Assembly: GCA_000171875.1 (NCBI GenBank)
Contig: ABHI01000004.1
Span: forward strand, 107,501-171,500
Reading direction: 5' to 3'
DNA: 64,000 nt
From: Flavobacteriales bacterium ALC-1
GTDB taxonomy: Bacteria; Bacteroidota; Bacteroidia; Flavobacteriales; Flavobacteriaceae
Below the pieces are notes generated by a model, which saw only the letters and a program-made list of their open reading frames with translations, was not told the DNA's origin and did not search any database. The translations under genes and the position numbers were made by a program. This document shows, in pieces, positions 1 to 64,000 of this stretch. Positions within the stretch are counted from its first letter, which is position 1; each line of letters opens with the position of its first letter.

Positions 1-405
1 CGGCATGGCTGGATCAGGCTCTCGCCCATTGTCCAATATTCCTCACTGCTGCCTCCCGTAGGAGTCTGGTCCGTGTCTCAGTACCAGTGTGGGGGATCCC
101 CCTCTCAGGGCCCCTATCTATCGTTGCCATGGTAAGCCGTTACCTTACCATCTAGCTAATAGAACGCATACTCATCTTTTACCGCCGAAACTTTAAAGTG
201 TCTTCCATGCGAAAATCACTTACTATGGGGTATTATTCTTCATTTCTAAAGGCTATCCCCCTGTAAAAGGTAGATTGTATACGCGTTACGCACCCGTGCG
301 CCACTCGTCAGCAAAAGAGCAAGCTCTTCTCTGTTACCGTTCGACTTGCATGTGTTAGGCCTGCCGCTAGCGTTCATCCTGAGCCAGGATCAAACTCTTC
401 ATCGT
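1..405 (-). rRNA. rrs: 16S ribosomal RNA, 5' part (cut by window edge)
   Basis: This is the 5' third of a small-subunit rRNA gene read on the minus strand. The universal 5' primer site AGAGTTTGATCCTGGCTCAG is present in reverse complement at 379-398, and the conserved ACTCCTACGGGAGGCAGCAG region is complementary to the bases at about 46-65. Counting back from the primer site as in E. coli puts the mature 5' end near 405. The rest of the gene, and presumably the 23S and 5S genes, lie beyond the left edge. Two tandem promoters precede it. The exact mature end is estimated. Confidence 0.97.
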
Positions 406-582
406 TAAATTTTAAGTCTTACGACTATCTCTTTAACAACTAATAGGAATTTTCAAGTACTCAATATGATTTATTCTCTTGTTTTAAATTAACCGTTTCC
501 AGTCAATTCTTACGCTGTCAATTCAATATGTTAATGAACTTTTTTATTTCGCTTTTTATCTCGTTTCCTCGTTAAGCGGGTG

Positions 583-613
583 CAAATATAAAACCCTTTT
601 TTATTTCCTACAA
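583..613 (-). promoter_or_regulatory. rRNA operon proximal promoter
   Basis: On the minus strand a TTG (613-611) is followed after 20 nt by TATATTTG (590-583). This matches the Bacteroidota consensus for the primary sigma factor (TTG at -33, TAnnTTTG at -7). The bases that follow, GCACCCGC, are nearly the same as after the distal promoter and the tRNA-Lys promoter. The predicted start is near 577, giving a leader of about 170 nt before mature 16S. Confidence 0.8.
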
Positions 614-707
614 CATCTAATTAAAATATTTTGAAAATATTTTTTTGCCGTCAGTTTTTAAGGAAATGAACTACCGAAACCATAACCTTTGTTTTTGTTT
701 CGGGGTG

Positions 708-737
708 CAAATATATAACTCATTTTTAATCCCACAA
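708..737 (-). promoter_or_regulatory. rRNA operon distal promoter
   Basis: On the minus strand TTG (737-735) is followed after 19 nt by TATATTTG (715-708) and then GCACCCCG. It forms a tandem pair with the proximal promoter about 125 bp downstream. Tandem promoters are usual for rRNA operons. Confidence 0.8.
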
Positions 738-993
738 TACCTTTTGCAAATTTATTTTTAATCCTTTTTTACTACTCTTATAACTAGAACATTATATCAC
801 AAACTTTTTTTGAAACAACTCCTCTAACTAATAAAAACAACTGGCTTGCCTGTTAATATATCACATACAAGTAAACACCTTAGAGATAGTAACAGCACAC
901 TTTGCATTAATTAAAAAATATAACGAATAGCACGACACTTTTGTTTCTTAATAACAAAAGTGGAACGTCACAAATATTTATTAGAAACTTCAC

Positions 994-1024
994 TTTGTCT
1001 ATTATATATATAGGTATATCTTTG
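994..1024 (+). promoter_or_regulatory. thrS operon promoter
   Basis: TTTG (994-997) is followed after 19 nt by TATCTTTG (1017-1024), a full match to the Bacteroidota -33/-7 consensus. Transcription should start near 1030, leaving a leader of only about 20 nt before the thrS ATG. That leaves no room for a T-box or a structured leader. Confidence 0.75.
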
Positions 1025-1049
1025 TGGGCTAAAATTTATACTATATATA

Positions 1050-2990
1050 ATGATTAAAATTACTCTACCAGATGGTTCGGTTAGATCTTTTGAGAAAGAG
1101 GTAACACCACATGAAGTGGCTGTAGACATTAGCGAAGGGTTTGCTCGTAATGTTATTTCAGCAAAATTCGACGATACTGTTGTTGAAACTACCACTCCAT
1201 TAACCACAGACGGTAGCCTTACTTTATATACATTTAGAGATGATGAGGGCAAAAAAGCATTTTGGCATTCATCTGCTCACGTATTAGCTCAAGCTCTAGA
1301 GGAATTATATCCAGATGTAAAGCTTTGGGTTGGGCCTGCTATTGACAATGGCTTTTATTATGATGTTGATTTAGGCGAGGGTGTAATCTCAGAAAAAGAT
1401 TTCAAGACGATTGAAAATAAGATGATAGAAATAGCACGTGGAAAACATGACTTTAAAATGCGTGATGTTTCTAAAGCTGAAGCACTCTCCTACTATAAAA
1501 GCAAAAACAATTACAAAGTTGATTTAATCGAGGGGCTTGAAGATGGTACAATTAGTTTCTGTGATCATTCTACTTTTACTGATTTATGTCGTGGTGGACA
1601 TATTCCAAATACAGGTATCATTAAAGCGGTTAAAATATTAAGTGTTGCTGGAGCATATTATAAAGGTGATGAAAATGAAAAGCAACTGACTAGAGTTTAT
1701 GGTGTTTCTTTTCCTAAACAAAAAGAGCTAACTGAACATCTACATTTATTAGAAGAAGCAAAAAAACGTGACCATAGAAAACTTGGTAAAGAACTTGAGC
1801 TTTTTACTTTTTCACAAAAGGTTGGTCAAGGTTTACCTCTTTGGTTACCAAAAGGTGCCGCTTTACGTGAACGCTTAGAAAACTTTTTGAAAGCAGCTCA
1901 AAAGAAAGCAGGATACGAAATGGTAGTAACTCCACATATTGGTCAAAAAGAACTTTATGTTACTTCTGGTCACTATGCAAAATATGGTGAGGATAGTTTT
2001 CAACCTATTAAAACACCTAAAGAAGATGAGGAATTCCTTCTTAAACCAATGAATTGTCCCCATCATTGTGAAATTTATAACAACAAACCCTATTCATATA
2101 AAGAATTACCTAAACGATTTGCTGAATTCGGAACCGTATATCGCTATGAACAAAGTGGAGAATTACATGGATTGACTCGTGTTAGAGGTTTTACACAAGA
2201 TGATGCTCATATCTTCTGCACACCAGATCAACTAGATGCTGAATTTAAAGAGGTAATCGACTTAGTATTATATGTTTTTGGGTCCTTAGGTTTTGAAGAT
2301 TTTACAGCTCAGGTTTCATTGAGGGATCCTGAAAGCCCAGATAAGTATATTGGTGATGAAGAGCATTGGAAAAAAGCCGAAGATGCGATCTTAAACGCTG
2401 CCATTGATAAAGGTCTTAATTATGTTGTTGAAACTGGTGAAGCTGCATTTTATGGTCCCAAACTAGATTTTATGGTAAGGGATGCTCTAGGACGTCAATG
2501 GCAATTGGGTACAATTCAAGTAGATTATACTTTGCCTGAACGTTTTGATTTAACTTACAAAGGCAGTGACAATGAATTACATAGACCCGTAATGATACAT
2601 CGTGCTCCTTTTGGAAGTATGGAACGTTTTATAGCAATTTTATTAGAACATACTGGTGGAAATTTCCCGCTTTGGTTAATGCCAGAACAAGCAATTATTA
2701 TCTCAATTAGTGAGAAATATGAAAAATACGCGGAAAAAGTTTTAAATTTGCTAGAAAATGACGAAATTCGCGCCCTTGCAGACAACAGAAATGAAACTGT
2801 AGGTAAGAAAATTCGTGAAGCTGAAATGCAAAAGTTTCCGTTTATGATTATCGTTGGGGAGCAAGAAGCACAAGACAATACTATAACTGTACGTCAACAT
2901 GGTGGAGAAGACCTTGGCACAATTACTGTAAAGGATTTTGTAAATATTGTAAAAGATAGAATAAATAAAAGTTTAAAGACTTTTAAATAA
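1050..2990 (+). CDS. thrS: threonine--tRNA ligase
   Basis: Charges tRNA-Thr with threonine in the cytoplasm. The 646-residue length and domain order fit bacterial ThrRS. An N-terminal TGS domain spans about residues 1-60. The editing domain has the HxxxH site in HSSAH (73-77) and a later CRGGH. The class II catalytic core has the zinc-ligand motif MNCPHHC, the motif 2 loop RVRGFTQDDAH and motif 3 with HRAPFGSMERF. A C-terminal anticodon-binding domain follows. The ATG lies about 25 nt downstream of a consensus promoter. It heads the thrS-infC-rpmI-rplT operon: no terminator follows, and infC begins 28 nt after the stop codon. Confidence 0.97.
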   Translation: MIKITLPDGSVRSFEKEVTPHEVAVDISEGFARNVISAKFDDTVVETTTPLTTDGSLTLYTFRDDEGKKAFWHSSAHVLAQALEELYPDVKLWVGPAIDNGFYYDVDLGEGVISEKDFKTIENKMIEIARGKHDFKMRDVSKAEALSYYKSKNNYKVDLIEGLEDGTISFCDHSTFTDLCRGGHIPNTGIIKAVKILSVAGAYYKGDENEKQLTRVYGVSFPKQKELTEHLHLLEEAKKRDHRKLGKELELFTFSQKVGQGLPLWLPKGAALRERLENFLKAAQKKAGYEMVVTPHIGQKELYVTSGHYAKYGEDSFQPIKTPKEDEEFLLKPMNCPHHCEIYNNKPYSYKELPKRFAEFGTVYRYEQSGELHGLTRVRGFTQDDAHIFCTPDQLDAEFKEVIDLVLYVFGSLGFEDFTAQVSLRDPESPDKYIGDEEHWKKAEDAILNAAIDKGLNYVVETGEAAFYGPKLDFMVRDALGRQWQLGTIQVDYTLPERFDLTYKGSDNELHRPVMIHRAPFGSMERFIAILLEHTGGNFPLWLMPEQAIIISISEKYEKYAEKVLNLLENDEIRALADNRNETVGKKIREAEMQKFPFMIIVGEQEAQDNTITVRQHGGEDLGTITVKDFVNIVKDRINKSLKTFK

Positions 2991-3017
2991 ATAACGTTTA
3001 ATTTAAATACATAAGCC

Positions 3018-3569
3018 ATAGCAATACGTAGAAGAAGAAATTATAGCAGACGTGTATCCCAAGAGGACAAGCACCGTATAAATTCTAAAATTAGATCTGA
3101 AGAAGTTAGAGTCGTAGGAGACAATGTTGAAGTAGGAGTTTATCCTATTAAGCAAGCAATATCCATGGCTGACGAACAAGGTTTAGATCTGGTTGAGATC
3201 TCGCCTAACGCGAATCCTCCTGTTTGTAAAATCATGGATTATAAAAAGTTTCTTTACGAGCAAAAGAAACGAGAAAAAGCGTTAAAATCTAAAGCGACTA
3301 AAGTCGTTGTAAAAGAAATTCGTTTTGGTCCTAATACAGATGATCATGATTACGAATTTAAAAAGAAACATGCTGAGAAGTTTTTAAAAGATGGTGCAAA
3401 GCTTAAAGCTTTTGTATTCTTTAAAGGACGATCGATTGTATTTAAAGAGCAAGGTCAAATATTATTATTAAGATTAGCTCAAGATCTTGAAGAGTATGGC
3501 AAAGTAGAACAAATGCCAAAACTTGAAGGTAAGCGAATGATTATGTTCATTGCGCCAAAGAAAAAATAA
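3018..3569 (+). CDS. infC: translation initiation factor IF-3, AUA start codon
   Basis: IF-3 binds the 30S subunit, prevents subunit joining and checks the start codon. The core (3165 onwards) carries the family hallmark [17 protein letters not shown]. The conserved N-terminal domain, with a basic start ([11 protein letters not shown]) followed by HRINSKIR, is coded upstream of the first ATG in the same frame. That frame opens after TAA at 3012-3014 and contains no ATG, GTG or TTG before the conserved region. The best start is therefore ATA at 3018, giving 183 residues, a normal IF-3 length. infC is known for non-standard starts (AUU in E. coli) that allow IF-3 to repress its own synthesis; the same logic is inferred here. 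Starting at 3165 would remove the N-terminal domain. Confidence 0.9.
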
Positions 3570-3577
3570 AATTAAAC

Positions 3578-3601
3578 ACGCCATCGCTAAAGCTATGGTG
3601 T
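3578..3601 (+). promoter_or_regulatory. hairpin between infC and rpmI
   Basis: A 10-position stem (3578-3587 with 3592-3601, one mismatch, one G-U) closes a TAAA loop. It has no U-tract, so it is not an intrinsic terminator. Its position just upstream of rpmI suggests an element for L20-type translational autoregulation or mRNA processing, but no function can be proven from the sequence. Confidence 0.45.
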
Positions 3602-3639
3602 ATGAAGATAAGCGAAACGTAAATTAAAACTAGGACAAA

Positions 3640-3837
3640 ATGCCTAAAATGAAAACAAAATCGAGTGCTAAGAAACGTTTCAAACTAACTGGCACTGGTA
3701 AGATTAAAAGAAAGCATGCTTTTAAGAGTCATATATTGACAAAAAAATCTAAAAAGCGTAAGCTTAAGTTAACTCATGATGGTTTAGTACATAAATCTGA
3801 TGAGGATAACGTTAAAACAATGTTACGTTTAAAGTAA
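3640..3837 (+). CDS. rpmI: 50S ribosomal protein L35
   Basis: Small, very basic 65-residue large-subunit protein. The start [20 protein letters not shown] is the L35 signature, and [14 protein letters not shown] follows. It sits in the invariant infC-rpmI-rplT order, 70 nt after infC and 100 nt before rplT. Expression is probably coupled to L20 autoregulation, as in other bacteria. Confidence 0.98.
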
Positions 3838-3842
3838 TATTA

Positions 3843-3916
3843 TTTTAACCGGTTAAAACAATTTATAAACCCTGGAGTTAGGCAAAATTATTTAGCAAGT
3901 ACCAAAAGGTCGCCTA
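3843..3916 (+). promoter_or_regulatory. structured rpmI-rplT spacer, possible L20 control site
   Basis: The 100-nt spacer holds a perfect 16-nt palindrome (TTTTAACCGGTTAAAA, 3843-3858). It also holds two mutually exclusive pairings: CCT (3871-3873) with AGG (3880-3882), or TAGGC (3879-3883) with GCCTA (3912-3916). The second pairing ends 21 nt before the rplT start. L20 represses its own operon by binding structured mRNA in E. coli and Bacillus, so a similar switch is plausible here. The pairings are seen; the role is inferred. Confidence 0.35.
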
Positions 3917-3937
3917 CTACAAAAAACAATTAAAGAA

Positions 3938-4282
3938 ATGCCAAGATCAGTAAATTCAGTTGCGAAGAGAGCTAGAAGAAAAAAGGTTCTTAAGCAAGCA
4001 AAAGGTTACTTCGGAAGACGTAAAAACGTTTGGACAGTAGCAAAGAATGCGGTTGACAAAGCGATGCAATATTCGTACAGAGACCGTAGAAACAAAAAAA
4101 GAACATTCCGTTCGTTATGGATTATGCGTATTAACGCAGGTGCAAGACAACATGGAATGAGTTATTCAAAATTTATGGGTAAATTAAAAGCTAATAATAT
4201 TGAATTGAATCGTAAGGTTCTTGCAGATTTAGCTATGAATCACCCAGAAGCTTTTGAAGCTATAGTAAACAAAGTTAAATAA
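3938..4282 (+). CDS. rplT: 50S ribosomal protein L20
   Basis: L20 is needed for early 50S assembly and binds 23S rRNA. The 114 residues are full length, with the typical basic N-terminus ([20 protein letters not shown]) and the conserved stretches [10 protein letters not shown] and [19 protein letters not shown]. It is the last gene of the operon; a strong intrinsic terminator follows at 4322-4351. Confidence 0.98.
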
Positions 4283-4321
4283 GGCTTTTAGCCAAATTAA
4301 TAACAACATTTCGCTTAAAAG

Positions 4322-4351
4322 AATCCGATTCTTAATTGAATCGGATTTTTT
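4322..4351 (+). terminator. intrinsic terminator after rplT
   Basis: A 10-bp perfect stem (AATCCGATTC at 4322-4331, GAATCGGATT at 4338-4347) with a 6-nt loop is followed by a run of T. It ends the thrS operon and lies between convergent genes; it may also act on the leftward EF-hand transcript. Confidence 0.9.
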
Positions 4352-4360
4352 GTTTACATC

Positions 4361-4639
4361 CTACTTTGATTCATCCGAAATCTCATCAATAGCAAATTTG
4401 AATTCTTCCCAATTAATAAACCCATCACCATCTTTATCGTAACCTTCAACAAGTTTTGAAGCCACAATACCGCGAATAAAACCACTTATCTCAGCTTGCT
4501 TCAATAGTTTTACAATTTCTTTCTTTTTTAATTTTCCGTCACCATTCTTGTCGAAATAAGCAAAGGCTTTTTCTGGAGTATCGAAATGATTGGTGATTAA
4601 AATTTGAATTTTATTGAGTATAGCTTCTTTTCTTCCCAT
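4361..4639 (-). CDS. calmodulin-like EF-hand protein
   Basis: Small 92-residue protein with two canonical EF-hand calcium-binding loops: DKNGDGKLKKKE at 30-41 and DKDGDGFINWEE at 68-79. Both have Asp at positions 1 and 5, Asn or Asp at 3 and Glu at 12, so calcium binding is likely. There is no signal peptide or membrane segment, so it should be cytoplasmic and could act as a calcium sensor or buffer. No enzymatic domain is attached and the partner is unknown. It is transcribed leftwards, convergent with the ribosomal operon, and no gene lies close enough upstream to suggest an operon. Confidence 0.8.
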   Translation of the reverse strand: MGRKEAILNKIQILITNHFDTPEKAFAYFDKNGDGKLKKKEIVKLLKQAEISGFIRGIVASKLVEGYDKDGDGFINWEEFKFAIDEISDESK

Positions 4640-4699
4640 TTTGATTTGAATTAATTAATAACTTAAAATACGAAAAATGCTTTAAACCCTCTAACAGAA

Positions 4700-5965
4700 T
4701 TATGTCTTCTGCTTTTTCTTCTTAGCAGCTGGAAATAATACATTATTAAGAATTAAACGATAACCCGGAGATGTTGGGTGTAAATCTAATTCAGTTTTTG
4801 GATCACCAACGCGATGTGTGTAATCTTCAGGATCATGGCCTCCGTAAAACGTAAAGAACCCTTTTCCTTTTATACCATGAATGTATTTAGCTTCACCATT
4901 AGTTCTGTTCTCACCCATAACCAATACATTAGATTTTATTTGGTCTCTTGTAAAAGATGTAGTCTGTCCCATAAAACCTTTAACTAAAGCTGTATGATTT
5001 TGAGTTAACATCGTAGGAATGGGGTCCCATTTTGCAGAATATTCCATCAATGAAAAATAATCTGTTGTATAAGGGATTTGACGCTTACGCGTCATATCTA
5101 TTGAAGAAAACTCATAAACATTAGGGTTACGTTCTAATATATAATCTTTAAATGCAAAAGTATTAGTAAAATCTATTTTATTCTGATAACCAGGATCACT
5201 ACCATCACCATCAAACATAGGTTCGCAAATATCTACATTTTCTGCAGACAAAGCAATATCAAAACTATCTGTAGCAGAACACATAGCAAACATAAAACCA
5301 CCACCTACAACATAATCTCTAATTTTAAGTGCTACAGCAAGTTTAGCATCAGATACTTTACTATAACCCAAACGTGTTGCTAATTCTTCTGCTGCCTTTT
5401 TTTCTTCAATATACCATGCAGCTGAACGATACGTTCTATAGAATTTACCATACTGACCTGTGAAATCTTCGTGATGCAAATGCAACCAATCATATAACAA
5501 TAATTCGTCTTTTAAAACTTCTTCATCATATATAGTTTCATACGGAATCTCAGCATAAGTTAACACCATTGTTACAGCATCATCCCAAGGTTGTTTTCCA
5601 TAAGGTGTATAAACCGCAATCTTTGGTGCTTTTTCCAAGACAACGGCTTCTTGATTTACAGCGGGGCTAGCAATTTCTTCTAAAATCTGAGCAGCTTTAG
5701 CTTCAGAAATCACTTCAAAAGTTACACCTCTAATTTGGCATTCGCGTTGAATGATTTCTGCATCAGGTAAAAGAAATGAACCACCTCTGTAGTTCAATAA
5801 CCATTTTACTTTAAGTTCTCTTTCTAATGTCCAATATGTAACTCCATAAGCCTTAAGATGATTTTCTTGTATTTCTGCATCCATAGGAATAAGGATGTAT
5901 GATGCATAAGCATTAACACTTAAGAAAAGTGTAAATAAGATGAAGACAATTTTTTTCAAGTTCAT
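4700..5965 (-). CDS. conserved periplasmic protein (often labelled asparagine synthetase B)
   Basis: A 421-residue protein with a clear signal peptide (hydrophobic 5-20, AYA cleavage region). From memory, close flavobacterial relatives are named asparagine synthetase B. That name does not fit: there is no N-terminal Cys2 glutaminase, no SGGxDS PP-loop, and the protein is exported. Recognisable conserved stretches are WLLNYRGGSFLLPD, HLHHEDFTGQYGKF, GGGFMFAMCSATDSFD and FFTFYGGHDPEDY near the C-terminus. The GGGF...C and GGH patterns recall a ThuA/class I amidotransferase-like fold, but this is a guess. Function unknown; envelope location inferred. Confidence 0.7.
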   Translation of the reverse strand: MNLKKIVFILFTLFLSVNAYASYILIPMDAEIQENHLKAYGVTYWTLERELKVKWLLNYRGGSFLLPDAEIIQRECQIRGVTFEVISEAKAAQILEEIASPAVNQEAVVLEKAPKIAVYTPYGKQPWDDAVTMVLTYAEIPYETIYDEEVLKDELLLYDWLHLHHEDFTGQYGKFYRTYRSAAWYIEEKKAAEELATRLGYSKVSDAKLAVALKIRDYVVGGGFMFAMCSATDSFDIALSAENVDICEPMFDGDGSDPGYQNKIDFTNTFAFKDYILERNPNVYEFSSIDMTRKRQIPYTTDYFSLMEYSAKWDPIPTMLTQNHTALVKGFMGQTTSFTRDQIKSNVLVMGENRTNGEAKYIHGIKGKGFFTFYGGHDPEDYTHRVGDPKTELDLHPTSPGYRLILNNVLFPAAKKKKQKT

Positions 5966-6080
5966 AGATCTATACCAATTTTTATAATTTAGTTGGTACT
6001 AAAACGAAATATAACTAATTTTTAGTCTGTTATATAACATATTATAATTCTTTTAAGACTAAAGAAAGTAAATTATAAGC

Positions 6081-7115
6081 CTAATCTAATGTAGTTTGGT
6101 TACCCGAAAGTAAACTTGCAATGACTTTTGTATTAGGGAATTGTTCTAAAATAATTTTAATAAAAACGGTAATAGGTATAGCCATTATTAAGCCTGGAAT
6201 TCCCCAAAGAAATCCCCAAAACATAAGCATAACCAATACAGCAATTACATTTATTGAAAACGATTTTCCCATAAAAATGGGCTCTAAAATAGCGCCAAAA
6301 GTCACTTGAACCATTGAAATTGAAAATATAAAAAAGAACAATGTACTTGTGGGATCTAATTCAACAAAAGCAAAAATAGAAAGGCATATAACAGAAATAA
6401 AAGAACCTACCATTTGCACAAAGTTTATTGCAAAGGCAAATAAACCCCAAAATATTGGGAAACTAACGTCAAAAAAGACACACATTAAACCAGTAAACAA
6501 CCCAGTTAACGCACTTACCAATACCTTAACTTTTATAAATTTAATAAGATCTTTTTCAATCTTCATAAAGGTTTTTATAGACGTGTGCTTTTGTTTTAAA
6601 AGTGTATTATTTAATAGTTTGTGTACGTTAATTGATTCAGCTAACCAAAGAACAACAAAGAAAATAGTCATCAATAAACTCGTTAAAAAGGAGTTTAAGA
6701 AACCTAAAGTAGATCCTAAGTTTTCTTTTTGAAACAATTGCGCTAAAACGTTTTTATCTTGCTCAAATTCAATGCCGAAATTCTCTAATAAATACACCTT
6801 TAAATCTGCAATTTTTTCTTCTGCTTTTGGAAAAAATTCAGACTTAGTTGCTAAAATTTCTTTGCTAGATAATTGCACTAATTCTATACCTAATTTAAGT
6901 CCACCTACTGCTAATAATAAGACAATAATAATACTTATGACTTTCGGGACTTTTCTACGTCCAAGCCATCGCATTAGAGGTAAAAACAGCAGTGCAATAA
7001 ACATTGAAAATATCAACGGAATAAATATGAATGAAAGTATCTTAAGAAGATAAAATACTAAGGGTACTACTATGATTAACAACAAGATATTAGTTGTTCG
7101 TCTTTGATCTAACAT
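6081..7115 (-). CDS. AI-2E family transporter (PF01594-type permease)
   Basis: A 344-residue inner-membrane protein with paired N-terminal hydrophobic segments (about 10-40 and 60-80), a soluble part (about 85-145) and a cluster of membrane segments to the C-terminus. The ending, with FWGFLWGIPGLIMAIPITVF, is the typical C-terminal signature of the family. Members include AI-2 exporter TqsA and Na+/H+ antiporters, so the substrate cannot be named. It follows dnaB with a 67-nt gap that contains a weak hairpin (7150-7171). Confidence 0.85.
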   Translation of the reverse strand: MLDQRRTTNILLLIIVVPLVFYLLKILSFIFIPLIFSMFIALLFLPLMRWLGRRKVPKVISIIIVLLLAVGGLKLGIELVQLSSKEILATKSEFFPKAEEKIADLKVYLLENFGIEFEQDKNVLAQLFQKENLGSTLGFLNSFLTSLLMTIFFVVLWLAESINVHKLLNNTLLKQKHTSIKTFMKIEKDLIKFIKVKVLVSALTGLFTGLMCVFFDVSFPIFWGLFAFAINFVQMVGSFISVICLSIFAFVELDPTSTLFFFIFSISMVQVTFGAILEPIFMGKSFSINVIAVLVMLMFWGFLWGIPGLIMAIPITVFIKIILEQFPNTKVIASLLSGNQTTLD

Positions 7116-7149
7116 GAGGCAATTTTCTTTAAATAGGCTCGTAAATATA

Positions 7150-7171
7150 AGTCAAAAAACGGTTTTTGACT
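7150..7171 (-). terminator. weak hairpin after dnaB
   Basis: A perfect 9-bp A/T-rich stem (AGTCAAAAA / TTTTTGACT) with a 4-nt loop lies 12 nt past the dnaB stop. The leftward side lacks a clean T run, so this is at best a weak or leaky terminator before the downstream permease gene. Confidence 0.35.
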
Positions 7172-7182
7172 ATAAAATACCA

Positions 7183-8715
7183 TTAAAAAGGAACACCATC
7201 ATCTTCAGGGCCATCAAAAGCATCTGAAGCCGAAGGAAAATTATCTGGCTTAAATGTGTCGTCGTTAGCAGCTGCATTCATTTTAGAATGAAACTCTCCA
7301 AAAGGTGTGTCAAAATCATCCAAATTATCGAACTTACCTAAGTGACCAATAAACTTCAAACGTATATTTTCTAAACCACCATTTCTATGCTTAGCGACAA
7401 TAAACTCTCCTTGTCCTTCGGTTGGTGAGCGCTCTTCATCATCCCACTCATCAATCTTATAATATTCTGGTCTGTAAATAAACGATACAATATCTGCATC
7501 TTGTTCAATCGCACCAGATTCACGTAAATCTGATAACAAAGGCCGTTTACTTCCTCCACGCGTTTCTACAGCACGTGATAGTTGTGATAATGCTATAACT
7601 GGAATGCTTAATTCCTTAGCTAAAGCCTTAAGATTTCGAGAAATAGTTGATATTTCTTGCTCTCTATTTCCCCCTTTTTGACTTCCACCAGCAGTCATTA
7701 ACTGCAAATAGTCAATCATAATCATCTTTATACCATATTGTGATGCTAAACGACGTGCTTTTGCTCTTAAATCGAAAATTGAAAGCGAAGGTGTATCATC
7801 AATAAATAAAGGAGCTTTTTCTAAAGTCTTCACTTTAACATTAAGCTGTTCCCATTCATGTTTTTCGAGTTTTCCTGTTCTTAACTTTTCTGAAGATAAA
7901 CCAGTTTCACTAGAAATTAAACGTGTTATTAACTGAACAGATGACATCTCTAAAGAGAAAAATGCCACAGGAATATTACTATTTACAGCAACATTACGAG
8001 CCATAGTTAATGTAAATGCCGTTTTACCCATACCAGGACGTGCAGCAACAATTACTAAATCTGATGGTTGCCACCCAGAAGTCAACTTATCTAATTTATC
8101 AAATCCTGAAGGGATACCACTCATTCCCTCTTTATTAGATATTTCTTCAATTTTTTTCTTTGCCTGAATTACTAAACTCTGAGCAGTTTCTGTAGATTTT
8201 TTTACGTTACCTTGGGTAACTTCATAAAGCTTAGCTTCTGCGTTATCTAAAAGATCAAAAACATCTTTAGTTTCATCATAAGCATCCTCTATAATTTCGC
8301 TTGAAATTTTAATCAAACTACGTTGAATATACTTCTGAAGAATAATACGTGCATGAAACTCAATATGTGCTGAAGATGACACTCTTTGTGTTAATGAAAT
8401 AAGATAAAAATCACCACCAATCAAATCTAACTTTTCATCTTTCTTTAATTGACTAGAAACGGTTAATAAGTCAACAGGTTCACTGTTTTCAAATAATTTG
8501 AAAATAGCTTCAAAAATGTGTTTGTGTGCTTCTTTATAAAATGCATCTGAACTTAATATGTCAATTACCTCATCAACACCTTTTTTGTCAATCATCATTG
8601 CACCCAACACAACTTCCTCTAAATCAATAGCTTGGGGTGGTATTTTACCTTTCTCCAAGTTAATAATTGTACTTTTATCGACTTTATAGCCTTGTAGTGG
8701 ATTGGGTTGTTTCAT
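7183..8715 (-). CDS. dnaB: replicative DNA helicase DnaB
   Basis: Hexameric 5'-3' helicase that unwinds the fork ahead of DNA polymerase III. The 510-residue product has the N-terminal DnaB domain (about 25-130), a linker and the RecA-like C-terminal ATPase. Walker A is ARPGMGKTAFT, Walker B lies in IKMIMIDYLQLM, and the C-terminal motif ESGAIEQDADIVSFIYRPEYY is typical. The ATG at 8715 is chosen over an in-frame TTG at 8724. A TACATTTG -7-like box (8729-8722) lies immediately upstream but has no matching -33, so a leaderless transcript is possible but unproven. Confidence 0.97.
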   Translation of the reverse strand: MKQPNPLQGYKVDKSTIINLEKGKIPPQAIDLEEVVLGAMMIDKKGVDEVIDILSSDAFYKEAHKHIFEAIFKLFENSEPVDLLTVSSQLKKDEKLDLIGGDFYLISLTQRVSSSAHIEFHARIILQKYIQRSLIKISSEIIEDAYDETKDVFDLLDNAEAKLYEVTQGNVKKSTETAQSLVIQAKKKIEEISNKEGMSGIPSGFDKLDKLTSGWQPSDLVIVAARPGMGKTAFTLTMARNVAVNSNIPVAFFSLEMSSVQLITRLISSETGLSSEKLRTGKLEKHEWEQLNVKVKTLEKAPLFIDDTPSLSIFDLRAKARRLASQYGIKMIMIDYLQLMTAGGSQKGGNREQEISTISRNLKALAKELSIPVIALSQLSRAVETRGGSKRPLLSDLRESGAIEQDADIVSFIYRPEYYKIDEWDDEERSPTEGQGEFIVAKHRNGGLENIRLKFIGHLGKFDNLDDFDTPFGEFHSKMNAAANDDTFKPDNFPSASDAFDGPEDDGVPF

Positions 8716-8831
8716 ATGTAACAAATGTAACTAAATAGTGCTAATGAAATGTTATTGAGTATTTTACAATCTCAACACGTCATTAACATTTTAACTGTTG
8801 ATAAGTCTTATTTATTGTTAATAGTGCCAAA

Positions 8832-8859
8832 AAAAACTGAAGCCTAAACTTCAGTTTTT
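8832..8859 (-). terminator. intrinsic terminator after accA
   Basis: The stem AAAAACTGAAG (8832-8842) / CTTCAGTTTTT (8849-8859) with a 6-nt loop is followed, on the leftward transcript, by a T run. It separates accA from dnaB, whose start is about 117 nt further on. Confidence 0.85.
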
Positions 8860-8884
8860 AAGTGTTTGCCTATGATTAGTGGAT

Positions 8885-9838
8885 TTAGTCTTTATAGACT
8901 CCCATTTCGTCATATTTTTCCATGCGCTGTTTCACTAAATCTTTTGGTGATAAGTTTTTAAGTTCATCATAAGATTTAACGATTGCGTCTTTAACTGCTG
9001 AAAACGTTTTTTCTTTATCGTTATGTGCTCCACCAAGTGGTTCTTTTATTATTTGATCAACAAGTTTCATACGCTTCATATCCTTAGCTGTAAGTTTTAA
9101 TGCTTCAGCTGCTTGTTCTTTGTATTCCCAACTTCTCCATAAAATGGATGAACAAGATTCTGGGGAGATAACTGAGTACCATGTATTTTCTAACATCATT
9201 ACACGATCACCTACTCCAATACCTAATGCACCACCTGAAGCTCCTTCACCTATTATAATAGTAATAATAGGAACTTTAAGACGTGCCATTTCTAAAATAT
9301 TTCTTGCAATAGCTTCTCCTTGACCTCGCTCTTCAGCTTCTAAACCAGGATAAGCACCTGGAGTATCTATTAAAGTAACTACAGGAATACCAAACTTTTC
9401 AGCAGATTGCATTAATCGTAATGCTTTACGATAACCTTCAGGATTTGACATTCCAAAATTACGATATTGTCTTGTTTTAGTATTAAACCCTTTTTGCTGA
9501 CCAATAAACATGAAAGTCTGGTCTCCTATTTTGCCTAAGCCACCAATCATCGCCTTATCATCCTTTACATTTCTATCTCCATGTAACTCTAAAAAAGAAG
9601 CACCACACAGTGCATTAATATGATCTAAAGTATAAGGTCTGTTAGGATGGCGTGATAATTGGACACGTTGCCAAGCTGTAAGGTTTTTATATATATCTTT
9701 TTTTGTATCAGCTAATTTTTTTTCAATCTGCTTACAGGTTTCAGTAACATCCACGTCACTTTCTTCGCCTATAATCTGACATTTTTCAAGCTGCTCTTCT
9801 AATTCTTTTATGGGTAATTCAAACTCTAAGTATTCCAT
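8885..9838 (-). CDS. accA: acetyl-CoA carboxylase carboxyltransferase subunit alpha
   Basis: Transfers the carboxyl group from carboxybiotin to acetyl-CoA, with AccD, in the first step of fatty acid synthesis. The 317 residues are full length. Conserved stretches include [62 protein letters not shown] and [28 protein letters not shown] -7-like box sits upstream at 9888-9881 without a clear -33. The partner genes accB, accC and accD are not adjacent; the BCCP and biotin carboxylase genes at 54176-56093 belong to a separate acyl-CoA carboxylase operon. Confidence 0.97.
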
Positions 9839-9893
9839 ACAATTTGAAATTAGTTTTTTGTTTCGTTAGTTAGTAGTATGCAAATATAAAAAC

Positions 9894-10802
9894 TTAATTC
9901 GTTATACTGTTGGTTTTACTTCTCCGTCTTTTATAGTTTTTAAAAATAGCATCAAACAACACAGCAGATATCACCAAAATGGCACCAATATAAAATTGCG
10001 GAGACATTTTTTCTGTTTCAGGAAATAAAAACAAGGCCAAAGCAATACCATAAATAGGCTCTAAATTATAACTTAAAATTACTGTAAACGGGCTTATATA
10101 CCGCATTACTTCTACTGCTCCAATAAATGCATAAGCCGTACAGACTGATGCCAGAATAAAAATATAAATCCAATCTTTACTAGATAACGTAAAGAATTCG
10201 GCATCAAAACTAATACCAGATAAAAGAATAAATATGGTTAGAAAAACAACGCCACTTATAAACTCATAAAACGAGATTACCGTGGCATTATGCCGTTCAA
10301 TAAAACGTCCATTTATTACGGCAAATAAAGTTGAAAATAATGCTGACAGTAACCCTAAAATTATTCCGTTGATGTAACCTAATTCGCTACTGGTTATTAA
10401 ACAAACTCCTATAATAACTATAATGCCAAATAAAATTTCATAACCTAGAATTTTACGTTTAAAAAAAATAGGTTCTATAAACGACGCAAAAAAAGCTCCT
10501 GAAGAAAACATAGCCAAAGCAATTGATACATTAGCTTGATTAATAGCTTCGAAAAACGTAACCCAATGCAAAGCTATAATTACACCAGCTGCTGAGAATC
10601 TTAAAAATGTCCTTTTCTTAATTTTTATATCTAACCTTATAATTTTAATGTAAATAAACATTAAAATACCAGCAATAATCATTCTATACCATACCAATTC
10701 TAATGAACCAATAGTAATAAGTTCTCCAAGAATTGCGGTAAATCCAGCAATAAAAACTAGAAGATGTAAATGTAAATAGTGCTTTAACTTAGCGTTTGGC
10801 AT
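9894..10802 (-). CDS. EamA/DMT-family permease
   Basis: A 302-residue inner-membrane protein with about ten hydrophobic segments arranged as two repeats of five, the drug/metabolite transporter fold. The motif GVIIALHWVTFFEAINQANVS resembles the EamA repeat signature. The substrate is unknown; relatives export amino acids or nucleotides. Its start overlaps the end of the LptF/G gene by 14 nt, so it is probably translationally coupled in a tgt-lpt-eamA operon. Confidence 0.85.
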   Translation of the reverse strand: MPNAKLKHYLHLHLLVFIAGFTAILGELITIGSLELVWYRMIIAGILMFIYIKIIRLDIKIKKRTFLRFSAAGVIIALHWVTFFEAINQANVSIALAMFSSGAFFASFIEPIFFKRKILGYEILFGIIVIIGVCLITSSELGYINGIILGLLSALFSTLFAVINGRFIERHNATVISFYEFISGVVFLTIFILLSGISFDAEFFTLSSKDWIYIFILASVCTAYAFIGAVEVMRYISPFTVILSYNLEPIYGIALALFLFPETEKMSPQFYIGAILVISAVLFDAIFKNYKRRRSKTNSITN

Positions 10803-11865
10803 TTTGCAGAAGGTAAATAGCTAAAATACCAAATAAAAAATTAGGAAGCCATACAGCAATAACAGCAGGGAAATTGGCCTGTTCAGCCATAACGCCAAAA
10901 ATTTTATCTAAAAAGACATAAATCATAGCAATAGCTATACCGAATGCTAAATTAACACCCATACCACCTCGTCTTTTAACAGAAGACACAGCTACAGCTA
11001 TTATGGTTAGTATAAATATAGAAACCGGTAAGCTCCATTTCTTTTGCTTCACCACTTCATAACGCCCTATGTTTGGTGAACCTCTTCTCTTTTCAGCTGC
11101 AATAAAATCTAAGAGTTCACCATAAGATTTAGTTTCGGCAGCATATTGCACTGGTGTTAAATCCTCCAGCTCAAAAGGAAAATGCATATCCTTACTTCTT
11201 TCCTTTTCTATTCTTTCTACTCCATTTTCAAAACTACGTTTTACATAAGTTGTTAGTCTGTAAGTAGAATCTTTTTCTATATACCTTATATTTTCTGCAA
11301 ATATTTTATACTTAAGCTCATTACCCTCTATATGTTCGTATGTAAATTTCATTCCCGTTTTACTTTTAGGACTAAAACTACTTACAAAAATATAATCATT
11401 ATCATTTATCTGTTGGTAAACATCTCGTGTTTGTTGAACTTGTTTATTCTTTTTTAAGTACTTAAACTTAAATTCATTAAAACCCTTACTTGCCATTGGT
11501 GATAAATACATCCCTAAAACCAAAGCGAAAATTGCTACTACAGTAGCTCCAATTAAATATGGCCTTAGAAATCTAGTGAACGATACGCCAGAGCTTAAAA
11601 AAGCAACTATTTCTGTATTGTTAGCTAACTTAGATGTAAACCAAATAACAGATAGAAATAAAAATAAAGGAAATAATAGATTAGCAAAATATATCGTAAA
11701 ATCTACATAATAAGCAGTGACTTCACCAAATGGTGCTTTGTTTTCTAGTATTTTACCCACTTTTTCTGCTAAATCTACTGTAATACCAATAGGAATAAAC
11801 AGCAGTAACATCATTAAAAATGTGAATAAATATCGTTTTAATATGTACCAGTCTAATATCTTCAC
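10789..11865 (-). CDS. LptF/LptG family permease
   Basis: Membrane component of the lipopolysaccharide export ABC transporter, which extracts LPS from the inner membrane and passes it along the Lpt bridge. The 358-residue layout fits: N-terminal membrane segments (about 10-35, 55-80, 100-120), a periplasmic jellyroll region (about 125-255) and C-terminal membrane segments. The opening LDWYILKRYLFTFLMMLLLF is typical. It could be LptF or LptG; the sequence does not decide. It starts 3 nt after tgt ends, in the same operon. Confidence 0.88.
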   Translation of the reverse strand: MKILDWYILKRYLFTFLMMLLLFIPIGITVDLAEKVGKILENKAPFGEVTAYYVDFTIYFANLLFPLFLFLSVIWFTSKLANNTEIVAFLSSGVSFTRFLRPYLIGATVVAIFALVLGMYLSPMASKGFNEFKFKYLKKNKQVQQTRDVYQQINDNDYIFVSSFSPKSKTGMKFTYEHIEGNELKYKIFAENIRYIEKDSTYRLTTYVKRSFENGVERIEKERSKDMHFPFELEDLTPVQYAAETKSYGELLDFIAAEKRRGSPNIGRYEVVKQKKWSLPVSIFILTIIAVAVSSVKRRGGMGVNLAFGIAIAMIYVFLDKIFGVMAEQANFPAVIAVWLPNFLFGILAIYLLQNAKR

Positions 11866-11868
11866 CTA

Positions 11869-12999
11869 CTACAATCTGTTATCCATTTGTTTAACCATTT
11901 TATCTTTCCAAACTCTAAAATCACCTTCAATAATATGTTTTCTAGCTTCTCGAGTCAACCATAAATAAAATCCTAAATTGTGAATCGTTGCAATTTGTTT
12001 TCCTAAGAGTTCATTTACTGTAAATAAATGCCTTAGATAAGCTTTACTGTATTCTGTGTCAACAAATGTTATTCCCATCTCATCTATAGGAGAAAAATCA
12101 TTTGCCCACTTCAAATTTTTAATATTTATGGTGCCCTGAGCCGTAAATAACATACCATTCCTTGCATTTCGGGTTGGCATTACACAATCGAACATATCTA
12201 CTCCTAACGCTATATTCTCTAATATATTGATTGGTGTACCTACTCCCATTAAATACCGTGGTTTCTCTTCTGGCAAAATATCACATACAACTTCTGTCAT
12301 TGCATACATTTCTTCTGCTGGTTCACCTACCGATAGACCACCTATAGCATTTCCTTCTGCTCCAGCGTTTGCGATATATTCAGCAGATTGTTGCCTTAAA
12401 TCTTTATACGTACTTCCTTGTACAATAGGAAAAAAGGTCTGCTCATAATCGTACTTAAAAGGAGTCTTTTTTAAGTGGGTTAAACAGCGCTCTAACCAAC
12501 GATGTGTCATATGCATAGAACGCTTTGCATAATTATAATCACAAGGGTATGGTGTACATTCATCAAAAGCCATTATAACATCTGCACCAATACTACGCTG
12601 CACTTCCATAACATTTTCTGGTGTAAACACATGATAACTGCCATCTATATGTGACTTAAATTTCACTCCCTCTTCCTTGATTTTTCGATTTGCAGATAAT
12701 GAATAGACTTGATAACCGCCAGAGTCGGTTAAAATATTTCGGTCCCAATTCATAAATTTATGTAACCCTCCAGCTTGTTCTAAAATAGGAGTTTGCGGTC
12801 TTAAGTATAAATGATACGTATTACCTAAAATAATATCTGGATTAATATCATTTTTTAACTCTCTTTGATGCACACCTTTAACAGAAGCCACTGTACCTAC
12901 TGGCATAAAAATCGGAGTTTCTATAACGCCATGATCTGTTGTAATAGATCCAGCTCTTGCCTTAGAGTTTTTATCGTTTGTTAATCTTTGAAATTTCAT
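11869..12999 (-). CDS. tgt: tRNA-guanine transglycosylase, lacking the zinc cysteines
   Basis: Replaces guanine-34 by the queuine precursor preQ1 in GUN anticodons. The 376 residues carry DSGGYQVYSL, GGLSVGEP and the nucleophile region MFDCVMPTRNARNG. In the canonical bacterial enzyme a C-x-C-x2-C...H site binds structural zinc just before YSRAYLRHL. Here the matching stretch reads ITFVDTEYSKAYLRHLF with no cysteines, while the later His in TIHNLGFY remains. From memory this is shared by other Bacteroidota TGTs, so it is probably a lineage trait and not damage. First gene of the operon with lptF/G and eamA. Confidence 0.93.
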   Translation of the reverse strand: MKFQRLTNDKNSKARAGSITTDHGVIETPIFMPVGTVASVKGVHQRELKNDINPDIILGNTYHLYLRPQTPILEQAGGLHKFMNWDRNILTDSGGYQVYSLSANRKIKEEGVKFKSHIDGSYHVFTPENVMEVQRSIGADVIMAFDECTPYPCDYNYAKRSMHMTHRWLERCLTHLKKTPFKYDYEQTFFPIVQGSTYKDLRQQSAEYIANAGAEGNAIGGLSVGEPAEEMYAMTEVVCDILPEEKPRYLMGVGTPINILENIALGVDMFDCVMPTRNARNGMLFTAQGTINIKNLKWANDFSPIDEMGITFVDTEYSKAYLRHLFTVNELLGKQIATIHNLGFYLWLTREARKHIIEGDFRVWKDKMVKQMDNRL

Positions 13000-13200
13000 G
13001 TGTTAACACTTATTGTTTTTCAGCGGACATATGTTGTTCGCTATTAATCATTCTTTTATATGATAATAATTTCAGCATGCTCGTTTCATTAATTATAAGT
13101 CTAACGGCAAATATAATTAACTCAATGTCATTCAATCTTAATTAAAAATAAAAATTGTTAGCAAATCCATAAAATCGTTAATAAGTGACGTCTTTCTATT

Positions 13201-13231
13201 TTTGAAAGGCTTTTGTAAAAAGCTATTTTTG
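13201..13231 (+). promoter_or_regulatory. transketolase operon promoter
   Basis: TTTG (13201-13204) is followed after 19 nt by TATTTTTG (13224-13231), a full Bacteroidota consensus match, 26 nt upstream of the ATG. The -33 box is itself part of a second copy of CTATTTTTG (13196-13204). Confidence 0.75.
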
Positions 13232-13256
13232 TGCCATCAAATTTAAGCAACACAAC

Positions 13257-14102
13257 ATGCCAAACATTCAAGAATTAGAAGATTTAACAACTCAAGTTCG
13301 TAGAGATATTTTACGAATGGTACACAAGGTCAACTCTGGTCATCCAGGTGGTTCATTAGGTTGTGCCGAATTCTTTGTAACACTCTACAAAGATATTATG
13401 AAAACCAATGATGGTTTTAATATGGATGGAGAAGGGGAGGATTTATTTTTCCTATCTAACGGACATATTTCACCTGTATATTATAGTGTTTTGGCACGTT
13501 CTGGGTATTTTCCTGTAGATGAATTAAACACCTTTAGGTTAATAGATTCTCGTTTACAAGGACATCCAACTACTCATGAAGGTTTGCCCGGTATAAGAAT
13601 CGCATCTGGTTCTTTAGGGCAAGGAATGTCTGTTGCACTTGGAGCTGCACAAACAAAAAAGTTGAATAATGATAATCATTTAGTTTACAGTCTTCATGGT
13701 GATGGCGAATTACAAGAAGGCCAAAATTGGGAAGCTATTATGTATGCTGCAGGTAATAATGTTGACAATATTATATCTACGATAGATTTAAACGGACAAC
13801 AAATTGATGGTTCTACGGATACAGTTTTACCAATGGGAAGCCTCAGAGCAAAATTTGAAGCTTTTGGTTGGACCGTTGTAGATATAGAAAACGGTAATAA
13901 TGTTGAAGCTATTTTAAAAGGAATGGCAGAAGCAAAAGCTTTAACAGGAAAAGGAAAACCTGTTTGTGTATTACTTAAAACTGTAATGGGTAATGGTGTA
14001 GATTTTATGATGCATACACATGCTTGGCATGGTAAAGCACCAAATGACGAACAACTCGCTATTGGATTAGAGCAAAATGCTGAAACGTTAGGAGATTACT
14101 AA
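13257..14102 (+). CDS. transketolase, N-terminal (TPP-binding) subunit
   Basis: Half of a split transketolase that moves two-carbon ketol units in the non-oxidative pentose phosphate pathway. The 281 residues cover the thiamine-diphosphate-binding domain: HSGHPGGSLG at the start, then GSLGQGMSVALGAAQ, the TPP/Mg motif GDGELQEGQNWEA and STIDLNGQQIDG. The pyrimidine-binding and C-terminal domains are coded by a separate gene at 14808. One secreted-protein gene lies between, starting 1 nt after this stop codon. The two subunits should assemble into a heterotetramer. Confidence 0.93.
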   Translation: MPNIQELEDLTTQVRRDILRMVHKVNSGHPGGSLGCAEFFVTLYKDIMKTNDGFNMDGEGEDLFFLSNGHISPVYYSVLARSGYFPVDELNTFRLIDSRLQGHPTTHEGLPGIRIASGSLGQGMSVALGAAQTKKLNNDNHLVYSLHGDGELQEGQNWEAIMYAAGNNVDNIISTIDLNGQQIDGSTDTVLPMGSLRAKFEAFGWTVVDIENGNNVEAILKGMAEAKALTGKGKPVCVLLKTVMGNGVDFMMHTHAWHGKAPNDEQLAIGLEQNAETLGDY

Positions 14103-14103
14103 G

Positions 14104-14811
14104 ATGAATAAAACGCTAACATATATATTAATATTAGTTTTGGGCTTTAGCTACGCTCAAGAAAAAAATATTACTATTGATTATACAGTTGACTACATCA
14201 TTCCAAAGAAAAATACGACGCAAGCAGATACAGTTTCTATAGGATTTGACAAAAATGGCAGATACTTATGGACTGATAGTGAATATCTTGCAAAAGATTT
14301 AGGACGTTCAATATTTAGAGGAAAAGAAGAGCTTTTAAAAGATGCTGAAATAGGGATAATTTTGGATACTGAAAAATTGACTATTACTTTATTTTTTAGT
14401 TCTGGAGATAATGAAATTTACATGAATGTAGCCTTAGATGCTATAATACCTATTCGTAATTCCAATAAACCAGGTGAAACGTTTGAATTACTCTCTGAAA
14501 CTACAGGGGATACTATTAAAGTTTTAGATCATGAAGTAGAGGTCTATAGTGTATTTCCAAGTAACAAACCAGATGACACCATTTATATTGGATTTGATAA
14601 GGAACTAAAAGTTGATAATACTAAGTTATTTGATAATTTTCTTTCATTATTTTTTGCTGCTGAAGAAAACTCAGAAATGAAAGCGCTTAATTTTCCAAAT
14701 GGATTAATTCTAAACATTTCGGATGAAGGACAAACAATTATAGAAGCGCATAAAATAGATACCAATACTAAAACGATTACACTTAACCATAGTTACAAAA
14801 TAACAGAATGA
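14104..14811 (+). CDS. secreted hypothetical protein inserted in the transketolase operon
   Basis: A 235-residue protein of unknown function with a clear signal peptide (MNKTLTYILILVLGFSYAQ), so periplasmic or exported. The rest looks beta-rich and contains two similar stretches, ADTVSIGFDKNG and DDTIYIGFDKEL, which may mark an internal duplication. It begins 1 nt after the stop of the first transketolase subunit, and its stop overlaps the start of the second (ATGA at 14808-14811), so it is translated as part of the same operon. Nothing in it suggests a role in sugar phosphate metabolism. Base composition is like its neighbours. Confidence 0.75.
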   Translation: MNKTLTYILILVLGFSYAQEKNITIDYTVDYIIPKKNTTQADTVSIGFDKNGRYLWTDSEYLAKDLGRSIFRGKEELLKDAEIGIILDTEKLTITLFFSSGDNEIYMNVALDAIIPIRNSNKPGETFELLSETTGDTIKVLDHEVEVYSVFPSNKPDDTIYIGFDKELKVDNTKLFDNFLSLFFAAEENSEMKALNFPNGLILNISDEGQTIIEAHKIDTNTKTITLNHSYKITE

Positions 14812-15761
14812 AAACATATACAAACACAGGAAATAAAGACACACGCTCTGGTTTTGGAGCTGGATTAACAGAACTAGGTCAAACTAACGAAAATGTTGTT
14901 GCATTATGTGCCGATTTAATTGGCTCGTTAAAAATGGATCAGTTTAAAGCTAATCATCCAGAACGTTTCTTCCAAGTTGGGATTGCAGAAGCCAATATGA
15001 TTGGTTTAGCAGCAGGAATGACTATTGGTGGTAAAATTCCATTCACAGGTACATTTGCTAATTTCTCTACTGGTAGAGTTTATGATCAAATACGTCAGAG
15101 TGTAGCATATTCTGGTAAAAATGTAAAGATATGTGCATCACATGCTGGTGTAACTTTGGGAGAAGATGGCGCAACTCACCAAATACTTGAGGATATCGGG
15201 CTGATGAAAATGTTACCTGGTATGACTGTAATTAATACTTGTGATTACAACCAAACCAAAGCAGCAACTTTAGCAATTGCTGAACATAATGGTCCCGTTT
15301 ATTTAAGATTCGGAAGACCAAAAGTAGCAAACTTCACTCCTGAAAATGGAGATTTTGAAATAGGTAAGGCTGTTAAATTAACTGAAGGAAATGATGTAAC
15401 TATTGTTGCTACTGGTCATTTAGTATGGGAAGCCTTAGAAGCTTCTAAAGTTTTAAATGAAGTAGGAATTTCTGCAGAAGTTATAAATATTCATACTATA
15501 AAACCATTAGATGATAAAGCAATTATAGAATCCGTTTCTAAAACCGGTTGTATTGTTACAGCAGAAGAGCACAATCATTTAGGAGGTCTTGGTGAGAGTG
15601 TCGCTAGAGCTTTAGCACTACATAAACCTACACCTCAAGAATTTGTTGCTACTAATGATACATTTGGTGAATCCGGCACACCTGCACAACTTATGGCTAA
15701 GTATGGTCTTGATCGTGATGCCATTCAAAATGCCGTAAAAAAAGTATTAAAAAGAAAATAA
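14808..15761 (+). CDS. transketolase, C-terminal subunit
   Basis: The second half of the split transketolase: pyrimidine-binding domain followed by the transketolase C-terminal domain. The 317 residues show RSGFGAGLTELGQ, VGIAEANMIGLAAGM (with the catalytic Glu), SHAGVTLGEDGATHQ and EHNHLGGLGESVA. Its ATG overlaps the stop of the preceding secreted-protein gene by 4 nt, indicating coupled translation. Together with the subunit at 13257 it makes one active enzyme. Confidence 0.93.
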   Translation: MKTYTNTGNKDTRSGFGAGLTELGQTNENVVALCADLIGSLKMDQFKANHPERFFQVGIAEANMIGLAAGMTIGGKIPFTGTFANFSTGRVYDQIRQSVAYSGKNVKICASHAGVTLGEDGATHQILEDIGLMKMLPGMTVINTCDYNQTKAATLAIAEHNGPVYLRFGRPKVANFTPENGDFEIGKAVKLTEGNDVTIVATGHLVWEALEASKVLNEVGISAEVINIHTIKPLDDKAIIESVSKTGCIVTAEEHNHLGGLGESVARALALHKPTPQEFVATNDTFGESGTPAQLMAKYGLDRDAIQNAVKKVLKRK

Positions 15762-15816
15762 GTTCGTTTTGGCAACGTTTTTGATATTAAGTTCATTAAT
15801 CTTAAAAACGAACATT

Positions 15817-16416
15817 ATGAAAAATTTGAAAAAGTCAGCTTACTTAGTTGCAATTTTGGCATTTATTAGTTTTAGTTTAAATGCACAAAACGGTAGTGCT
15901 TTTGGTATTAAGGGTGGTCTAAACTACAGTGCCAACGGAGATTATTTTGAATCTATTAATGAAAATTCTAAAAATCCAGATCGTAATATTGGGTATCATA
16001 TTGGTGTTTTCGGAAAAATAGGTAACAAACTCTATTTTAGACCAGAGTTGGTTTACACTGCTACTAAAAGTGATTATGATAGCGATCATTTTAATGTAAA
16101 GAAAATTGATGCACCTCTTTTAGTTGGACTAAAAGTATTAGGGCCTATTAGTGTTTTTGGTGGACCATCATTACAGTATATTCTAAATACCGATTTTGAT
16201 GGTATAGATATAGATAATGTTGAAGATGATTTTTCTGTAGGCTTAAACTTCGGTATAGCTTTAAGTTTAAACAAAATAGGAATTGACCTAAGATATGAGA
16301 GAGGCTTTAATAATAATGAAGCTACATTTATTGATAATAATATCGGTACTGACGTTACTAGTAGAATTGATACTAGACCAGATCAATTAATTTTAAGCTT
16401 ATCAATAGCCTTATAA
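15817..16416 (+). CDS. outer membrane beta-barrel protein (porin family-like)
   Basis: A 199-residue exported protein with signal peptide (MKNLKKSAYLVAILAFISFS, cleavage after LNA). After it come FGIKGGLNYS, IGYHIGVFGKI, LYFRPELVYT and IGIDLRYERGF, alternating strands with an aromatic girdle. This is the pattern of the small barrels labelled outer membrane protein beta-barrel or PorT-like in flavobacteria. The ATG at 15817 gives a proper signal peptide; an upstream TTG at 15769 would bury it. Substrate or partner unknown. A strong terminator follows. Confidence 0.8.
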   Translation: MKNLKKSAYLVAILAFISFSLNAQNGSAFGIKGGLNYSANGDYFESINENSKNPDRNIGYHIGVFGKIGNKLYFRPELVYTATKSDYDSDHFNVKKIDAPLLVGLKVLGPISVFGGPSLQYILNTDFDGIDIDNVEDDFSVGLNFGIALSLNKIGIDLRYERGFNNNEATFIDNNIGTDVTSRIDTRPDQLILSLSIAL

Positions 16417-16435
16417 CACACCTATTATAAAATAT

Positions 16436-16460
16436 AAAAGCCGCTCAATGAGCGGCTTTT
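16436..16460. terminator. bidirectional intrinsic terminator
   Basis: A perfect 11-bp stem (AAAAGCCGCTC / GAGCGGCTTTT) with an AAT loop sits between the convergent barrel gene and FKBP lipoprotein gene. The A and T flanks let it work both ways. Confidence 0.9.
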
Positions 16461-16479
16461 ATATATAATTTATCTGGCA

Positions 16480-17520
16480 TTAATTTTCTTCGTTATAATT
16501 AATAGTAATATCTTCATCTAAATAGTCTGCTAAACCATCACTATTAGAATCAGCTATAGTAACTGTATTTATTGTAATAATACCATTATTCTCACTTCTA
16601 CTGGTTTCGTACTCATTAGTCTCTAAAGTCGGCTCTCCTTCGCCCATATTTGTATCAACAATATACTGTTTTGGCATTAACTCATCTGTAGTTGAAACAC
16701 CGTCACCATCATCATCAAAATCTATATAATTAGGAAAACCATCGTCATCAGTATCATCATTATTAACATCTAAATCCCCATCTAAATCTTCAATATGTGA
16801 AGGTAATTCATCTAAATCGTGATCTGCTTCATCATACTGTAATAATTCAAATTTAAAAATAAGATTGTCATAAGGTGATCCAGTAGTGATTCCGGAATAA
16901 TAAGCCAACCCAGATGGTAAGAACATGACTCCTAAACCAAAACCATTATAATTAACATTCCCATTGCCATCAATATTAAAATCCATTGCTGAATTAAAAG
17001 ATGGAATAACAAGTTGCCAACCTCTTATAGTTCCAAAAGTACTAATACTGTTACCAACTAAAGAGAGATCTATAGGTGTAGCTCTAGAATCAAAAATATC
17101 TCCATCAACAACAGAACTACCTTCATACCTCATACGTACAGCATCAGTAAATTTTGGAGAACCACCTTCTCCTTGGTTAATTCTTAATATATAATATTCA
17201 TAATCATAATCAAGAAATACAGTCGTATGTATTTCTATGTCATCAATCAATAATGTACTTCCACTTGGAACATCCTCACCTTCCTCTAACTCTGTTATAA
17301 CAATATCAGTATACTTATGATTAGTACCCGATTCAAAAAAACTAGAGTTATAATAATGTGTATTAAGATAATCTAATAAAGAATCTTTATCCTTAAGTTG
17401 CTGTACATCTCTATCCTCTTCCGTAAAAGTATTTGTCGGATCATCATCTTGTTCACAAGAAACAAATACAGCTACTAATGCTAATAAATACAGGCTAAGT
17501 TTTAAAGTTTTAATTTTCAT
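16480..17520 (-). CDS. FKBP-like lipoprotein with thrombospondin type 3 repeats
   Basis: A 346-residue lipoprotein: hydrophobic signal ending in FVSC with the lipidated Cys followed by EQDDD. An acidic patch in this place is the kind of signal that sends lipoproteins to the cell surface in Bacteroidota. An FKBP-type peptidyl-prolyl isomerase domain spans about 95-230 (MRYEGSSVVDGDIFDS, FGTIRGWQLVIPSF, FLPSGLAYYSG, LIFKFELLQY). After it comes a calcium-binding type 3 repeat region (DLDGDLDVNNDDTDDDG, FDDDGDGVSTTDE) and a short tail with another DSNSDGLADYLD. Likely a surface folding factor. The isomerase may be weak because several active-site aromatics are not obvious. Confidence 0.8.
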   Translation of the reverse strand: MKIKTLKLSLYLLALVAVFVSCEQDDDPTNTFTEEDRDVQQLKDKDSLLDYLNTHYYNSSFFESGTNHKYTDIVITELEEGEDVPSGSTLLIDDIEIHTTVFLDYDYEYYILRINQGEGGSPKFTDAVRMRYEGSSVVDGDIFDSRATPIDLSLVGNSISTFGTIRGWQLVIPSFNSAMDFNIDGNGNVNYNGFGLGVMFLPSGLAYYSGITTGSPYDNLIFKFELLQYDEADHDLDELPSHIEDLDGDLDVNNDDTDDDGFPNYIDFDDDGDGVSTTDELMPKQYIVDTNMGEGEPTLETNEYETSRSENNGIITINTVTIADSNSDGLADYLDEDITINYNEEN

Positions 17521-17652
17521 AGTATTTTTTATTATTCATATTCATCTACCACAGATATAATACGATGTTCATTATTGCTCAATAATTAGGCGCAAGATAC
17601 AATATATAATATTTTTGTGCCATAAGATTAACGTAGATTTTAGTTAAAATAT

Positions 17653-18021
17653 ATGCGAGTTGATAAATACTTATGGTGTGTGCGTTACTACAAAACGCGT
17701 AGTATTGCTACAAAAGCTTGTAAAAAAGGGCAAGTAAAGGTTAATGGTTCAGTAATAAAACCATCTCGAGAGGTTTACCCTACCGATAAAATTGAATTAC
17801 GAAAAAACCAGATCAGCTATAAATTAACTATAAATGATATACCTCCAAACCGTGTTGGAGCAAAATTAGTAGATATTTATAGAGTTGACACAACACCAAA
17901 AGAGGCTTTTGAAGCTCAAGAGCTTTTAAAATACAGTAAAGATTATTATCGTAAAAAAGGAACTGGACGACCTACTAAAAAAGATCGACGTGATATTGAT
18001 GATTTCTATGAAGAAGAATAA
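17653..18021 (+). CDS. S4-domain RNA-binding protein, Hsp15-like
   Basis: A 122-residue basic protein with an N-terminal S4 domain (MRVDKYLWCVRYYKTRSIAT, then CKKGQVKVNG) and a charged C-terminal tail (GTGRPTKKDRRDIDDFYEEE), the layout of HslR/Hsp15. In E. coli that protein rescues stalled 50S subunits carrying nascent chains. The end overlaps the start of the downstream methyltransferase gene by 14 nt, so the two are co-translated. Confidence 0.85.
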   Translation: MRVDKYLWCVRYYKTRSIATKACKKGQVKVNGSVIKPSREVYPTDKIELRKNQISYKLTINDIPPNRVGAKLVDIYRVDTTPKEAFEAQELLKYSKDYYRKKGTGRPTKKDRRDIDDFYEEE

Positions 18022-18598
18022 ACTTGATAGTGATTATTGGGAAGATCGGTATACTAAAAATAGTACTAGTTGGGACATTGGCTATCCTTCTACTCCAATA
18101 AGAACTTATATTGACCAACTTAAAGACAAGTCATTAAAAATTTTAATTCCTGGTGCTGGCAACAGTTTTGAAGCCGAGTATTTATGGAACTTAGGCTTTA
18201 AAAACATTTATATTCTTGATTTTGCTAAACAACCTTTAGAGAACTTTAAAAAACGTTTACCAGATTTTCCTGAGAATCAATTATTACATATAGATTTTTT
18301 TAAGCTAGACATTCATTTTGACTTAATATTAGAACAAACTTTTTTCTGCGCTCTAAACCCAAGTTTGAGGGAAAAGTATGTAGAGCAAATGCATCAACTT
18401 TTAAAACCAAAAGGAAAGTTGGTTGGTTTATTTTTCAATTTTCCACTTACAAAATCTGGACCGCCTTTTGGCGGAAGTCTTACTGAGTATCAATTCCTTT
18501 TTGATAAAAAATTTAAGATTAAGATTTTAGAAACTTCAATTAATTCTATAAAAGAAAGAGAAGGTAAAGAACTGTTTTTTATCTTTGAAAGTCCTTAA
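18008..18598 (+). CDS. thiopurine S-methyltransferase-like SAM methyltransferase
   Basis: A 196-residue methyltransferase starting MKKNKLDSDYWEDRYTKNST. The opening WxxRY...W.iGyPs is typical of the TPMT family. The SAM motif I region is ILIPGAGNSFEAEYLWNLGF and a second motif is NIYILDFAKQPLENFKK. The true substrate is unknown; bacterial TPMT relatives act on thiols, selenium or tellurium compounds. Upstream in-frame GTG (17990) and ATG (17999) codons exist, but the start at 18008 gives the usual N-terminus. It overlaps the S4 gene by 14 nt. Confidence 0.8.
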   Translation: MKKNKLDSDYWEDRYTKNSTSWDIGYPSTPIRTYIDQLKDKSLKILIPGAGNSFEAEYLWNLGFKNIYILDFAKQPLENFKKRLPDFPENQLLHIDFFKLDIHFDLILEQTFFCALNPSLREKYVEQMHQLLKPKGKLVGLFFNFPLTKSGPPFGGSLTEYQFLFDKKFKIKILETSINSIKEREGKELFFIFESP

Positions 18599-18693
18599 TG
18601 GGCGTTTGGCACAATTTGATTATTACCAACCTATATAACTAAGCTTCAAAACAGTTGCTTGTTAAAGATTTTAATATAGTAAAAAAGTATCTA

Positions 18694-19197
18694 ATGGCAT
18701 TAACCAAGAACACTATACTTAGTCATAAAGAAATTGAACACAAGATTAAACGCATAGCGTATCAAATCTATGAAAGTAATGTCAACGAAACGGAGCTTAT
18801 TATTGCTGGTATAGAAAGTAATGGTTACATACTAGCCAAGAAGATAAAAAACAATCTTGATAAAATCTCTTCAATAGAATCTTCGCTATGTAAGGTTAAC
18901 ATTAATAAATCTGAACCTACCAATCCTATCACAACATCTATTAAAAAAGAAGATTATACAAATAAATCTATTGTACTTATAGATGATGTCTTAAATTCTG
19001 GTAGCACATTAATTTATGGCATTAAGCATTTTTTAGATGTGCCTCTTAAGCAATTTAAAACAGCAGTATTGGTTAATCGCAATCATAAAAAGTTTCCTGT
19101 AAAAGCAGACTTTAAAGGTATTTCACTTTCTACGTCGTTGTATGAACACGTGCATGTTAATTTATCTAAACAACCTTATGAGGCTTATTTAGATTAA
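18694..19197 (+). CDS. phosphoribosyltransferase-family protein
   Basis: A 167-residue type I phosphoribosyltransferase fold protein. The PRPP-binding loop is IVLIDDVLNSGST (about 93-105) and an N-terminal strand ELIIAGIESNGYILA fits the family. The substrate (a purine or pyrimidine base, or a regulatory role as in PyrR) cannot be read from the sequence. ATG 18694 is preferred over an in-frame TTG at 18655, since the family begins near the first helix. Its 3' end overlaps the convergent aroK by 9 bp. Confidence 0.78.
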   Translation: MALTKNTILSHKEIEHKIKRIAYQIYESNVNETELIIAGIESNGYILAKKIKNNLDKISSIESSLCKVNINKSEPTNPITTSIKKEDYTNKSIVLIDDVLNSGSTLIYGIKHFLDVPLKQFKTAVLVNRNHKKFPVKADFKGISLSTSLYEHVHVNLSKQPYEAYLD

Positions 19198-19710
19198 ATA
19201 CATTAAAATTGCTTCTAGAATATCTTGCTTTGACATGTTATCTGTAGAGATAGTGTACTCTGCTTGGTTGTAATATTGTACACGCTCAAATAAATGCTTA
19301 CCAATAAATTCGGTGAGTTTATCTTCTGAGTTTAAATGACTAATTAAAGGTCTTTTATAGCGTTCTGTGAATAAGCGCTTAGACAAATTAGGAATTGATA
19401 GTTTCAAGTAAAACAACTCAACATTATAATTGTCAGTTAATAAGCCAATATTATTACCATAACAAGGTGTTCCGCCTCCTAATGCTAAGACTAAATCCTC
19501 AGAAGAATTAAGAAGTTCTTTCAAATATTCTGCTTCTTTCTTTCTAAAATATATCTCTCCTTTAGTTTCAAATATATCTGAAATTGCAGCCTTTTCATTG
19601 CTTACAATATAATCGTCTAAATCTAAAAACTTATAATTCAATACAGAAGCTAAATCATTACCGATTGTAGATTTTCCTGATCCCATATATCCCATTAAAA
19701 CAACTATCAT
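19189..19710 (-). CDS. aroK: shikimate kinase
   Basis: Phosphorylates shikimate at the 3-hydroxyl with ATP, the fifth step of chorismate synthesis. The 173 residues hold the Walker A GYMGSGKST (7-15), the substrate-binding DLDDYI, the arginine in EIYFRKKEAEYL, and LALGGGTPCY. Lid arginines are in TERYKRPLI. It is monocistronic as far as seen and convergent with the phosphoribosyltransferase gene, sharing 9 bp at the 3' ends with no terminator between. Confidence 0.94.
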   Translation of the reverse strand: MIVVLMGYMGSGKSTIGNDLASVLNYKFLDLDDYIVSNEKAAISDIFETKGEIYFRKKEAEYLKELLNSSEDLVLALGGGTPCYGNNIGLLTDNYNVELFYLKLSIPNLSKRLFTERYKRPLISHLNSEDKLTEFIGKHLFERVQYYNQAEYTISTDNMSKQDILEAILMYLI

Positions 19711-19784
19711 AAAGCTTACAATTTGATTATTAAACCTCTACGCTTATAGACCACAAAAAAACAAAAATTTAAATAAAAAAAGTA

Positions 19785-19814
19785 TTGTTTTATTAATTAA
19801 ACATTTTATATTTG
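19785..19814 (+). promoter_or_regulatory. tRNA-Lys promoter
   Basis: TTG (19785-19787), 19 nt, TATATTTG (19807-19814), then GCACCCTCG. The -7 box and following GCACCC are the same as at both rRNA promoters, suggesting a shared stable-RNA promoter class in this genome. Confidence 0.82.
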
Positions 19815-19839
19815 CACCCTCGTTAGAGAAAAACATTAT

Positions 19840-19912
19840 GACCAGTTAGCTCAGTTGGTAGAGCATCTCCCTTTTAAGGAGAGGGTCCTGGGTTCGAGCC
19901 CCAGACTGGTCA
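19840..19912 (+). tRNA. tRNA-Lys (anticodon UUU)
   Basis: The full cloverleaf can be drawn: acceptor GACCAGT / ACTGGTC, D arm GCTC...GAGC, anticodon stem TCTCC / GGAGA with loop CTTTTAA (anticodon TTT), T arm CTGGG-TTCGAGC-CCCAG and discriminator A. The 3' CCA is not encoded. Confidence 0.97.
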
Positions 19913-19913
19913 C

Positions 19914-19944
19914 AAAAAGTTAAGCAATTAAAGCTTAACTTTTT
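19914..19944 (+). terminator. intrinsic terminator between the two tRNAs
   Basis: A perfect 12-bp stem (AAAAAGTTAAGC / GCTTAACTTTTT) with a 7-nt loop and a T run begins 2 nt after tRNA-Lys. It should end most transcripts before tRNA-Leu. Confidence 0.8.
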
Positions 19945-19967
19945 TTTTACCTTTACTTACCTAAAAT

Positions 19968-20051
19968 GCGCACGTGGCGGAATTGGTAGACGCGCCAGCT
20001 TGAGGGGTTGGTGGACATTAGTCCGTGGAAGTTCGAGTCTTCTCGTGCGCA
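19968..20051 (+). tRNA. tRNA-Leu (anticodon GAG)
   Basis: Type II tRNA with a long variable arm. Acceptor GCGCACG / CGTGCGC, D arm GCG...CGC, anticodon stem CCAGC / GTTGG with loop TTGAGGG (anticodon GAG), T arm with GTTCGAGTC, discriminator A at 20051; CCA not encoded. It lies behind a terminator and shows no full consensus promoter of its own (only TACCTTTA near 19948), so it may depend on read-through from tRNA-Lys. Confidence 0.95.
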
Positions 20052-20184
20052 CTTTATTTCAAAATATTCTTTCTATTTTTAGATCATTATTACTTTATCT
20101 ACATTATTTTTTACTTAATTTTTGTTAATTCTAGTAATCTTATTGTTTTAAACCTTATTTTTGTTTAAACATTTTATAAAAAAA

Positions 20185-21084
20185 ATGAACAATATTAAGA
20201 ATCAGTTTAGCATAAAAGATCTCGAAAACCTTACTGGCATTAAAGCTCACACCATAAGAATATGGGAAAAACGTTATAATCTGCTTGAGCCTAAACGTAC
20301 AGACACCAATATTAGATATTACGACTTAGCAAGTTTTCAAAAACTACTTAACGTCAGTTACCTTAATAATAATGGTTACAAGATATCTAAAATCACTACT
20401 ATAGAAGAAGAAGATATTCCAAAATTAGTCAGAGAAATTGCTTCTAAAAATGATGCTGATGATCATGCCATAAATGCATTAAAATTAGCTATGTTAAATT
20501 TTGATCAAACGCTTTTTTATACTACTTACGAGTCACTTTTAAAGGAAAAATCATTTAAGGATATATTTTATGATGTCTTCATACCTATGCTAACCAATAT
20601 AGGTATGCTCTGGCAAACAGATACTATAACTCCTGCTCATGAGCATTTTATTACAACCCTTATAAGACAGAAAATATTAGTAAATACAGAAAACATACAA
20701 TCAAAACAAGATAATACGTCCAAGAAGACTTTTGTATTGTATTTGCCAGATAACGAAATACACGAATTAGGCTTAATGTTTCTTAACTACGAAATTGTTA
20801 GTCATGGTTACCATTCTATTTTCTTAGGACAAAGTATCCCTCTAGATAACTTAACAGATATCCAAAATTACTATGACGACATTACTTATGTCTCATATTT
20901 CACAATCAAACCAGAAAAAGAAAATTTAAATAAATACATCAGCCAATTCAATGATCTTATTCTAAAACAAAACAATTCAAAATTTTGGATTTTAGGACAA
21001 ATGGTTTCTCATTTAGATTTAGAAGATTTACCAACAGAAATAAGAACTTTTAATAGTATACAATCACTGGTTGAAGAACTTTAA
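20185..21084 (+). CDS. CarH/LitR-type B12-dependent MerR regulator
   Basis: A 299-residue light-responsive transcription factor. The N-terminal MerR winged helix (about 8-75) has FSIKDLENLTGIKAHTIRIW and ERYNLLEPKRT. It is followed by a helical domain with W143 and E153-H154, the Wx9EH motif that CarH uses to hold the adenosyl group, and by a cobalamin-binding domain with E191-I-H193-E-L-G196, the ExHxxG motif whose His ligates cobalt. All light-sensing residues of CarH are therefore present. In the dark AdoCbl-bound CarH represses carotenoid genes and light breaks the Co-C bond to release DNA; the crt genes follow directly. ATG 20185 is chosen over TTG 20161. I see no clear consensus promoter: TATTTTTG at 20156-20163 lacks a -33 at the right distance. 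Confidence 0.87.
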   Translation: MNNIKNQFSIKDLENLTGIKAHTIRIWEKRYNLLEPKRTDTNIRYYDLASFQKLLNVSYLNNNGYKISKITTIEEEDIPKLVREIASKNDADDHAINALKLAMLNFDQTLFYTTYESLLKEKSFKDIFYDVFIPMLTNIGMLWQTDTITPAHEHFITTLIRQKILVNTENIQSKQDNTSKKTFVLYLPDNEIHELGLMFLNYEIVSHGYHSIFLGQSIPLDNLTDIQNYYDDITYVSYFTIKPEKENLNKYISQFNDLILKQNNSKFWILGQMVSHLDLEDLPTEIRTFNSIQSLVEEL

Positions 21085-21093
21085 ACTTAATTA

Positions 21094-22551
21094 ATGAGTA
21101 AAACCATATCTATAATAGGCTCCGGGTTTTCAGCTTTATCGGCTTCATGCTATTTGGCAAAGTTTGGCTATGACGTATCTATATATGAAAAAAACGATAC
21201 TGTTGGAGGTAGAGCAAGGCAATTAAAAAAAGATGGTTTTACTTTTGATATTGGTCCAAGCTGGTATTGGATGCCAGACGTATTTGAAAAATTCTTTAAT
21301 GATTTTGGAAAGAGTACAAATGATTATTACCAATTAGACAAACTGAGCCCTGCATATAAAATTTTCTTTTCAGATGAAGTGATTACCATTGGAGACCATA
21401 TGGACCAAATCTGTGAAGAATTTGAACGTATCGAAAAAGGAAGCTCTAAACCCCTTAGGAAATTTATAGCACAGGCACAAGAACATTACAATATTGCCAT
21501 AAATAAAGTGGTACTAAAACCTGGTGTTTCCCCTTTTGAACTTGTAACTAAAGACACCATAACTAGAGTTGACAGATTCTTTAAAACCATAAGCTCAGAA
21601 GTTCGTAAAAAATTCAAAAACCCTAAGCTTATATCTACCTTAGAATTTCCTGTACTTTTTTTAGGAGCAAAACCAAGTCAAACTCCTTCGTTTTACAGCT
21701 TTATGAATTTTGCAGACTTTGGTTTAGGTACATGGCATCCAAAAGGAGGTATGTACGAGATTATAAAAGCAATGAAGAGCCTTGCAAAAAGTTTAGGTGT
21801 TTCAATACACACCAACAGTAATGTTGAAAAAATTAATGTTGAAAACGGAGAATCATCGGGCATCACTGTAAATGGAAAATTTATACCTTCTGATATTATT
21901 CTTAGTGGTGCTGATTACCATCATTCTGAAACCTTATTAGATAAAAATTACAGACAGTATAGCGAAGCCTATTGGGATAAACGAACATTTGCTCCTTCTT
22001 CTCTACTCTTCTACATTGGGTTTAATAAGAACTGAAAATATAGAGCATCATAATTATCTTGACACTAACTTTGAGTACATGCTGAAGATATATATGATAA
22101 TCCTAAGTGGCCAGAAAATCCATTGTTCTATGTTAACTTTCCTTCAATAACTGATATATCTATGGCACCAGATAATTGTGAAACAGGATTTTTTCTTATT
22201 CCAATTGCACCAGGATTAGAAGACACGCCAGAATTACGCCAGCAATATTTTGATATTATTATCAATAGATTTGAAAAAAGAACCAATCAGAGTGTTCAAA
22301 AACATATATTGTTTAAAGAATCGTTCTGTGTCAATGACTTTATAAGTGAATATAACTCTTATAAAGGCAACGCTTATGGTATGGCAAATACACTAATGCA
22401 AACTGCCTTTTTAAGACCAAAATTAAAAAGTAAAAAAGTAGATGGTCTATATTTTACAGGACAGTTAACTGTGCCTGGACCAGGTGTACCACCATCTTTA
22501 ATTTCTGGAAAACTAGTTTCAGAATTAATTCAGAAAAAAGAAAATATATAA
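21094..22551 (+). pseudogene. crtI: phytoene desaturase CrtI, frameshifted
   Basis: Converts phytoene to lycopene. The N-terminal part (21094-22032) has the FAD-binding start GSGFSALSASCYLAKFGYD and continues normally to FYIGFNK, then stops at TGA 22033. The C-terminal part (about 22078-22551) resumes with AEDIYDNPKWPENPLFYVNF in the same phase and ends with LYFTGQLTVPGPGVPPSLIS. The 14-15 residues between, ENIEHHNYLDTNFEY, are coded in another phase (22034-22077). Restoring the protein needs about 2 nt added near 22030-22034 and 1 nt near 22076-22078. Everything else looks full length (about 490 residues). Either the gene is freshly broken or the sequence has indel errors. It starts 9 nt after the regulator. 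Confidence 0.85.
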
Positions 22552-22561
22552 CTAAGAAAAT

Positions 22562-23401
22562 ATGAAATCACTTTTTGATAATGTTTCTAAAGAATGTAGT
22601 AAGCTTGTTACCAATGCTTACAGTACTTCATTCTCTATGGCTACTAAAATGCTATCGGATGTTATCAGGCAAGATATTTACAATATATACGGGTTTGTAA
22701 GATTCGCAGATGAAATTGTAGATACATTTCATGATTATGATAAGGAAAAACTATTCAAAAACTTTGAAGCCGATTTAGAAGCTGCATTAATAGATAAAAT
22801 TAGTTTAAACCCCATTTTAAATTCTTTTCAGGAGACTTATCATAAATATGGTATAGATAAGCATTTAGTGGATTCTTTTATGAACAGTATGCGTTTAGAT
22901 CTGCACAAAAAGGATTACTTAACTGAAGAAGAATACAGAGCTTATATCTATGGTTCTGCAGATGTTGTTGGGCTCATGTGTTTAAAGATTTTTGTTAAAG
23001 GTGATAAGGTTAAATATGAAGACTTAAAAGAGTCAGCCATGAGCTTAGGTTCAGCTTTTCAAAAAGTCAATTTTTTACGCGATTTAAAAGCAGATTTTGA
23101 AGATTTGAGTAGAACATATTTCCCTAATACTGATTTAAATCAACTAGACGAACCTTCAAAACAAGCAATTATCTCTGATATAGAAGCAGATTTTGCAAAA
23201 GGCTTAGATGGTATTAAACGCTTACCAATTGAGGCAAAGTTTGGTGTGTTTATGGCCTATCGTTACTACAATAAATTGTTAGATAAATTAAAAAAGACGC
23301 CAGCTTTAAAAATAAAATCTACCAGAATTAGAGTTCCTAATTACAAAAAGGTAGAATTATTGACTAGGAGCTATGTAAAATATCAATTAAATTTACTTTA
23401 A
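22562..23401 (+). CDS. crtB: phytoene synthase
   Basis: Joins two geranylgeranyl diphosphates head to head into phytoene, the first step of carotenoid synthesis. The 279 residues are full length and intact. Family features are YSTSFSMATKML, the first Asp-rich motif in YGFVRFADEIVD, and the second in QKVNFLRDLKADFEDLSRTYFP. It begins 10 nt after the crtI frame ends, in the same operon. Confidence 0.95.
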   Translation: MKSLFDNVSKECSKLVTNAYSTSFSMATKMLSDVIRQDIYNIYGFVRFADEIVDTFHDYDKEKLFKNFEADLEAALIDKISLNPILNSFQETYHKYGIDKHLVDSFMNSMRLDLHKKDYLTEEEYRAYIYGSADVVGLMCLKIFVKGDKVKYEDLKESAMSLGSAFQKVNFLRDLKADFEDLSRTYFPNTDLNQLDEPSKQAIISDIEADFAKGLDGIKRLPIEAKFGVFMAYRYYNKLLDKLKKTPALKIKSTRIRVPNYKKVELLTRSYVKYQLNLL

Positions 23402-23416
23402 ATTCATATAATTATT

Positions 23417-23865
23417 ATGCAAACTGTTTTTTGGATATTGATTTTTTTTGGAACATTTTTCATCATGGAATTTAATGCATGGTTTACACACAAGTATATT
23501 ATGCATGGTTTTTATGGAGTTTGCACAAAGATCATCATCATAAAGACCACGATAGTTGGTTTGAGCGTAACGATGCATTTTTTATTTTTTATGCTATTGT
23601 AAGCATGACTTGTTTTTACCTCTGGAATTATGAAAATATTTGGTTTTGTTTACCAATAGGCGTTGGAATAATGGCCTATGGTGCTGCCTATTTTATTGTG
23701 CACGATATTTTTATACATCAGCGTTTTAAAATGTTTAGAAATGCTAATAATTGGTATGCAAAAGGTGTTAGAAGAGCTCATAAGATACACCACAAACATT
23801 TAGGCAAAGAAGAAGGAGAATGTTTTGGTATGCTTGTAGTTCCATTTAAATACTTTAAAAAATAA
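23417..23865 (+). pseudogene. crtZ: beta-carotene hydroxylase CrtZ, frameshifted in a T run
   Basis: Membrane di-iron hydroxylase that would turn beta-carotene into zeaxanthin. All four histidine motifs are coded: HKYIMH, HKDHH, HDIFIH and HKIHH. The first lies in the frame starting at 23417 and the other three in the next frame. The switch is at GGTTTTTATGG (T5 at 23509-23513); one more T would give continuous HGFLWSLHKDHHH and a protein of about 149 residues, the normal size. As given, translation from 23417 stops at 23600-23602 after 61 residues. A homopolymer slip, real or technical, is the simplest cause. It overlaps nothing and ends 3 nt before the cyclase gene. Confidence 0.83.
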
Positions 23866-23868
23866 CAG

Positions 23869-24546
23869 ATGAACTATCTGTATTTACTGCTAGATTTAGG
23901 CTCTCTTTCCATACCGTTTATATTTAGCTTTCATCCTAAATTAAAATTCTATAAATACTGGAAATCTTTATTAATTTCTATCATAATCACCATGTGCATA
24001 TTTATACCTTGGGATGTGATTTTTACAAATAATGGCTTTTGGGGCTTTAATGAAACTTACTTTTTAAAGTACCGAATTTTAAATTTACCAATTGAAGAAT
24101 GGCTCTTTTTTATTTGCATTCCCTACGCTTGCGTGTTTACACATTTTTCACTTTTACATTATTTTCCTAACACAAAAGTTTCAGTAAAAAACACAAAGAT
24201 TATAAGTTATCTTTTATTAGGAATGTTGTCCATCACATTACTATTTAATTATAACAAATGGTACACGTTAGTCAATTTTACTTATGCCATTATTTTAATT
24301 TTATTGGTATTAAAATATAATATAAAGTTACTACAAGAATACTACTTAACGTTTATAGTAATGCTGATTCCCTTTTTTATTGTGAATGGTATATTAACTG
24401 GAAGTCTTATTGAAAATGAAGTGGTCTGGTACAATAATAATCAAAATTTGGGTGTAAGACTTTTCACAATTCCTATTGAAGATACTATTTATGCTTTTAC
24501 ATTAATTTTAACCAACTTGTACCTAGTAAAGCAATTAAAAAATTAA
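23869..24546 (+). CDS. lycopene cyclase domain protein (CrtYcd-like)
   Basis: A 225-residue membrane protein with about seven hydrophobic segments and two copies of the small lycopene cyclase domain. The first has FIPWDVIFTNNGFWGFN and PIEEWLFF; the second has NGILTGSLIENEVVWY and IPIEDTIYAF. This is the fused form of the CrtYc/CrtYd cyclase of actinobacteria, used in Bacteroidota in place of the flavoprotein CrtY. It makes beta-carotene from lycopene. Last gene of the carotenoid operon and intact. Confidence 0.88.
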   Translation: MNYLYLLLDLGSLSIPFIFSFHPKLKFYKYWKSLLISIIITMCIFIPWDVIFTNNGFWGFNETYFLKYRILNLPIEEWLFFICIPYACVFTHFSLLHYFPNTKVSVKNTKIISYLLLGMLSITLLFNYNKWYTLVNFTYAIILILLVLKYNIKLLQEYYLTFIVMLIPFFIVNGILTGSLIENEVVWYNNNQNLGVRLFTIPIEDTIYAFTLILTNLYLVKQLKN

Positions 24547-24561
24547 AGATAAAGACATTAT

Positions 24562-25122
24562 CTATTTGAGAAGCTCTTCTATCTGTGCTCTTACTTTTTT
24601 ACTATTCCAATCTAAGGCACCTGATTCGTCAACAACTATCTCTCCTTTCTTATTTATAATAAATGTTCTAGGAATGGAGCGTGTCACTAATTGATTTGGT
24701 GTATCATTTAGAGGTATAAATACTTCAAAATCAAATTCCTTTTTTGTTTTGAATTCCTCTATAGTTTTAAAATCATCATTAGTTACAAACAGAAACTGAA
24801 CTTTATCATTATAATCATTATATAATGCTTGAAGGCTTGGCATTTCGGCTATACACGGAGGACACCAAGTTGCCCAAAAATTCACAAATACAACTTTACC
24901 TTTTGTATCGTTAAAAGTAAGTGTAGAATTGTTATCGGATATTAATTTCCAATTAGAATAGTTTACAGAAACCCTTTCCTTTTTCTCAATGATTGATGAT
25001 TTATTTATATAACTTAATCCTTTATGCAACAATACTTGCAACGGTTGCCTGGTCTGTGGAATAATTAATATTCCTATGATTATTAAGAATATAATATTGC
25101 GCTTAGTCAATTTACTTTTCAT
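24562..25122 (-). CDS. TlpA-like thiol-disulfide oxidoreductase
   Basis: A 186-residue thioredoxin-fold protein anchored by an N-terminal membrane helix (about 8-22), with the redox motif WCPPC at 86-90 in VNFWATWCPPCIAEMPSL and the cis-Pro region SIPRTFIINKKGEIV. It should act on the periplasmic side, reducing disulfides for cytochrome c maturation or similar tasks. It is convergent with the crt operon and starts 12 nt after the Crp/Fnr gene ends, so they are probably co-transcribed. Confidence 0.87.
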   Translation of the reverse strand: MKSKLTKRNIIFLIIIGILIIPQTRQPLQVLLHKGLSYINKSSIIEKKERVSVNYSNWKLISDNNSTLTFNDTKGKVVFVNFWATWCPPCIAEMPSLQALYNDYNDKVQFLFVTNDDFKTIEEFKTKKEFDFEVFIPLNDTPNQLVTRSIPRTFIINKKGEIVVDESGALDWNSKKVRAQIEELLK

Positions 25123-25134
25123 TAATTACTAAGA

Positions 25135-25812
25135 TTAAGCTGAAGTTTTATAAATACGGATTTGCTTACGGTTAAAGTCTATTACTTTTTCCTCTTTTAA
25201 CTCGTTCATTAAAATATTTAAAGTTGGTCTAGATACACCAATTAAACAAGCAATATCCTTTTGGGTATATGGGTGATTAACAATATGGTCTCCAGTATGG
25301 TTACAATCATACCCATAATCAGTACAAAGCTCTTCTAAAAATTCCATCAAACGTGTTTTTGAATCCTTAAAAAGCAATAGTTGAAGACGACGCTCTAATT
25401 TTTTAAATTTAAACCCAATAAATTTGTAAATCCTTAGGCTGAATGTTTTATTATCTCTCATAAGCTCATGCATGGTATTTACACCTACAGGACAAATAGA
25501 AGTATTATTATCTAAAGATTGAGCAAACTCGTCACGTTTCTCTTCTCCTAAAATAGCTTTTTCACCAAAAAGCTCGCCTTTTTTTAAGATGGCTTTTACA
25601 ACTTCAGTACCATCTTCGTTATAATATCCAATCTTTACTTTACCTTTTTCAATAAGATACACCTTGTTGGCTGCATCCTCTTCAAAATAAATGTAATCAC
25701 TTTTTTTATAGGCATCAAAATCGTGACAAGCCTTGTATTCCTTAAACTTATGAGGACACAATAAATTAAATAAATTCACGTCCTCGAATATCCAAATGGT
25801 ATTCATGACCAA
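25135..25812 (-). CDS. Crp/Fnr family transcriptional regulator
   Basis: A 225-residue regulator with an N-terminal cyclic-nucleotide-binding-like domain (about 25-130: YIYFEEDAANKVYLIEKGKVKIGY, GELFGEKAILGEE) and a C-terminal winged helix (about 165-215: YTQKDIACLIGVSRPTLNIL). There is no Fnr-type cysteine cluster at the N-terminus, and the cAMP-contact Arg/Thr residues are not obvious, so the signal is unknown. The start could be the first Met or the Met two codons later. It lies just upstream of, and probably with, the TlpA gene. Confidence 0.87.
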   Translation of the reverse strand: MVMNTIWIFEDVNLFNLLCPHKFKEYKACHDFDAYKKSDYIYFEEDAANKVYLIEKGKVKIGYYNEDGTEVVKAILKKGELFGEKAILGEEKRDEFAQSLDNNTSICPVGVNTMHELMRDNKTFSLRIYKFIGFKFKKLERRLQLLLFKDSKTRLMEFLEELCTDYGYDCNHTGDHIVNHPYTQKDIACLIGVSRPTLNILMNELKEEKVIDFNRKQIRIYKTSA

Positions 25813-25873
25813 TAAAAGATTAATTGAGTTACGCTTTTGTCGTAGAAAAAGTGAAGACCTTTCAATATAAAAA

Positions 25874-25905
25874 CAAAAAAACTCCTAACTATGGTAGTTA
25901 GGAGT
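25874..25905 (-). terminator. intrinsic terminator after aconitase
   Basis: A perfect 11-bp stem (ACTCCTAACTA / TAGTTAGGAGT, 25881-25891 and 25895-25905) with a TGG loop is followed on the leftward transcript by seven T. It ends aconitase transcription before the regulator gene. Confidence 0.9.
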
Positions 25906-25930
25906 TGAAGTAAAGTTAAAGTTACTTAAT

Positions 25931-28198
25931 TTAAGCGTTTTCTTTCTTTATTAAATTTAAAGCAGAACCTTCGTTATACCATTCAATTTGAGAATCATTG
26001 TATGTATGATTAACAGTGATAATATCTTTAGTACCATCTACATGTACTACTTCAATATTTAAAGGTTTACCTGGCGCAAACTCATTTAAATCTAAAAAGT
26101 TGAAGGTATCATCTTCTTGTATTAAATCGTAATCTGCTTCGTTTGCAAATGTTAAACCTAACATACCTTGTTTTTTAAGGTTAGTTTCGTGAATACGTGC
26201 AAATGATTTTACAATTACAGCAGCAACACCTAAATGCCTAGGCTCCATTGCTGCGTGCTCTCTAGAAGATCCTTCTCCATAATTATGGTCACCAACAACT
26301 AAGGTTCTTACTCCAGCAGCTTTATAAGCTCTCGCTGTATCTGGCACACCGCCAAACTCACCAGTTAATTGGTTTTTAACAAAGTTGGTTTTCTTACCAA
26401 AAGCATTTACGGCACCAATTAAACAGTTGTTTGAAATATTATCTAAATGCCCTCTAAAACGCAACCAAGGTCCAGCCATAGAAATATGGTCTGTTGTACA
26501 TTTTCCGAAAGCTTTGATTAATAATTTAGCCCCTTTTATTTCGTTACCAATAGGTACAAACGGAGTTAACAATTCTAATCGTTCTGAAGTAGGACTTACA
26601 GTCACCTCTACTCCACTTCCATCTGCAACTGGTGCTAAATAGCCATTATCTTTAACATCAAAACCTTTTGGTGGTAACTCCCAACCTGTTGGTTCATCAA
26701 ACATTACTTCTTCCCCATTTTCGTTAATTAACTTATCCGTCATCGGATTAAAATCTAAACGACCAGCGATAGCTATAGCAGCAGTTATCTCTGGAGATGC
26801 TACAAAGGCATGAGTATTTGGGTTTCCATCAGCACGCTTAGCAAAGTTTCTATTAAAAGAATGTACTATACTATTCTTAGGTGCATTTTTAGGATCGCTA
26901 TATCTTGCCCATTGTCCAATACAAGGACCACAAGCATTAGTAAAGATTTTAGCATCTAAGTTTTCAAAAATATCTAATAAACCATCACGCTCTGCTGTGT
27001 AGCGTACTTGCTCAGATCCAGGATTAATACCTAATTCAGCTTTCATTTTAATGCCCTTATCAATTGCCTGCTGTGCTATAGATGATGCTCTCGATAAATC
27101 TTCATAAGATGAATTGGTACAAGAACCAATTAATCCCCATTCTACATTTATAGGCCAATCATTTTTAGTCGCTATATCTAACATATCACTACCAACAGAT
27201 GTCGATAAATCTGGCGTAAAAGGACCATTTAATAAAGGACCTAACTCTGATAAATCAATATCTATAACTTGGTCAAAATATTGTTCTGGATTTTCATAAC
27301 ATTCTGCATCAGCCGTTAAGTATGGTCTAATTTTATTTGCTTCATCAGCAATATCTGCTCTATCTGTAGCACGTAAGTAACGCTCCATAGAGTCATCGTA
27401 ACCAAAAGTTGAAGTTGTTGCTCCAATTTCTGCCCCCATATTACAGATAGTTCCTTTACCTGTACAAGACATTGACGTAGCTCCTGGCCCAAAATATTCT
27501 ACAATAGCACCTGTTCCACCTTTTGCTGAAACTATTCCTGCTACTTTTAAAATCACATCTTTTGGTGCTGTCCAACCCGATAATTTACCTGTTAATCTTA
27601 CACCTATTAGTTTAGGAAACTTCAATTCCCAAGCCATTCCTGCCATAACATCTACAGCATCTGCTCCACCAACTCCAATAGCTACCATTCCCAGTCCACC
27701 AGCATTAACTGTATGTGAATCTGTACCAATCATCATCCCTCCAGGAAACGCATAATTTTCTAATACCACTTGGTGAATAATACCAGCTCCAGGTTTCCAG
27801 AAACCGATACCATATTTATTAGAAACCGATTCTAAGAAGTTGAACACTTCACTACTTGTATTATTTGCATTTTTTAAATCCGTAGCCGCTCCATCTTTTG
27901 CTTGGATTAAGTGATCACAATGTACAGTTGTTGGCACCGCAACTTTAGGTTTTCCGGCTTGCATAAACTGCAATAATGCCATTTGCGCAGTGGCATCTTG
28001 ACATGCAACGCGATCTGGTGCAAAATCTACATAATCCTTACCACGTGTAAATGGTTTTGTAGGTTTTCCGTCCCATAAATGAGAGTATAATATTTTTTCT
28101 GAAAGTGTTAATGGTTTACCAACTATTTCTCTAGCAGCATCTACGCGCTCCGTCATGTTAGCATAAACCTTTTTAATCATATCAATGTCAAAAGCCAT
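25931..28198 (-). CDS. acn: aconitate hydratase (mitochondrial-type)
   Basis: Isomerises citrate to isocitrate in the TCA cycle with a 4Fe-4S cluster. The 755 residues match the mitochondrial-type aconitase rather than AcnB. Cluster cysteines are in [10 protein letters not shown] and in [11 protein letters not shown]. Other hallmarks are [21 protein letters not shown] and, in the swivelling domain, [15 protein letters not shown]. It is transcribed alone from its own promoter (28242-28270) and ends at a strong terminator. Confidence 0.96.
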
Positions 28199-28530
28199 AT
28201 AGTATATTTATAGGTTGATAATTATTATTTTTTAAGAAATACAAAAGTACAAAATTCAAAGGATTTTCAAAAATATGTAACGAAATTGGATTTTCTTTGA
28301 AAATAAATCATAATTAGATCGATTTTTCGTCAATATTTTAAATAATTAACAAAAAATAAAGGCGCAAAATAATAATTTAACAAATTAGCTTATTTAGAAT
28401 AATTATGAATTGAATTATTAGACTAATTAATCTTGATTAAAGTTAGATTAGATATTGAAAATTACATCAACAATTCTGACAATGTAAATTAAGAGTTCTA
28501 ATCAAAAAAGTTAATTAGCCTCTATTAGAT
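28199..28530. other. intergenic region upstream of aconitase
   Basis: A 332-base AT-rich stretch between the end of moxR and the start of aconitase, both leftward. The only element I can support is the aconitase promoter at 28242-28270. From 28300 to 28530 I see no gene, repeat or convincing terminator. Confidence 0.6.
28242..28270 (-). promoter_or_regulatory. aconitase promoter
   Basis: On the minus strand TTG (28270-28268), 18 nt, then TACTTTTG (28249-28242). The predicted start near 28236 leaves a leader of about 38 nt. Confidence 0.7.
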
Positions 28531-29484
28531 TTAGAATAAACTCTCAATAATCTTTTCGTCAGTTATGCCTTCAGCTTCAGCTTTATAGTTTTTAATAATT
28601 CTATGTCTTAGAATACCTGTTGCAACAGCTTGAATATTTTCAATATCTGGTGAGAATTTACCATTAGTAGCCGCATGTGTTTTTGCCGCTAAAATTAAAT
28701 TTTGCGACGCTCTTGGACCCGCCCCCCAATCTACAAACTCTTTAACAATGTCTGCTGCTGTGTCAGCTTTTGGCCTTGTCTTACCAACTAATGAAACCGC
28801 ATATTCCACAACATTATCAGCCACGGGAATACGACGAATTACATTTTGAAAATCTATAATTTCTTGAGCAGTAAATAATGCATTAACTGATAGTTGAACA
28901 TCTGTCGTCGTTGCCTTTACAACATCAACTTCTTCTTGAAACGATGGATACTCTAAATTAATAGCAAACATAAAACGGTCTAACTGAGCTTCTGGCAAAG
29001 GATAGGTTCCTTCTTGTTCAATCGGATTTTGTGTAGCCAAAACAAAATATGGCAAACTTAACTTGTATTGATGACCAGCAACCGTAACAGCCCGCTCTTG
29101 CATGGCCTCTAGCAATGCGGCCTGCGTTTTTGGTGGAGTTCTGTTAATCTCATCAGCCAGAATAATATTAGCAAATATTGGACCTTTAATAAACTTAAAC
29201 TGACGATTCTCATCTAAAATTTCGCTACCTAAAATATCACTCGGCATTAAATCTGGCGTAAACTGAATACGCTTAAAATCTAATCCCAAAGCTTGAGCAA
29301 TAGTATTCACCATTAAGGTTTTTGCTAAACCTGGTACACCAATTAAAAGAGCATGTCCTCCTGAAAAAATTGATATTAAAATCTGATCAACAACATCTTC
29401 TTGTCCAATAATAACTTTAGCAACTTCTTGTTTAAGTACTTTGTATTTTTTTACAAAGTTTTCGATTATAGCGACATCAGACAT
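28531..29484 (-). CDS. MoxR-family AAA+ ATPase
   Basis: A 317-residue AAA+ chaperone. Walker A is GVPGLAKT, Walker B ILADEINRTPPKTQAALLEAM, sensor 1 lies in FVLATQNPIEQEGTYPLPEAQLDRF, and a C-terminal lid domain follows. MoxR proteins help mature partner proteins, often with DUF58 and VWA-domain proteins; none is in the window, and in flavobacteria those usually lie elsewhere. It ends a leftward cluster of three PpiC-type folding factors and starts 3 nt after the last of them, so it is part of that operon. Confidence 0.93.
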   Translation of the reverse strand: MSDVAIIENFVKKYKVLKQEVAKVIIGQEDVVDQILISIFSGGHALLIGVPGLAKTLMVNTIAQALGLDFKRIQFTPDLMPSDILGSEILDENRQFKFIKGPIFANIILADEINRTPPKTQAALLEAMQERAVTVAGHQYKLSLPYFVLATQNPIEQEGTYPLPEAQLDRFMFAINLEYPSFQEEVDVVKATTTDVQLSVNALFTAQEIIDFQNVIRRIPVADNVVEYAVSLVGKTRPKADTAADIVKEFVDWGAGPRASQNLILAAKTHAATNGKFSPDIENIQAVATGILRHRIIKNYKAEAEGITDEKIIESLF

Positions 29485-29487
29485 ATT

Positions 29488-30912
29488 CTATTGATTTTTT
29501 AACCAGTTATTTTGAAAATCACAGTCTTTATATTCGCCATTTATTTTTATATAAGTCTCTGAAATGGTTTTCTTTTGCCATTTTGCAATAGCCTCTACCT
29601 GCTTATCTTGAAGCGCTAATTCCTTAATTTTTAAATAATCTCTAGCAAAATCTGCCTTGTGATCGTCTATTCTATCTGTAACGGTTAAAATTTTGAATTT
29701 CAACCTATTAACCTGATCTTCATCTTGAAGTACTTCACTAATTTCACTATCTTTTAAATCTTGGATTTGAGTGTATAACTCAGTATCCATTTTTGTCAAT
29801 TCAAAATTAAAGTCTTGAGTTGTTGGGTTGGTCATCTGTCCGCCTTCATATTTTGTCTTGTCTTCATCACTAAACTCTCTCGCAGCTTGAGCAAAAGTTA
29901 ATGTACCATCAATGATTTTTGCTCTTACTTCATCAATTTCATCTTTTGCTTTTTGTATAGCATCTTGAGTTAGTTCTGGTCGTAACAAAATATGTCTAAC
30001 GTCATATTGTTGTCCTCTGATTTTTTCTAGTAAAATAATATGATAACCATATTCAGTTTCAAAGGGTTCAGAAATTTCCCCTTCTTGCAAAGAGAAAGCG
30101 ACTTCTCTAAACTCTTTAACCATTCTTGGTTGCTTTCTATTTAATTTATATAATCCTCCATTGGGTTTAGAAGGTTTATCATCAGTATAAAACAATACTT
30201 TAGTTGTAAAGCTTGCACCGTTTTCTTCTACATCCCTTTTAAAACCCTTTAGTTTATCTATAACAGCTTGTTTAGCTGCTTGCGTAACTTCAGGAATTAC
30301 AACTATTTCTGCTAGTTTAAGCTCTGTACCAAATATTGGTTTTTCATCTTCTGGGATACTGTTAAAAAATTGTCTCACCTCTTCTGGAGTCACTTCAATC
30401 TCTCCAGTAACTTTTTTCTGCATTTCCAAAGCGAGATATTCATTTTTAGTGATTTCAAACATTTCATCCCTTAAAGCTTCTTCAGAATCTTTGTTATATA
30501 TGTTAAGTAAATATTGCATATCACGTTTTGTCTGCGCTAATAAATACTGTAACCTCTGTTCTACTTGCGACTGTATGTAAAGCTCATTAACTAAAACACT
30601 ATCTTGTATCGCTTGGTGCGCATACAATTTGCCTTCTAGTAAACTTCCAAAAAGTTCGCAACGTGTTACGCCTTCTAAATTTGCTCCTTGAGCTTCTAGT
30701 TGAGCAATTTCTCTATCTAAATCTGATTCTAGTAGAATAAAATCACCAACTACTGCAGCTACACCATCTGCTTTAATACGCGATTTTTTTACAACACTAT
30801 CTTTTGGTTTTACAACTTTTGGTTTTTCATCATCAATGATTTCTTGAGCATTGACAAAGTTGAAGGATATAAAGCAAACTAATAGTGCTTTAATTATAAA
30901 TTTGGAATTCAT
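29488..30912 (-). CDS. SurA-like periplasmic peptidylprolyl isomerase
   Basis: A 474-residue exported chaperone. The signal peptide is MNSKFIIKALLVCFISFNFV, and the mature part begins AQEII. A SurA N-terminal domain (IKADGVAAVVGDFILLESDL) is followed by two parvulin domains (around 190-290 with LKLAEIVVIPE and EYGYHIILLEKIRGQ; around 300-400 with DVRHILLRPEL and AREFSDEDKTKYEGGQM). It should escort outer-membrane proteins. ATG 30912 is chosen over an in-frame ATG at 30942, which would add ten residues before the signal peptide. It overlaps the upstream lipoprotein gene by 23 nt. Confidence 0.9.
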   Translation of the reverse strand: MNSKFIIKALLVCFISFNFVNAQEIIDDEKPKVVKPKDSVVKKSRIKADGVAAVVGDFILLESDLDREIAQLEAQGANLEGVTRCELFGSLLEGKLYAHQAIQDSVLVNELYIQSQVEQRLQYLLAQTKRDMQYLLNIYNKDSEEALRDEMFEITKNEYLALEMQKKVTGEIEVTPEEVRQFFNSIPEDEKPIFGTELKLAEIVVIPEVTQAAKQAVIDKLKGFKRDVEENGASFTTKVLFYTDDKPSKPNGGLYKLNRKQPRMVKEFREVAFSLQEGEISEPFETEYGYHIILLEKIRGQQYDVRHILLRPELTQDAIQKAKDEIDEVRAKIIDGTLTFAQAAREFSDEDKTKYEGGQMTNPTTQDFNFELTKMDTELYTQIQDLKDSEISEVLQDEDQVNRLKFKILTVTDRIDDHKADFARDYLKIKELALQDKQVEAIAKWQKKTISETYIKINGEYKDCDFQNNWLKNQ

Positions 30913-31741
30913 TGTTTTTAATGGCATCTTTTGTAATATCATTTTCGAGTTGCTTGATGAGCTCTAATTTTCTCTTGTTTATAACAATTTGTTTTATTGA
31001 AGTATTGACGTAATCCAAAGGCGCATAATCGTTTTGAAGACGTACATCATTTACTTGCATCAAATATAGGTTTAATGAGTCTTTGAGTTGTACATAATTA
31101 GATTTTTTTAACAGTTGATTTTTATTTTCAAGTGTTACTACAGGTACTTTTTCTACAACTTGGCTATATTTTATCCAAATAGAATCATTTAAAGAATAAG
31201 ATCTAAACTGAACAGAAATAGAATCTAAGTAATTTTTGTCTCTAGTATTAAAACGTTTAAACCTGTTCTTAATACTATCAATATCTATAGGATTTAATGG
31301 TAAACTGATATATCTAAACTGCAACAAATCATCATTTAGTTTAAAGGATTCTTTATTGGCTTCGTAAAATACTTTAGCTTCATCAGACTTTACAACTGTG
31401 TCAATATTTTTCTTAACTAACCCTTCTAAATAGGCTTTAGTATACAGGTCATTTTTATACTGCTCTACAAGTTTAGAAAAGTCGTTTTGTTTTTCTTCAG
31501 AAAGATTTACTAATGCACCATCCATTAACAATAATTGCCTTGCCCAACGGTTTACATAAGCATTTACCAATAGTGTGCTATCTTGTTTAGAAGCTCCTTC
31601 TGGCACCAAATCCTCAACATCTTCTTTATATAGATAAGCATCATTAACCCTAGCTATTGGTGTACGATCATCTGTTGATTTAAAAAAATCACAGCTAGTC
31701 GCCAGCAAGCAAATTAAGATTATGAATAATGTCTGTTTCAA
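30890..31741 (-). CDS. SurA-like lipoprotein without a recognisable parvulin domain
   Basis: A 283-residue lipoprotein (signal MKQTLFIILICLLATSC, lipidated Cys17). The part after it, TPIARVNDAYLYKEDVEDLVPEG, resembles the N-terminal chaperone domain of SurA, followed by a helical stretch. I do not see a PpiC/parvulin domain, so it probably acts as a holdase paired with the isomerases on both sides. No acidic surface-export patch follows the Cys (DFFKS), so an inner-face or periplasmic location is likely. The stop overlaps the start of the next SurA gene. Confidence 0.75.
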   Translation of the reverse strand: MKQTLFIILICLLATSCDFFKSTDDRTPIARVNDAYLYKEDVEDLVPEGASKQDSTLLVNAYVNRWARQLLLMDGALVNLSEEKQNDFSKLVEQYKNDLYTKAYLEGLVKKNIDTVVKSDEAKVFYEANKESFKLNDDLLQFRYISLPLNPIDIDSIKNRFKRFNTRDKNYLDSISVQFRSYSLNDSIWIKYSQVVEKVPVVTLENKNQLLKKSNYVQLKDSLNLYLMQVNDVRLQNDYAPLDYVNTSIKQIVINKRKLELIKQLENDITKDAIKNNEFQIYN

Positions 31742-31746
31742 AAAAA

Positions 31747-33690
31747 TTAGTTTTTGATTTTAGCTTTGACGGCTTTTAATGCTTTTTTATTGATCTCTAC
31801 TTTAAAACGTTTGTATAAATCCTTAATCCAACTAGCTTCAATTTCTGATTGGTAATCATTTATAACATTGCCTTTAGCTTCTTCTAATGTTTTATTTCCA
31901 GCAGGTAATAAAGCCTTAACATCTATAACATGAAACGCTTCATTGTGCTTGTATATTTTTGAAAGTCCTTTTTTAGCTTTAAATTCTGTAGGCAATTTAT
32001 CATCATCAATAGCGTAAGTGCTTTTTGTGAAAATAACGTTTTGCTTAGCATCAGTATTTAATGCTTTATTAATAGCTTCTTCAGATTTACCTTTCTTCAT
32101 CATTTTTAAAACAGACTTCATATGAGATTCATCAGCAGATGATGCCATAACAACCTCTACTCTATCCTTCCATTGGTATTTTGATTTGTTTTTACTATAA
32201 TAGGCTTCAATACCAACTGAATCTTTAGAGGCTTTATTCCAGATTTCTTTTTCCATTAAATCAAATAATAAAAGTCCATCTCTATACTCTTTAAGAATAT
32301 TAGCAAAGTCTTTGTTTTCTAATTCTAAATTATCTTCTCTAAATTGAAAAATTGATTTTTCGAAAAACGAATTATATTCTTTATTTATAACTGCAGAAAA
32401 TTCCGCTGGTTTACCTCCATAAATACGTTGTGCAGACATTAGATGACGACCAAACTCATTATAAGTAAATGCTCTATCATTAATGGAAAAAATGGTTTTA
32501 TCTTTTTGGAAATCTTCTGGCAATCTCCAAGAACGTGCAAAAAAATCTTTGGTGATTATACTTTTAAAATAAGCTTTAGCATCAGCATCATAAGACATAT
32601 TATAACGCTTTTTAAGCTCGCTAACCATTGCTGCATTAATAAGCTTAGATCTAGAATCTCTTTTTACTTTAACCTCTAACGATGGTTTTAAATCTTTAAA
32701 ATCTTGTATTGGTTTTAGTTTTATTCGCTTTACAATATGCCAACCATAGGCAGTTTTAAAAGGCTTACTAACATCACCATCGGCTTTAAGACCAAAAGCT
32801 TGACTTTCAAATTCTTCTGAACTTAATTGACCGCTTTTAAAAGGTGATAATTTACCTCCTTTGTTAGAAGAACTTTTATCATCCGAAAATTGTTTAGCTA
32901 AGGCATCAAAGTTTTCTCCTTGATTTAATTTTTTATAAATATCATTGATACGCTGCTCTGGATCTAAAAGCGAATCTTTTTGTTTTAGAGCCACCATAAT
33001 ATGAGCGGCCGTAACTGTGCCTCTAGATTGTCTTTTCTCTTTTACCCATACTACATGATAACCAAACTGGGTTCTAAAGGGCATAGATATTTCATCTACA
33101 GGAGTATTGTATGCTGCGGTTTCAAAATCGTACACCATTTTAAAAGCTGAGAAATAACCTAAGTCTTCTAGGAAAATCGTCTTTCCGTTATGCACCTCTG
33201 TTTTAACTTTATCAAAACCTTCGCTTATAGCACGTTCTCTCAAAGCTAAAACTTCATTATAAGCTTTTAATGTGTCTGTCTCTGTTTCTGCTAAACGAAC
33301 TAATATATGAGACGCATTGATATCTTGATTACTACGATCATAAGCTTCTTTAACCAAGACGTCAGTCACTTTGTTTTCGGATAAATAATTTTTAGTCAAT
33401 TGCTTTTTATAACGTAAAAACTCACGTTGATATTTATCGTCTTCATGCAACTTTAATCGTTTTGCTTCTTTGAGTTTTAACTGATACTCTGTAAACAATT
33501 TTAAGTAGCCATCAATATCTTTCTGACTTTCGTCTTTTACTAATTCTAGGTTTTTATTGTAAACTCTTAAAAATTCTGAAGTCATTATAGATTCTCCATC
33601 AACTTTAATAAGCTCGCTATCTTTGTCTTGAGAAAAAGAAAAATTAAGCGCAAGTAGCACTACTATCAAACATTTCAATTTAATACTCAT
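31747..33690 (-). CDS. periplasmic PpiC-type peptidylprolyl isomerase
   Basis: A 647-residue exported protein (signal ending LNFSFSQ) with two adjacent parvulin domains. The first spans about 122-225 (NASHILVRLAETE, FRTQFGYHVVWVKEKRQ). The second spans about 228-330 (TAAHIMVALKQKD, AKQFSDDKSSSNKGGKLSPF, FKTAYGWHIVKRIK). A long C-terminal region without a recognised domain follows. It is the first gene of the leftward folding-factor operon (PpiC, lipoprotein, SurA, MoxR), 5 nt ahead of the lipoprotein gene. Confidence 0.9.
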   Translation of the reverse strand: MSIKLKCLIVVLLALNFSFSQDKDSELIKVDGESIMTSEFLRVYNKNLELVKDESQKDIDGYLKLFTEYQLKLKEAKRLKLHEDDKYQREFLRYKKQLTKNYLSENKVTDVLVKEAYDRSNQDINASHILVRLAETETDTLKAYNEVLALRERAISEGFDKVKTEVHNGKTIFLEDLGYFSAFKMVYDFETAAYNTPVDEISMPFRTQFGYHVVWVKEKRQSRGTVTAAHIMVALKQKDSLLDPEQRINDIYKKLNQGENFDALAKQFSDDKSSSNKGGKLSPFKSGQLSSEEFESQAFGLKADGDVSKPFKTAYGWHIVKRIKLKPIQDFKDLKPSLEVKVKRDSRSKLINAAMVSELKKRYNMSYDADAKAYFKSIITKDFFARSWRLPEDFQKDKTIFSINDRAFTYNEFGRHLMSAQRIYGGKPAEFSAVINKEYNSFFEKSIFQFREDNLELENKDFANILKEYRDGLLLFDLMEKEIWNKASKDSVGIEAYYSKNKSKYQWKDRVEVVMASSADESHMKSVLKMMKKGKSEEAINKALNTDAKQNVIFTKSTYAIDDDKLPTEFKAKKGLSKIYKHNEAFHVIDVKALLPAGNKTLEEAKGNVINDYQSEIEASWIKDLYKRFKVEINKKALKAVKAKIKN

Positions 33691-33937
33691 AATCTATCTT
33701 CTTTAATATTGCAATTATCATTTTTTTGAGGCTGAGCAAAAATAACATAAATAGCTTATTTAACAAGCTGAATATGCTTCATTATTTTAGCACTACATAC
33801 ATTATATGTAGTAAAAATCATACCAAAATAAAGACTCTTAATTTCTAACATTTATTTAAACAAATAAAAACGCATTAACGTCGATAAGATTGAACTATTG
33901 TAGGTACTTTTTATACTTTTATTAAAATTCATCCAAA

Positions 33938-34393
33938 ATGAAATACACAACAGAAATTATTATAGAAAAGCCCCTAGAATTTGTTATCCAAAAATTAGAC
34001 TCTACTGATAATATGAAACATTGGCAAGAAGGCTTAAAAAATGCCGAGCATATTTCTGGTATTCCTGGGGAGCTTGGTGCAAAAATGAAGTTATATTACG
34101 ACTTTGGAAAACGAAAAATGGAGATTATAGAAACTATTACTAAACAAGATTTCCCTAATGAGTTTCATGCCACCTATACAACTAAGGGCGTTCGCAACAT
34201 ACAAGAAAGTCATTTTAAAAGTACTACTGATGGCTACACAAAGTGGATTGCAAAAAACGAGTTTCAACCTACAAATTTTTTGATGAGTGCCATGCTTTTT
34301 TTAATGCCAAATGCATTTAAAAAACAAACAAAAACGTATATGACCAATTTTAAAAATTTTGTTGAAAAAGGAACTTCAGTAGCCAATGCGTAA
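33938..34393 (+). CDS. SRPBCC-family protein
   Basis: A 151-residue START-like (helix-grip) fold protein: MKYTTEIIIEKPLEFVIQKL at the start, a central GAKMKLYYDFGKRKMEIIETI, and a C-terminal helix (TYMTNFKNFVEKG). Such proteins bind hydrophobic ligands; the ligand is unknown. No signal peptide. The next gene starts inside its last codons. Confidence 0.78.
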   Translation: MKYTTEIIIEKPLEFVIQKLDSTDNMKHWQEGLKNAEHISGIPGELGAKMKLYYDFGKRKMEIIETITKQDFPNEFHATYTTKGVRNIQESHFKSTTDGYTKWIAKNEFQPTNFLMSAMLFLMPNAFKKQTKTYMTNFKNFVEKGTSVANA

Positions 34394-34625
34394 ATTAAAA
34401 CTAATCTGGGATTTTAGAGGACCAGCAGGCCAGAAAACAGCAGAACATCATTTAATTCATCTTAAAGAGTATATACACTTAAACGCATTAGATATTACAA
34501 TTACTGGTATTGAAACTTTAAGCGATATGCATAGTTTAGCCTATTTAGTAGTTGAAGAATCTGAAATGAAACCCATACGAGATGCTTTAAAACCTCATCG
34601 GGGACAGTTATATTTAAATTCTTAA
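34386..34625 (+). CDS. small hypothetical protein
   Basis: A 79-residue protein without signal peptide or membrane segment and with no family I recognise. It has several histidines (AEHHLIHLKEYIHL), an acidic-hydrophobic centre and a GQLYLNS tail; the size and mix of helix and strand suggest a small ferredoxin-like alpha/beta fold. The ATG overlaps the end of the SRPBCC gene by 8 nt, so the two are translationally coupled and may work together. Confidence 0.65.
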   Translation: MRKLKLIWDFRGPAGQKTAEHHLIHLKEYIHLNALDITITGIETLSDMHSLAYLVVEESEMKPIRDALKPHRGQLYLNS

Positions 34626-34783
34626 TTAATTATATTTTTAGTCACCCTATTACTCAAGTTGATGAGGGTTTTTACTGGGTTGAGTATAGATTTTTGAGGT
34701 TACATATAAAATATTAACATTAAGTTTTATGAAAATTTTCTCCTATTTTTAGCCCCTATTTTATCTAAACCAAATTTAGCTCT

Positions 34784-35320
34784 ATGAAAAAATTGCATAC
34801 ACTTTTAGTATTTCTAATCGGATTTATAATTTTATCATGCTCTAGTGATGAAGGCGACAATAATGTTTCCAATGGATTCAAAGTTAATGGAACATTCTAT
34901 TCTACAGAAATTGGTAAACTAACGAGTACCAACCCTTATCGTTTTAATTTTTCAAACATTCTAAACCATAGTGATCCTGACGGTCATTTTGCAAGTTTTG
35001 CGATTAAGTCTGGCCCCAATAGTGAAATTACACCTCTTTTAGAAGGGATATATTCCACAAGTGATGGTCCAAATGGTATTACAGCAATTTCTGATCAATT
35101 ACCAATTCATTTCCAGGACAATTCTCAAGAAGGTAATTTTGGATATTCTCAATACTGGGATTTAGACGATGATTTTAAGTCAGGTAAAATTGTTATAAAT
35201 TCTATTACATCAGATATAGATAATCAAGTTACTCAAATTGATATTGATTATACTTTCAAATGGGAAGGAACTACTATAATAGGGAATTATAATGGCGTGA
35301 TTATTCCTAACCCAAACTAA
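34784..35320 (+). CDS. hypothetical surface lipoprotein
   Basis: A 178-residue lipoprotein: signal MKKLHTLLVFLIGFIILSC with the lipidated Cys followed by SSDEGDNN, an acidic surface-export type signal. The mature part looks beta-rich (GFKVNGTFYSTEIG, DYTFKWEGTTIIGNYNG) and resembles the small one-domain lipoproteins common in flavobacteria. No function can be assigned. It stands alone and is convergent with guaB. Confidence 0.7.
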   Translation: MKKLHTLLVFLIGFIILSCSSDEGDNNVSNGFKVNGTFYSTEIGKLTSTNPYRFNFSNILNHSDPDGHFASFAIKSGPNSEITPLLEGIYSTSDGPNGITAISDQLPIHFQDNSQEGNFGYSQYWDLDDDFKSGKIVINSITSDIDNQVTQIDIDYTFKWEGTTIIGNYNGVIIPNPN

Positions 35321-35327
35321 TTCCCAA

Positions 35328-36797
35328 CTACCTCGAATAATTAGGTGCTTCCTTAGTAATGGTTACATCATGTGGATGGCTCTCATTAATACCACTAGCT
35401 GTAATCTTAACAAAACGTCCATTCTCTTTTAAAGTAGCAATATCTTTAGCACCACAGTAACCCATCCCAGCTCTTAAGCCACCAATAAACTGATGAATAC
35501 TTTCAAACAATTCCCCTTTATATGGTACACGACCAACAATACCTTCTGGGACTAATTTCTTAATATCGTCTTCTACATCTTGGAAATAACGGTCTTTACT
35601 TCCTTGCTTCATGGCTTCAACAGAACCCATGCCTCTATAGGATTTAAACTTACGACCTTCGTAGATAATCGTTTCACCAGGACTTTCTTTAGTTCCTGCT
35701 AAAAGTGAACCTAACATTACGGTATCTGCACCTGCAGCAATCGCTTTTGGTATATCGCCTGTATAGCGAATTCCACCATCAGCAATTACTGGAACTCCTG
35801 TCCCTTTTATAGCTGCTGCAACTTCTAGCACAGCAGAAAATTGAGGAAACCCAACACCTGCAACTACACGAGTTGTACAGATAGAACCTGGTCCAATACC
35901 AACTTTTACAGCATCTGCTCCAGCTTCAACTAAATATTTTGCCGCTTCTCCAGTGGCTATGTTTCCTACTATGACTTCTAATTTTGGAAACTGTTGCTTT
36001 ATAGATTTTAGAATGGTTACTACACCTACTGTATGACCATGTGCTGTATCAATAACCACAGCATCAACTCCTGCTTTTACCAACGCCTCTGCTCTATCAA
36101 CAGCATCACCAGTCACTCCAATTGCAGCCGCAACACGTAATCTTCCGTAAGTATCTTTGTTCGCTATTGGTTTTTGCGTCACCTTAGTGATATCTCTAAA
36201 GGTAATTAAGCCAGCGAGTTTATCTCCTTCTACTATAAGCAGCTTTTCAATTTTATTAGCTTGAAGTATCGCTTCCGCATCTTTTAAGGAAGTGCCTTTT
36301 GGAGCAGTCACTAGGTTTTCGCCTGTCATCACTTCAACAATAGGTCTATCGTTTTGATGCTCAAAACGTAAATCTCGATTTGTAACTATACCTTTTAAGA
36401 TTCCATTAGCATCAACAATAGGAATTCCTCCAATACTATGTTCTCGCATTGCATTTTTTGCATCAGCAACTACAGCATCCATTCCTAAGGTTACAGGATC
36501 TATAATCATTCCGCTTTCAGCACGTTTTACACGACGGACTTTATCAGCTTGTTGCTCAATCGTCATGTTTTTGTGTAACACACCAATACCACCTTCTTGT
36601 GCCATGGCAATAGCCATTTTACTTTCAGTAACTGTATCCATAGCAGCCGAAACCACAGGAATATTAATTGTAATGTTTCTCGTAAATTTTGTTTGAATAT
36701 TAACTTCGCGTGGAAGAACTTCAGAAAATGCTGGAACTAAAAGGACGTCATCGTAAGTGAGTCCTTCACCTAAGATTTTATTTTCGTGTGCTGTCAT
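35328..36797 (-). CDS. guaB: inosine-5'-monophosphate dehydrogenase
   Basis: Oxidises IMP to XMP, the committed step of GMP synthesis. The 489 residues comprise the (beta/alpha)8 barrel with an inserted pair of CBS domains (about 95-210). The catalytic loop is [15 protein letters not shown] with the nucleophilic Cys, followed by [20 protein letters not shown], the flap [10 protein letters not shown] and a C-terminal GAKDIATL. A 7-bp inverted repeat lies directly at the start codon (36798-36818). The next gene upstream (36835) also runs leftwards; whether it shares a transcript is unclear. Confidence 0.97.
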
Positions 36798-36818
36798 TGC
36801 AATTGAGATATAATTGCA
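36798..36818 (-). promoter_or_regulatory. inverted repeat at the guaB start
   Basis: TGCAATT (36798-36804) and AATTGCA (36812-36818) form a perfect 7-bp inverted repeat with a 7-nt spacer, ending one base before the guaB ATG. It could be an operator or an mRNA hairpin that affects ribosome access. Seen in sequence; role unknown. Confidence 0.35.
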
Positions 36819-36834
36819 CGCGAAGATAATTCTT

Positions 36835-37335
36835 TTATCTGAATTTTGTTGGTGATTTTATCAATTGTTTCAGAATTATTAAAACAGCTAATGTATAACT
36901 CAATGTCATTAATATACCTGAGAACATAACCACATATTTAACCCAAAACATACCCTTCCAGAGAAAATATAGGCCTCCAAAAGTTAGCAATATAGATATA
37001 AAAGGCTCTATTAATAGAAAGAGTTTAAATTTAAGATTAAGTCTTGTTGTCACTAAAACTAATCCGGTTAAAAAGAAAATTAGAGACATAGACAAGATGT
37101 GACCATGTACCAATGTAAGCATTTGCTGTTCGTTCTTTTTAAACTTCATCACCTTGGCATCTAAATCGTCTTCATTACCAAGATATTGCTCTTCTATACC
37201 ATCTGGACTAGCAGAAGAGGTTTCTCCAACAAACAGAAGACCTGTATAAAACCCAACACTTAAAACGATTATAAACGCTGCTATAAGTAATCTTAATTCT
37301 TTTGGAAAGGTTTCAATACGACCGTTTAATACCAT
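36835..37335 (-). CDS. membrane protein coupled to an FMN-binding protein
   Basis: A 166-residue inner-membrane protein with four predicted helices (about 16-36, 73-95, 102-122 and 130-155). The first two are separated by an acidic, soluble loop. The second helix begins with [14 protein letters not shown], and the HGH pair could bind heme or a metal. The family is not recognised. Its ATG overlaps the stop of the FMN-binding gene by one base (TAATG), so the two proteins are made together, suggesting an electron-transfer role. Confidence 0.65.
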
Positions 37336-37862
37336 TATAAAATGCCTTTTTGGTTAAGTATTTTTAATGATTGCATTAAATCGTTCATGGCATTTGTCAT
37401 AGAACGCACTGATATGGTTGCACCAGCTATGACATCAATATTATCACCATATCTAAACTCGTCGTCTTTAGTTTTACCAATGAATTGACGCAACCAACGC
37501 TTACTGCCAATTTCACCACCATATTCTTCTCTATAAATTAAGACCTTAGTTTTAACAATAGTTAAGTCGTCATCCAATAAAACTAAATAATCGTATTGTG
37601 CAGTTTTGCTTGGAGCTTTTGAAACGTAAGCATAGCCTAAAAACCTATCTAAAGACTTTATTTCGAAAAAATTATCACTTCCGAATTCTGACGGTAAGTC
37701 TTTAGTAATTTCCGAAGAAATAGTAATAGCATTAAATGAAAATGTTTCTACTTCAAACGTCTTTTTTATAACCTTATCCACTTTTTTTTGAAGCTTTGCA
37801 GAAAGTCCAAAACCTAAGCAAATAAATGCTATTAAAATTAAGGATAGTTGTTTTATTTTCAT
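37335..37862 (-). CDS. FMN-binding domain protein (RnfG/NqrC-like)
   Basis: A 175-residue exported protein: signal peptide or anchor at 1-20 (MKIKQLSLILIAFICLGFGL), then an FMN_bind domain. Near the C-terminus it has DVIAGATISVRSMTNAM, which fits the flavinylation motif (GAT followed by Ser/Thr) where the enzyme ApbE attaches FMN covalently through a phosphoester. RnfG and NqrC use this site for electron transfer. No Rnf/Nqr genes are nearby. The context is a four-helix membrane protein downstream and a porin upstream, so a periplasmic electron carrier is likely. Confidence 0.8.
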   Translation of the reverse strand: MKIKQLSLILIAFICLGFGLSAKLQKKVDKVIKKTFEVETFSFNAITISSEITKDLPSEFGSDNFFEIKSLDRFLGYAYVSKAPSKTAQYDYLVLLDDDLTIVKTKVLIYREEYGGEIGSKRWLRQFIGKTKDDEFRYGDNIDVIAGATISVRSMTNAMNDLMQSLKILNQKGIL

Positions 37863-37969
37863 GGTGCAAAAGTATTAATATTTTTACTCTAAAATTATCT
37901 TATTAACGCCAAAAGCTAATCTTTAAAATTAAAGATTAGCAAATGACATTTAAAACTTAAAACTGTTTA

Positions 37970-39142
37970 TTAGAACCAAACTCCTATACCTAAGTTTAAT
38001 CTATTATTAACATCACTATTTTCTGCATTGTTGCTTCTAAATTGATAATCACCTTTAATTACAACTCCAGGTGCAATATGATAACTTAATCCAGTCGTAA
38101 TATCTGTTCTGTTATATGCATCATTTCTGTCTAAATTGCCAGCAGTACTTGCATGTGTATCATAATTCTCGTAACGAGTAAAAGCAAATAAACGCTGTGC
38201 TTTACTTAATGGTAATAAATTATATGCTATTTCCCCATAATAACCCATTAATGCACTACCAAGATCTCTACTAGTTAAAGCATTATAATCTTCTGTATCA
38301 CTTAAAGACGCATAAATAAATTGTCCTCTTGCAGTAAAACGTTTCTTTGCATAACGTGCATCAAAACCAACCATAGAAACACCAATATTAGCACCATCAA
38401 TATCTTCTACGTCATCAGCAGCTTGAGTTTTACCAAAGTAACCTGATACACCTAAACGTAAACCTGGTAATCCGTAATATTCAATTTTAGTAGAAAATGT
38501 TGGACTATCTACCGTAGATTTAATTGCTTTTTGGCGACCACCACGCAAGCCATTACTTCCTTTTAAAAATCCAGTGACATCACCATCGTCATTAACTGTA
38601 GATTTAAAACCGTTAAAAATATAAGCTTGGTAGCCAATTGATGCTTCAGGAAAACGACCTGTTACACCAACACCAATTTCTCTCCATGTTGTTGGTACAA
38701 TAGCATTATCTACTGCAGGTCGCTCAACACCATTAAAGGTTGTTGGTTCATGGTATTCATTTACAATACCCATTGGTACTAACATTAAACCACCACGTAA
38801 GCTAAAATTATCTGCAATATTATGGTTAACAAATGCTTGTTCTACAAATACCTCTTCTGTATGCTCTATTTCTACTTCAGTTACAAATTGAGTTTTATCG
38901 TCAAATTTGTATCCAAAAAGCAAAACTAAACGCTGAATATCCATTTCACCATTTAGACTTTCTGGTTGGTTATAAGTAATTTCACCATAAGCACTTACTG
39001 TTACTGCTTTTCCGTAATTACCAGATAAAATACGCTGTGCAGCATTTAGTTGTTTTTGCGGATCATTGATAGAATCCTGAGACGTTTGTGCAAATGAAAA
39101 CACAGACACTAAAAGCATTAAAATTGAGATTGATTTAGTCAT
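37970..39142 (-). CDS. outer membrane porin (OprO/OprP-like barrel)
   Basis: A 390-residue exported protein: signal MTKSISILMLLVSVFSFAQ and a beta-barrel with alternating strands to a C-terminal aromatic residue (NRLNLGIGVWF). Stretches such as VSAYGEITYN, FNGVERPAVDNAIVP and EIGVGVTGRFP look like the flavobacterial porins annotated as phosphate-selective or simply porin. Substrate not known. It lies upstream of the FMN-binding gene in the same direction, 107 nt apart, behind a strong promoter (39193-39223). Confidence 0.8.
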   Translation of the reverse strand: MTKSISILMLLVSVFSFAQTSQDSINDPQKQLNAAQRILSGNYGKAVTVSAYGEITYNQPESLNGEMDIQRLVLLFGYKFDDKTQFVTEVEIEHTEEVFVEQAFVNHNIADNFSLRGGLMLVPMGIVNEYHEPTTFNGVERPAVDNAIVPTTWREIGVGVTGRFPEASIGYQAYIFNGFKSTVNDDGDVTGFLKGSNGLRGGRQKAIKSTVDSPTFSTKIEYYGLPGLRLGVSGYFGKTQAADDVEDIDGANIGVSMVGFDARYAKKRFTARGQFIYASLSDTEDYNALTSRDLGSALMGYYGEIAYNLLPLSKAQRLFAFTRYENYDTHASTAGNLDRNDAYNRTDITTGLSYHIAPGVVIKGDYQFRSNNAENSDVNNRLNLGIGVWF

Positions 39143-39192
39143 TTCTTATTTTTATTTAGACTTGTTATAAATAATATGTTGCAATTCGGATG

Positions 39193-39223
39193 CAAATTTA
39201 AAACAGAAAATGACTTTCGCAAA
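39193..39223 (-). promoter_or_regulatory. porin operon promoter
   Basis: On the minus strand TTTG (39223-39220), 19 nt, TAAATTTG (39200-39193): a full Bacteroidota consensus. The predicted start near 39187 gives a leader of about 45 nt. Confidence 0.75.
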
Positions 39224-39332
39224 GTTTATTTAGATTAAATTTAAATAAACTTTTATTGAACTGAACATCAAACAATTAGATGGATAAATAAAAATCAACA
39301 AGTAATAAAAAGTGAATCAATGAAGTCGTAAA

Positions 39333-40196
39333 TCAATGGTATTTAGTAAAAATCTTAGTTGCTTCATTATAAGAACTCTCGAAGCTCATCGCATTAAGAT
39401 CATGCGCTTTTTTTTGCGTAAAATAAGACAACATTTTTTCGGTTGGCATATTGCCTGTAAGTTCATCTTTTGCCATAGGACAGCCACCAAAACCTTGAAT
39501 AGCTCCATCAAAACGTCTACAACCAGATTTATAGGCTGCATCTATTTTTTCGAACCAAGTCGTTGGTGTGGTATGGAGATGTGCTCCAAATTCAATATCT
39601 GTATATTTTGGAATCAAATTAGAAAACAGATACTCTATATTTTCCGGATTTGAACTTCCAATAGTATCACTTAACGATAAAATCTTTACTCCCATTTTTG
39701 CTAAACGCTCTGTCCACTCACCTACGATATCTACATTCCAAGGATCACCGTAAGGGTTACCAAAACCCATGGAGATATATACCACAACTTCTTTATTAGT
39801 TTTATCAGCAATGTCAAGTATTTCAGAAAGTGTGACTACAGATTGCGCTATAGTTTTGTGTGTATTACGCATCTGAAAGTTTTCTGATATTGAAAAAGGA
39901 AACCCTAAGTAATCAATTTCTGAATGTTGAGAAGCATCATTTGCTCCTCTAGTATTAGCAATTATAGCTAAGAGTTTACTTTTGGTTTTACTTAAATCGA
40001 GTTGCGCTAAAACTTCAGCCGTATCAACCATCTGTGGAATCGCTTTAGGCGACACAAAGCTTCCGAAGTCTATTGTATCAAATCCAACTCTGAGCAAGGA
40101 TTGAATATATTGCACCTTTTTTTCTGTAGGAATAAATGCCTTGATACCTTGCATGGCATCACGTGGGCATTCTATAAGTTTAACAGCTTTATTCAT
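39333..40196 (-). CDS. mvaB: hydroxymethylglutaryl-CoA lyase
   Basis: Cleaves HMG-CoA to acetoacetate and acetyl-CoA at the end of leucine breakdown. The 287-residue TIM-barrel has the N-terminal substrate/metal region (ECPRDAMQGIKAFIPTEKK), FGAHLHTTP with metal-binding histidines, and the catalytic-Cys loop GFGGCPMAKDELTGN. The usual N-terminal ECPRD and C-terminal GGCP signatures make this firm. Other leucine-pathway genes are not adjacent; the acyl-CoA carboxylase at 54176-57641 could act in the same catabolism. Confidence 0.92.
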   Translation of the reverse strand: MNKAVKLIECPRDAMQGIKAFIPTEKKVQYIQSLLRVGFDTIDFGSFVSPKAIPQMVDTAEVLAQLDLSKTKSKLLAIIANTRGANDASQHSEIDYLGFPFSISENFQMRNTHKTIAQSVVTLSEILDIADKTNKEVVVYISMGFGNPYGDPWNVDIVGEWTERLAKMGVKILSLSDTIGSSNPENIEYLFSNLIPKYTDIEFGAHLHTTPTTWFEKIDAAYKSGCRRFDGAIQGFGGCPMAKDELTGNMPTEKMLSYFTQKKAHDLNAMSFESSYNEATKIFTKYH

Positions 40197-40233
40197 TGGG
40201 TCAAATATAAGACTAAGATTAACTATTAAAAAG

Positions 40234-40989
40234 TCATAACTGAGAATTGAATATAACCTTCCCTAAAAAACCAAACCAAATTGCAAAACCAGAAACACCA
40301 CCAATTAATCCTGATACAATAAATGTAAAACGATATTTAATTGGTATAATTTTAAAAAAGACATAATATGAAATAGTTAAACTTAAAAGCAATGTCAAAA
40401 ATGGTATAAGCCATTCATTATATCCTAACATTACTGAAATTCTATATTCATCCCCATTAAAGTTGGTCTTTGAATGTATTAGTGAACTAAATGAAGTACT
40501 GATAAAATTGAAAATTTCTCTGAGAATAAATAATGACATAAAAACTGCCAACCAATCTGTAATTTTAAAATCAATTTTCCATTCTTTTCTTCTAAAGTAA
40601 AGTATTACTAAACCAATAAAACTTGTAAATATAGTTTGCGCAGGTCCACCTATGGTTATCAATAAATCATGTGATTTATTATAAGGATATTTTTTAATAA
40701 CTTTTTTACCTAACCTTTCGAGGTTTAATTTTAATTCAACTGGCCATTCATCATAATCTATATTCAAATAACCCTTTGTTAATCTTTGCATTTTCTTTAC
40801 ATCTTCATCATTATCAAAACCTGAATGATTCCATGACATACTACTATAAGACACTTTAGTATCGTATCCTAAAAAATTAGCTACTGCTGCATGACCAAGT
40901 TCATGGGAAAGTGTTCCAATTATTGTAAATAAAATAAACATAAAGATGATGATTACAGAGAACTTAGGAAGAAACTTAAATTTTAGCAT
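40234..40989 (-). CDS. membrane protein with HELGH motif (M50-like)
   Basis: A 251-residue membrane protein. The first helix (about 10-35) runs straight into LSHELGHAAVANFLG, an HExxH zinc-protease site placed as in site-2 proteases and other M50-like proteins. A soluble part (about 45-105) is followed by GGPAQTIF and four more membrane helices (about 120-138, 145-165, 190-212, 220-240). The canonical M50 DxG motif (such as NxxPxxxLDG) is not visible, so protease activity is uncertain. It ends up 4 nt after the LysE-family gene, in one operon. Confidence 0.65.
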   Translation of the reverse strand: MLKFKFLPKFSVIIIFMFILFTIIGTLSHELGHAAVANFLGYDTKVSYSSMSWNHSGFDNDEDVKKMQRLTKGYLNIDYDEWPVELKLNLERLGKKVIKKYPYNKSHDLLITIGGPAQTIFTSFIGLVILYFRRKEWKIDFKITDWLAVFMSLFILREIFNFISTSFSSLIHSKTNFNGDEYRISVMLGYNEWLIPFLTLLLSLTISYYVFFKIIPIKYRFTFIVSGLIGGVSGFAIWFGFLGKVIFNSQL

Positions 40990-40993
40990 CTCA

Positions 40994-41611
40994 CTAAATT
41001 AAAATAAAAATCGCTATCCCAATAAACACAACAATCTGTAGCCATTTCAAAACCAATCCAGAATTCTTATGCTTTAAAGTATATGTTTTTATTTGTCCAG
41101 CTAATAAAGCTATTGTCGAAAAAATCATAAAAGACACTAACATAAAAACACCTCCCAAAATATAGAATTGCCAAACCGTACTCATAGTGTCGCTAAACAA
41201 GAACCCAGGAAAAAATGCCAAAAAGAAAATAGTAACTTTAGGATTGAGAACATTCATAAAAAAGCCTTGAACAAATAAACCTTTCAAGCTTTTTTTAGGA
41301 ACAGTATCTGCATCTAAATCTAACTGAGCATCAGATTTGTATACCTTATACGCCAAAAATAATAGGTATAATGCACCTAGAACTTTGATACCAAAAAATA
41401 AACTTTCATTAGCTTTAATAATTGCAGAAACTCCAAATGCTAAAAGTGTGGCATGTACAATACAACCCGCTATTAAACCACAAACTGTAGCTAGTCCATA
41501 AGATTTTCCATTAGTGATACTCTGTACCAAAACATAAATATTATCTGGACCTGGTGAAATTGCCAATGCAGATGTTGCTAATGCAAATGATAAGAGTATA
41601 TCGTAATTCAA
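40994..41611 (-). CDS. LysE/RhtB-family amino acid exporter
   Basis: A 205-residue membrane protein with about six hydrophobic segments. The family signature SPGPDNIYVLVQSITNGK sits near the N-terminus, followed by GLIAGCIVHATLLAFGVSA, and FMNVLNPKVTIFFLAFFPGF lies in the middle. Such proteins export amino acids such as lysine, threonine or homoserine; the actual substrate is unknown. Forms a leftward pair with the HELGH gene downstream. Confidence 0.88.
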   Translation of the reverse strand: MNYDILLSFALATSALAISPGPDNIYVLVQSITNGKSYGLATVCGLIAGCIVHATLLAFGVSAIIKANESLFFGIKVLGALYLLFLAYKVYKSDAQLDLDADTVPKKSLKGLFVQGFFMNVLNPKVTIFFLAFFPGFLFSDTMSTVWQFYILGGVFMLVSFMIFSTIALLAGQIKTYTLKHKNSGLVLKWLQIVVFIGIAIFILI

Positions 41612-41702
41612 CTTATTAAAAATTTGCTCTAAAATACATCAAAACAAAAATATTAAGTAAGGTTGAATTGATAAAAACGACAAAACAATTTAAAAAAGCA
41701 CT

Positions 41703-42626
41703 ATGAAAAAAATTACTTTTATCTTACTTCTTACTATTCTGTGTCTTAATGACACTAATGCGCAATCCACAGCTACGTACGATATCAATTTTACAAGTAC
41801 ATGGAACTCTAGCGATCATGGCACATTACCAAGTAATGCACATTGGTCTAACCTAGTTGGAGCAAATCATAACAGCAATATTACATTTTTAGAAATGGGA
41901 GGTACTGCAACAACTGGTATAGAAAATGTTGCAGAGACAGGATCAAATTCAGTGTTTAATTCTGAAGTCATAGCTGCTATAAATGCTGGAAATGCCGAGC
42001 AGTGGTTAAATCAACCTTTTTCGCCTTTCGCAGCAATTAGTTCTGCTACATTAAGTAATGTTGTGGTATCAGAAGACCATCCACTTTTAACACTCATATC
42101 TATGATTGCACCAAGTCCGGATTGGATTATTGCCGTTAATGGTCTTAACTTATGGGACACAAGTATGAATAAGTGGAAAGAAACATTTACTATAGATTTA
42201 TTTCCTTATGATGCAGGTACAGAAAATGGTTTTGGTTATTCAATTGACAATACTGCAACTAACCCAAGAGGTGTTATAACAAATATAGCTGGAGCAGCTG
42301 GATATCCTTTTGGTACAGAGAAAATAGGAACTCTAACTATTACATTTAAGAGCACTACACTTAGTACAGATACGTTTGAAACAATTAATGATATAAAACT
42401 ATTTCCTAATCCAAGTAGTTCAGGAAAAATAACTGTGAGCAATTCTAATTCTTTAAACCTAATAGAAATCTATGATGTTTTAGGAAAGAAAGTAAAGCAA
42501 AATACCATTAACACATCTAGCAATGAACACTCTATTGACGTTACTGATCTTAATAAAGGGGTTTATATTGTAAGATTAACAGATGTTTCTGGAAATACAG
42601 AAACTAAAAAGTTAATTCTAAACTAA
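41703..42626 (+). CDS. type IX-secreted spondin-domain protein
   Basis: A 307-residue exported protein with three parts. The signal peptide is MKKITFILLLTILCLNDTNA. A Spond_N-type domain spans about 25-215: YDINFTSTWNSSDHG, AHWSNLVGANHNS and, later, PSPDWIIAVNGLNLWD. The C-terminal sorting domain of the type IX secretion system (about 230-307) has IKLFPNPSSSGKITVSN, IEIYDVLGKKVKQ, LNKGVYIVRLTD and KKLILN. The protein should be moved to the outside by type IX secretion and may be anchored there. Spondin domains in animals mediate matrix adhesion; the ligand in bacteria is unknown. Confidence 0.87.
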   Translation: MKKITFILLLTILCLNDTNAQSTATYDINFTSTWNSSDHGTLPSNAHWSNLVGANHNSNITFLEMGGTATTGIENVAETGSNSVFNSEVIAAINAGNAEQWLNQPFSPFAAISSATLSNVVVSEDHPLLTLISMIAPSPDWIIAVNGLNLWDTSMNKWKETFTIDLFPYDAGTENGFGYSIDNTATNPRGVITNIAGAAGYPFGTEKIGTLTITFKSTTLSTDTFETINDIKLFPNPSSSGKITVSNSNSLNLIEIYDVLGKKVKQNTINTSSNEHSIDVTDLNKGVYIVRLTDVSGNTETKKLILN

Positions 42627-42660
42627 TAGAGGCTATAGTTTAACATTAAAAAAGGTTCAT

Positions 42661-43698
42661 TTAATGCGCCTTTTTTAATAGTGCTTTATTTATATCCTTA
42701 ATTAACTTTGGCCCTTCATAAATAAACCCTGTATATACTTGTACTAAATCTGCTCCAGCATCTAATTTATCTAGAGCATCTTTTGCAGAGTGGATCCCTC
42801 CTACTCCAATAATTGGAAATGCCTTATTGCTTTTATCTGCAAGATACTTTATAACACGTGTAGATTTAGCTTTAATAGGCAGACCGCTCAACCCTCCATT
42901 TCCAATTTCAGATAATCGCTCGTCCGAAGTTTTTAAGTCTTCTCTATCCGTAGATGTATTACTTGCTATAACACCATCTAAATTTGTTTCAGCAATAAGC
43001 TCTACAATTTCATCAAGCTGACCATCATTTAAATCTGGTGCAATTTTTAACAGAATAGGTTTTTGAGCTGCAAAAGTTCTATTTGCTTTTTGTACAGCAC
43101 TAATAAGCTCTAATAGATAATCTTTGTCATTTAATTTTGCATGGCTTCCAACATTAGGACAACTTACATTGAGCACAAAATAATCTACATAAGGATGCAA
43201 CGCATTAAAACATTCTAAATAATCTTTGGTATAATCTTCTGGTTTCGTTTGGGTGTTTTTTCCAATATTACCACCTATAATTAATTGCCCTTTATTTTTC
43301 TTTAATTGCGTAATTGCTGCTTCAAGGCCTTCGTTATTAAAACCCATTCGGTTAATAATACCTTTATCATCTTTAAGTCTAAATAAACGCTGCTTTGGGT
43401 TGCCAACTTGTCCTTTGGGTGTAACAGTTCCTATTTCTATAAAACCAAATCCGAAATTTGCGAGTTCATTATACAACACTGCATTTTTATCAAAACCAGC
43501 AGCTAAACCTACAGGATTTTTAAATTTTAATCCTATTAATTCACGCTCAAGACGAGGATCTTCAACCAAATAAAGGCTTCTAAATAAGCTTTTAAAACCT
43601 GGTATTTTAGAGACTGTTCTAATTAATGAAAATGTAAAATAATGTACTTTTTCTGGATCGAAACAGAATAAAATTGGTCTTACTATCGCTTTATACAT
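42661..43698 (-). CDS. pyrD: dihydroorotate dehydrogenase (quinone)
   Basis: FMN enzyme that oxidises dihydroorotate to orotate in pyrimidine synthesis and passes electrons to quinone at the membrane. The 345 residues match class 2: N-terminal helical region ([20 protein letters not shown]), [38 protein letters not shown], the catalytic Ser region NVSCPNVG, and [20 protein letters not shown] 43698 is chosen over an upstream in-frame start at 43737, as the family begins there. Confidence 0.95.
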
Positions 43699-43812
43699 AA
43701 AAAGTGTTTTGCTGTGCAAAAATAACTCAAATACCATTATAATGAAAGAAACCCAACTCAGACTTGTGCTTTAAAAAAGCGTTGGTTATTTTTGAATACA
43801 TACAAACAAATC

Positions 43813-45051
43813 ATGACAGAAAAACAACATATTATAGATCGTTTTATAAGCTATGTCACCATAGATACCGAATCTGACCCAAATTCTAAAACCACACCAA
43901 GCACAGCCAAACAATGGGATTTGGCCAACAAACTAGCTGAAGAACTTAAAGCTATTGGTCTGAGTGATGTTAGTATAGATGATAACGCATATATTATGGC
44001 TACCTTACCTAGTAATGTAGATTACGATGTACCAACTATTGGGTTTATATCACATTTTGACACCTCACCAGATTTTACAGGAGCAAATGTAAACCCTCAA
44101 ATTGTTGAAGATTACAACGGAAAAGATATTATCCTTAATGTCGAACAAAACATTGTGTTGTCACCAGACTATTTTGAAGATTTGTTACTCTACAAAGGCC
44201 AAACATTAATCACCACTGATGGCACAACACTATTGGGTGCTGACGATAAAGCTGGTATTACTGAGATTGTAACTGCGATGGAATACCTGATTAATCATCC
44301 GGAAATTAAACATGGAGCTATTAAAGTAGGTTTTACTCCAGATGAAGAAATTGGCAGAGGAGCACATAAGTTTGATGTCGAAAAATTTGGAGCCGATTGG
44401 GCTTACACTATGGATGGTAGCCAGATTGGAGAATTAGAGTACGAAAATTTTAATGCAGCAGGAGCTGTTATAAAGGTAAAAGGTAAAATTGTACATCCAG
44501 GTTATGCCAAAGGTAAAATGGTGAATTCTATGTACTACGCCTCAGAGTTTATCAACGTATTACCACGATTAGAAACACCTGAACACACTGAAGGTTACGA
44601 AGGTTTTTTTCATTTACATACCATAAATGGCAAAGTTGAAGAAACCATTTTACAATACATTATTAGAGATCACGACAAAGACAAGTTTGAGGCAAGAAAA
44701 GCTTTAATGGGAAAGATTGTATTGGACCTTAACACCAAGTTTGAAGCAGAAATTTTTGAAATAGAAATCAAAGATCAATACTTTAACATGAAAGAAAAGG
44801 TAGAACCTGTAATGCATATTATAGATATAGCAGAAGAAGCGATGAAGCAATTAGGCATAAAACCTCTTATTAAACCCATTAGAGGAGGAACTGATGGCTC
44901 ACAACTCTCGTACATGGGTTTACCTTGTCCAAATATATTTGCAGGAGGACACAATTTCCATGGACGTTATGAATATGTCCCAGTAGAAAGCATGCTTAAA
45001 GCTGTAGAGGTGATTTGTAAAATTGCAGAGTTGACGGCTATAAAAAAATGA
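43813..45051 (+). CDS. pepT: peptidase T (tripeptidase)
   Basis: Zinc-dependent M20B aminotripeptidase of the cytoplasm. The 412 residues show [10 protein letters not shown] (first zinc ligand), LGADDKAGI (bridging Asp), [12 protein letters not shown] (catalytic Glu) and [31 protein letters not shown] (remaining ligands; cited here only as its parts GGTDGSQ and GGHNFHG). The ATG at 43813 ([11 protein letters not shown]) is preferred over a TTG at 43792. The repeat-bounded cassette-like region begins just after its stop codon. Confidence 0.93.
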
Positions 45052-45098
45052 GTATGTAAATTCTAATTATTACAATCACATATTAACAACAAAACATC

Positions 45099-45131
45099 TA
45101 GCCAACATAACTAACCATACACAAGACCATT
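45099..45131 (+). repeat. partial copy A of the cassette-type repeat (3' end)
   Basis: CCAACATAACTAACC followed by ATACACAAGACCATT matches, with a few changes, the last third of copy B (CAACGTAACTAAAC, TATACAATAACGTT) and copy C (CAACTAAACATACACAAACAC). Only the 3' end is recognisable; it lies between pepT and the lipoprotein gene. Confidence 0.55.
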
Positions 45132-45145
45132 ATCGAAAATTGAAA

Positions 45146-45640
45146 ATGAAAAGAATAGTTATTACAATTTTCATATTACTCTTAATTATAGGTTGTACTG
45201 CACAAAAAAAGTACTACTTAAAAGCGCAAGATTTTACAGGTAAGAAAATTATTTTTTCGCTACAAGAAGGATCCAGCTACCAAAAAGTCGATAAATTTGG
45301 AGAGCACTCGGGAAACTCTAAGGAACCAAATCTTTTTGAAGTATTAAGACAATCTATTGATGAATTATCTGATGAAACAAAAATAAATATGGTTTACTCT
45401 CATAGTAATGTTTTTCCAACTGACTCAATCATACCGGTTATTGTTAATATTAAAAATATAGATTGGATATTTAATGGCACTAAAAATACAATGAATGTAA
45501 ATATAGAATATCAATTACCTGATCGACTTATTAAGATTGTTGGAACTCATAAATATAAAATATTTGTTGCAGGAACTAAGTCAGGAAATCTTAAAAAATC
45601 ATTAAAAGATGGACATAGGCAGTTACTATCTGCTTTTTAA
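45146..45640 (+). CDS. hypothetical lipoprotein (first cassette-like unit)
   Basis: A 164-residue lipoprotein, signal MKRIVITIFILLLIIGC with the lipidated Cys17, then TAQKKYYLKAQDFTGKKI. No acidic surface-export patch follows, so it may stay in the periplasm. The mature part is alpha/beta with IIPVIVNIKNIDW and ends KDGHRQLLSAF. No family recognised. ATG 45146 is preferred over TTG 45140. It is bounded by a partial repeat upstream and a full repeat downstream. Confidence 0.65.
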   Translation: MKRIVITIFILLLIIGCTAQKKYYLKAQDFTGKKIIFSLQEGSSYQKVDKFGEHSGNSKEPNLFEVLRQSIDELSDETKINMVYSHSNVFPTDSIIPVIVNIKNIDWIFNGTKNTMNVNIEYQLPDRLIKIVGTHKYKIFVAGTKSGNLKKSLKDGHRQLLSAF

Positions 45641-45670
45641 ATAATCATATAAGGAAAATAAGCTTTTGGT

Positions 45671-45800
45671 AACACCGCGTAAAATTAATTGCTAGTTTAT
45701 TGTCGACTTACGAAAATTCCTTCGGAATTTTCTCTGGTACGTTTTTGTTTGCTAAATTAGTTGCTTAAACAACGTAACTAAACTTATACAATAACGTTGG
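45671..45800 (+). repeat. full copy B of the cassette-type repeat, about 130 bp
   Basis: The element starts AACACCGCGTAAAATTAATT, has a central perfect 9-bp hairpin (GAAAATTCC 45712-45720, loop TTC, GGAATTTTC 45724-45732), then TTTGCTAAATTAGTTGCT, and ends ACTAAACTTATACAATAACG followed by TTGG. Copy C has the same order and spacing, with its own compensated hairpin. From memory, similar intergenic elements with a GAAAATTCC...GGAATTTTC core are frequent in flavobacterial genomes. Confidence 0.75.
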
Positions 45801-45813
45801 CAAAAATATTGGT

Positions 45814-46320
45814 ATGAACTATTCTATTAATGATTTAATTTCTATATTAGATTTAAAACCACATCCTGAAGGTGGTTTTTTTAAGGAAACTTATCGAAGT
45901 AAAGGAGAAATTGATGAAAGTAGTTTAGAAAATGGTTACGAAGGGAAAAGAAATTATTCAACTTGTATTTATTTTTTATTAACCTCGGAAAATTTTTCTG
46001 CATTCCACAGAATAAGGCAAGATGAAATTTGGCACTTTTACTATGGTTCTCCTATAAATTTGCACATCATTTCAGAATCAGGTCGATATATAAACCATGC
46101 TATTGGAATAGATATAAAAAAAGGAGAGGTTCCACAGTTTATTGTTCCTGGAGGAAGTTGGTTTGCTGCAGAAGTTGTTAATCAAAATTCACACTCTCTT
46201 ATTGGATGTACTGTATCCCCTGGGTTTAGTTTTGAGGACTTCGAATTAAAATCTAGAGACGAATTAATTTCTTTGTTTCCAGATAAAAAAGAAATCATAT
46301 CTAGGCTAACCCATTTCTAA
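45814..46320 (+). CDS. cupin-fold protein, DUF985 family
   Basis: A 168-residue single-domain cupin. It shows LDLKPHPEGGFFKETYRSK near the start, then STCIYFLLTSENFSAFHRI and QDEIWHFYYGSPINLHII, and near the end PGGSWFAAEVV and GCTVSPGFSFEDFEL. These match the DUF985 family (relatives bind a small ligand; some plant and yeast members are called YML079w-like). The biochemical role is unknown. It is the second cassette-like unit, bounded by repeats B and C. Confidence 0.85.
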   Translation: MNYSINDLISILDLKPHPEGGFFKETYRSKGEIDESSLENGYEGKRNYSTCIYFLLTSENFSAFHRIRQDEIWHFYYGSPINLHIISESGRYINHAIGIDIKKGEVPQFIVPGGSWFAAEVVNQNSHSLIGCTVSPGFSFEDFELKSRDELISLFPDKKEIISRLTHF

Positions 46321-46332
46321 AATACAGTTATC

Positions 46333-46460
46333 AACACCTTGTATAATCAATTGCTGGATAGTGTTTAATCATTAGCACGGAAATTCTGCCAAATTTCCTA
46401 TACGAAGTTCTTTTTTGCTAACTTAGTGCTCACAGCAACTAAACATACACAAACACACTG
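46333..46460 (+). repeat. full copy C of the cassette-type repeat, about 128 bp
   Basis: Begins AACACCTTGTATAATCAATT then GCT, has the central hairpin GGAAATT (46379-46385) / AATTTCC (46392-46398), then TTTTGCTAACTTAGTGCT, and ends CAACTAAACATACACAAACAC. It aligns with copy B from end to end with many substitutions; the hairpin is kept by matching changes on both sides. Confidence 0.72.
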
Positions 46461-46490
46461 TATCTAATTAAAACCATCCTTGAAAACAAA

Positions 46491-47387
46491 ATGATTTTAC
46501 CGAAAAACGACTTTCTAAAAGCAAGAGATTTTATATTGACAAATGCAAGAATGATTGAAAGACGTCTCTTTGATTTTCATTTTTCAAACGGAGATATGAA
46601 CGGTGTTTTTCATTCCCTATATGCTTACCGAAATCCTGATGGCGGATTTGGACACGGAATGGAACCAGATACAGCATCACCTGAAAGTCAACCTCTATTT
46701 AGCATTATGGCACTTGAAACGCTCGATGAAGTTGGTTATCTGACCAAAGAAATCATTCTAAAAGACTTTATGCCATATTTTGTAAGTATAACAACAGAGA
46801 AAGGTGGTATTCCTTGGATGTTTAGACCAAAAAGTGATTACCCCTGCGAAGGACATTTCAAAACAGTTAAAGAATGGGCGGCTTTAAGTACTACTGCACC
46901 TTTACTTGGAATTTTAGAAAAATATGAGATTGATATACCTTGGATGAAAAAAGCAGAACAGTTTGTTTGGAGTGAATTTGAGAGAATAAAAGATAAACAT
47001 GTTTTTTGCTACTTATGTGTACCAAGATGGTTAACTTTTTTAAAGTATACTAAAAGTCAGGATAAAGCTAAAAAGACTATCAATGACTTAAAAAACTGGA
47101 TATTGAAAAACGGAATAATTTGCGAAGATAAATCTGATGAAGGTTGGGGACTTTACGGAAAACCACATAGTTTAAATTATGCAACATCTTCCGGAAGTAT
47201 TCTATATTCGTTATTCACCAAAGAAACTATTGAATCTGATTTGAAAGAATTAATCAACAAACAGAAAAATGATGGACGTTGGGATACTTGGTATGGCATT
47301 AGTGAAGGAACAAAATTAGAATGGGCCGGTATTCAAACATTGTGGGTATTAAAGACCTTAAAGAATTATGATAAAATTGAAAAATAA
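46491..47387 (+). CDS. alpha/alpha-toroid protein, terpene cyclase/prenyltransferase-like fold
   Basis: A 298-residue soluble protein. Repeated motifs of the squalene-cyclase/prenyltransferase barrel are visible: YAYRNPDGGFGHGMEPDT near 45-65, QPLFSIMALETLDEVG after it, and near the end KNDGRWDTWYGIS and LEWAGIQTLWVLKTLKNY. The DxDD or zinc-binding residues of known cyclases and farnesyltransferases are not evident, so catalysis cannot be claimed. No signal peptide or membrane segment. Third unit of the repeat-bounded stretch, between copies C and D. Confidence 0.68.
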   Translation: MILPKNDFLKARDFILTNARMIERRLFDFHFSNGDMNGVFHSLYAYRNPDGGFGHGMEPDTASPESQPLFSIMALETLDEVGYLTKEIILKDFMPYFVSITTEKGGIPWMFRPKSDYPCEGHFKTVKEWAALSTTAPLLGILEKYEIDIPWMKKAEQFVWSEFERIKDKHVFCYLCVPRWLTFLKYTKSQDKAKKTINDLKNWILKNGIICEDKSDEGWGLYGKPHSLNYATSSGSILYSLFTKETIESDLKELINKQKNDGRWDTWYGISEGTKLEWAGIQTLWVLKTLKNYDKIEK

Positions 47388-47392
47388 ATAAA

Positions 47393-47450
47393 AACTATAC
47401 GCAAAGGCTTGTATATCTCATTGTTTCTGAATTTCCTGTCTAGGAATTAT
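47393..47450 (+). repeat. partial copy D of the cassette-type repeat (5' half and hairpin)
   Basis: ACTATACGCAAAGGCTTGTA then TATCTCATTG resembles the start of copy C (AACACCTTGTATAATCAATTG). It is followed by an imperfect hairpin, AATTTCC (47430-47436) / GGAATT (47443-47448), in the position of the element core. The 3' part is missing. Weaker than B and C. Confidence 0.4.
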
Positions 47451-47466
47451 AATTAAAAAAAATAAA

Positions 47467-48096
47467 ATGACCATCATTGAAAAACTAAAATATCACGATG
47501 ACAATCAACTTAACGAATGGTTAGATTATAGTGATAAACAAACCAAAAAATTCTGTAAAGAGCTAGTGAAATTCGCTAAAGAGAATGAAACAGAATTAAA
47601 GCAATATTGTATAAATACCTTACCAACAGAATATTCAAGCTTAAGTATTATTTATGAAGCACTTACCGAATATTCTACCAGTTTTAATAATTTGCTATTT
47701 GAAGAAATTAAACGCGTTATAACTCTGGCAAAACAAAAAAGAATTAAAGCTTCATATTTAGAGCTTTTAACAGATATAGAACCTGAAGATATTTATTCTA
47801 AGGATGAAGAAATTTATATTGACTGCTTAAATTTTATGACATCAGAACTTAGTATTAACAATGATAAAAAATTCAATATAGAATTATTAGAGGTCATTGA
47901 TTGGTTTCTAATAGAACTTGATGAAGATGATGATATCACAGAATCTAAAAATTGGGTCAATCAAATTAAAAAATTAGCAAATGAAGGTGAACCAGCTGTA
48001 AAATTAAAAGCACGAGAGGTTCTTAAAAATATAGACTCAACAGATGCATTAAATTCAATGTCTTTTTTTGAACGCGTAAAAGGAATGTTTAGTTGA
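47467..48096 (+). CDS. hypothetical helical protein, possibly HEAT-like
   Basis: A 209-residue acidic, helix-rich soluble protein without signal peptide. Regular amphipathic helices (FNNLLFEEIKRVITLAK, FNIELLEVIDWFLIELDE, AVKLKAREVLKNI) give an impression of ARM/HEAT-type solenoid repeats, but no clear repeat consensus can be written. Function unknown. It starts right after the last recognisable repeat copy and is followed 7 nt later by a lipoprotein gene. Confidence 0.6.
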   Translation: MTIIEKLKYHDDNQLNEWLDYSDKQTKKFCKELVKFAKENETELKQYCINTLPTEYSSLSIIYEALTEYSTSFNNLLFEEIKRVITLAKQKRIKASYLELLTDIEPEDIYSKDEEIYIDCLNFMTSELSINNDKKFNIELLEVIDWFLIELDEDDDITESKNWVNQIKKLANEGEPAVKLKAREVLKNIDSTDALNSMSFFERVKGMFS

Positions 48097-48103
48097 TAGC
48101 ATC

Positions 48104-48658
48104 ATGAAACAAATCTTAGTAACAACCATATTATTAGCTTTATTTTCTTGCACTAATACTAGTAATACAGAGTATAGCACCTTAAGAGTTGATGCTAATT
48201 TGAAGAGCAAGTTCTTTGCATCAACAAAAACAATGCTTAACCCATTAACTATAAAAACTAAAAATGGCTATGATGGTTTAATTGATTCTACAGAGTATCA
48301 AATAAATTCAAATATATTAGTTAATAATGATTCTCTTAGATCAATTAGATTTACAAAACTAAAACGAATCTCAAATGATACACTAAGGCTTAGTATTTAT
48401 GAAACAAACCCAATGTATCATCATAACTTAATAGCTTCAATTATTGGTACTAGTTTTAAAATAACTTATGATTTTGACATGTCTGGACCATCAATTGATC
48501 CTAATATAAAAACTATAACACAAGAATTAATTCTAAAATCTCTACCAAATAAAAAAGGAGATTCAGTTTACGGGTATTTAAACTATTTAGGAAAATGCAA
48601 TTTTGATTGTGATGGTGAAATTAAAATTAAAGGCTACTTTAAAACAAAACTAGATTAA
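48104..48658 (+). CDS. hypothetical lipoprotein
   Basis: A 184-residue lipoprotein with signal MKQILVTTILLALFSC and Cys16. The mature part seems beta-rich; near the C-terminus are two cysteines in GKCNFDCDGEIKIKGYF that may form a disulfide. No family recognised. It lies 7 nt after the helical-protein gene and 4 nt before the DinB-like gene, in the same direction, so these three are probably one transcript. Confidence 0.65.
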   Translation: MKQILVTTILLALFSCTNTSNTEYSTLRVDANLKSKFFASTKTMLNPLTIKTKNGYDGLIDSTEYQINSNILVNNDSLRSIRFTKLKRISNDTLRLSIYETNPMYHHNLIASIIGTSFKITYDFDMSGPSIDPNIKTITQELILKSLPNKKGDSVYGYLNYLGKCNFDCDGEIKIKGYFKTKLD

Positions 48659-48662
48659 TAAG

Positions 48663-49124
48663 ATGCCAACAACTAAACAACTAGCAAAGCATATACACCA
48701 AATCTATTTTGGTGGTAATTGGACAGAAGTCAATATAAAAGATACGGTCTCAAGTATTTCTTGGGAAGTCGCAATCAAAAAAATGGACAACTTTAATTCC
48801 ATTTTGGCACTTACCTATCATATTCATTACTTTTCCAAAGTACAACTTAGAGTTTTAGAAAATGGTGTGTTAGAGGGTAAAGACAGTGAAAGCTATGACC
48901 ATCCTGAAATTACATCACAATTAGATTGGGAAGCCTTACACCAATCTATGTGGCAAGATGCAGAACGTTTTACTGAGTTAATACAACAATTACCTGATAC
49001 CATTTTAGACCAACCTTTTACTAATGATAAATATGGTACTTATGCTACTAACCTCTTAGGGTTAATAGAGCATACGCATTATCATTTAGGTCAGATTATC
49101 ATTATAAATAAAATGATAACGTAA
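48663..49124 (+). CDS. DinB-like / DUF1572-type protein
   Basis: A 153-residue four-helix-bundle protein of the DinB superfamily. Metal-ligand histidines can be placed in LALTYHIHYFSK and in LLGLIEHTHYHLGQIIII, the usual C-terminal HxxxHxxQ arrangement. Members bind divalent metals; some act as thiol transferases for mycothiol or bacillithiol, but most are uncharacterised. No signal peptide. Convergent with the hemolysin III gene. Confidence 0.8.
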   Translation: MPTTKQLAKHIHQIYFGGNWTEVNIKDTVSSISWEVAIKKMDNFNSILALTYHIHYFSKVQLRVLENGVLEGKDSESYDHPEITSQLDWEALHQSMWQDAERFTELIQQLPDTILDQPFTNDKYGTYATNLLGLIEHTHYHLGQIIIINKMIT

Positions 49125-49126
49125 TC

Positions 49127-49753
49127 TTAAATTACGTGTAGAAATATCATAAAGAAATGGCAAATGGCTCCTCCTAAAACAAATAGGTGCCAAACGACAT
49201 GGAAATAAGGAACTTTATGTAAGGCATAAAAAACGATTCCAACAGTGTAAGACAAACCACCTGCAAATAACCATAATATACCATTTGATCCAAGCGCATC
49301 AGACAGGTTGGTGAAATCAAAAACAATAAGCCAACCCATTACTAGGTATAAGAGCGTAGAAAAGAGTTCGAACTTACCAGTAAAAAAGAGTTTTAAAATC
49401 ACACCAAAAAGCGCAATTCCCCAAACAATCCAAAATAAAAGCCAACCATGACTATCTCTGAGCAGAATTAGTAGCACTGGAGTGTAAGTTCCTGCAATAA
49501 GCAAATAGATACTTACATGATCTACAATCCTAAAATAGTGCTTTCGATTTTCGCCTTTTACAGCATGATAAAATGTTGAAGCTAAAAATAAAATGATGAT
49601 AGAAATGCCATAGACAATAACACTAAACAAACTCCAAGGCTTTGTGTTATCTGCATAAACAATCAATAAAATCAATGCTGCAATACCTAATGCTGCTCCA
49701 ATACCATGGGTCCAGGCATTGAGTTGCTCTTCTAACTTTGTTTGTATACGCAT
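49127..49753 (-). CDS. hemolysin III family (PAQR-type) membrane protein
   Basis: A 208-residue membrane protein with seven hydrophobic segments. Conserved family parts are NAWTHGIGAALGIAAL, FLASTFYHAVKG, IVDHVSIYLLIAGTYTP and, near the end, FHVVWHLFVLGGAICHFF; the histidines form the zinc site of PAQR proteins. Bacterial relatives such as TrhA are linked to membrane lipid homeostasis; true haemolytic activity is doubtful. It follows the DUF4294 gene directly. Confidence 0.9.
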   Translation of the reverse strand: MRIQTKLEEQLNAWTHGIGAALGIAALILLIVYADNTKPWSLFSVIVYGISIIILFLASTFYHAVKGENRKHYFRIVDHVSIYLLIAGTYTPVLLILLRDSHGWLLFWIVWGIALFGVILKLFFTGKFELFSTLLYLVMGWLIVFDFTNLSDALGSNGILWLFAGGLSYTVGIVFYALHKVPYFHVVWHLFVLGGAICHFFMIFLHVI

Positions 49754-50449
49754 TTATTTTTTGGATTTTGATTTAGTATTAACTTTAGGCTTTGACCATT
49801 TATTGACACAAGCATAAAAATCTATCTCAAAAGCAGGTTTTTGGCGATCTAATCGTTCATCCTGAAAGGCACGTTGTAAAATATCTTCAATTAAGTAATC
49901 CTCTTCTTCTTCTATAGGCACAAACTCCCTTTTTAAGGAAATATCAAATAAACTGGCTGTATTATTAAACCAAAAGGCTCGCCAACCACTCCGCAATTCT
50001 TTAATTAGTTCAAAAGTGGTCTTTCCAGTTTGTCTATGAATAAGTTTTACTAAAATTTGCCCTTCTGTTTTAGTGAGTTTCTTTAATTCTGCAGAAAACT
50101 CATCTTCAATATATTTTTGAATAACCTTTGAATACTTTTTCTTGTCACGTTTACGTTCTAAAGTTTCTAAACGCTTTTGTAGGGCTTCTAAACGTTCTGC
50201 AGCAAGTTTTGCATAAGGGTAAACCTTTAGTGTTTTACGCCTTAAAATAATATAGCGAATTCGTGCATCACGATCTTTAAAATTTAAGTTGGGCAGCACC
50301 AAAACCTCATCTAATTCGATCTCTGTTACAGGTATAGAATCGCCTTCAATAATCATATAATGCACCACAGTAGAATCTTGTTTTACAGGATCTTCTTGTG
50401 CAAAAATTGCAGTTGAAAACAACAATGCTATGTAGGTTATATACTTCAT
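49754..50449 (-). CDS. DUF4294-type secreted protein
   Basis: A 231-residue protein with a signal peptide (MKYITYIALLFSTAIFA) and a conserved core (IRYIILRRKTLKVYPYAKLAAERL, LIKELRSGWRAFWFNNTASLFDISL). This matches the DUF4294 family, widespread in Bacteroidota and without assigned function. A charged coiled-coil-like stretch lies near 90-120 and a Lys/Ser-rich tail ends it. It is divergent from the M42 peptidase gene and starts 1 nt upstream of the hemolysin III gene. Confidence 0.78.
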   Translation of the reverse strand: MKYITYIALLFSTAIFAQEDPVKQDSTVVHYMIIEGDSIPVTEIELDEVLVLPNLNFKDRDARIRYIILRRKTLKVYPYAKLAAERLEALQKRLETLERKRDKKKYSKVIQKYIEDEFSAELKKLTKTEGQILVKLIHRQTGKTTFELIKELRSGWRAFWFNNTASLFDISLKREFVPIEEEEDYLIEDILQRAFQDERLDRQKPAFEIDFYACVNKWSKPKVNTKSKSKK

Positions 50450-50574
50450 AATTTATAGTACTTCTAAAATCGTTCCAAAGACAATTTAAAGCTATATTCA
50501 AAATTAGTAATTTATACTACCATTAACCTTAAATTCGTATTAATATTATTATTTTTAAGGAAAAATTTACACTT

Positions 50575-51663
50575 ATGGCTAAAAAGCAATTACTGAATAA
50601 AAAGTCGATGGACTTTTTAGAAAAATACCTAAATAATGCATCACCAACTGGATATGAATGGGAAGGGCAAAAAATATGGATGGATTATTTAAAACCTTAT
50701 GCAGATGAGTTTATAACCGACACCTATGGAACTGCAGTTGCCGTAATAAATCCAAAAGCAAAATACAAAGTTGTAATTGAAGGTCATGCTGATGAAATCT
50801 CTTGGTATGTTAACTATATCTCAGACAAAGGTTTGTTATATGTGGTAAGAAATGGTGGAAGCGATCACCAAATTGCACCAAGTAAGATTGTGAATATTCA
50901 CACAAAAAAAGGTATAGTTAAAGGTGTTTTTGGTTGGCCAGCTATACATACAAGAAGTAGAGCTAAGGAAGAACCACCAAAGCCAGATAATATTTGTATA
51001 GACATTGGAGCTAAGGATAAAAAAGAAGTTGAGAAAATGGGAGTTCATGTAGGATGTGTGATTACTTATCCAGATGAATTTCATATTCTGAATAAAGACA
51101 AATTTGTGTGTCGCGCCTTAGACAATAGAATGGGAGGTTTTATGATTGCTGAAGTTGCGCGCCTACTCCACGAGAATAAAAAGAAACTACCATTTGGATT
51201 ATACGTTACAAACTCTGTCCAAGAAGAGATTGGGCTACGTGGAGCCGAAATGATAACAGAAACCATTAAACCTAATGTTGCTATTGTTACTGATGTAACT
51301 CATGATACTACAACTCCAATGATAGATCCTAAAAAACAAGGTTTAGCAAAAATTGGGGACGGACCAGTAGTAGCTTATGCACCTGCAGTGCAACAAAAAC
51401 TACGTGATTTAATTACAGATACTGCAGAAGAAAAGAAAATACCTTTTCAACGTGCAGCCTTATCTAGAGCTACAGGGACAGATACAGATGCCTTTGCCTA
51501 TAGCAATGGTGGTGTTGCATCTGCTCTAATTTCATTACCATTACGTTACATGCATACGACAGTAGAAATGGTACATAAAAGTGATGTTGAAAATGTGATT
51601 AAGTTAATTTACGAAACCCTATTAAAAATTGAAGACGGAGAAACGTTTTCATATTTTAAATAA
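50575..51663 (+). CDS. M42-family metallopeptidase
   Basis: A 362-residue cytoplasmic aminopeptidase/endoglucanase-family enzyme with two-metal site motifs: EGHADEISWYV, CRALDNRMGGF (bridging Asp), QEEIGLRGAEM (catalytic Glu pair), VTDVTHDTT (Asp ligand) and a late His in PLRYMHTTVEMV. M42 enzymes form tetrahedral dodecamers that trim peptides. The start (MAKKQLLNKKSMDFLEKYL) is an ATG. A strong terminator follows. Confidence 0.93.
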   Translation: MAKKQLLNKKSMDFLEKYLNNASPTGYEWEGQKIWMDYLKPYADEFITDTYGTAVAVINPKAKYKVVIEGHADEISWYVNYISDKGLLYVVRNGGSDHQIAPSKIVNIHTKKGIVKGVFGWPAIHTRSRAKEEPPKPDNICIDIGAKDKKEVEKMGVHVGCVITYPDEFHILNKDKFVCRALDNRMGGFMIAEVARLLHENKKKLPFGLYVTNSVQEEIGLRGAEMITETIKPNVAIVTDVTHDTTTPMIDPKKQGLAKIGDGPVVAYAPAVQQKLRDLITDTAEEKKIPFQRAALSRATGTDTDAFAYSNGGVASALISLPLRYMHTTVEMVHKSDVENVIKLIYETLLKIEDGETFSYFK

Positions 51664-51667
51664 ACAT

Positions 51668-51690
51668 AAGCCTCTTTTTTAGAGGCTTTT
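51668..51690 (+). terminator. intrinsic terminator after the M42 peptidase
   Basis: Stem AAGCCTCT / AGAGGCTT (51668-51675, 51681-51688) with a T5 loop and a T-rich 3' side, 5 nt after the stop codon. Confidence 0.8.
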
Positions 51691-51711
51691 AAATTTATAA
51701 CCCATTGCCTT

Positions 51712-52857
51712 ATGACCTTAAAGAATCAAAAACATTTATTTGATATTCAAGACGATGTTACATATCTAAACATTGCTAGTCAATCACCAACTTTTAAAGC
51801 TACTTATAATGCAGGCTTGGAAGGCTTAAAACAGAAAAGTCAGCCCTATACGATTAAAACTTCTGACTATTTTGAACCCGTTATAGAGCTTAAAAAATTG
51901 TTTTCAAATCTCGTCAACGCAGAGCATTATAATCGTATAGCTTTAATACCGTCTGTATCCTATGGCATGGCTACGGTTGCCAATAATATTGTTTTAAATG
52001 AAGGCGATGAGGTTTTGGTTATAGATGAACAATTTCCTAGCAACATGTATTCTTGGCAAAAACTTGCTAAAACCTATAATGCAACCATAAAAGTTATTGA
52101 AGCTCCAGATACTGTGAAACAATGGAATGAAGATATTCTAAACGCCATTCATGAAAAAACGGCTTTGGTTGCGATGGGAAATATCCATTGGTCAAACGGA
52201 AGTCTATTTAATTTAAAAGCGATTAGTGTAAAGGCAAAATCACATAACTCACTTTTAGTTATTGATGGAAGTCAGACCGTTGGCGCACTACCTTTTTCAA
52301 TAAAAGACATACAACCAGATGCTTTAATTTGTGCTGGTTACAAGTGGTTATTTGGACCTTATGGATGTGCTTATGGCTATTTTGGGCCTTATTTTGATAA
52401 TGGGAATCCGATTGAAGAAAACTGGACGAATCGTTTAGATAGTGAAGATTTTTCTGGATTAACCAATTACCAACCAGAATATAAGCCTATGGCGAATAGG
52501 TATTCTGTTGGTGAAAGTGGAAACTTTATTTATGTAAAAATGCAGATTGAAGCTTTAAAGCAACTTATTCAATGGACACCAAAAGGGGTTCAAGACTACT
52601 GCAAGCAAATTTCTTTAGAAGCTGTAAAAGAACTAAAAGCATTAGGCTGCAAAATTGAAGAAGACAATTATAGAACTCATCACTTATTTGGAATTAAATT
52701 ACCAGAAAACATAGATTTACACGCCTTAAAAAAAGACCTATTTAACAAAAATATATTTGTATCCTTTAGAGGCAACTATATTAGAATTTCTTGTCATTTA
52801 TATAATACAGCTGAGGATTTTAAACCATTAATTAATTGTTTAGCATCTCATCTATAA
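51712..52857 (+). CDS. class V aminotransferase (PLP enzyme)
   Basis: A 381-residue fold type I PLP protein of the cysteine desulfurase/kynureninase-like group. The strand-turn LLVIDGSQTVGALPFSI carries the PLP-binding Asp, and the Schiff-base lysine is in ALICAGYKWLFGPYG. The N-terminal helix region is YLNIASQSPTF. No Cys-containing active-site loop of desulfurases is clear, so the substrate is unknown. It runs into a Nudix gene 9 nt downstream. Confidence 0.85.
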   Translation: MTLKNQKHLFDIQDDVTYLNIASQSPTFKATYNAGLEGLKQKSQPYTIKTSDYFEPVIELKKLFSNLVNAEHYNRIALIPSVSYGMATVANNIVLNEGDEVLVIDEQFPSNMYSWQKLAKTYNATIKVIEAPDTVKQWNEDILNAIHEKTALVAMGNIHWSNGSLFNLKAISVKAKSHNSLLVIDGSQTVGALPFSIKDIQPDALICAGYKWLFGPYGCAYGYFGPYFDNGNPIEENWTNRLDSEDFSGLTNYQPEYKPMANRYSVGESGNFIYVKMQIEALKQLIQWTPKGVQDYCKQISLEAVKELKALGCKIEEDNYRTHHLFGIKLPENIDLHALKKDLFNKNIFVSFRGNYIRISCHLYNTAEDFKPLINCLASHL

Positions 52858-52866
52858 ATTAAAAAT

Positions 52867-53418
52867 TTGGATGAATACATAGACATAGTAACCAAAGAAG
52901 GTAACCCAACTGGTAAAGTCGCTTTAAAATCTGATGCACATAAAAACGGATGGTACCACAACACCATTCATTTATGGTTGTATACAAGAAAAGGTGAAAT
53001 TCTATTGCAACAGCGCTCCCGCAAAAAGAAAATTTATCCTTTACTTTGGGATGTTTCTACTGCTGGGCATATTGATGCAGGTGAAATTTTTATTGAAGCT
53101 GCTTTGAGAGAAACTAAAGAAGAAATTGGTTTGACATTAAAACCAAAACATCTTCATAAAATTGGAACTTTTCTTCATGAAACAAATTATGGTGACATAC
53201 AGGATAATGAATTTCATCAAGTATATATTGCAGAATTGACTGTTGACCTTAATAAACTTACACCTCAAAAAAATGAAGTTGAGGCTTTAAAGCTGGTGTC
53301 TTTTGAAACGTTTAAAAAACTGTTAGAACAAAGCGAAACGAATCAGCATTTCATTTCCACAAATAAATCGTATTATAGCTTCATCATTAAGACCATTAAA
53401 GAAAAACTAAACATATGA
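52867..53418 (+). CDS. Nudix hydrolase, TTG start
   Basis: A 183-residue hydrolase that cleaves nucleoside diphosphate-linked substrates. The Nudix box is complete: GHIDAGEIFIEAALRETKEE then IGL. The fold begins DEYIDIVTKEGNPTGKV, the usual start for this subgroup (seen in flavobacterial Nudix proteins near isopentenyl-diphosphate isomerase-like ones). In this frame the only start codon before it is TTG at 52867, giving exactly the expected N-terminus. It is in an operon with the PLP enzyme and the PrsW gene, whose start overlaps its stop by 4 nt. Confidence 0.87.
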   Translation: MDEYIDIVTKEGNPTGKVALKSDAHKNGWYHNTIHLWLYTRKGEILLQQRSRKKKIYPLLWDVSTAGHIDAGEIFIEAALRETKEEIGLTLKPKHLHKIGTFLHETNYGDIQDNEFHQVYIAELTVDLNKLTPQKNEVEALKLVSFETFKKLLEQSETNQHFISTNKSYYSFIIKTIKEKLNI

Positions 53419-54101
53419 ATTTACTGCTCATGGCTGTTGCACCAGTAATGGTGATTATTGTATATATCTACTTTCAAGATAAATATGAAAAAGAGCCAAT
53501 TGGGCTCATGATAGCTAGTTTTTTTTTAGGAGCAATAGTTAGTATTCTTATTGTTACAGCCTTATATTTTTTTACTGGTCGCTTTATTCCAATTACTGAT
53601 GAGTTTAGTGTTTGGCAACAGTTTATACAAGCCTTTTTTGTTGTTGCACTGGCTGAGGAATTTAGTAAGTATGTCATTGTAAAGTACTTTAACCAACCTA
53701 AAAAAGCATTTAATGAGCCTTACGATGGTATTGTCTATGCTGTTATGGTGTCCATGGGTTTTGCATGCACGGAAAATATAATGTATGTCTTAGAAGGTGG
53801 TTATCAAACTGCAATTCTAAGAGCCTTTACAGCTGTACCTGCTCATGCAACATTTGGGATTTTAATGGGTTATTACATGGGTAAAGCGAAATTCTCAAAT
53901 AATAGGTTTAAGCTTAATATGGCTGGCTTATTTTTAGCTGTACTCTTTCATGGAGCTTATGATTTTTTCTTATTTATTAGATTTATTCCTGGCATTTCAA
54001 TTGGAGCATTTGTTTCACTCATTATAGGAATCATCTTATCTCGAAAAGCCATCAAAAAACATCAAGAAGATTCAAACTTTAAATCTTTAGAAGATTCTTA
54101 A
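53415..54101 (+). CDS. PrsW-family intramembrane metalloprotease
   Basis: A 228-residue membrane protein with about eight hydrophobic segments. Family motifs are present: YEKEPIGLMIASFFLGAI, FVVALAEEFSKY (EExxK, the glutamates are catalytic), TAVPAHATFGILMGYYMGK (HAxxG) and LFHGAYDFF. In Bacillus PrsW makes the site-1 cut of the anti-sigma factor RsiW; no anti-sigma gene is nearby, so its target here is unknown. Its ATG overlaps the stop of the Nudix gene. Confidence 0.86.
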   Translation: MNLLLMAVAPVMVIIVYIYFQDKYEKEPIGLMIASFFLGAIVSILIVTALYFFTGRFIPITDEFSVWQQFIQAFFVVALAEEFSKYVIVKYFNQPKKAFNEPYDGIVYAVMVSMGFACTENIMYVLEGGYQTAILRAFTAVPAHATFGILMGYYMGKAKFSNNRFKLNMAGLFLAVLFHGAYDFFLFIRFIPGISIGAFVSLIIGIILSRKAIKKHQEDSNFKSLEDS

Positions 54102-54175
54102 AATAAGCTGATTATTTTCATATTTTGTTTGCTGATTTAGTTTTAATTTAGCAATTCGTTAATAACTCAAAGTTT

Positions 54176-54652
54176 ATGTACAAAATAAAAGTGAATACTT
54201 CACATCAGTTTGAAGTCACAAAAGAAGATACGCAAGCATTGGATGCTATAGCATCTACTTCAGATAATTTTCACATACTACAAAATAACGCCTCTGTAAA
54301 AGCTTCTATTTTAAGTTCAGATTTTAACACAAAAACGTATACCATTAAGGTGAATAACAACATCTATAATGTCAATATTAATGACGCTCTAGATCAGCAA
54401 ATTGAAGCCTTAGGTTTTGAAGTCGGAGCATCTAAAAAGGTTAATAATATTAAGGCTCCAATGCCTGGTTTAATTTTAGAAATCAACGTTAATGTTGGTG
54501 ATGAAGTTAAAGAAGATGATGCGCTTTTAATATTGGAAGCTATGAAAATGGAAAACGTTATAAATTCACCAAGAGAAGGTGTTATAAAATCCATTGCCAT
54601 AAATCAAGGAGAAACTGTAGATAAGAATTCACTTTTAATAGAATTTGAATAA
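54176..54652 (+). CDS. biotin carboxyl carrier protein of an acyl-CoA carboxylase
   Basis: A 158-residue biotin carrier. The biotinyl domain (about 85-158) has APMPGLILEINVNVGD and the biotinylation site EAMKMENV, with K124 modified by BirA. The N-terminal half is a beta-rich stretch that would bind the partner subunits, as in propionyl-/acyl-CoA carboxylases. It heads a three-gene operon with biotin carboxylase and carboxyltransferase subunits. Confidence 0.9.
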   Translation: MYKIKVNTSHQFEVTKEDTQALDAIASTSDNFHILQNNASVKASILSSDFNTKTYTIKVNNNIYNVNINDALDQQIEALGFEVGASKKVNNIKAPMPGLILEINVNVGDEVKEDDALLILEAMKMENVINSPREGVIKSIAINQGETVDKNSLLIEFE

Positions 54653-54653
54653 T

Positions 54654-56093
54654 ATGAAGAAGCTATTAGTTGCAAATCGTGGTGAAATTGCCATAAGAGT
54701 AATGCGTACTGCAAAGAAAATGGGAATAAAAACCGTTGCTGTTTTTTCTGAAGTGGATAGAAATGCATTACACGTTAAATATGCTGATGAAGCAGTTTGC
54801 ATAGGACCTGCTCCATCAAACGAATCGTATTTAAAAGGAGATAAAATTATTGAAGTTGCCAAATCACTTCATGTAGATGCTATACATCCAGGTTATGGTT
54901 TCTTAAGTGAAAATGCCGATTTTGCAGAATTATGCGAAGCAAATGGCATTATTTTTATTGGTCCACGCTCTAAAGCCATAAAGGTTATGGGTAGTAAACT
55001 GGCAGCTAAAGAAACTGTAAAAGGCTACAATATACCTATGGTGCCAGGAACTGATGAAGCTATAACAGATATTCCTAAAGCTAAAAAAATTGCCAAAGAG
55101 ATTGGTTTTCCTATTCTAATTAAAGCTTCAGCTGGTGGTGGTGGAAAAGGTATGCGTATTGTTGAAAACGAAGCTGAATTTGAATCTCAAATGGATAGAG
55201 CGATTAGTGAAGCAACTAATGCATTTGGTGATGGTTCTGTATTTATTGAAAAGTATGTAGGTTCACCACGACATATCGAAATCCAAGTGATGGCAGACAT
55301 GCATGGTAATGTGCTTCATTTTTTTGAACGCGAATGTTCTGTACAACGTCGTCATCAAAAAGTAGTAGAAGAAGCACCTTCTGCTGTGTTAACACCGGAA
55401 TTACGAGAAAAAATGGGACAAGCAGCCATTAATGTAGCGCGTTCTTGTGATTATATTGGAGCAGGGACAGTAGAGTTTCTATTAGATGAAAATTTAAATT
55501 TCTATTTCTTAGAAATGAATACAAGACTGCAAGTTGAGCATCCAGTATCTGAATGGATTTCTGGAGTAGACTTGGTAGAATTACAAATCAAAGTAGCTCG
55601 TGGAGAAGAACTCGACATAAAACAAGAGGACTTAAAAATTAATGGTCACGCTTTAGAACTTCGTGTGTATGCTGAAGACCCAATGAATGACTTCCTACCT
55701 AGCGTTGGAAATTTAGAAGTGTATCAATTGCCAGAAGGAGACAATATAAGAGTTGATAATGGTTTTGAAGAAGGTATGGACATTCCTATCTATTACGATC
55801 CAATGTTATCAAAACTGATTACTTATGGTAATACCAGAGAGGAAGCCATTGAGTTAATGCTAAAAGCAATTGAAAACTATCATGTAAGAGGTGTTGAAAC
55901 CACCTTGCCTTTTGGTCGCTTTGTTTGTGAGCACGACGCTTTTAAAAGTGGAAATTTCGATACACATTTTGTAAAGAAGTACTACTCTCCTAGCCTACTA
56001 GAGAAACAACATAAGAATGAGGCTGAGATCGCAGCTAAAATTGCATTAAAGCGCTATTTAGAAGATCAGAAATTATTAAGACTACCTAACTAA
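54654..56093 (+). CDS. biotin carboxylase subunit of an acyl-CoA carboxylase
   Basis: A 479-residue ATP-grasp enzyme that carboxylates biotin with bicarbonate. Signatures include KKLLVANRGEIAIRVMRTAK at the start, HPGYGFLSENADFAE, the glycine-rich ATP loop ASAGGGGKGMRIV, the ERECSVQRRHQK stretch and EMNTRLQVEHPVSE. ATG at 54654 is preferred over TTG 54645; it begins 1 nt after the carrier-protein stop. It is of the type found in propionyl-/methylcrotonyl-CoA carboxylase alpha chains. Confidence 0.93.
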   Translation: MKKLLVANRGEIAIRVMRTAKKMGIKTVAVFSEVDRNALHVKYADEAVCIGPAPSNESYLKGDKIIEVAKSLHVDAIHPGYGFLSENADFAELCEANGIIFIGPRSKAIKVMGSKLAAKETVKGYNIPMVPGTDEAITDIPKAKKIAKEIGFPILIKASAGGGGKGMRIVENEAEFESQMDRAISEATNAFGDGSVFIEKYVGSPRHIEIQVMADMHGNVLHFFERECSVQRRHQKVVEEAPSAVLTPELREKMGQAAINVARSCDYIGAGTVEFLLDENLNFYFLEMNTRLQVEHPVSEWISGVDLVELQIKVARGEELDIKQEDLKINGHALELRVYAEDPMNDFLPSVGNLEVYQLPEGDNIRVDNGFEEGMDIPIYYDPMLSKLITYGNTREEAIELMLKAIENYHVRGVETTLPFGRFVCEHDAFKSGNFDTHFVKKYYSPSLLEKQHKNEAEIAAKIALKRYLEDQKLLRLPN

Positions 56094-56099
56094 GACATT

Positions 56100-57641
56100 A
56101 TGGATTCCAAAATAAAAACACTTCAAGACAAATTAGCATTAGCCAAATTAGGTGGTGGACAAAAACGTATAGACAAACAACACCAAAAGAAAAAATTAAC
56201 CGCTAGAGAGCGTGTAATGTATCTTTTAGACGAAGGTTCTTTTGAAGAAATTGGAGCTTTAGTCACGCACAGAACTAAAGATTTCGGAATGGCAGATCAA
56301 CAGTTCTATGGTGATGGTGTCGTTACAGGATATGGTACTGTAAATGGGAGATTGATATACATCTTTGCTCAAGATTTTACCGTTTTTGGTGGTTCATTAT
56401 CTGAAACTCATGCCGAAAAAATCTGTAAGATTATGGATATGGCTGTTAATGTTGGTGCACCAATCATTGGATTGAATGATTCTGGTGGAGCACGTATTCA
56501 AGAAGGTGTACGTTCTTTAGGTGGCTATGCAGATATCTTTTATAGAAACGTCCAGGCCTCTGGAGTGATTCCTCAGATTTCTGCCATTATGGGTCCTTGT
56601 GCTGGTGGAGCGGTTTATTCGCCTGCTATGACCGATTTTACCTTAATGGTAGAAGACACAAGTTATATGTTCGTTACTGGACCAAATGTTGTAAAAACGG
56701 TTACTAACGAAGAAGTTACAAGTGAAGAACTTGGTGGTGCTAGTGTGCATTCTTCAAAATCTGGTGTCGCTCATAAAACGGCAGCGAATGATGTAGAGTG
56801 TTTAGAAGATGTGAAAACACTATTAAGTTACTTACCACAAAGTAATAGAGAAAAACCTCAGGATATTGAAGTAGAGCTAAAGGAAGAAGCTAGAGAAACA
56901 TTAGCGTCTATTGTTCCTGAAAACCCTAATAAGCCTTACGATATGCATCAAGTGATTGAAGGTATTATCGATGCCGATTCATTCTATGAAATTCATAAAG
57001 ACTTTGCCGAGAATATCATTGTTGGTTTTGCACGTTTAGGAGGGAAATCTGTTGGTATAGTTGCTAACCAACCTATGTTTTTAGCTGGTGTACTCGATGT
57101 TAATAGTTCTACAAAAGCTGCACGTTTTGTACGTTTTTGTGACTGCTTTAATATTCCATTACTTGTTTTGGAAGATGTTCCAGGCTTTTTACCAGGCACT
57201 GACCAAGAATGGAATGCAATTATTACCAATGGTGCTAAATTATTATATGCATTTAGTGAAGCCACAGTACCAAGAGTAACAGTAATTACAAGAAAAGCTT
57301 ATGGAGGTGCATATGATGTCATGAACTCTAAACACATTGGAGCGGATATGAACTTTGCATGGCCAAATGCTGAAATCGCCGTAATGGGAGCCAAAGGTGC
57401 AGCAGAAATTATCTTTAAACGAGAAATCTTGTCTGCAGATGACAAAGAAGCGAAGTGGAAAGAAAAAGAAGCTGAATATGCTGAACTTTTTGCTAATCCC
57501 TATAGTGCAGCAGAACGTGGCTTTGTAGATGAAGTTATTTTACCAGAAAACACAAGACGAAAACTGATAAAAGCGTTTAGTATGCTTGAGAATAAAGAAG
57601 TTGTGAAGCCTAATCGTAAGCATGGAAATATTCCTTTGTAA
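56100..57641 (+). CDS. acyl-CoA carboxylase carboxyltransferase subunit (PccB-like)
   Basis: Transfers CO2 from biotin to an acyl-CoA, most likely propionyl-CoA. The 513-residue crotonase-fold protein has both N and C halves fused. Conserved regions are [53 protein letters not shown], the [16 protein letters not shown] loop, and [14 protein letters not shown] with a C-terminal [18 protein letters not shown]. The size and fused halves fit the propionyl-CoA type. It ends at a strong terminator. Confidence 0.93.
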
Positions 57642-57646
57642 ATAAT

Positions 57647-57678
57647 AAAACGGTTTGAGTCATTGCTCAAACCGTTTT
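57647..57678. terminator. bidirectional intrinsic terminator
   Basis: A perfect 13-bp stem (AAAACGGTTTGAG / CTCAAACCGTTTT) with a TCATTG loop lies between the convergent carboxylase operon and monooxygenase gene. Confidence 0.92.
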
Positions 57679-57689
57679 AATTTTAACTA

Positions 57690-57983
57690 TTAACCAATTA
57701 TAGTCATTTCATTTAAGGTGAACGTTTCTACTGCACCATCTGTAGCTTTCATATATTCAGCCAAATGTGTGTTATTCATATGTGTTTGCCATAAGTCTCT
57801 GTTCTCCCAGTTTTCATAAAACAAAAACAAATTTTCATTTTCATTATCTTGGTGTAAATCGTAATTAATACAACCTTTCTCTGCTCTAGTTATATCAATT
57901 AATTTCAGCAATTCTCTTTTTACTAAATCTCTGTGCTCTTCTTTTGCTAGTATTCTAGCAACAATTGTTAATTGATTTGACAT
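57690..57983 (-). CDS. putative quinol monooxygenase (ABM domain)
   Basis: A 97-residue dimeric ferredoxin-like protein of the antibiotic-biosynthesis-monooxygenase family (YgiN-like). The pattern LTIVARILAKEEHRDLVKREL, EKGCINYDLHQDNENENLFLF and YENWENRDLWQTHMNNTHL is typical. These cofactor-free enzymes oxidise quinols or handle reactive carbonyl/flavin compounds. It starts 10 nt after the nitroreductase gene, in an operon that an HxlR regulator probably controls. Confidence 0.88.
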   Translation of the reverse strand: MSNQLTIVARILAKEEHRDLVKRELLKLIDITRAEKGCINYDLHQDNENENLFLFYENWENRDLWQTHMNNTHLAEYMKATDGAVETFTLNEMTIIG

Positions 57984-57993
57984 ATTTAATATT

Positions 57994-58593
57994 TTAAATT
58001 GATTTAATTACTTCTTCGATGTTCATTCTTGATTTTGGTTTCTTATGAGGTTGATTAAAATCATCTTCAGATCTGTAGCCTATAGCTACTGCTACAATTG
58101 ATGCATAATCAGTTTGCCCAAGAATCTTATCATAATTCTCAGGCTCAATACCTTCCATTGGTGTTGAGTCTATTCCCATATTAGCACAAGCGCTTAAAAA
58201 AACACCAACTGCCAAATACACCTGTCTATCAAACCAAGATTTGATTTCAGCTTCTGGTAAAGGTTTAATAAATTCTTTATAATAATTTACTGCCCCTTCT
58301 GGTAATTCTTCTTCTATTTGTTTTTCAAATAATGACAAATCATTTATTCGACTAAAGACAACAACAGTATCACTATCTATTACTTTTTGAGTATTTAACC
58401 ACGATACTTTTGAAAGTTCATCTTTGGTTGAAGCATCTGAAATAAAGGTAAACTGCCAAGGTTGGCTATTTATAGAGGAAGGGCTTAATCTTAAAATTTC
58501 TTTTAAGTCTTCAATTTTTTTAGATTCTATTTTCTTTGAAGCATCATACTTTTTTGTGGTATAACGCCCTTGCATGTTTTTTATAAAACTCAT
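57994..58593 (-). CDS. nitroreductase-family oxidoreductase
   Basis: A 199-residue FMN-dependent NAD(P)H oxidoreductase (NfsB-like). The phosphate/FMN-binding start is MQGRYTTKKYDASKKI, then LRLSPSSINSQPWQFTFI, and near the end YASIVAVAIGYRSEDDF. Reduces quinones and nitro compounds, a common defence against electrophiles. It is first in a leftward operon with the quinol monooxygenase and is divergent from hxlR; the promoters overlap in a palindromic operator. Confidence 0.92.
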   Translation of the reverse strand: MSFIKNMQGRYTTKKYDASKKIESKKIEDLKEILRLSPSSINSQPWQFTFISDASTKDELSKVSWLNTQKVIDSDTVVVFSRINDLSLFEKQIEEELPEGAVNYYKEFIKPLPEAEIKSWFDRQVYLAVGVFLSACANMGIDSTPMEGIEPENYDKILGQTDYASIVAVAIGYRSEDDFNQPHKKPKSRMNIEEVIKSI

Positions 58594-58607
58594 TATTATT
58601 TATTTTA

Positions 58608-58642
58608 ACTATACTTTTTATAGTTGCAAAACTAAGTATAGT
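58608..58642. promoter_or_regulatory. HxlR operator candidate
   Basis: ACTATACTT (58608-58616) and AAGTATAGT (58634-58642) form a perfect 9-bp inverted repeat with a 17-nt spacer. Inside lies a second, shorter pair, TAGTT (58621-58625) / AACTA (58630-58634). It covers key elements of both divergent promoters. Function inferred. Confidence 0.65.
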
Positions 58643-58654
58643 ATTTTATCTTTG
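58624..58654 (+). promoter_or_regulatory. hxlR promoter
   Basis: TTG (58624-58626), 20 nt, TATCTTTG (58647-58654), about 30 nt ahead of the hxlR start. Confidence 0.65.
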
Positions 58655-58657
58655 CAA
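58627..58657 (-). promoter_or_regulatory. nitroreductase promoter
   Basis: On the minus strand TTG (58657-58655), 20 nt, TAGTTTTG (58634-58627). It overlaps the opposite hxlR promoter almost fully, so polymerase can use only one at a time, and the shared operator can block both. Confidence 0.6.
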
Positions 58658-58683
58658 TAACGGTCAAAAATGATAGTATAAAA

Positions 58684-59025
58684 ATGGCAGATAAAATTCA
58701 GGAAAAATACACCTATAATGGAAAAGAATACCCTTGCTGTGCAAGCTTAACTATGGGAGTGATAGGAGGTAAATGGAAAACTGTAATTTTATTTCATTTG
58801 ATAGGTCATACTCTTAGATATAATGAATTAAGAAAATTAATGCCTACTGTTACCGAACGTACACTAAGTTTACAATTAAAGAAACTTGAAGATGATAAAA
58901 TCATTGAGCGTAAAGTATATACTAAAAAACCACCGCTTAGGGTAGAATATAAACTTACAGACTTAGGTGAATCGTTAATTCCAATAATCAGTTCTATAGC
59001 AGAATGGGGAAATTCAGTTTCTTGA
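58684..59025 (+). CDS. HxlR-family transcriptional regulator
   Basis: A 113-residue winged-helix regulator. The family opening YPCCASLTMGVIGGKWK has a conserved cysteine (redox or electrophile sensing in relatives such as HypR/YodB), followed by LRYNELRKLMPTVTERTLSLQL and the wing YTKKPPLRVEYKLTDLG. It is divergent from the nitroreductase/monooxygenase pair, a typical arrangement for quinone- or aldehyde-responsive HxlR proteins. Its own promoter overlaps the shared operator, so it probably represses itself too. Confidence 0.9.
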   Translation: MADKIQEKYTYNGKEYPCCASLTMGVIGGKWKTVILFHLIGHTLRYNELRKLMPTVTERTLSLQLKKLEDDKIIERKVYTKKPPLRVEYKLTDLGESLIPIISSIAEWGNSVS

Positions 59026-59032
59026 TTCTTTT

Positions 59033-59563
59033 TCAATCAAAAATTCGTCCATAATAATTTAAATCCACAATTTCACCTTTAGTAGTCTTATAATCTCTTC
59101 GAATGGTACCTTCGAGCTCAAAACCATTTTTAAGAATAACGGCTACGCTTCCTTTATTTCTTGAGCTCGCTCTACAGAGTAGTTTTATAAACTTGTACTC
59201 TTCAACAATATGATCCACAACCAAATTTGTAGCTTTTGAAACAATACCTTTACCTTCGTAACGACTATCAATAAAAGAACCTAACTCTGCTTTAGGTACA
59301 TTCATATCTATATTCTTTACATCAACAAGACCAATGAATTCATTGGTATTAACATCGGTAATCATATAGGGTAAATAACCAATAGCTTTAATTCGTTTCT
59401 GTATGTCTTCACAATAAACCAAAGTGTCTTCAAGCGTTCGTGTTTTAGAAACTGTACCTGCAAAAAAATCTTCGAGCCTTGCTCTATTGCTATCTATTAA
59501 ATTAAAAAGTGCTTCACCTTCATTGGGTTGGAGTAAGTCAATTTTAAAACTATCAAATGTCAT
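59033..59563 (-). CDS. GNAT-family N-acetyltransferase
   Basis: A 176-residue RimJ/RimL-type acetyltransferase starting MTFDSFKIDLLQPNEGEALF. The acetyl-CoA region is EFIGLVDVKNIDMNVPKAEL, then DSRYEGKGIVSKATNLVVDH, RASSRNKGSVAVILKNGFELEG and a C-terminal YYGRIFD. ATG 59563 is chosen, since longer in-frame starts (to 59650) would overlap the amidohydrolase gene and add no conserved sequence. The substrate is unknown. It follows that gene by 7 nt in the same direction. Confidence 0.86.
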   Translation of the reverse strand: MTFDSFKIDLLQPNEGEALFNLIDSNRARLEDFFAGTVSKTRTLEDTLVYCEDIQKRIKAIGYLPYMITDVNTNEFIGLVDVKNIDMNVPKAELGSFIDSRYEGKGIVSKATNLVVDHIVEEYKFIKLLCRASSRNKGSVAVILKNGFELEGTIRRDYKTTKGEIVDLNYYGRIFD

Positions 59564-59570
59564 TTTTATG

Positions 59571-60659
59571 CTATTTTGGGAATTTGCTCGCATCAATTCC
59601 TGGCACAATGCGAAGTGCATTTTTATAGTATACTTTTTTAAGGACTTCATCCGATAAATCTAGTCCATACATTGGCCAAAACGCATGATACTTTTTATGG
59701 TAAGGGAAATATTCATCATCAGATTCTAAGACTCTAAAATAGGTTGGAAACTCATTTGGTTTCCAACTGTCTTTACCAAATAAAATACGGTCTTGGTATT
59801 TTTCAAAAAAGGCTTTAGCAAATCTTGGTTGACGGCCTAACTCAGCTATGATGGCTCCAATACCAACATTCATATTTGGCATTTCATCTAACAGCTCACC
59901 TAGCTTCCCTAAATCATTAGCAAACCAACCCATATGCGCATTTATAAAAGTGGTATTCTTATGTTTTTTAAACATGTTGTGCTGTTCTTGGATAATCTGT
60001 TCCCAGGGTGCAGGATTAGTAGCATTTCTTTTACGTCTTGGATGTGTTTTTAACTCCAGCCAACGTTCATTATCACCATCAAAGTCTTCCCAAAACAGTT
60101 TTGGATCAGCTGAATGAATTAAAACCGGAATCCCTAATTCACCACATTTAGCCCAGATAGGATCTAATCGTTCATCATCAATTGCCAAACGCTTACCATC
60201 AGAATCGTTGTTTCGCAATCCTAAACTCTTATAGACTTTAAGTCCAACAGCCCCAGCCTTAACATCAGCTTCCAATTGTTTTACTTTTCTTTCTATCCAT
60301 CCATCTGCTCCAGCCCCTTCAAAATTGATATTACAAAACAACACAAAACGACCAGGATAATTAGCCTTTGCATTAGCCAGAGCCTGCTTCAAATTATCCC
60401 CTGTCCTACCGCTTAAATTGACCATGACTTGTAAATTCAGTGTATCCATAGCAGTAACTACTGGCTTTAAATCTTGAGTTGCCATTCTATATTGGTGACC
60501 GTGCACATCAATAAAAGGAAACTTGGCTTTCTTTACAATATTGCCTGGAACTACTAATGTTGATTTTGGATTGTAGTCTTCAAACGTTAAGTCTTCTTGA
60601 GAAAATGATACTATTGTAACTAAACATAGAATTATAAGTGTATAGTATTTTAATTGCAT
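59571..60659 (-). CDS. amidohydrolase-family protein, exported
   Basis: A 362-residue metal-dependent hydrolase of the amidohydrolase 2 type (PF04909-like) with a signal peptide (MQLKYYTLIILCLVTIVSFSQ). The metal-site elements are present: KFPFIDVHGHQYRM, GIPVLIHSADPKLFWED, TTFINAHMGWFAND and LFGKDSWKPNEFP (the Asp). Members include decarboxylases and lactonases; the substrate is unknown. Being exported is less usual. It is probably co-transcribed with the GNAT gene. Confidence 0.86.
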   Translation of the reverse strand: MQLKYYTLIILCLVTIVSFSQEDLTFEDYNPKSTLVVPGNIVKKAKFPFIDVHGHQYRMATQDLKPVVTAMDTLNLQVMVNLSGRTGDNLKQALANAKANYPGRFVLFCNINFEGAGADGWIERKVKQLEADVKAGAVGLKVYKSLGLRNNDSDGKRLAIDDERLDPIWAKCGELGIPVLIHSADPKLFWEDFDGDNERWLELKTHPRRKRNATNPAPWEQIIQEQHNMFKKHKNTTFINAHMGWFANDLGKLGELLDEMPNMNVGIGAIIAELGRQPRFAKAFFEKYQDRILFGKDSWKPNEFPTYFRVLESDDEYFPYHKKYHAFWPMYGLDLSDEVLKKVYYKNALRIVPGIDASKFPK

Positions 60660-60739
60660 GGTAATATCTATTTAAGCTTTAAAGTTAACGAACTAGAGCA
60701 GTTCAAATTTTTATTTATGATGGGTTTAACATCAAATCA

Positions 60740-61186
60740 TTAAGAGTCTAATAAACGTCTATGGTAGTTTATTTGTCCCAAATGATAAGCTAAGTGCATC
60801 GCTAAATGCACTAAAAAATATTCTGTAGTCATAGTGTCTTCAGAAACACGTCGTTTATATTCTTTTTGTAAATCTTCTTGAGTTAAGCTTTTTAAGGTTT
60901 GTTCTACAATAGCAATAGTATCATCAACTTGTTTTATCAATTCTTCCCTTGAAACATCCTTAAGAGAAAATTCTAATTCACGTTGTCTTATATAACCAGT
61001 ATTTCCCATTGTCGCTCCAATAAAATGGTTTAGATTTCCAACAAGGTGTAGACATAAATTGCCTGCACAATTAGAAATATCTTTGGTTACAATCCATAAG
61101 TTTTTCTCTTCTTGGTACAAATTCACTTCGTCCTTTAAAGCATTTAAGTCCCTGCTAAATAACCTAATTAATGTGTCTGTCAGCAT
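60740..61186 (-). CDS. DinB-like (DUF1572) protein
   Basis: A 148-residue four-helix-bundle protein. The DinB-type histidines lie in LCLHLVGNLNHFIG and in HLAMHLAYHLGQINYHRRLL. It is a second member of this superfamily in the window (the other is at 48663) with only modest similarity in sequence. Cytoplasmic; function unknown, probably metal-dependent. Confidence 0.83.
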   Translation of the reverse strand: MLTDTLIRLFSRDLNALKDEVNLYQEEKNLWIVTKDISNCAGNLCLHLVGNLNHFIGATMGNTGYIRQRELEFSLKDVSREELIKQVDDTIAIVEQTLKSLTQEDLQKEYKRRVSEDTMTTEYFLVHLAMHLAYHLGQINYHRRLLDS

Positions 61187-61269
61187 ACTATGCGTGTATT
61201 AAATAAAGATATCTGATATTACTATAATATCTACTCAAAAATAGTCAATAATTGACTTACTTTTACGCC

Positions 61270-62481
61270 ATGCAAAATCAAAAACGGTCGCAAATAGAAT
61301 TTGTAGTCTTAATGGCTGCGTTAATGTCTATAGTGGCATTATCTATTGATGCCGTTTTACCAGCTTTGCCAATTATTGGTGAATATTTGAATGTTGCTAA
61401 CCCTTTAGACAACCCTAAATTAATTACTTCAATCTTTTTAGGCTTAGGTATAGGTCAGTTAATTTTTGGGCCGCTATCGGATAGTTTTGGGCGTAAACCA
61501 ATCGTCTATGTCGGATTTATACTTTTTATAATTGCTTCCATTATCTGTGTTACAACAAAGAGTTTTGAAGTTATGCTATTTGGACGTTTATTACAAGGTA
61601 TCGCTTTAGCATCACCAAGAACAATGTGCATTGCTATGGTAAGAGACTCTTACGAAGGAGATTATATGGCTAAAATATTATCTATTGTAGTCATGGTATT
61701 TATTTTGGTTCCAATTATTGCTCCAACTCTAGGGCAATTTTTAATGAATCATTATGGTTGGAAGTTTATTTTCACTTTTACATTAATTTTCGGTCTAATA
61801 GTAATGCTATGGTTTTGGTTACGCCAACCTGAAACTTTAAAAGATAAGTACAAAATTCCTTACAGGCTTTCAATATTTAAAACAGGTACCATACAATTCT
61901 TTAAAATTAAATCAGCTGTAATCTATACGCTTCTATCAGGATTTATTACAGGGTCGTTTATGGTTTATTTGAGTACATCTCAGCAGATATTTGAAAAGCA
62001 ATATAATCTCGCTGAAGAGTTTCCATTAATCTTTGCGAGTTTAGCAATTTCAGTAGGCTTAGCTACTTTTATGAATAGCCAACTGGTTGTAAAATACGGG
62101 ATGAAACGTATTGTACACATCTCCATGCTAAGCTTTGTGCTTATTTCAATTATATTTTTAGCATTTTACCATTCAGACCAGAATCCTAGTATAGAAATAC
62201 TTATCACTTTCTTTGCGTTACAATTTTTTACTATTGGATTTTTATTTGGAAATTTAAGAGCTTTAGCTATGCAACCAATGGGCCATATTGCAGGTATTGG
62301 CTCTGCTTTAAACGGGTTTATCTCTACCGTAATGGCAGTTCCTATAGCTAATTATATTGGAAGTTATATTGATGGTTCAGTAAAGCCATTATTTATAGGC
62401 TTTTTGGTATGTGGATTAATTTCATTGTTATTATTCTATTTTAATAGCAACGCAGTATCCAAGCTTTCAAAAGTTAATTAA
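61270..62481 (+). CDS. Bcr/CflA-type MFS multidrug exporter
   Basis: A 403-residue membrane protein with twelve predicted helices. The Bcr/CflA pattern is seen in DAVLPALPIIGEYLNV, FLGLGIGQLIFGPLSDSFGRKP and GRLLQGIALASPRTMCIAMVRDSY; relatives export drugs or cysteine. ATG 61270 (MQNQKRSQIEF) is preferred over TTG 61252. The last 4 nt overlap the end of the convergent tsaC/yciO gene. Confidence 0.9.
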   Translation: MQNQKRSQIEFVVLMAALMSIVALSIDAVLPALPIIGEYLNVANPLDNPKLITSIFLGLGIGQLIFGPLSDSFGRKPIVYVGFILFIIASIICVTTKSFEVMLFGRLLQGIALASPRTMCIAMVRDSYEGDYMAKILSIVVMVFILVPIIAPTLGQFLMNHYGWKFIFTFTLIFGLIVMLWFWLRQPETLKDKYKIPYRLSIFKTGTIQFFKIKSAVIYTLLSGFITGSFMVYLSTSQQIFEKQYNLAEEFPLIFASLAISVGLATFMNSQLVVKYGMKRIVHISMLSFVLISIIFLAFYHSDQNPSIEILITFFALQFFTIGFLFGNLRALAMQPMGHIAGIGSALNGFISTVMAVPIANYIGSYIDGSVKPLFIGFLVCGLISLLLFYFNSNAVSKLSKVN

Positions 62482-63098
62482 AAAATTTCTAGATCCCCTT
62501 TTCCTTCTCTTACAATAATAGGATCGTCTTCAGATAAGTCTATGATTGTTGAGGCTTCGTTTCCTCCATAACCTCCATCGATAACTAAGTCTACTAAATC
62601 ATCCCATTTTTCTAGAATTAATTCTGGATCAGTAGTATATTCTATTACATCATCCTCATCACGTATAGAAGTCGATACAATTGGATTCCCTAAAGCTTCT
62701 ACCAAAGCTAATGCAATAGAATTATCAGGTACTCTAATACCCACAGTTTTACGCTTTTTAAAAGGGTTAGGAAGGTTTTTTGAACCTGGTAAAATAAATG
62801 TGTACGCACCAGGAAGTGCACGTTTTAAAATTTTAAAAGTCCTAGTGTCAATTTGTTTTACATAATCACTGAGGTTACTTAAATCTTCACAAACAAATGA
62901 AAAATTAGACTTTTCGAGTTTTACTCCTTTAATTATAGCAATTCTTTCTAAGGCTTTAATATTAGTGATATCACATCCTAATCCATAAACTGTATCTGTA
63001 GGATAAATAATTAGTCCACCTCTTTTAAGCACATTCACTACGTTTTGAATTGCTTTAGGGTTTGGGTTTTCTGGATATATTTTTATAAACTCAGCCAT
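62478..63098 (-). CDS. L-threonylcarbamoyladenylate synthase, TsaC/YciO family
   Basis: A 206-residue Sua5/YciO/YrdC-domain protein. The family motif is GGLIIYPTDTVYGLGCDI, followed by FSFVCEDLSNLSDYV and RKTVGIRVPDNSIAL, and PIVSTSIRD. Makes the threonylcarbamoyl-AMP used for the t6A base of ANN-decoding tRNAs, if it is the functional TsaC; the SVSTSI-like ending is of the YciO subgroup, so it may be the paralogue. Convergent with the MFS gene. Confidence 0.88.
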   Translation of the reverse strand: MAEFIKIYPENPNPKAIQNVVNVLKRGGLIIYPTDTVYGLGCDITNIKALERIAIIKGVKLEKSNFSFVCEDLSNLSDYVKQIDTRTFKILKRALPGAYTFILPGSKNLPNPFKKRKTVGIRVPDNSIALALVEALGNPIVSTSIRDEDDVIEYTTDPELILEKWDDLVDLVIDGGYGGNEASTIIDLSEDDPIIVREGKGDLEIF

Positions 63099-63144
63099 AA
63101 TATGTATCTTTCAAATACGTTTACAAAGTAAATAATTTTTTGAA

Positions 63145-63993
63145 ATGAAAGGCTTAAAACTCATTTTCCTTTTTCTAGTATTAACATCTTTAAATGTTTC
63201 TTGTAATTCGGATGATTCTAATACAGCAGGACCCAACCCTCTTGAGGCTTATGAAGAGTTTAATATTTCTTACGGAAATGATAGTAATCAGGTTTTTGAT
63301 TTGTATTTACCCTATAACAGAACTACAGCCACTAAAACTATTATACTTGTTCATGGAGGCGGTTGGACTTCTGGAGACAAGACAGATATGGATGATATTG
63401 TTGAAATTATTAAAACCCAACTACCAACTTACGCTATTGTTAATATGAATTACAGATTAGCGGATGAAAATAATTTTGCTTACCCAATGCAAACCGACGA
63501 TATTACGAGTGTTGTTACTTTTTTAAAAAACAACCAAGTTAACTATGTTATCTCTGATGATATAGGCTTTATTGGTGGAAGTGCTGGCGCACATCTCTCA
63601 ATGCTTTGGAGTTATGTGTTTGATAATGAACATCAAGTTGACATGGTTTGTAGTATTGTTGGACCAACAAACTTTACTGACCCCACTTATTTAAACAACC
63701 CTGTTTATCAGGAACTTATAAATGCTTTTGGAATTAATATTACTAATGAATTTTTAGAAGAAATGAGCCCTTACCATCGCGTTACAACTTCCGCTCCACC
63801 AACAATTTTGTTTTATGGTGGGCAAGACCCATTAATACCTAATACACAAGGTATTGATATGCGTGATAAGCTTCAACAATTAAATGTTATCAATGAGTTT
63901 AATTTTTATCCTAATGAAGGTCATAGCTGGGGAGGAGCAAATTGGATAGATTCAGTAATAAAATTAAAAACATTTATAGAAACTCATATGTAA
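63145..63993 (+). CDS. lipoprotein alpha/beta hydrolase (esterase-like)
   Basis: A 282-residue lipoprotein with signal MKGLKLIFLFLVLTSLNVSC (Cys20) and the acidic NSDDSN after it, a surface-type signal. The hydrolase fold has VHGGGWTSGDKTD (oxyanion HGGGW), IGGSAGAHLSML (nucleophile in GxSAG), a late ILFYGGQDPLIP with the Asp, and NEGHSWGG with the His. Ends 7 nt before the window edge, complete with TAA. It resembles the carboxylesterase BD-FAE family; substrate unknown. Confidence 0.88.
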   Translation: MKGLKLIFLFLVLTSLNVSCNSDDSNTAGPNPLEAYEEFNISYGNDSNQVFDLYLPYNRTTATKTIILVHGGGWTSGDKTDMDDIVEIIKTQLPTYAIVNMNYRLADENNFAYPMQTDDITSVVTFLKNNQVNYVISDDIGFIGGSAGAHLSMLWSYVFDNEHQVDMVCSIVGPTNFTDPTYLNNPVYQELINAFGINITNEFLEEMSPYHRVTTSAPPTILFYGGQDPLIPNTQGIDMRDKLQQLNVINEFNFYPNEGHSWGGANWIDSVIKLKTFIETHM

Positions 63994-64000
63994 TTCTTAT

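Follow-up and report, generated by a model that had tools for sequence, protein, structure and literature searches.

The window, i.e., the whole 64,000-nucleotide stretch of contig ABHI01000004.1 of Flavobacteriales bacterium ALC-1 that was analysed, contains a row of three single-gene units behind pepT (43813..45051; named as in the earlier note). The order on the plus strand is a half element, a 166-aa ORF, element B, a DUF985 cupin gene, element C, a 298-aa ORF and a probable half element, and the right flank is formed by a DinB-like gene (our own label; 48663..49124, plus strand). Elsewhere, the window begins within a 16S rRNA gene (1–405, minus strand), and it harbors two tRNAs (19840–20051).

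A search of the window at E 0.01 with covariance model R1, whose 27 training elements include B and C, found only B (45671..45798; 112.6 bits) and C (46333..46459; 92.9 bits). The two intergenic copies proposed in the earlier note are therefore real and homologous, and C was recovered at 1.1e-13 even by an HMM trained on array copies alone, with B and C excluded. Both are complete attC-like elements; B runs from AAC to GTT, and the terminal GTT of C has decayed to ACT. Two further partial copies, A and D, had been proposed at the outer borders. The right end of A (45109..45131) was confirmed as a remnant right half (L'-R'), with 22 of 23 bases identical to the end of an array element (AACTAACCATACACAAGACCGTT; 1 mismatch, chance expectation 0.00), but over its whole length the alignment of A (34.5) lies below the shuffle maximum (42.5). 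D (about 47408..47454) gives a weak local match to the left half (R''-L'') of another element variant (score 44; mean 25.3 and maximum 40 in 300 shuffles), and it is probably a left half-element. Motif scans of the window were not above chance (13 matches versus 12.1 expected, and 9 versus 9.8), only B, C and A standing out, and no Rfam family matched the element at gathering score.

Cassette 1 (45130..45670) carries the 166-aa ORF, a lipoprotein according to the earlier note, and cassette 3 (46460..47407) the 298-aa ORF, to which a toroid fold was ascribed; Pfam and NCBIfam scans gave zero matches for either protein. Cassette 2 (45799..46332) encodes a Cupin_5 (DUF985) protein of 168 aa (PF06172, 2.4e-53). 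A homologue of the cassette 3 protein (81.5%) sits elsewhere in a congener (L183), and R1 found no match in the 15 kb surrounding it.

The elements are not confined to the window. Genome-wide, motif TTGCTAANTTAG has 31 matches (8 in the reversed control), with a one-strand run in C6, and the covariance search of the complete genome that the earlier note had recommended, run with R1, revealed 61 copies of the ~125-nt element (E 0.001 or better). Of these, 31 are found on one strand of C6:510–550 kb, and the remainder comprise shorter rows on C1, C3, C5, C7 and C8, the window pair, and solitary copies. The array in C6:512–550 kb consists of about 30 tandem elements, each ending a usually one-gene unit, and is headed by a gene for a 376-aa tyrosine recombinase; a reading of C6:495–571 kb located 29 complete elements from 512.5 to 549.8 kb. 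The array analysis used 29 of 32 places, the three dropped ones matching part of the model only. Four elements (L032:15573-15723, L032:9989-10139, L032:5762-5911 and L031:18196-18346) are ~26 nt longer, the extra length being a GC-rich insert (GCTGCGCCAGTTCGCTGCGCTCGTGTC or similar) within the central hairpin, which looks as though its variable tip had been invaded by another repeat.

The elements end in AAC and GTT, and the AAC...GTT cores delimit the units. In the C6 array, the 7 bases after GTT match the reverse complement of those that precede AAC of the same cassette at 170 of 203 positions (shuffle mean 74.6, maximum 115 in 10,000 shuffles), a count that takes in two spans of more than 4 kb that score 3/7 and 1/7 and are likely to comprise two or more cassettes each; compared in place with the element that they follow, the same bases fit poorly (81/203). 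The comparison was extended to 36 other loci, among which only L226 and L227 have some identical 200-mers in common, and it was restricted to cassettes of 150–2500 nt and to elements whose ends were covered. Of these 196 cassettes, 167 are complementary at 5 or more of the 7 bases; shuffles give a mean of 22.6 and no more than 38 such cassettes, and the in-place comparison gives 32. Such complementarity would be expected if each cassette had once been circular, its start then joining its element to make up one complete site, as in integrons. The earlier note had rightly remarked that canonical attC ends are not evident, since GTTRRRY fits only 8 and RYYYAAC only 9 of the 196 cassettes, while the shorter AAC...GTT cores are present. 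The longest ORF lies on the recombinase strand in 180 of 223 cassettes and on the opposite strand in 8, and 35 cassettes lack any ORF of at least 40 aa. In the window, complementarity scored by eye amounts to 5/7 in cassette 1 and to 3/7 only in cassette 2. Considering this weak complementarity of cassette 2, the lost GTT of C and the fragmentary state of A and D, the window copies may be dead.

A stem between the L'' and L' segments was first noticed on a set of 27 elements and was quantified in another set of 74, which were found by sequence HMM in 37 named loci (selected from 130, with at most 3 per locus and identical ones removed). In these 74 elements, 98.1% of 1181 cells are paired, double changes occur in 11 of the 16 pairs, and the covariation score is 0.455, compared with 0.114 for shuffled and at most 0.082 for slid alignments. 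Two pairs of the stem are nearly fixed as G.U on the bottom strand (73/74 and 74/74 elements), where the top strand would place A.C. The consensus fold of the 27 elements has −16.1 kcal/mol on the bottom and −0.14 kcal/mol on the top strand (RNA parameters), and neither B nor C gives a significant fold on either strand when treated as an individual DNA molecule (z −1.1 to −1.7), so that pairing would have been undetectable from the two copies alone. Hence, the earlier statement that pairing is kept between B and C holds for the family as a whole, but the consensus stem is the outer L''/L' stem and not the central hairpin. Folding and covariation thus favor the bottom strand, and a folded bottom strand may be the substrate of recombination.

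The link between the elements and the recombinase was examined in 80 named loci that had been found via the recombinase alone. Downstream of the recombinase, 160 elements were detected in 387 kb, all 160 of them on its strand, compared with 6 elements in 743 kb upstream. At least one element lies behind the recombinase in 50 of 60 loci with at least 1 kb of downstream sequence and in 40 of 44 loci with at least 3 kb, leaving 10 and 4 loci, respectively, element-free despite such sequence; many contigs break off shortly after the recombinase, which is what repeats would lead to. The type A stop codon is followed by a palindrome, the arms of which vary by species, a few bases, GTT, and the first cassette. 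Palindrome arms match at 10 or 11 of 11 positions in 47 of 71 loci, which is reached by 1% of mononucleotide shuffles, and fall short in the other 24. GTT occurs 4–7 bases after the palindrome in 56 of 71 loci and is absent there in 12, in several of which the script had taken the first of two palindromes. The putative type A attI would therefore comprise the palindrome, then mostly CGTTG or TTGTTG/TTGTTA, with a G^TT junction; in type B arrays, the attI core is CATATAACYAGTT or similar instead. To judge from this arrangement, attI adjoins the recombinase gene and appears to receive cassettes at G^TT.

Based on these sequence comparisons, it is highly probable that the type A recombinase runs an integron-like system in which the elements serve as attC-like recombination sites. 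The proposal of the earlier note that they mark a mobile single-gene insertion system resembling gene-cassette sites is accordingly well supported by the 61 copies in this genome, by their presence in 129 of 149 genomes of the family and by the differences at the pepT site described below. The type A recombinase would recognise the folded bottom strand of an element and join it at G^TT to the attI directly behind its own gene, or else to another element or, occasionally, a secondary site. Each cassette, in most cases a single gene with its element, would leave as a circle and be inserted again in a fixed orientation, and arrays would build up in this way. For the chemistry of the reaction, the single-stranded substrate, the circles and the role of the N-terminal domain of the recombinase, we infer these steps from the patterns given above.

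A PF00589 search of the genome detected three genes, all of them outside the window, in line with the remark of the earlier note that the window contains no integrase; one of the three heads the main array. The type A recombinase (376 aa here) consists of an N-terminal domain without assigned family and an Xer-like core, and has about 100 N-terminal residues beyond the length of XerA/XerC/XerD. Across 41 members, Pfam matches to the N-terminal domain did not fall below E 0.011, and Foldseek retrieved nothing for it from the PDB at E 0.001. The first 115 residues had zero matches in a phage collection and one weak match among plasmids (Persicobacter, 30%), and 7 weak matches in viral contigs are confined to the core-binding part. 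Residues 1–215 have at least 572 relatives, the closest among the matches listed being from Winogradskyella (94–95%), so that the host of the window probably belongs to this genus, and the best 80 of these at least 572 belong to genera that we take to be Flavobacteriaceae, or to unresolved Flavobacteriales, Bacteroidia or Bacteroidetes bins. The type B recombinase, with 33–38% identity to type A and a longer C-terminus in most cases, heads arrays of the same elements (L184, L185, L186, L187, L188, L193, L194, L195). The recombinase subset comprised 42 of 72 recombinases. Two type A recombinases were observed in G040 (L198 and L197), each heading its own dense array.

Integrons, known for spreading antibiotic resistance, are defined by the integrase IntI. 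IntI integrons, including sedentary chromosomal ones such as the Vibrio superintegron, likewise have tandem, mostly single-gene cassettes in one orientation, each with a foldable end site, an AAC/GTT core, an attI beside the recombinase gene and a bottom-strand fold (compare PMC9668308 and PMC2727003). A reading of the present system as a true but diverged integron, with an IntI-type integrase whose attC sites have drifted, is unlikely. Between the same two anchors, IntI has 85 residues (30/30 rows), whereas types A and B have 43–44 (22/22) and Xer proteins 49–50 (4 rows). The IntI-specific additional domain is absent from the recombinase, and its TIGR02249 score is under the cut-off of that model. 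In an unrooted tree with insert columns partly kept, the 30 IntI rows are split from types A, B and C by a 100/100 branch, so that the recombinase falls outside them; the branch uniting A, B and C has a support of 87/71 only. Moreover, the element model found one weak match (E 0.018) in 134 kb of sequence surrounding IntI genes, made up of 30 stretches, some of which overlap and most of which have only 1.5 kb flanks.

The integron-like system run by the type A recombinase would work like an integron, yet fails the defining tests of an IntI integron. Besides lacking the insertion and having an extra N-terminal domain, it differs in the long palindrome with variable arms in its putative attI, in the rarity of the GTTRRRY motif reported above, and in the strand mark, which consists here of two nearly invariant G.T wobbles and in attC, as described in PMC2727003, of extrahelical bases. 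Its recombinase gene points towards the cassettes, an orientation that is atypical for integrons and has been reported in Treponema (PMC3607928). From XerA/XerC/XerD it is set apart by heading a cassette array and by the additional N-terminal residues; two further PF00589 genes are present in the genome. The XPB N-terminal and SMARCAL1 HARP domains are also to be counted among the closest known systems. According to the account in PMC9668308, the IntI-specific domain is necessary for integron recombination, and in Bacteroidetes, as reported in the IntegronFinder 2.0 article (PMC9024848), only In0 had been recorded earlier, to which one complete integron, from Salinibacter ruber, was then added. 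A literature search, to which preprints and most subscription journals were out of reach, retrieved no description of such a system. We tentatively suggest, as an idea that may well prove wrong, that this is a second kind of integron with an Xer-like origin separate from IntI, in which an XPB/HARP-like domain reads the folded single-stranded sites and the two G.T wobbles set the strand, and that it serves Flavobacteriaceae as their principal means of capturing genes, much as the superintegron does in Vibrio. A cassette platform whose recombinase is without the domain described as necessary would make the evolution of single-strand cassette recombination testable and would provide exact boundaries for many unexplained mobile genes, including candidate defence genes.

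Cassettes with matches in other positions make up 24 of 223, with 47 matches in all, many of them within one locus. Lacinutrix neustonica (NZ_CP113088.1, L214) carries copies of a single cassette at attI and also at two attC joints; these are 96.8–99.7% identical, and each begins at GTT. A cassette of G121 recurs full-length at 83.5% in an Aquimarina, where it occupies attI (L228), a G113 cassette recurs at 97.5% in Xanthomarina (L266), and a cassette of Lacinutrix algicola (L218) has copies of 80–82% in G040 and at the type B attI of G121. The flanks of moved cassettes score 0.40–0.51 where measurable (40 of 47 matches), and random-pair flanks 0.43 (sd 0.02, maximum 0.50). Similar repeats and duplicated cassettes within one array, which account for many of the 47 matches, could in principle recombine through RecA, so that homologous recombination would shuffle the genes and the nearby recombinase would be unrelated. 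We regard this as very improbable, as the homology of moved cassettes begins at GTT, the edge of the element body, copies occur at attI, which is without an element body, complementarity ties every cassette to its own element, and the recombinase is linked to arrays in 40 of 44 loci. Passive repeats placed between genes by chance (terminators, REP-like or MITE-like hairpins) would agree with intergenic, hairpin-forming, multi-copy elements devoid of an Rfam family at gathering score, but these readings were dropped as scarcely credible, for they fail to predict the complementarity of a cassette's start to its own end, the 160/160 one-strand layout behind the recombinase, the fixed G.T wobbles or whole cassettes at several joints.

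Returning to the pepT site, the integron-like reading can be compared with gene content in congeners, a comparison that the earlier note had called for. Among the matches listed, pepT was matched in 56 of 59 congeners, and in none of them do the three window genes lie beside it; homologues of these genes occur elsewhere in a few congeners. In most fetched loci, pepT adjoins a dihydroorotate-dehydrogenase-like gene (our own label). Of 16 congener pepT loci, two of them shortened by contig ends, R1 found no element in 14, one weak match (E 0.0048) in L176 and three clear elements in L167 (G183). Gene content behind pepT indeed differs among congeners at the elements: in G152, a single small ORF separates pepT from the DinB-like gene and there are no cassettes, whereas G183 has three other cassettes between pepT and the DinB-like gene, each 7/7 complementary by eye and beginning at ATACTAAC^GTTG. 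No recombinase was seen among the ORFs of the G183 locus. Since G183 carries three other cassettes and G152 none, cassettes seem to enter the pepT site repeatedly. The three window cassettes behind pepT can be read as a decayed patch that occupies a secondary site, away from the main array, which lies on a different contig; the set seems to be old and partly decayed. Behind the last G183 cassette (L167:6290-9484), four adjacent ORFs of 254–257 aa with near-identical starts (MIKFFRHIR...) form a tandem family.

Elements were detected in 129 of 149 genomes of the family (one genome per genus) and in 47 of 395 genomes of the phylum, about 27 of these outside the family. The N-terminal query matched in only 43 of the 149 family genomes (30 at E < 1e-18), and the gap to 129 may be explained by diverged type B recombinases and orphaned elements. 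Among 22 hand-picked array genomes, two (G059 and G071) gave Xer-like matches only. IntI above the cut-off is present in 105 of 395 phylum-sample genomes, and of 107 genomes listed for IntI at E 1e-60, one (G242) belongs to the class of the window and none to its family. Outside the class, the stretches read (L327-L332, L335) contain elements without an adjoining recombinase match. Flavobacterial-type elements were noted there in L327 (G251:C44), L328, L329 and L335, a row of a TGGCTATAAGTAATTGCT variant among them, and some outside-class genomes with elements also have IntI above the cut-off elsewhere. Given elements outside the class without a recombinase nearby, and IntI loci without elements in their short flanks, the cassettes seem to travel.

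The cargo was scanned in 115 of 180 cassette ORFs, i.e., all 25 from the array of this genome and 90 taken at random from the other 155. These proteins matched 76 Pfam and 101 PADLOC models and, among the matches listed, no model of either collection matched more than two of them. Defence-like matches in the cargo include the Pycsar cyclase, PD-T4-1 and PDC-S20 models.
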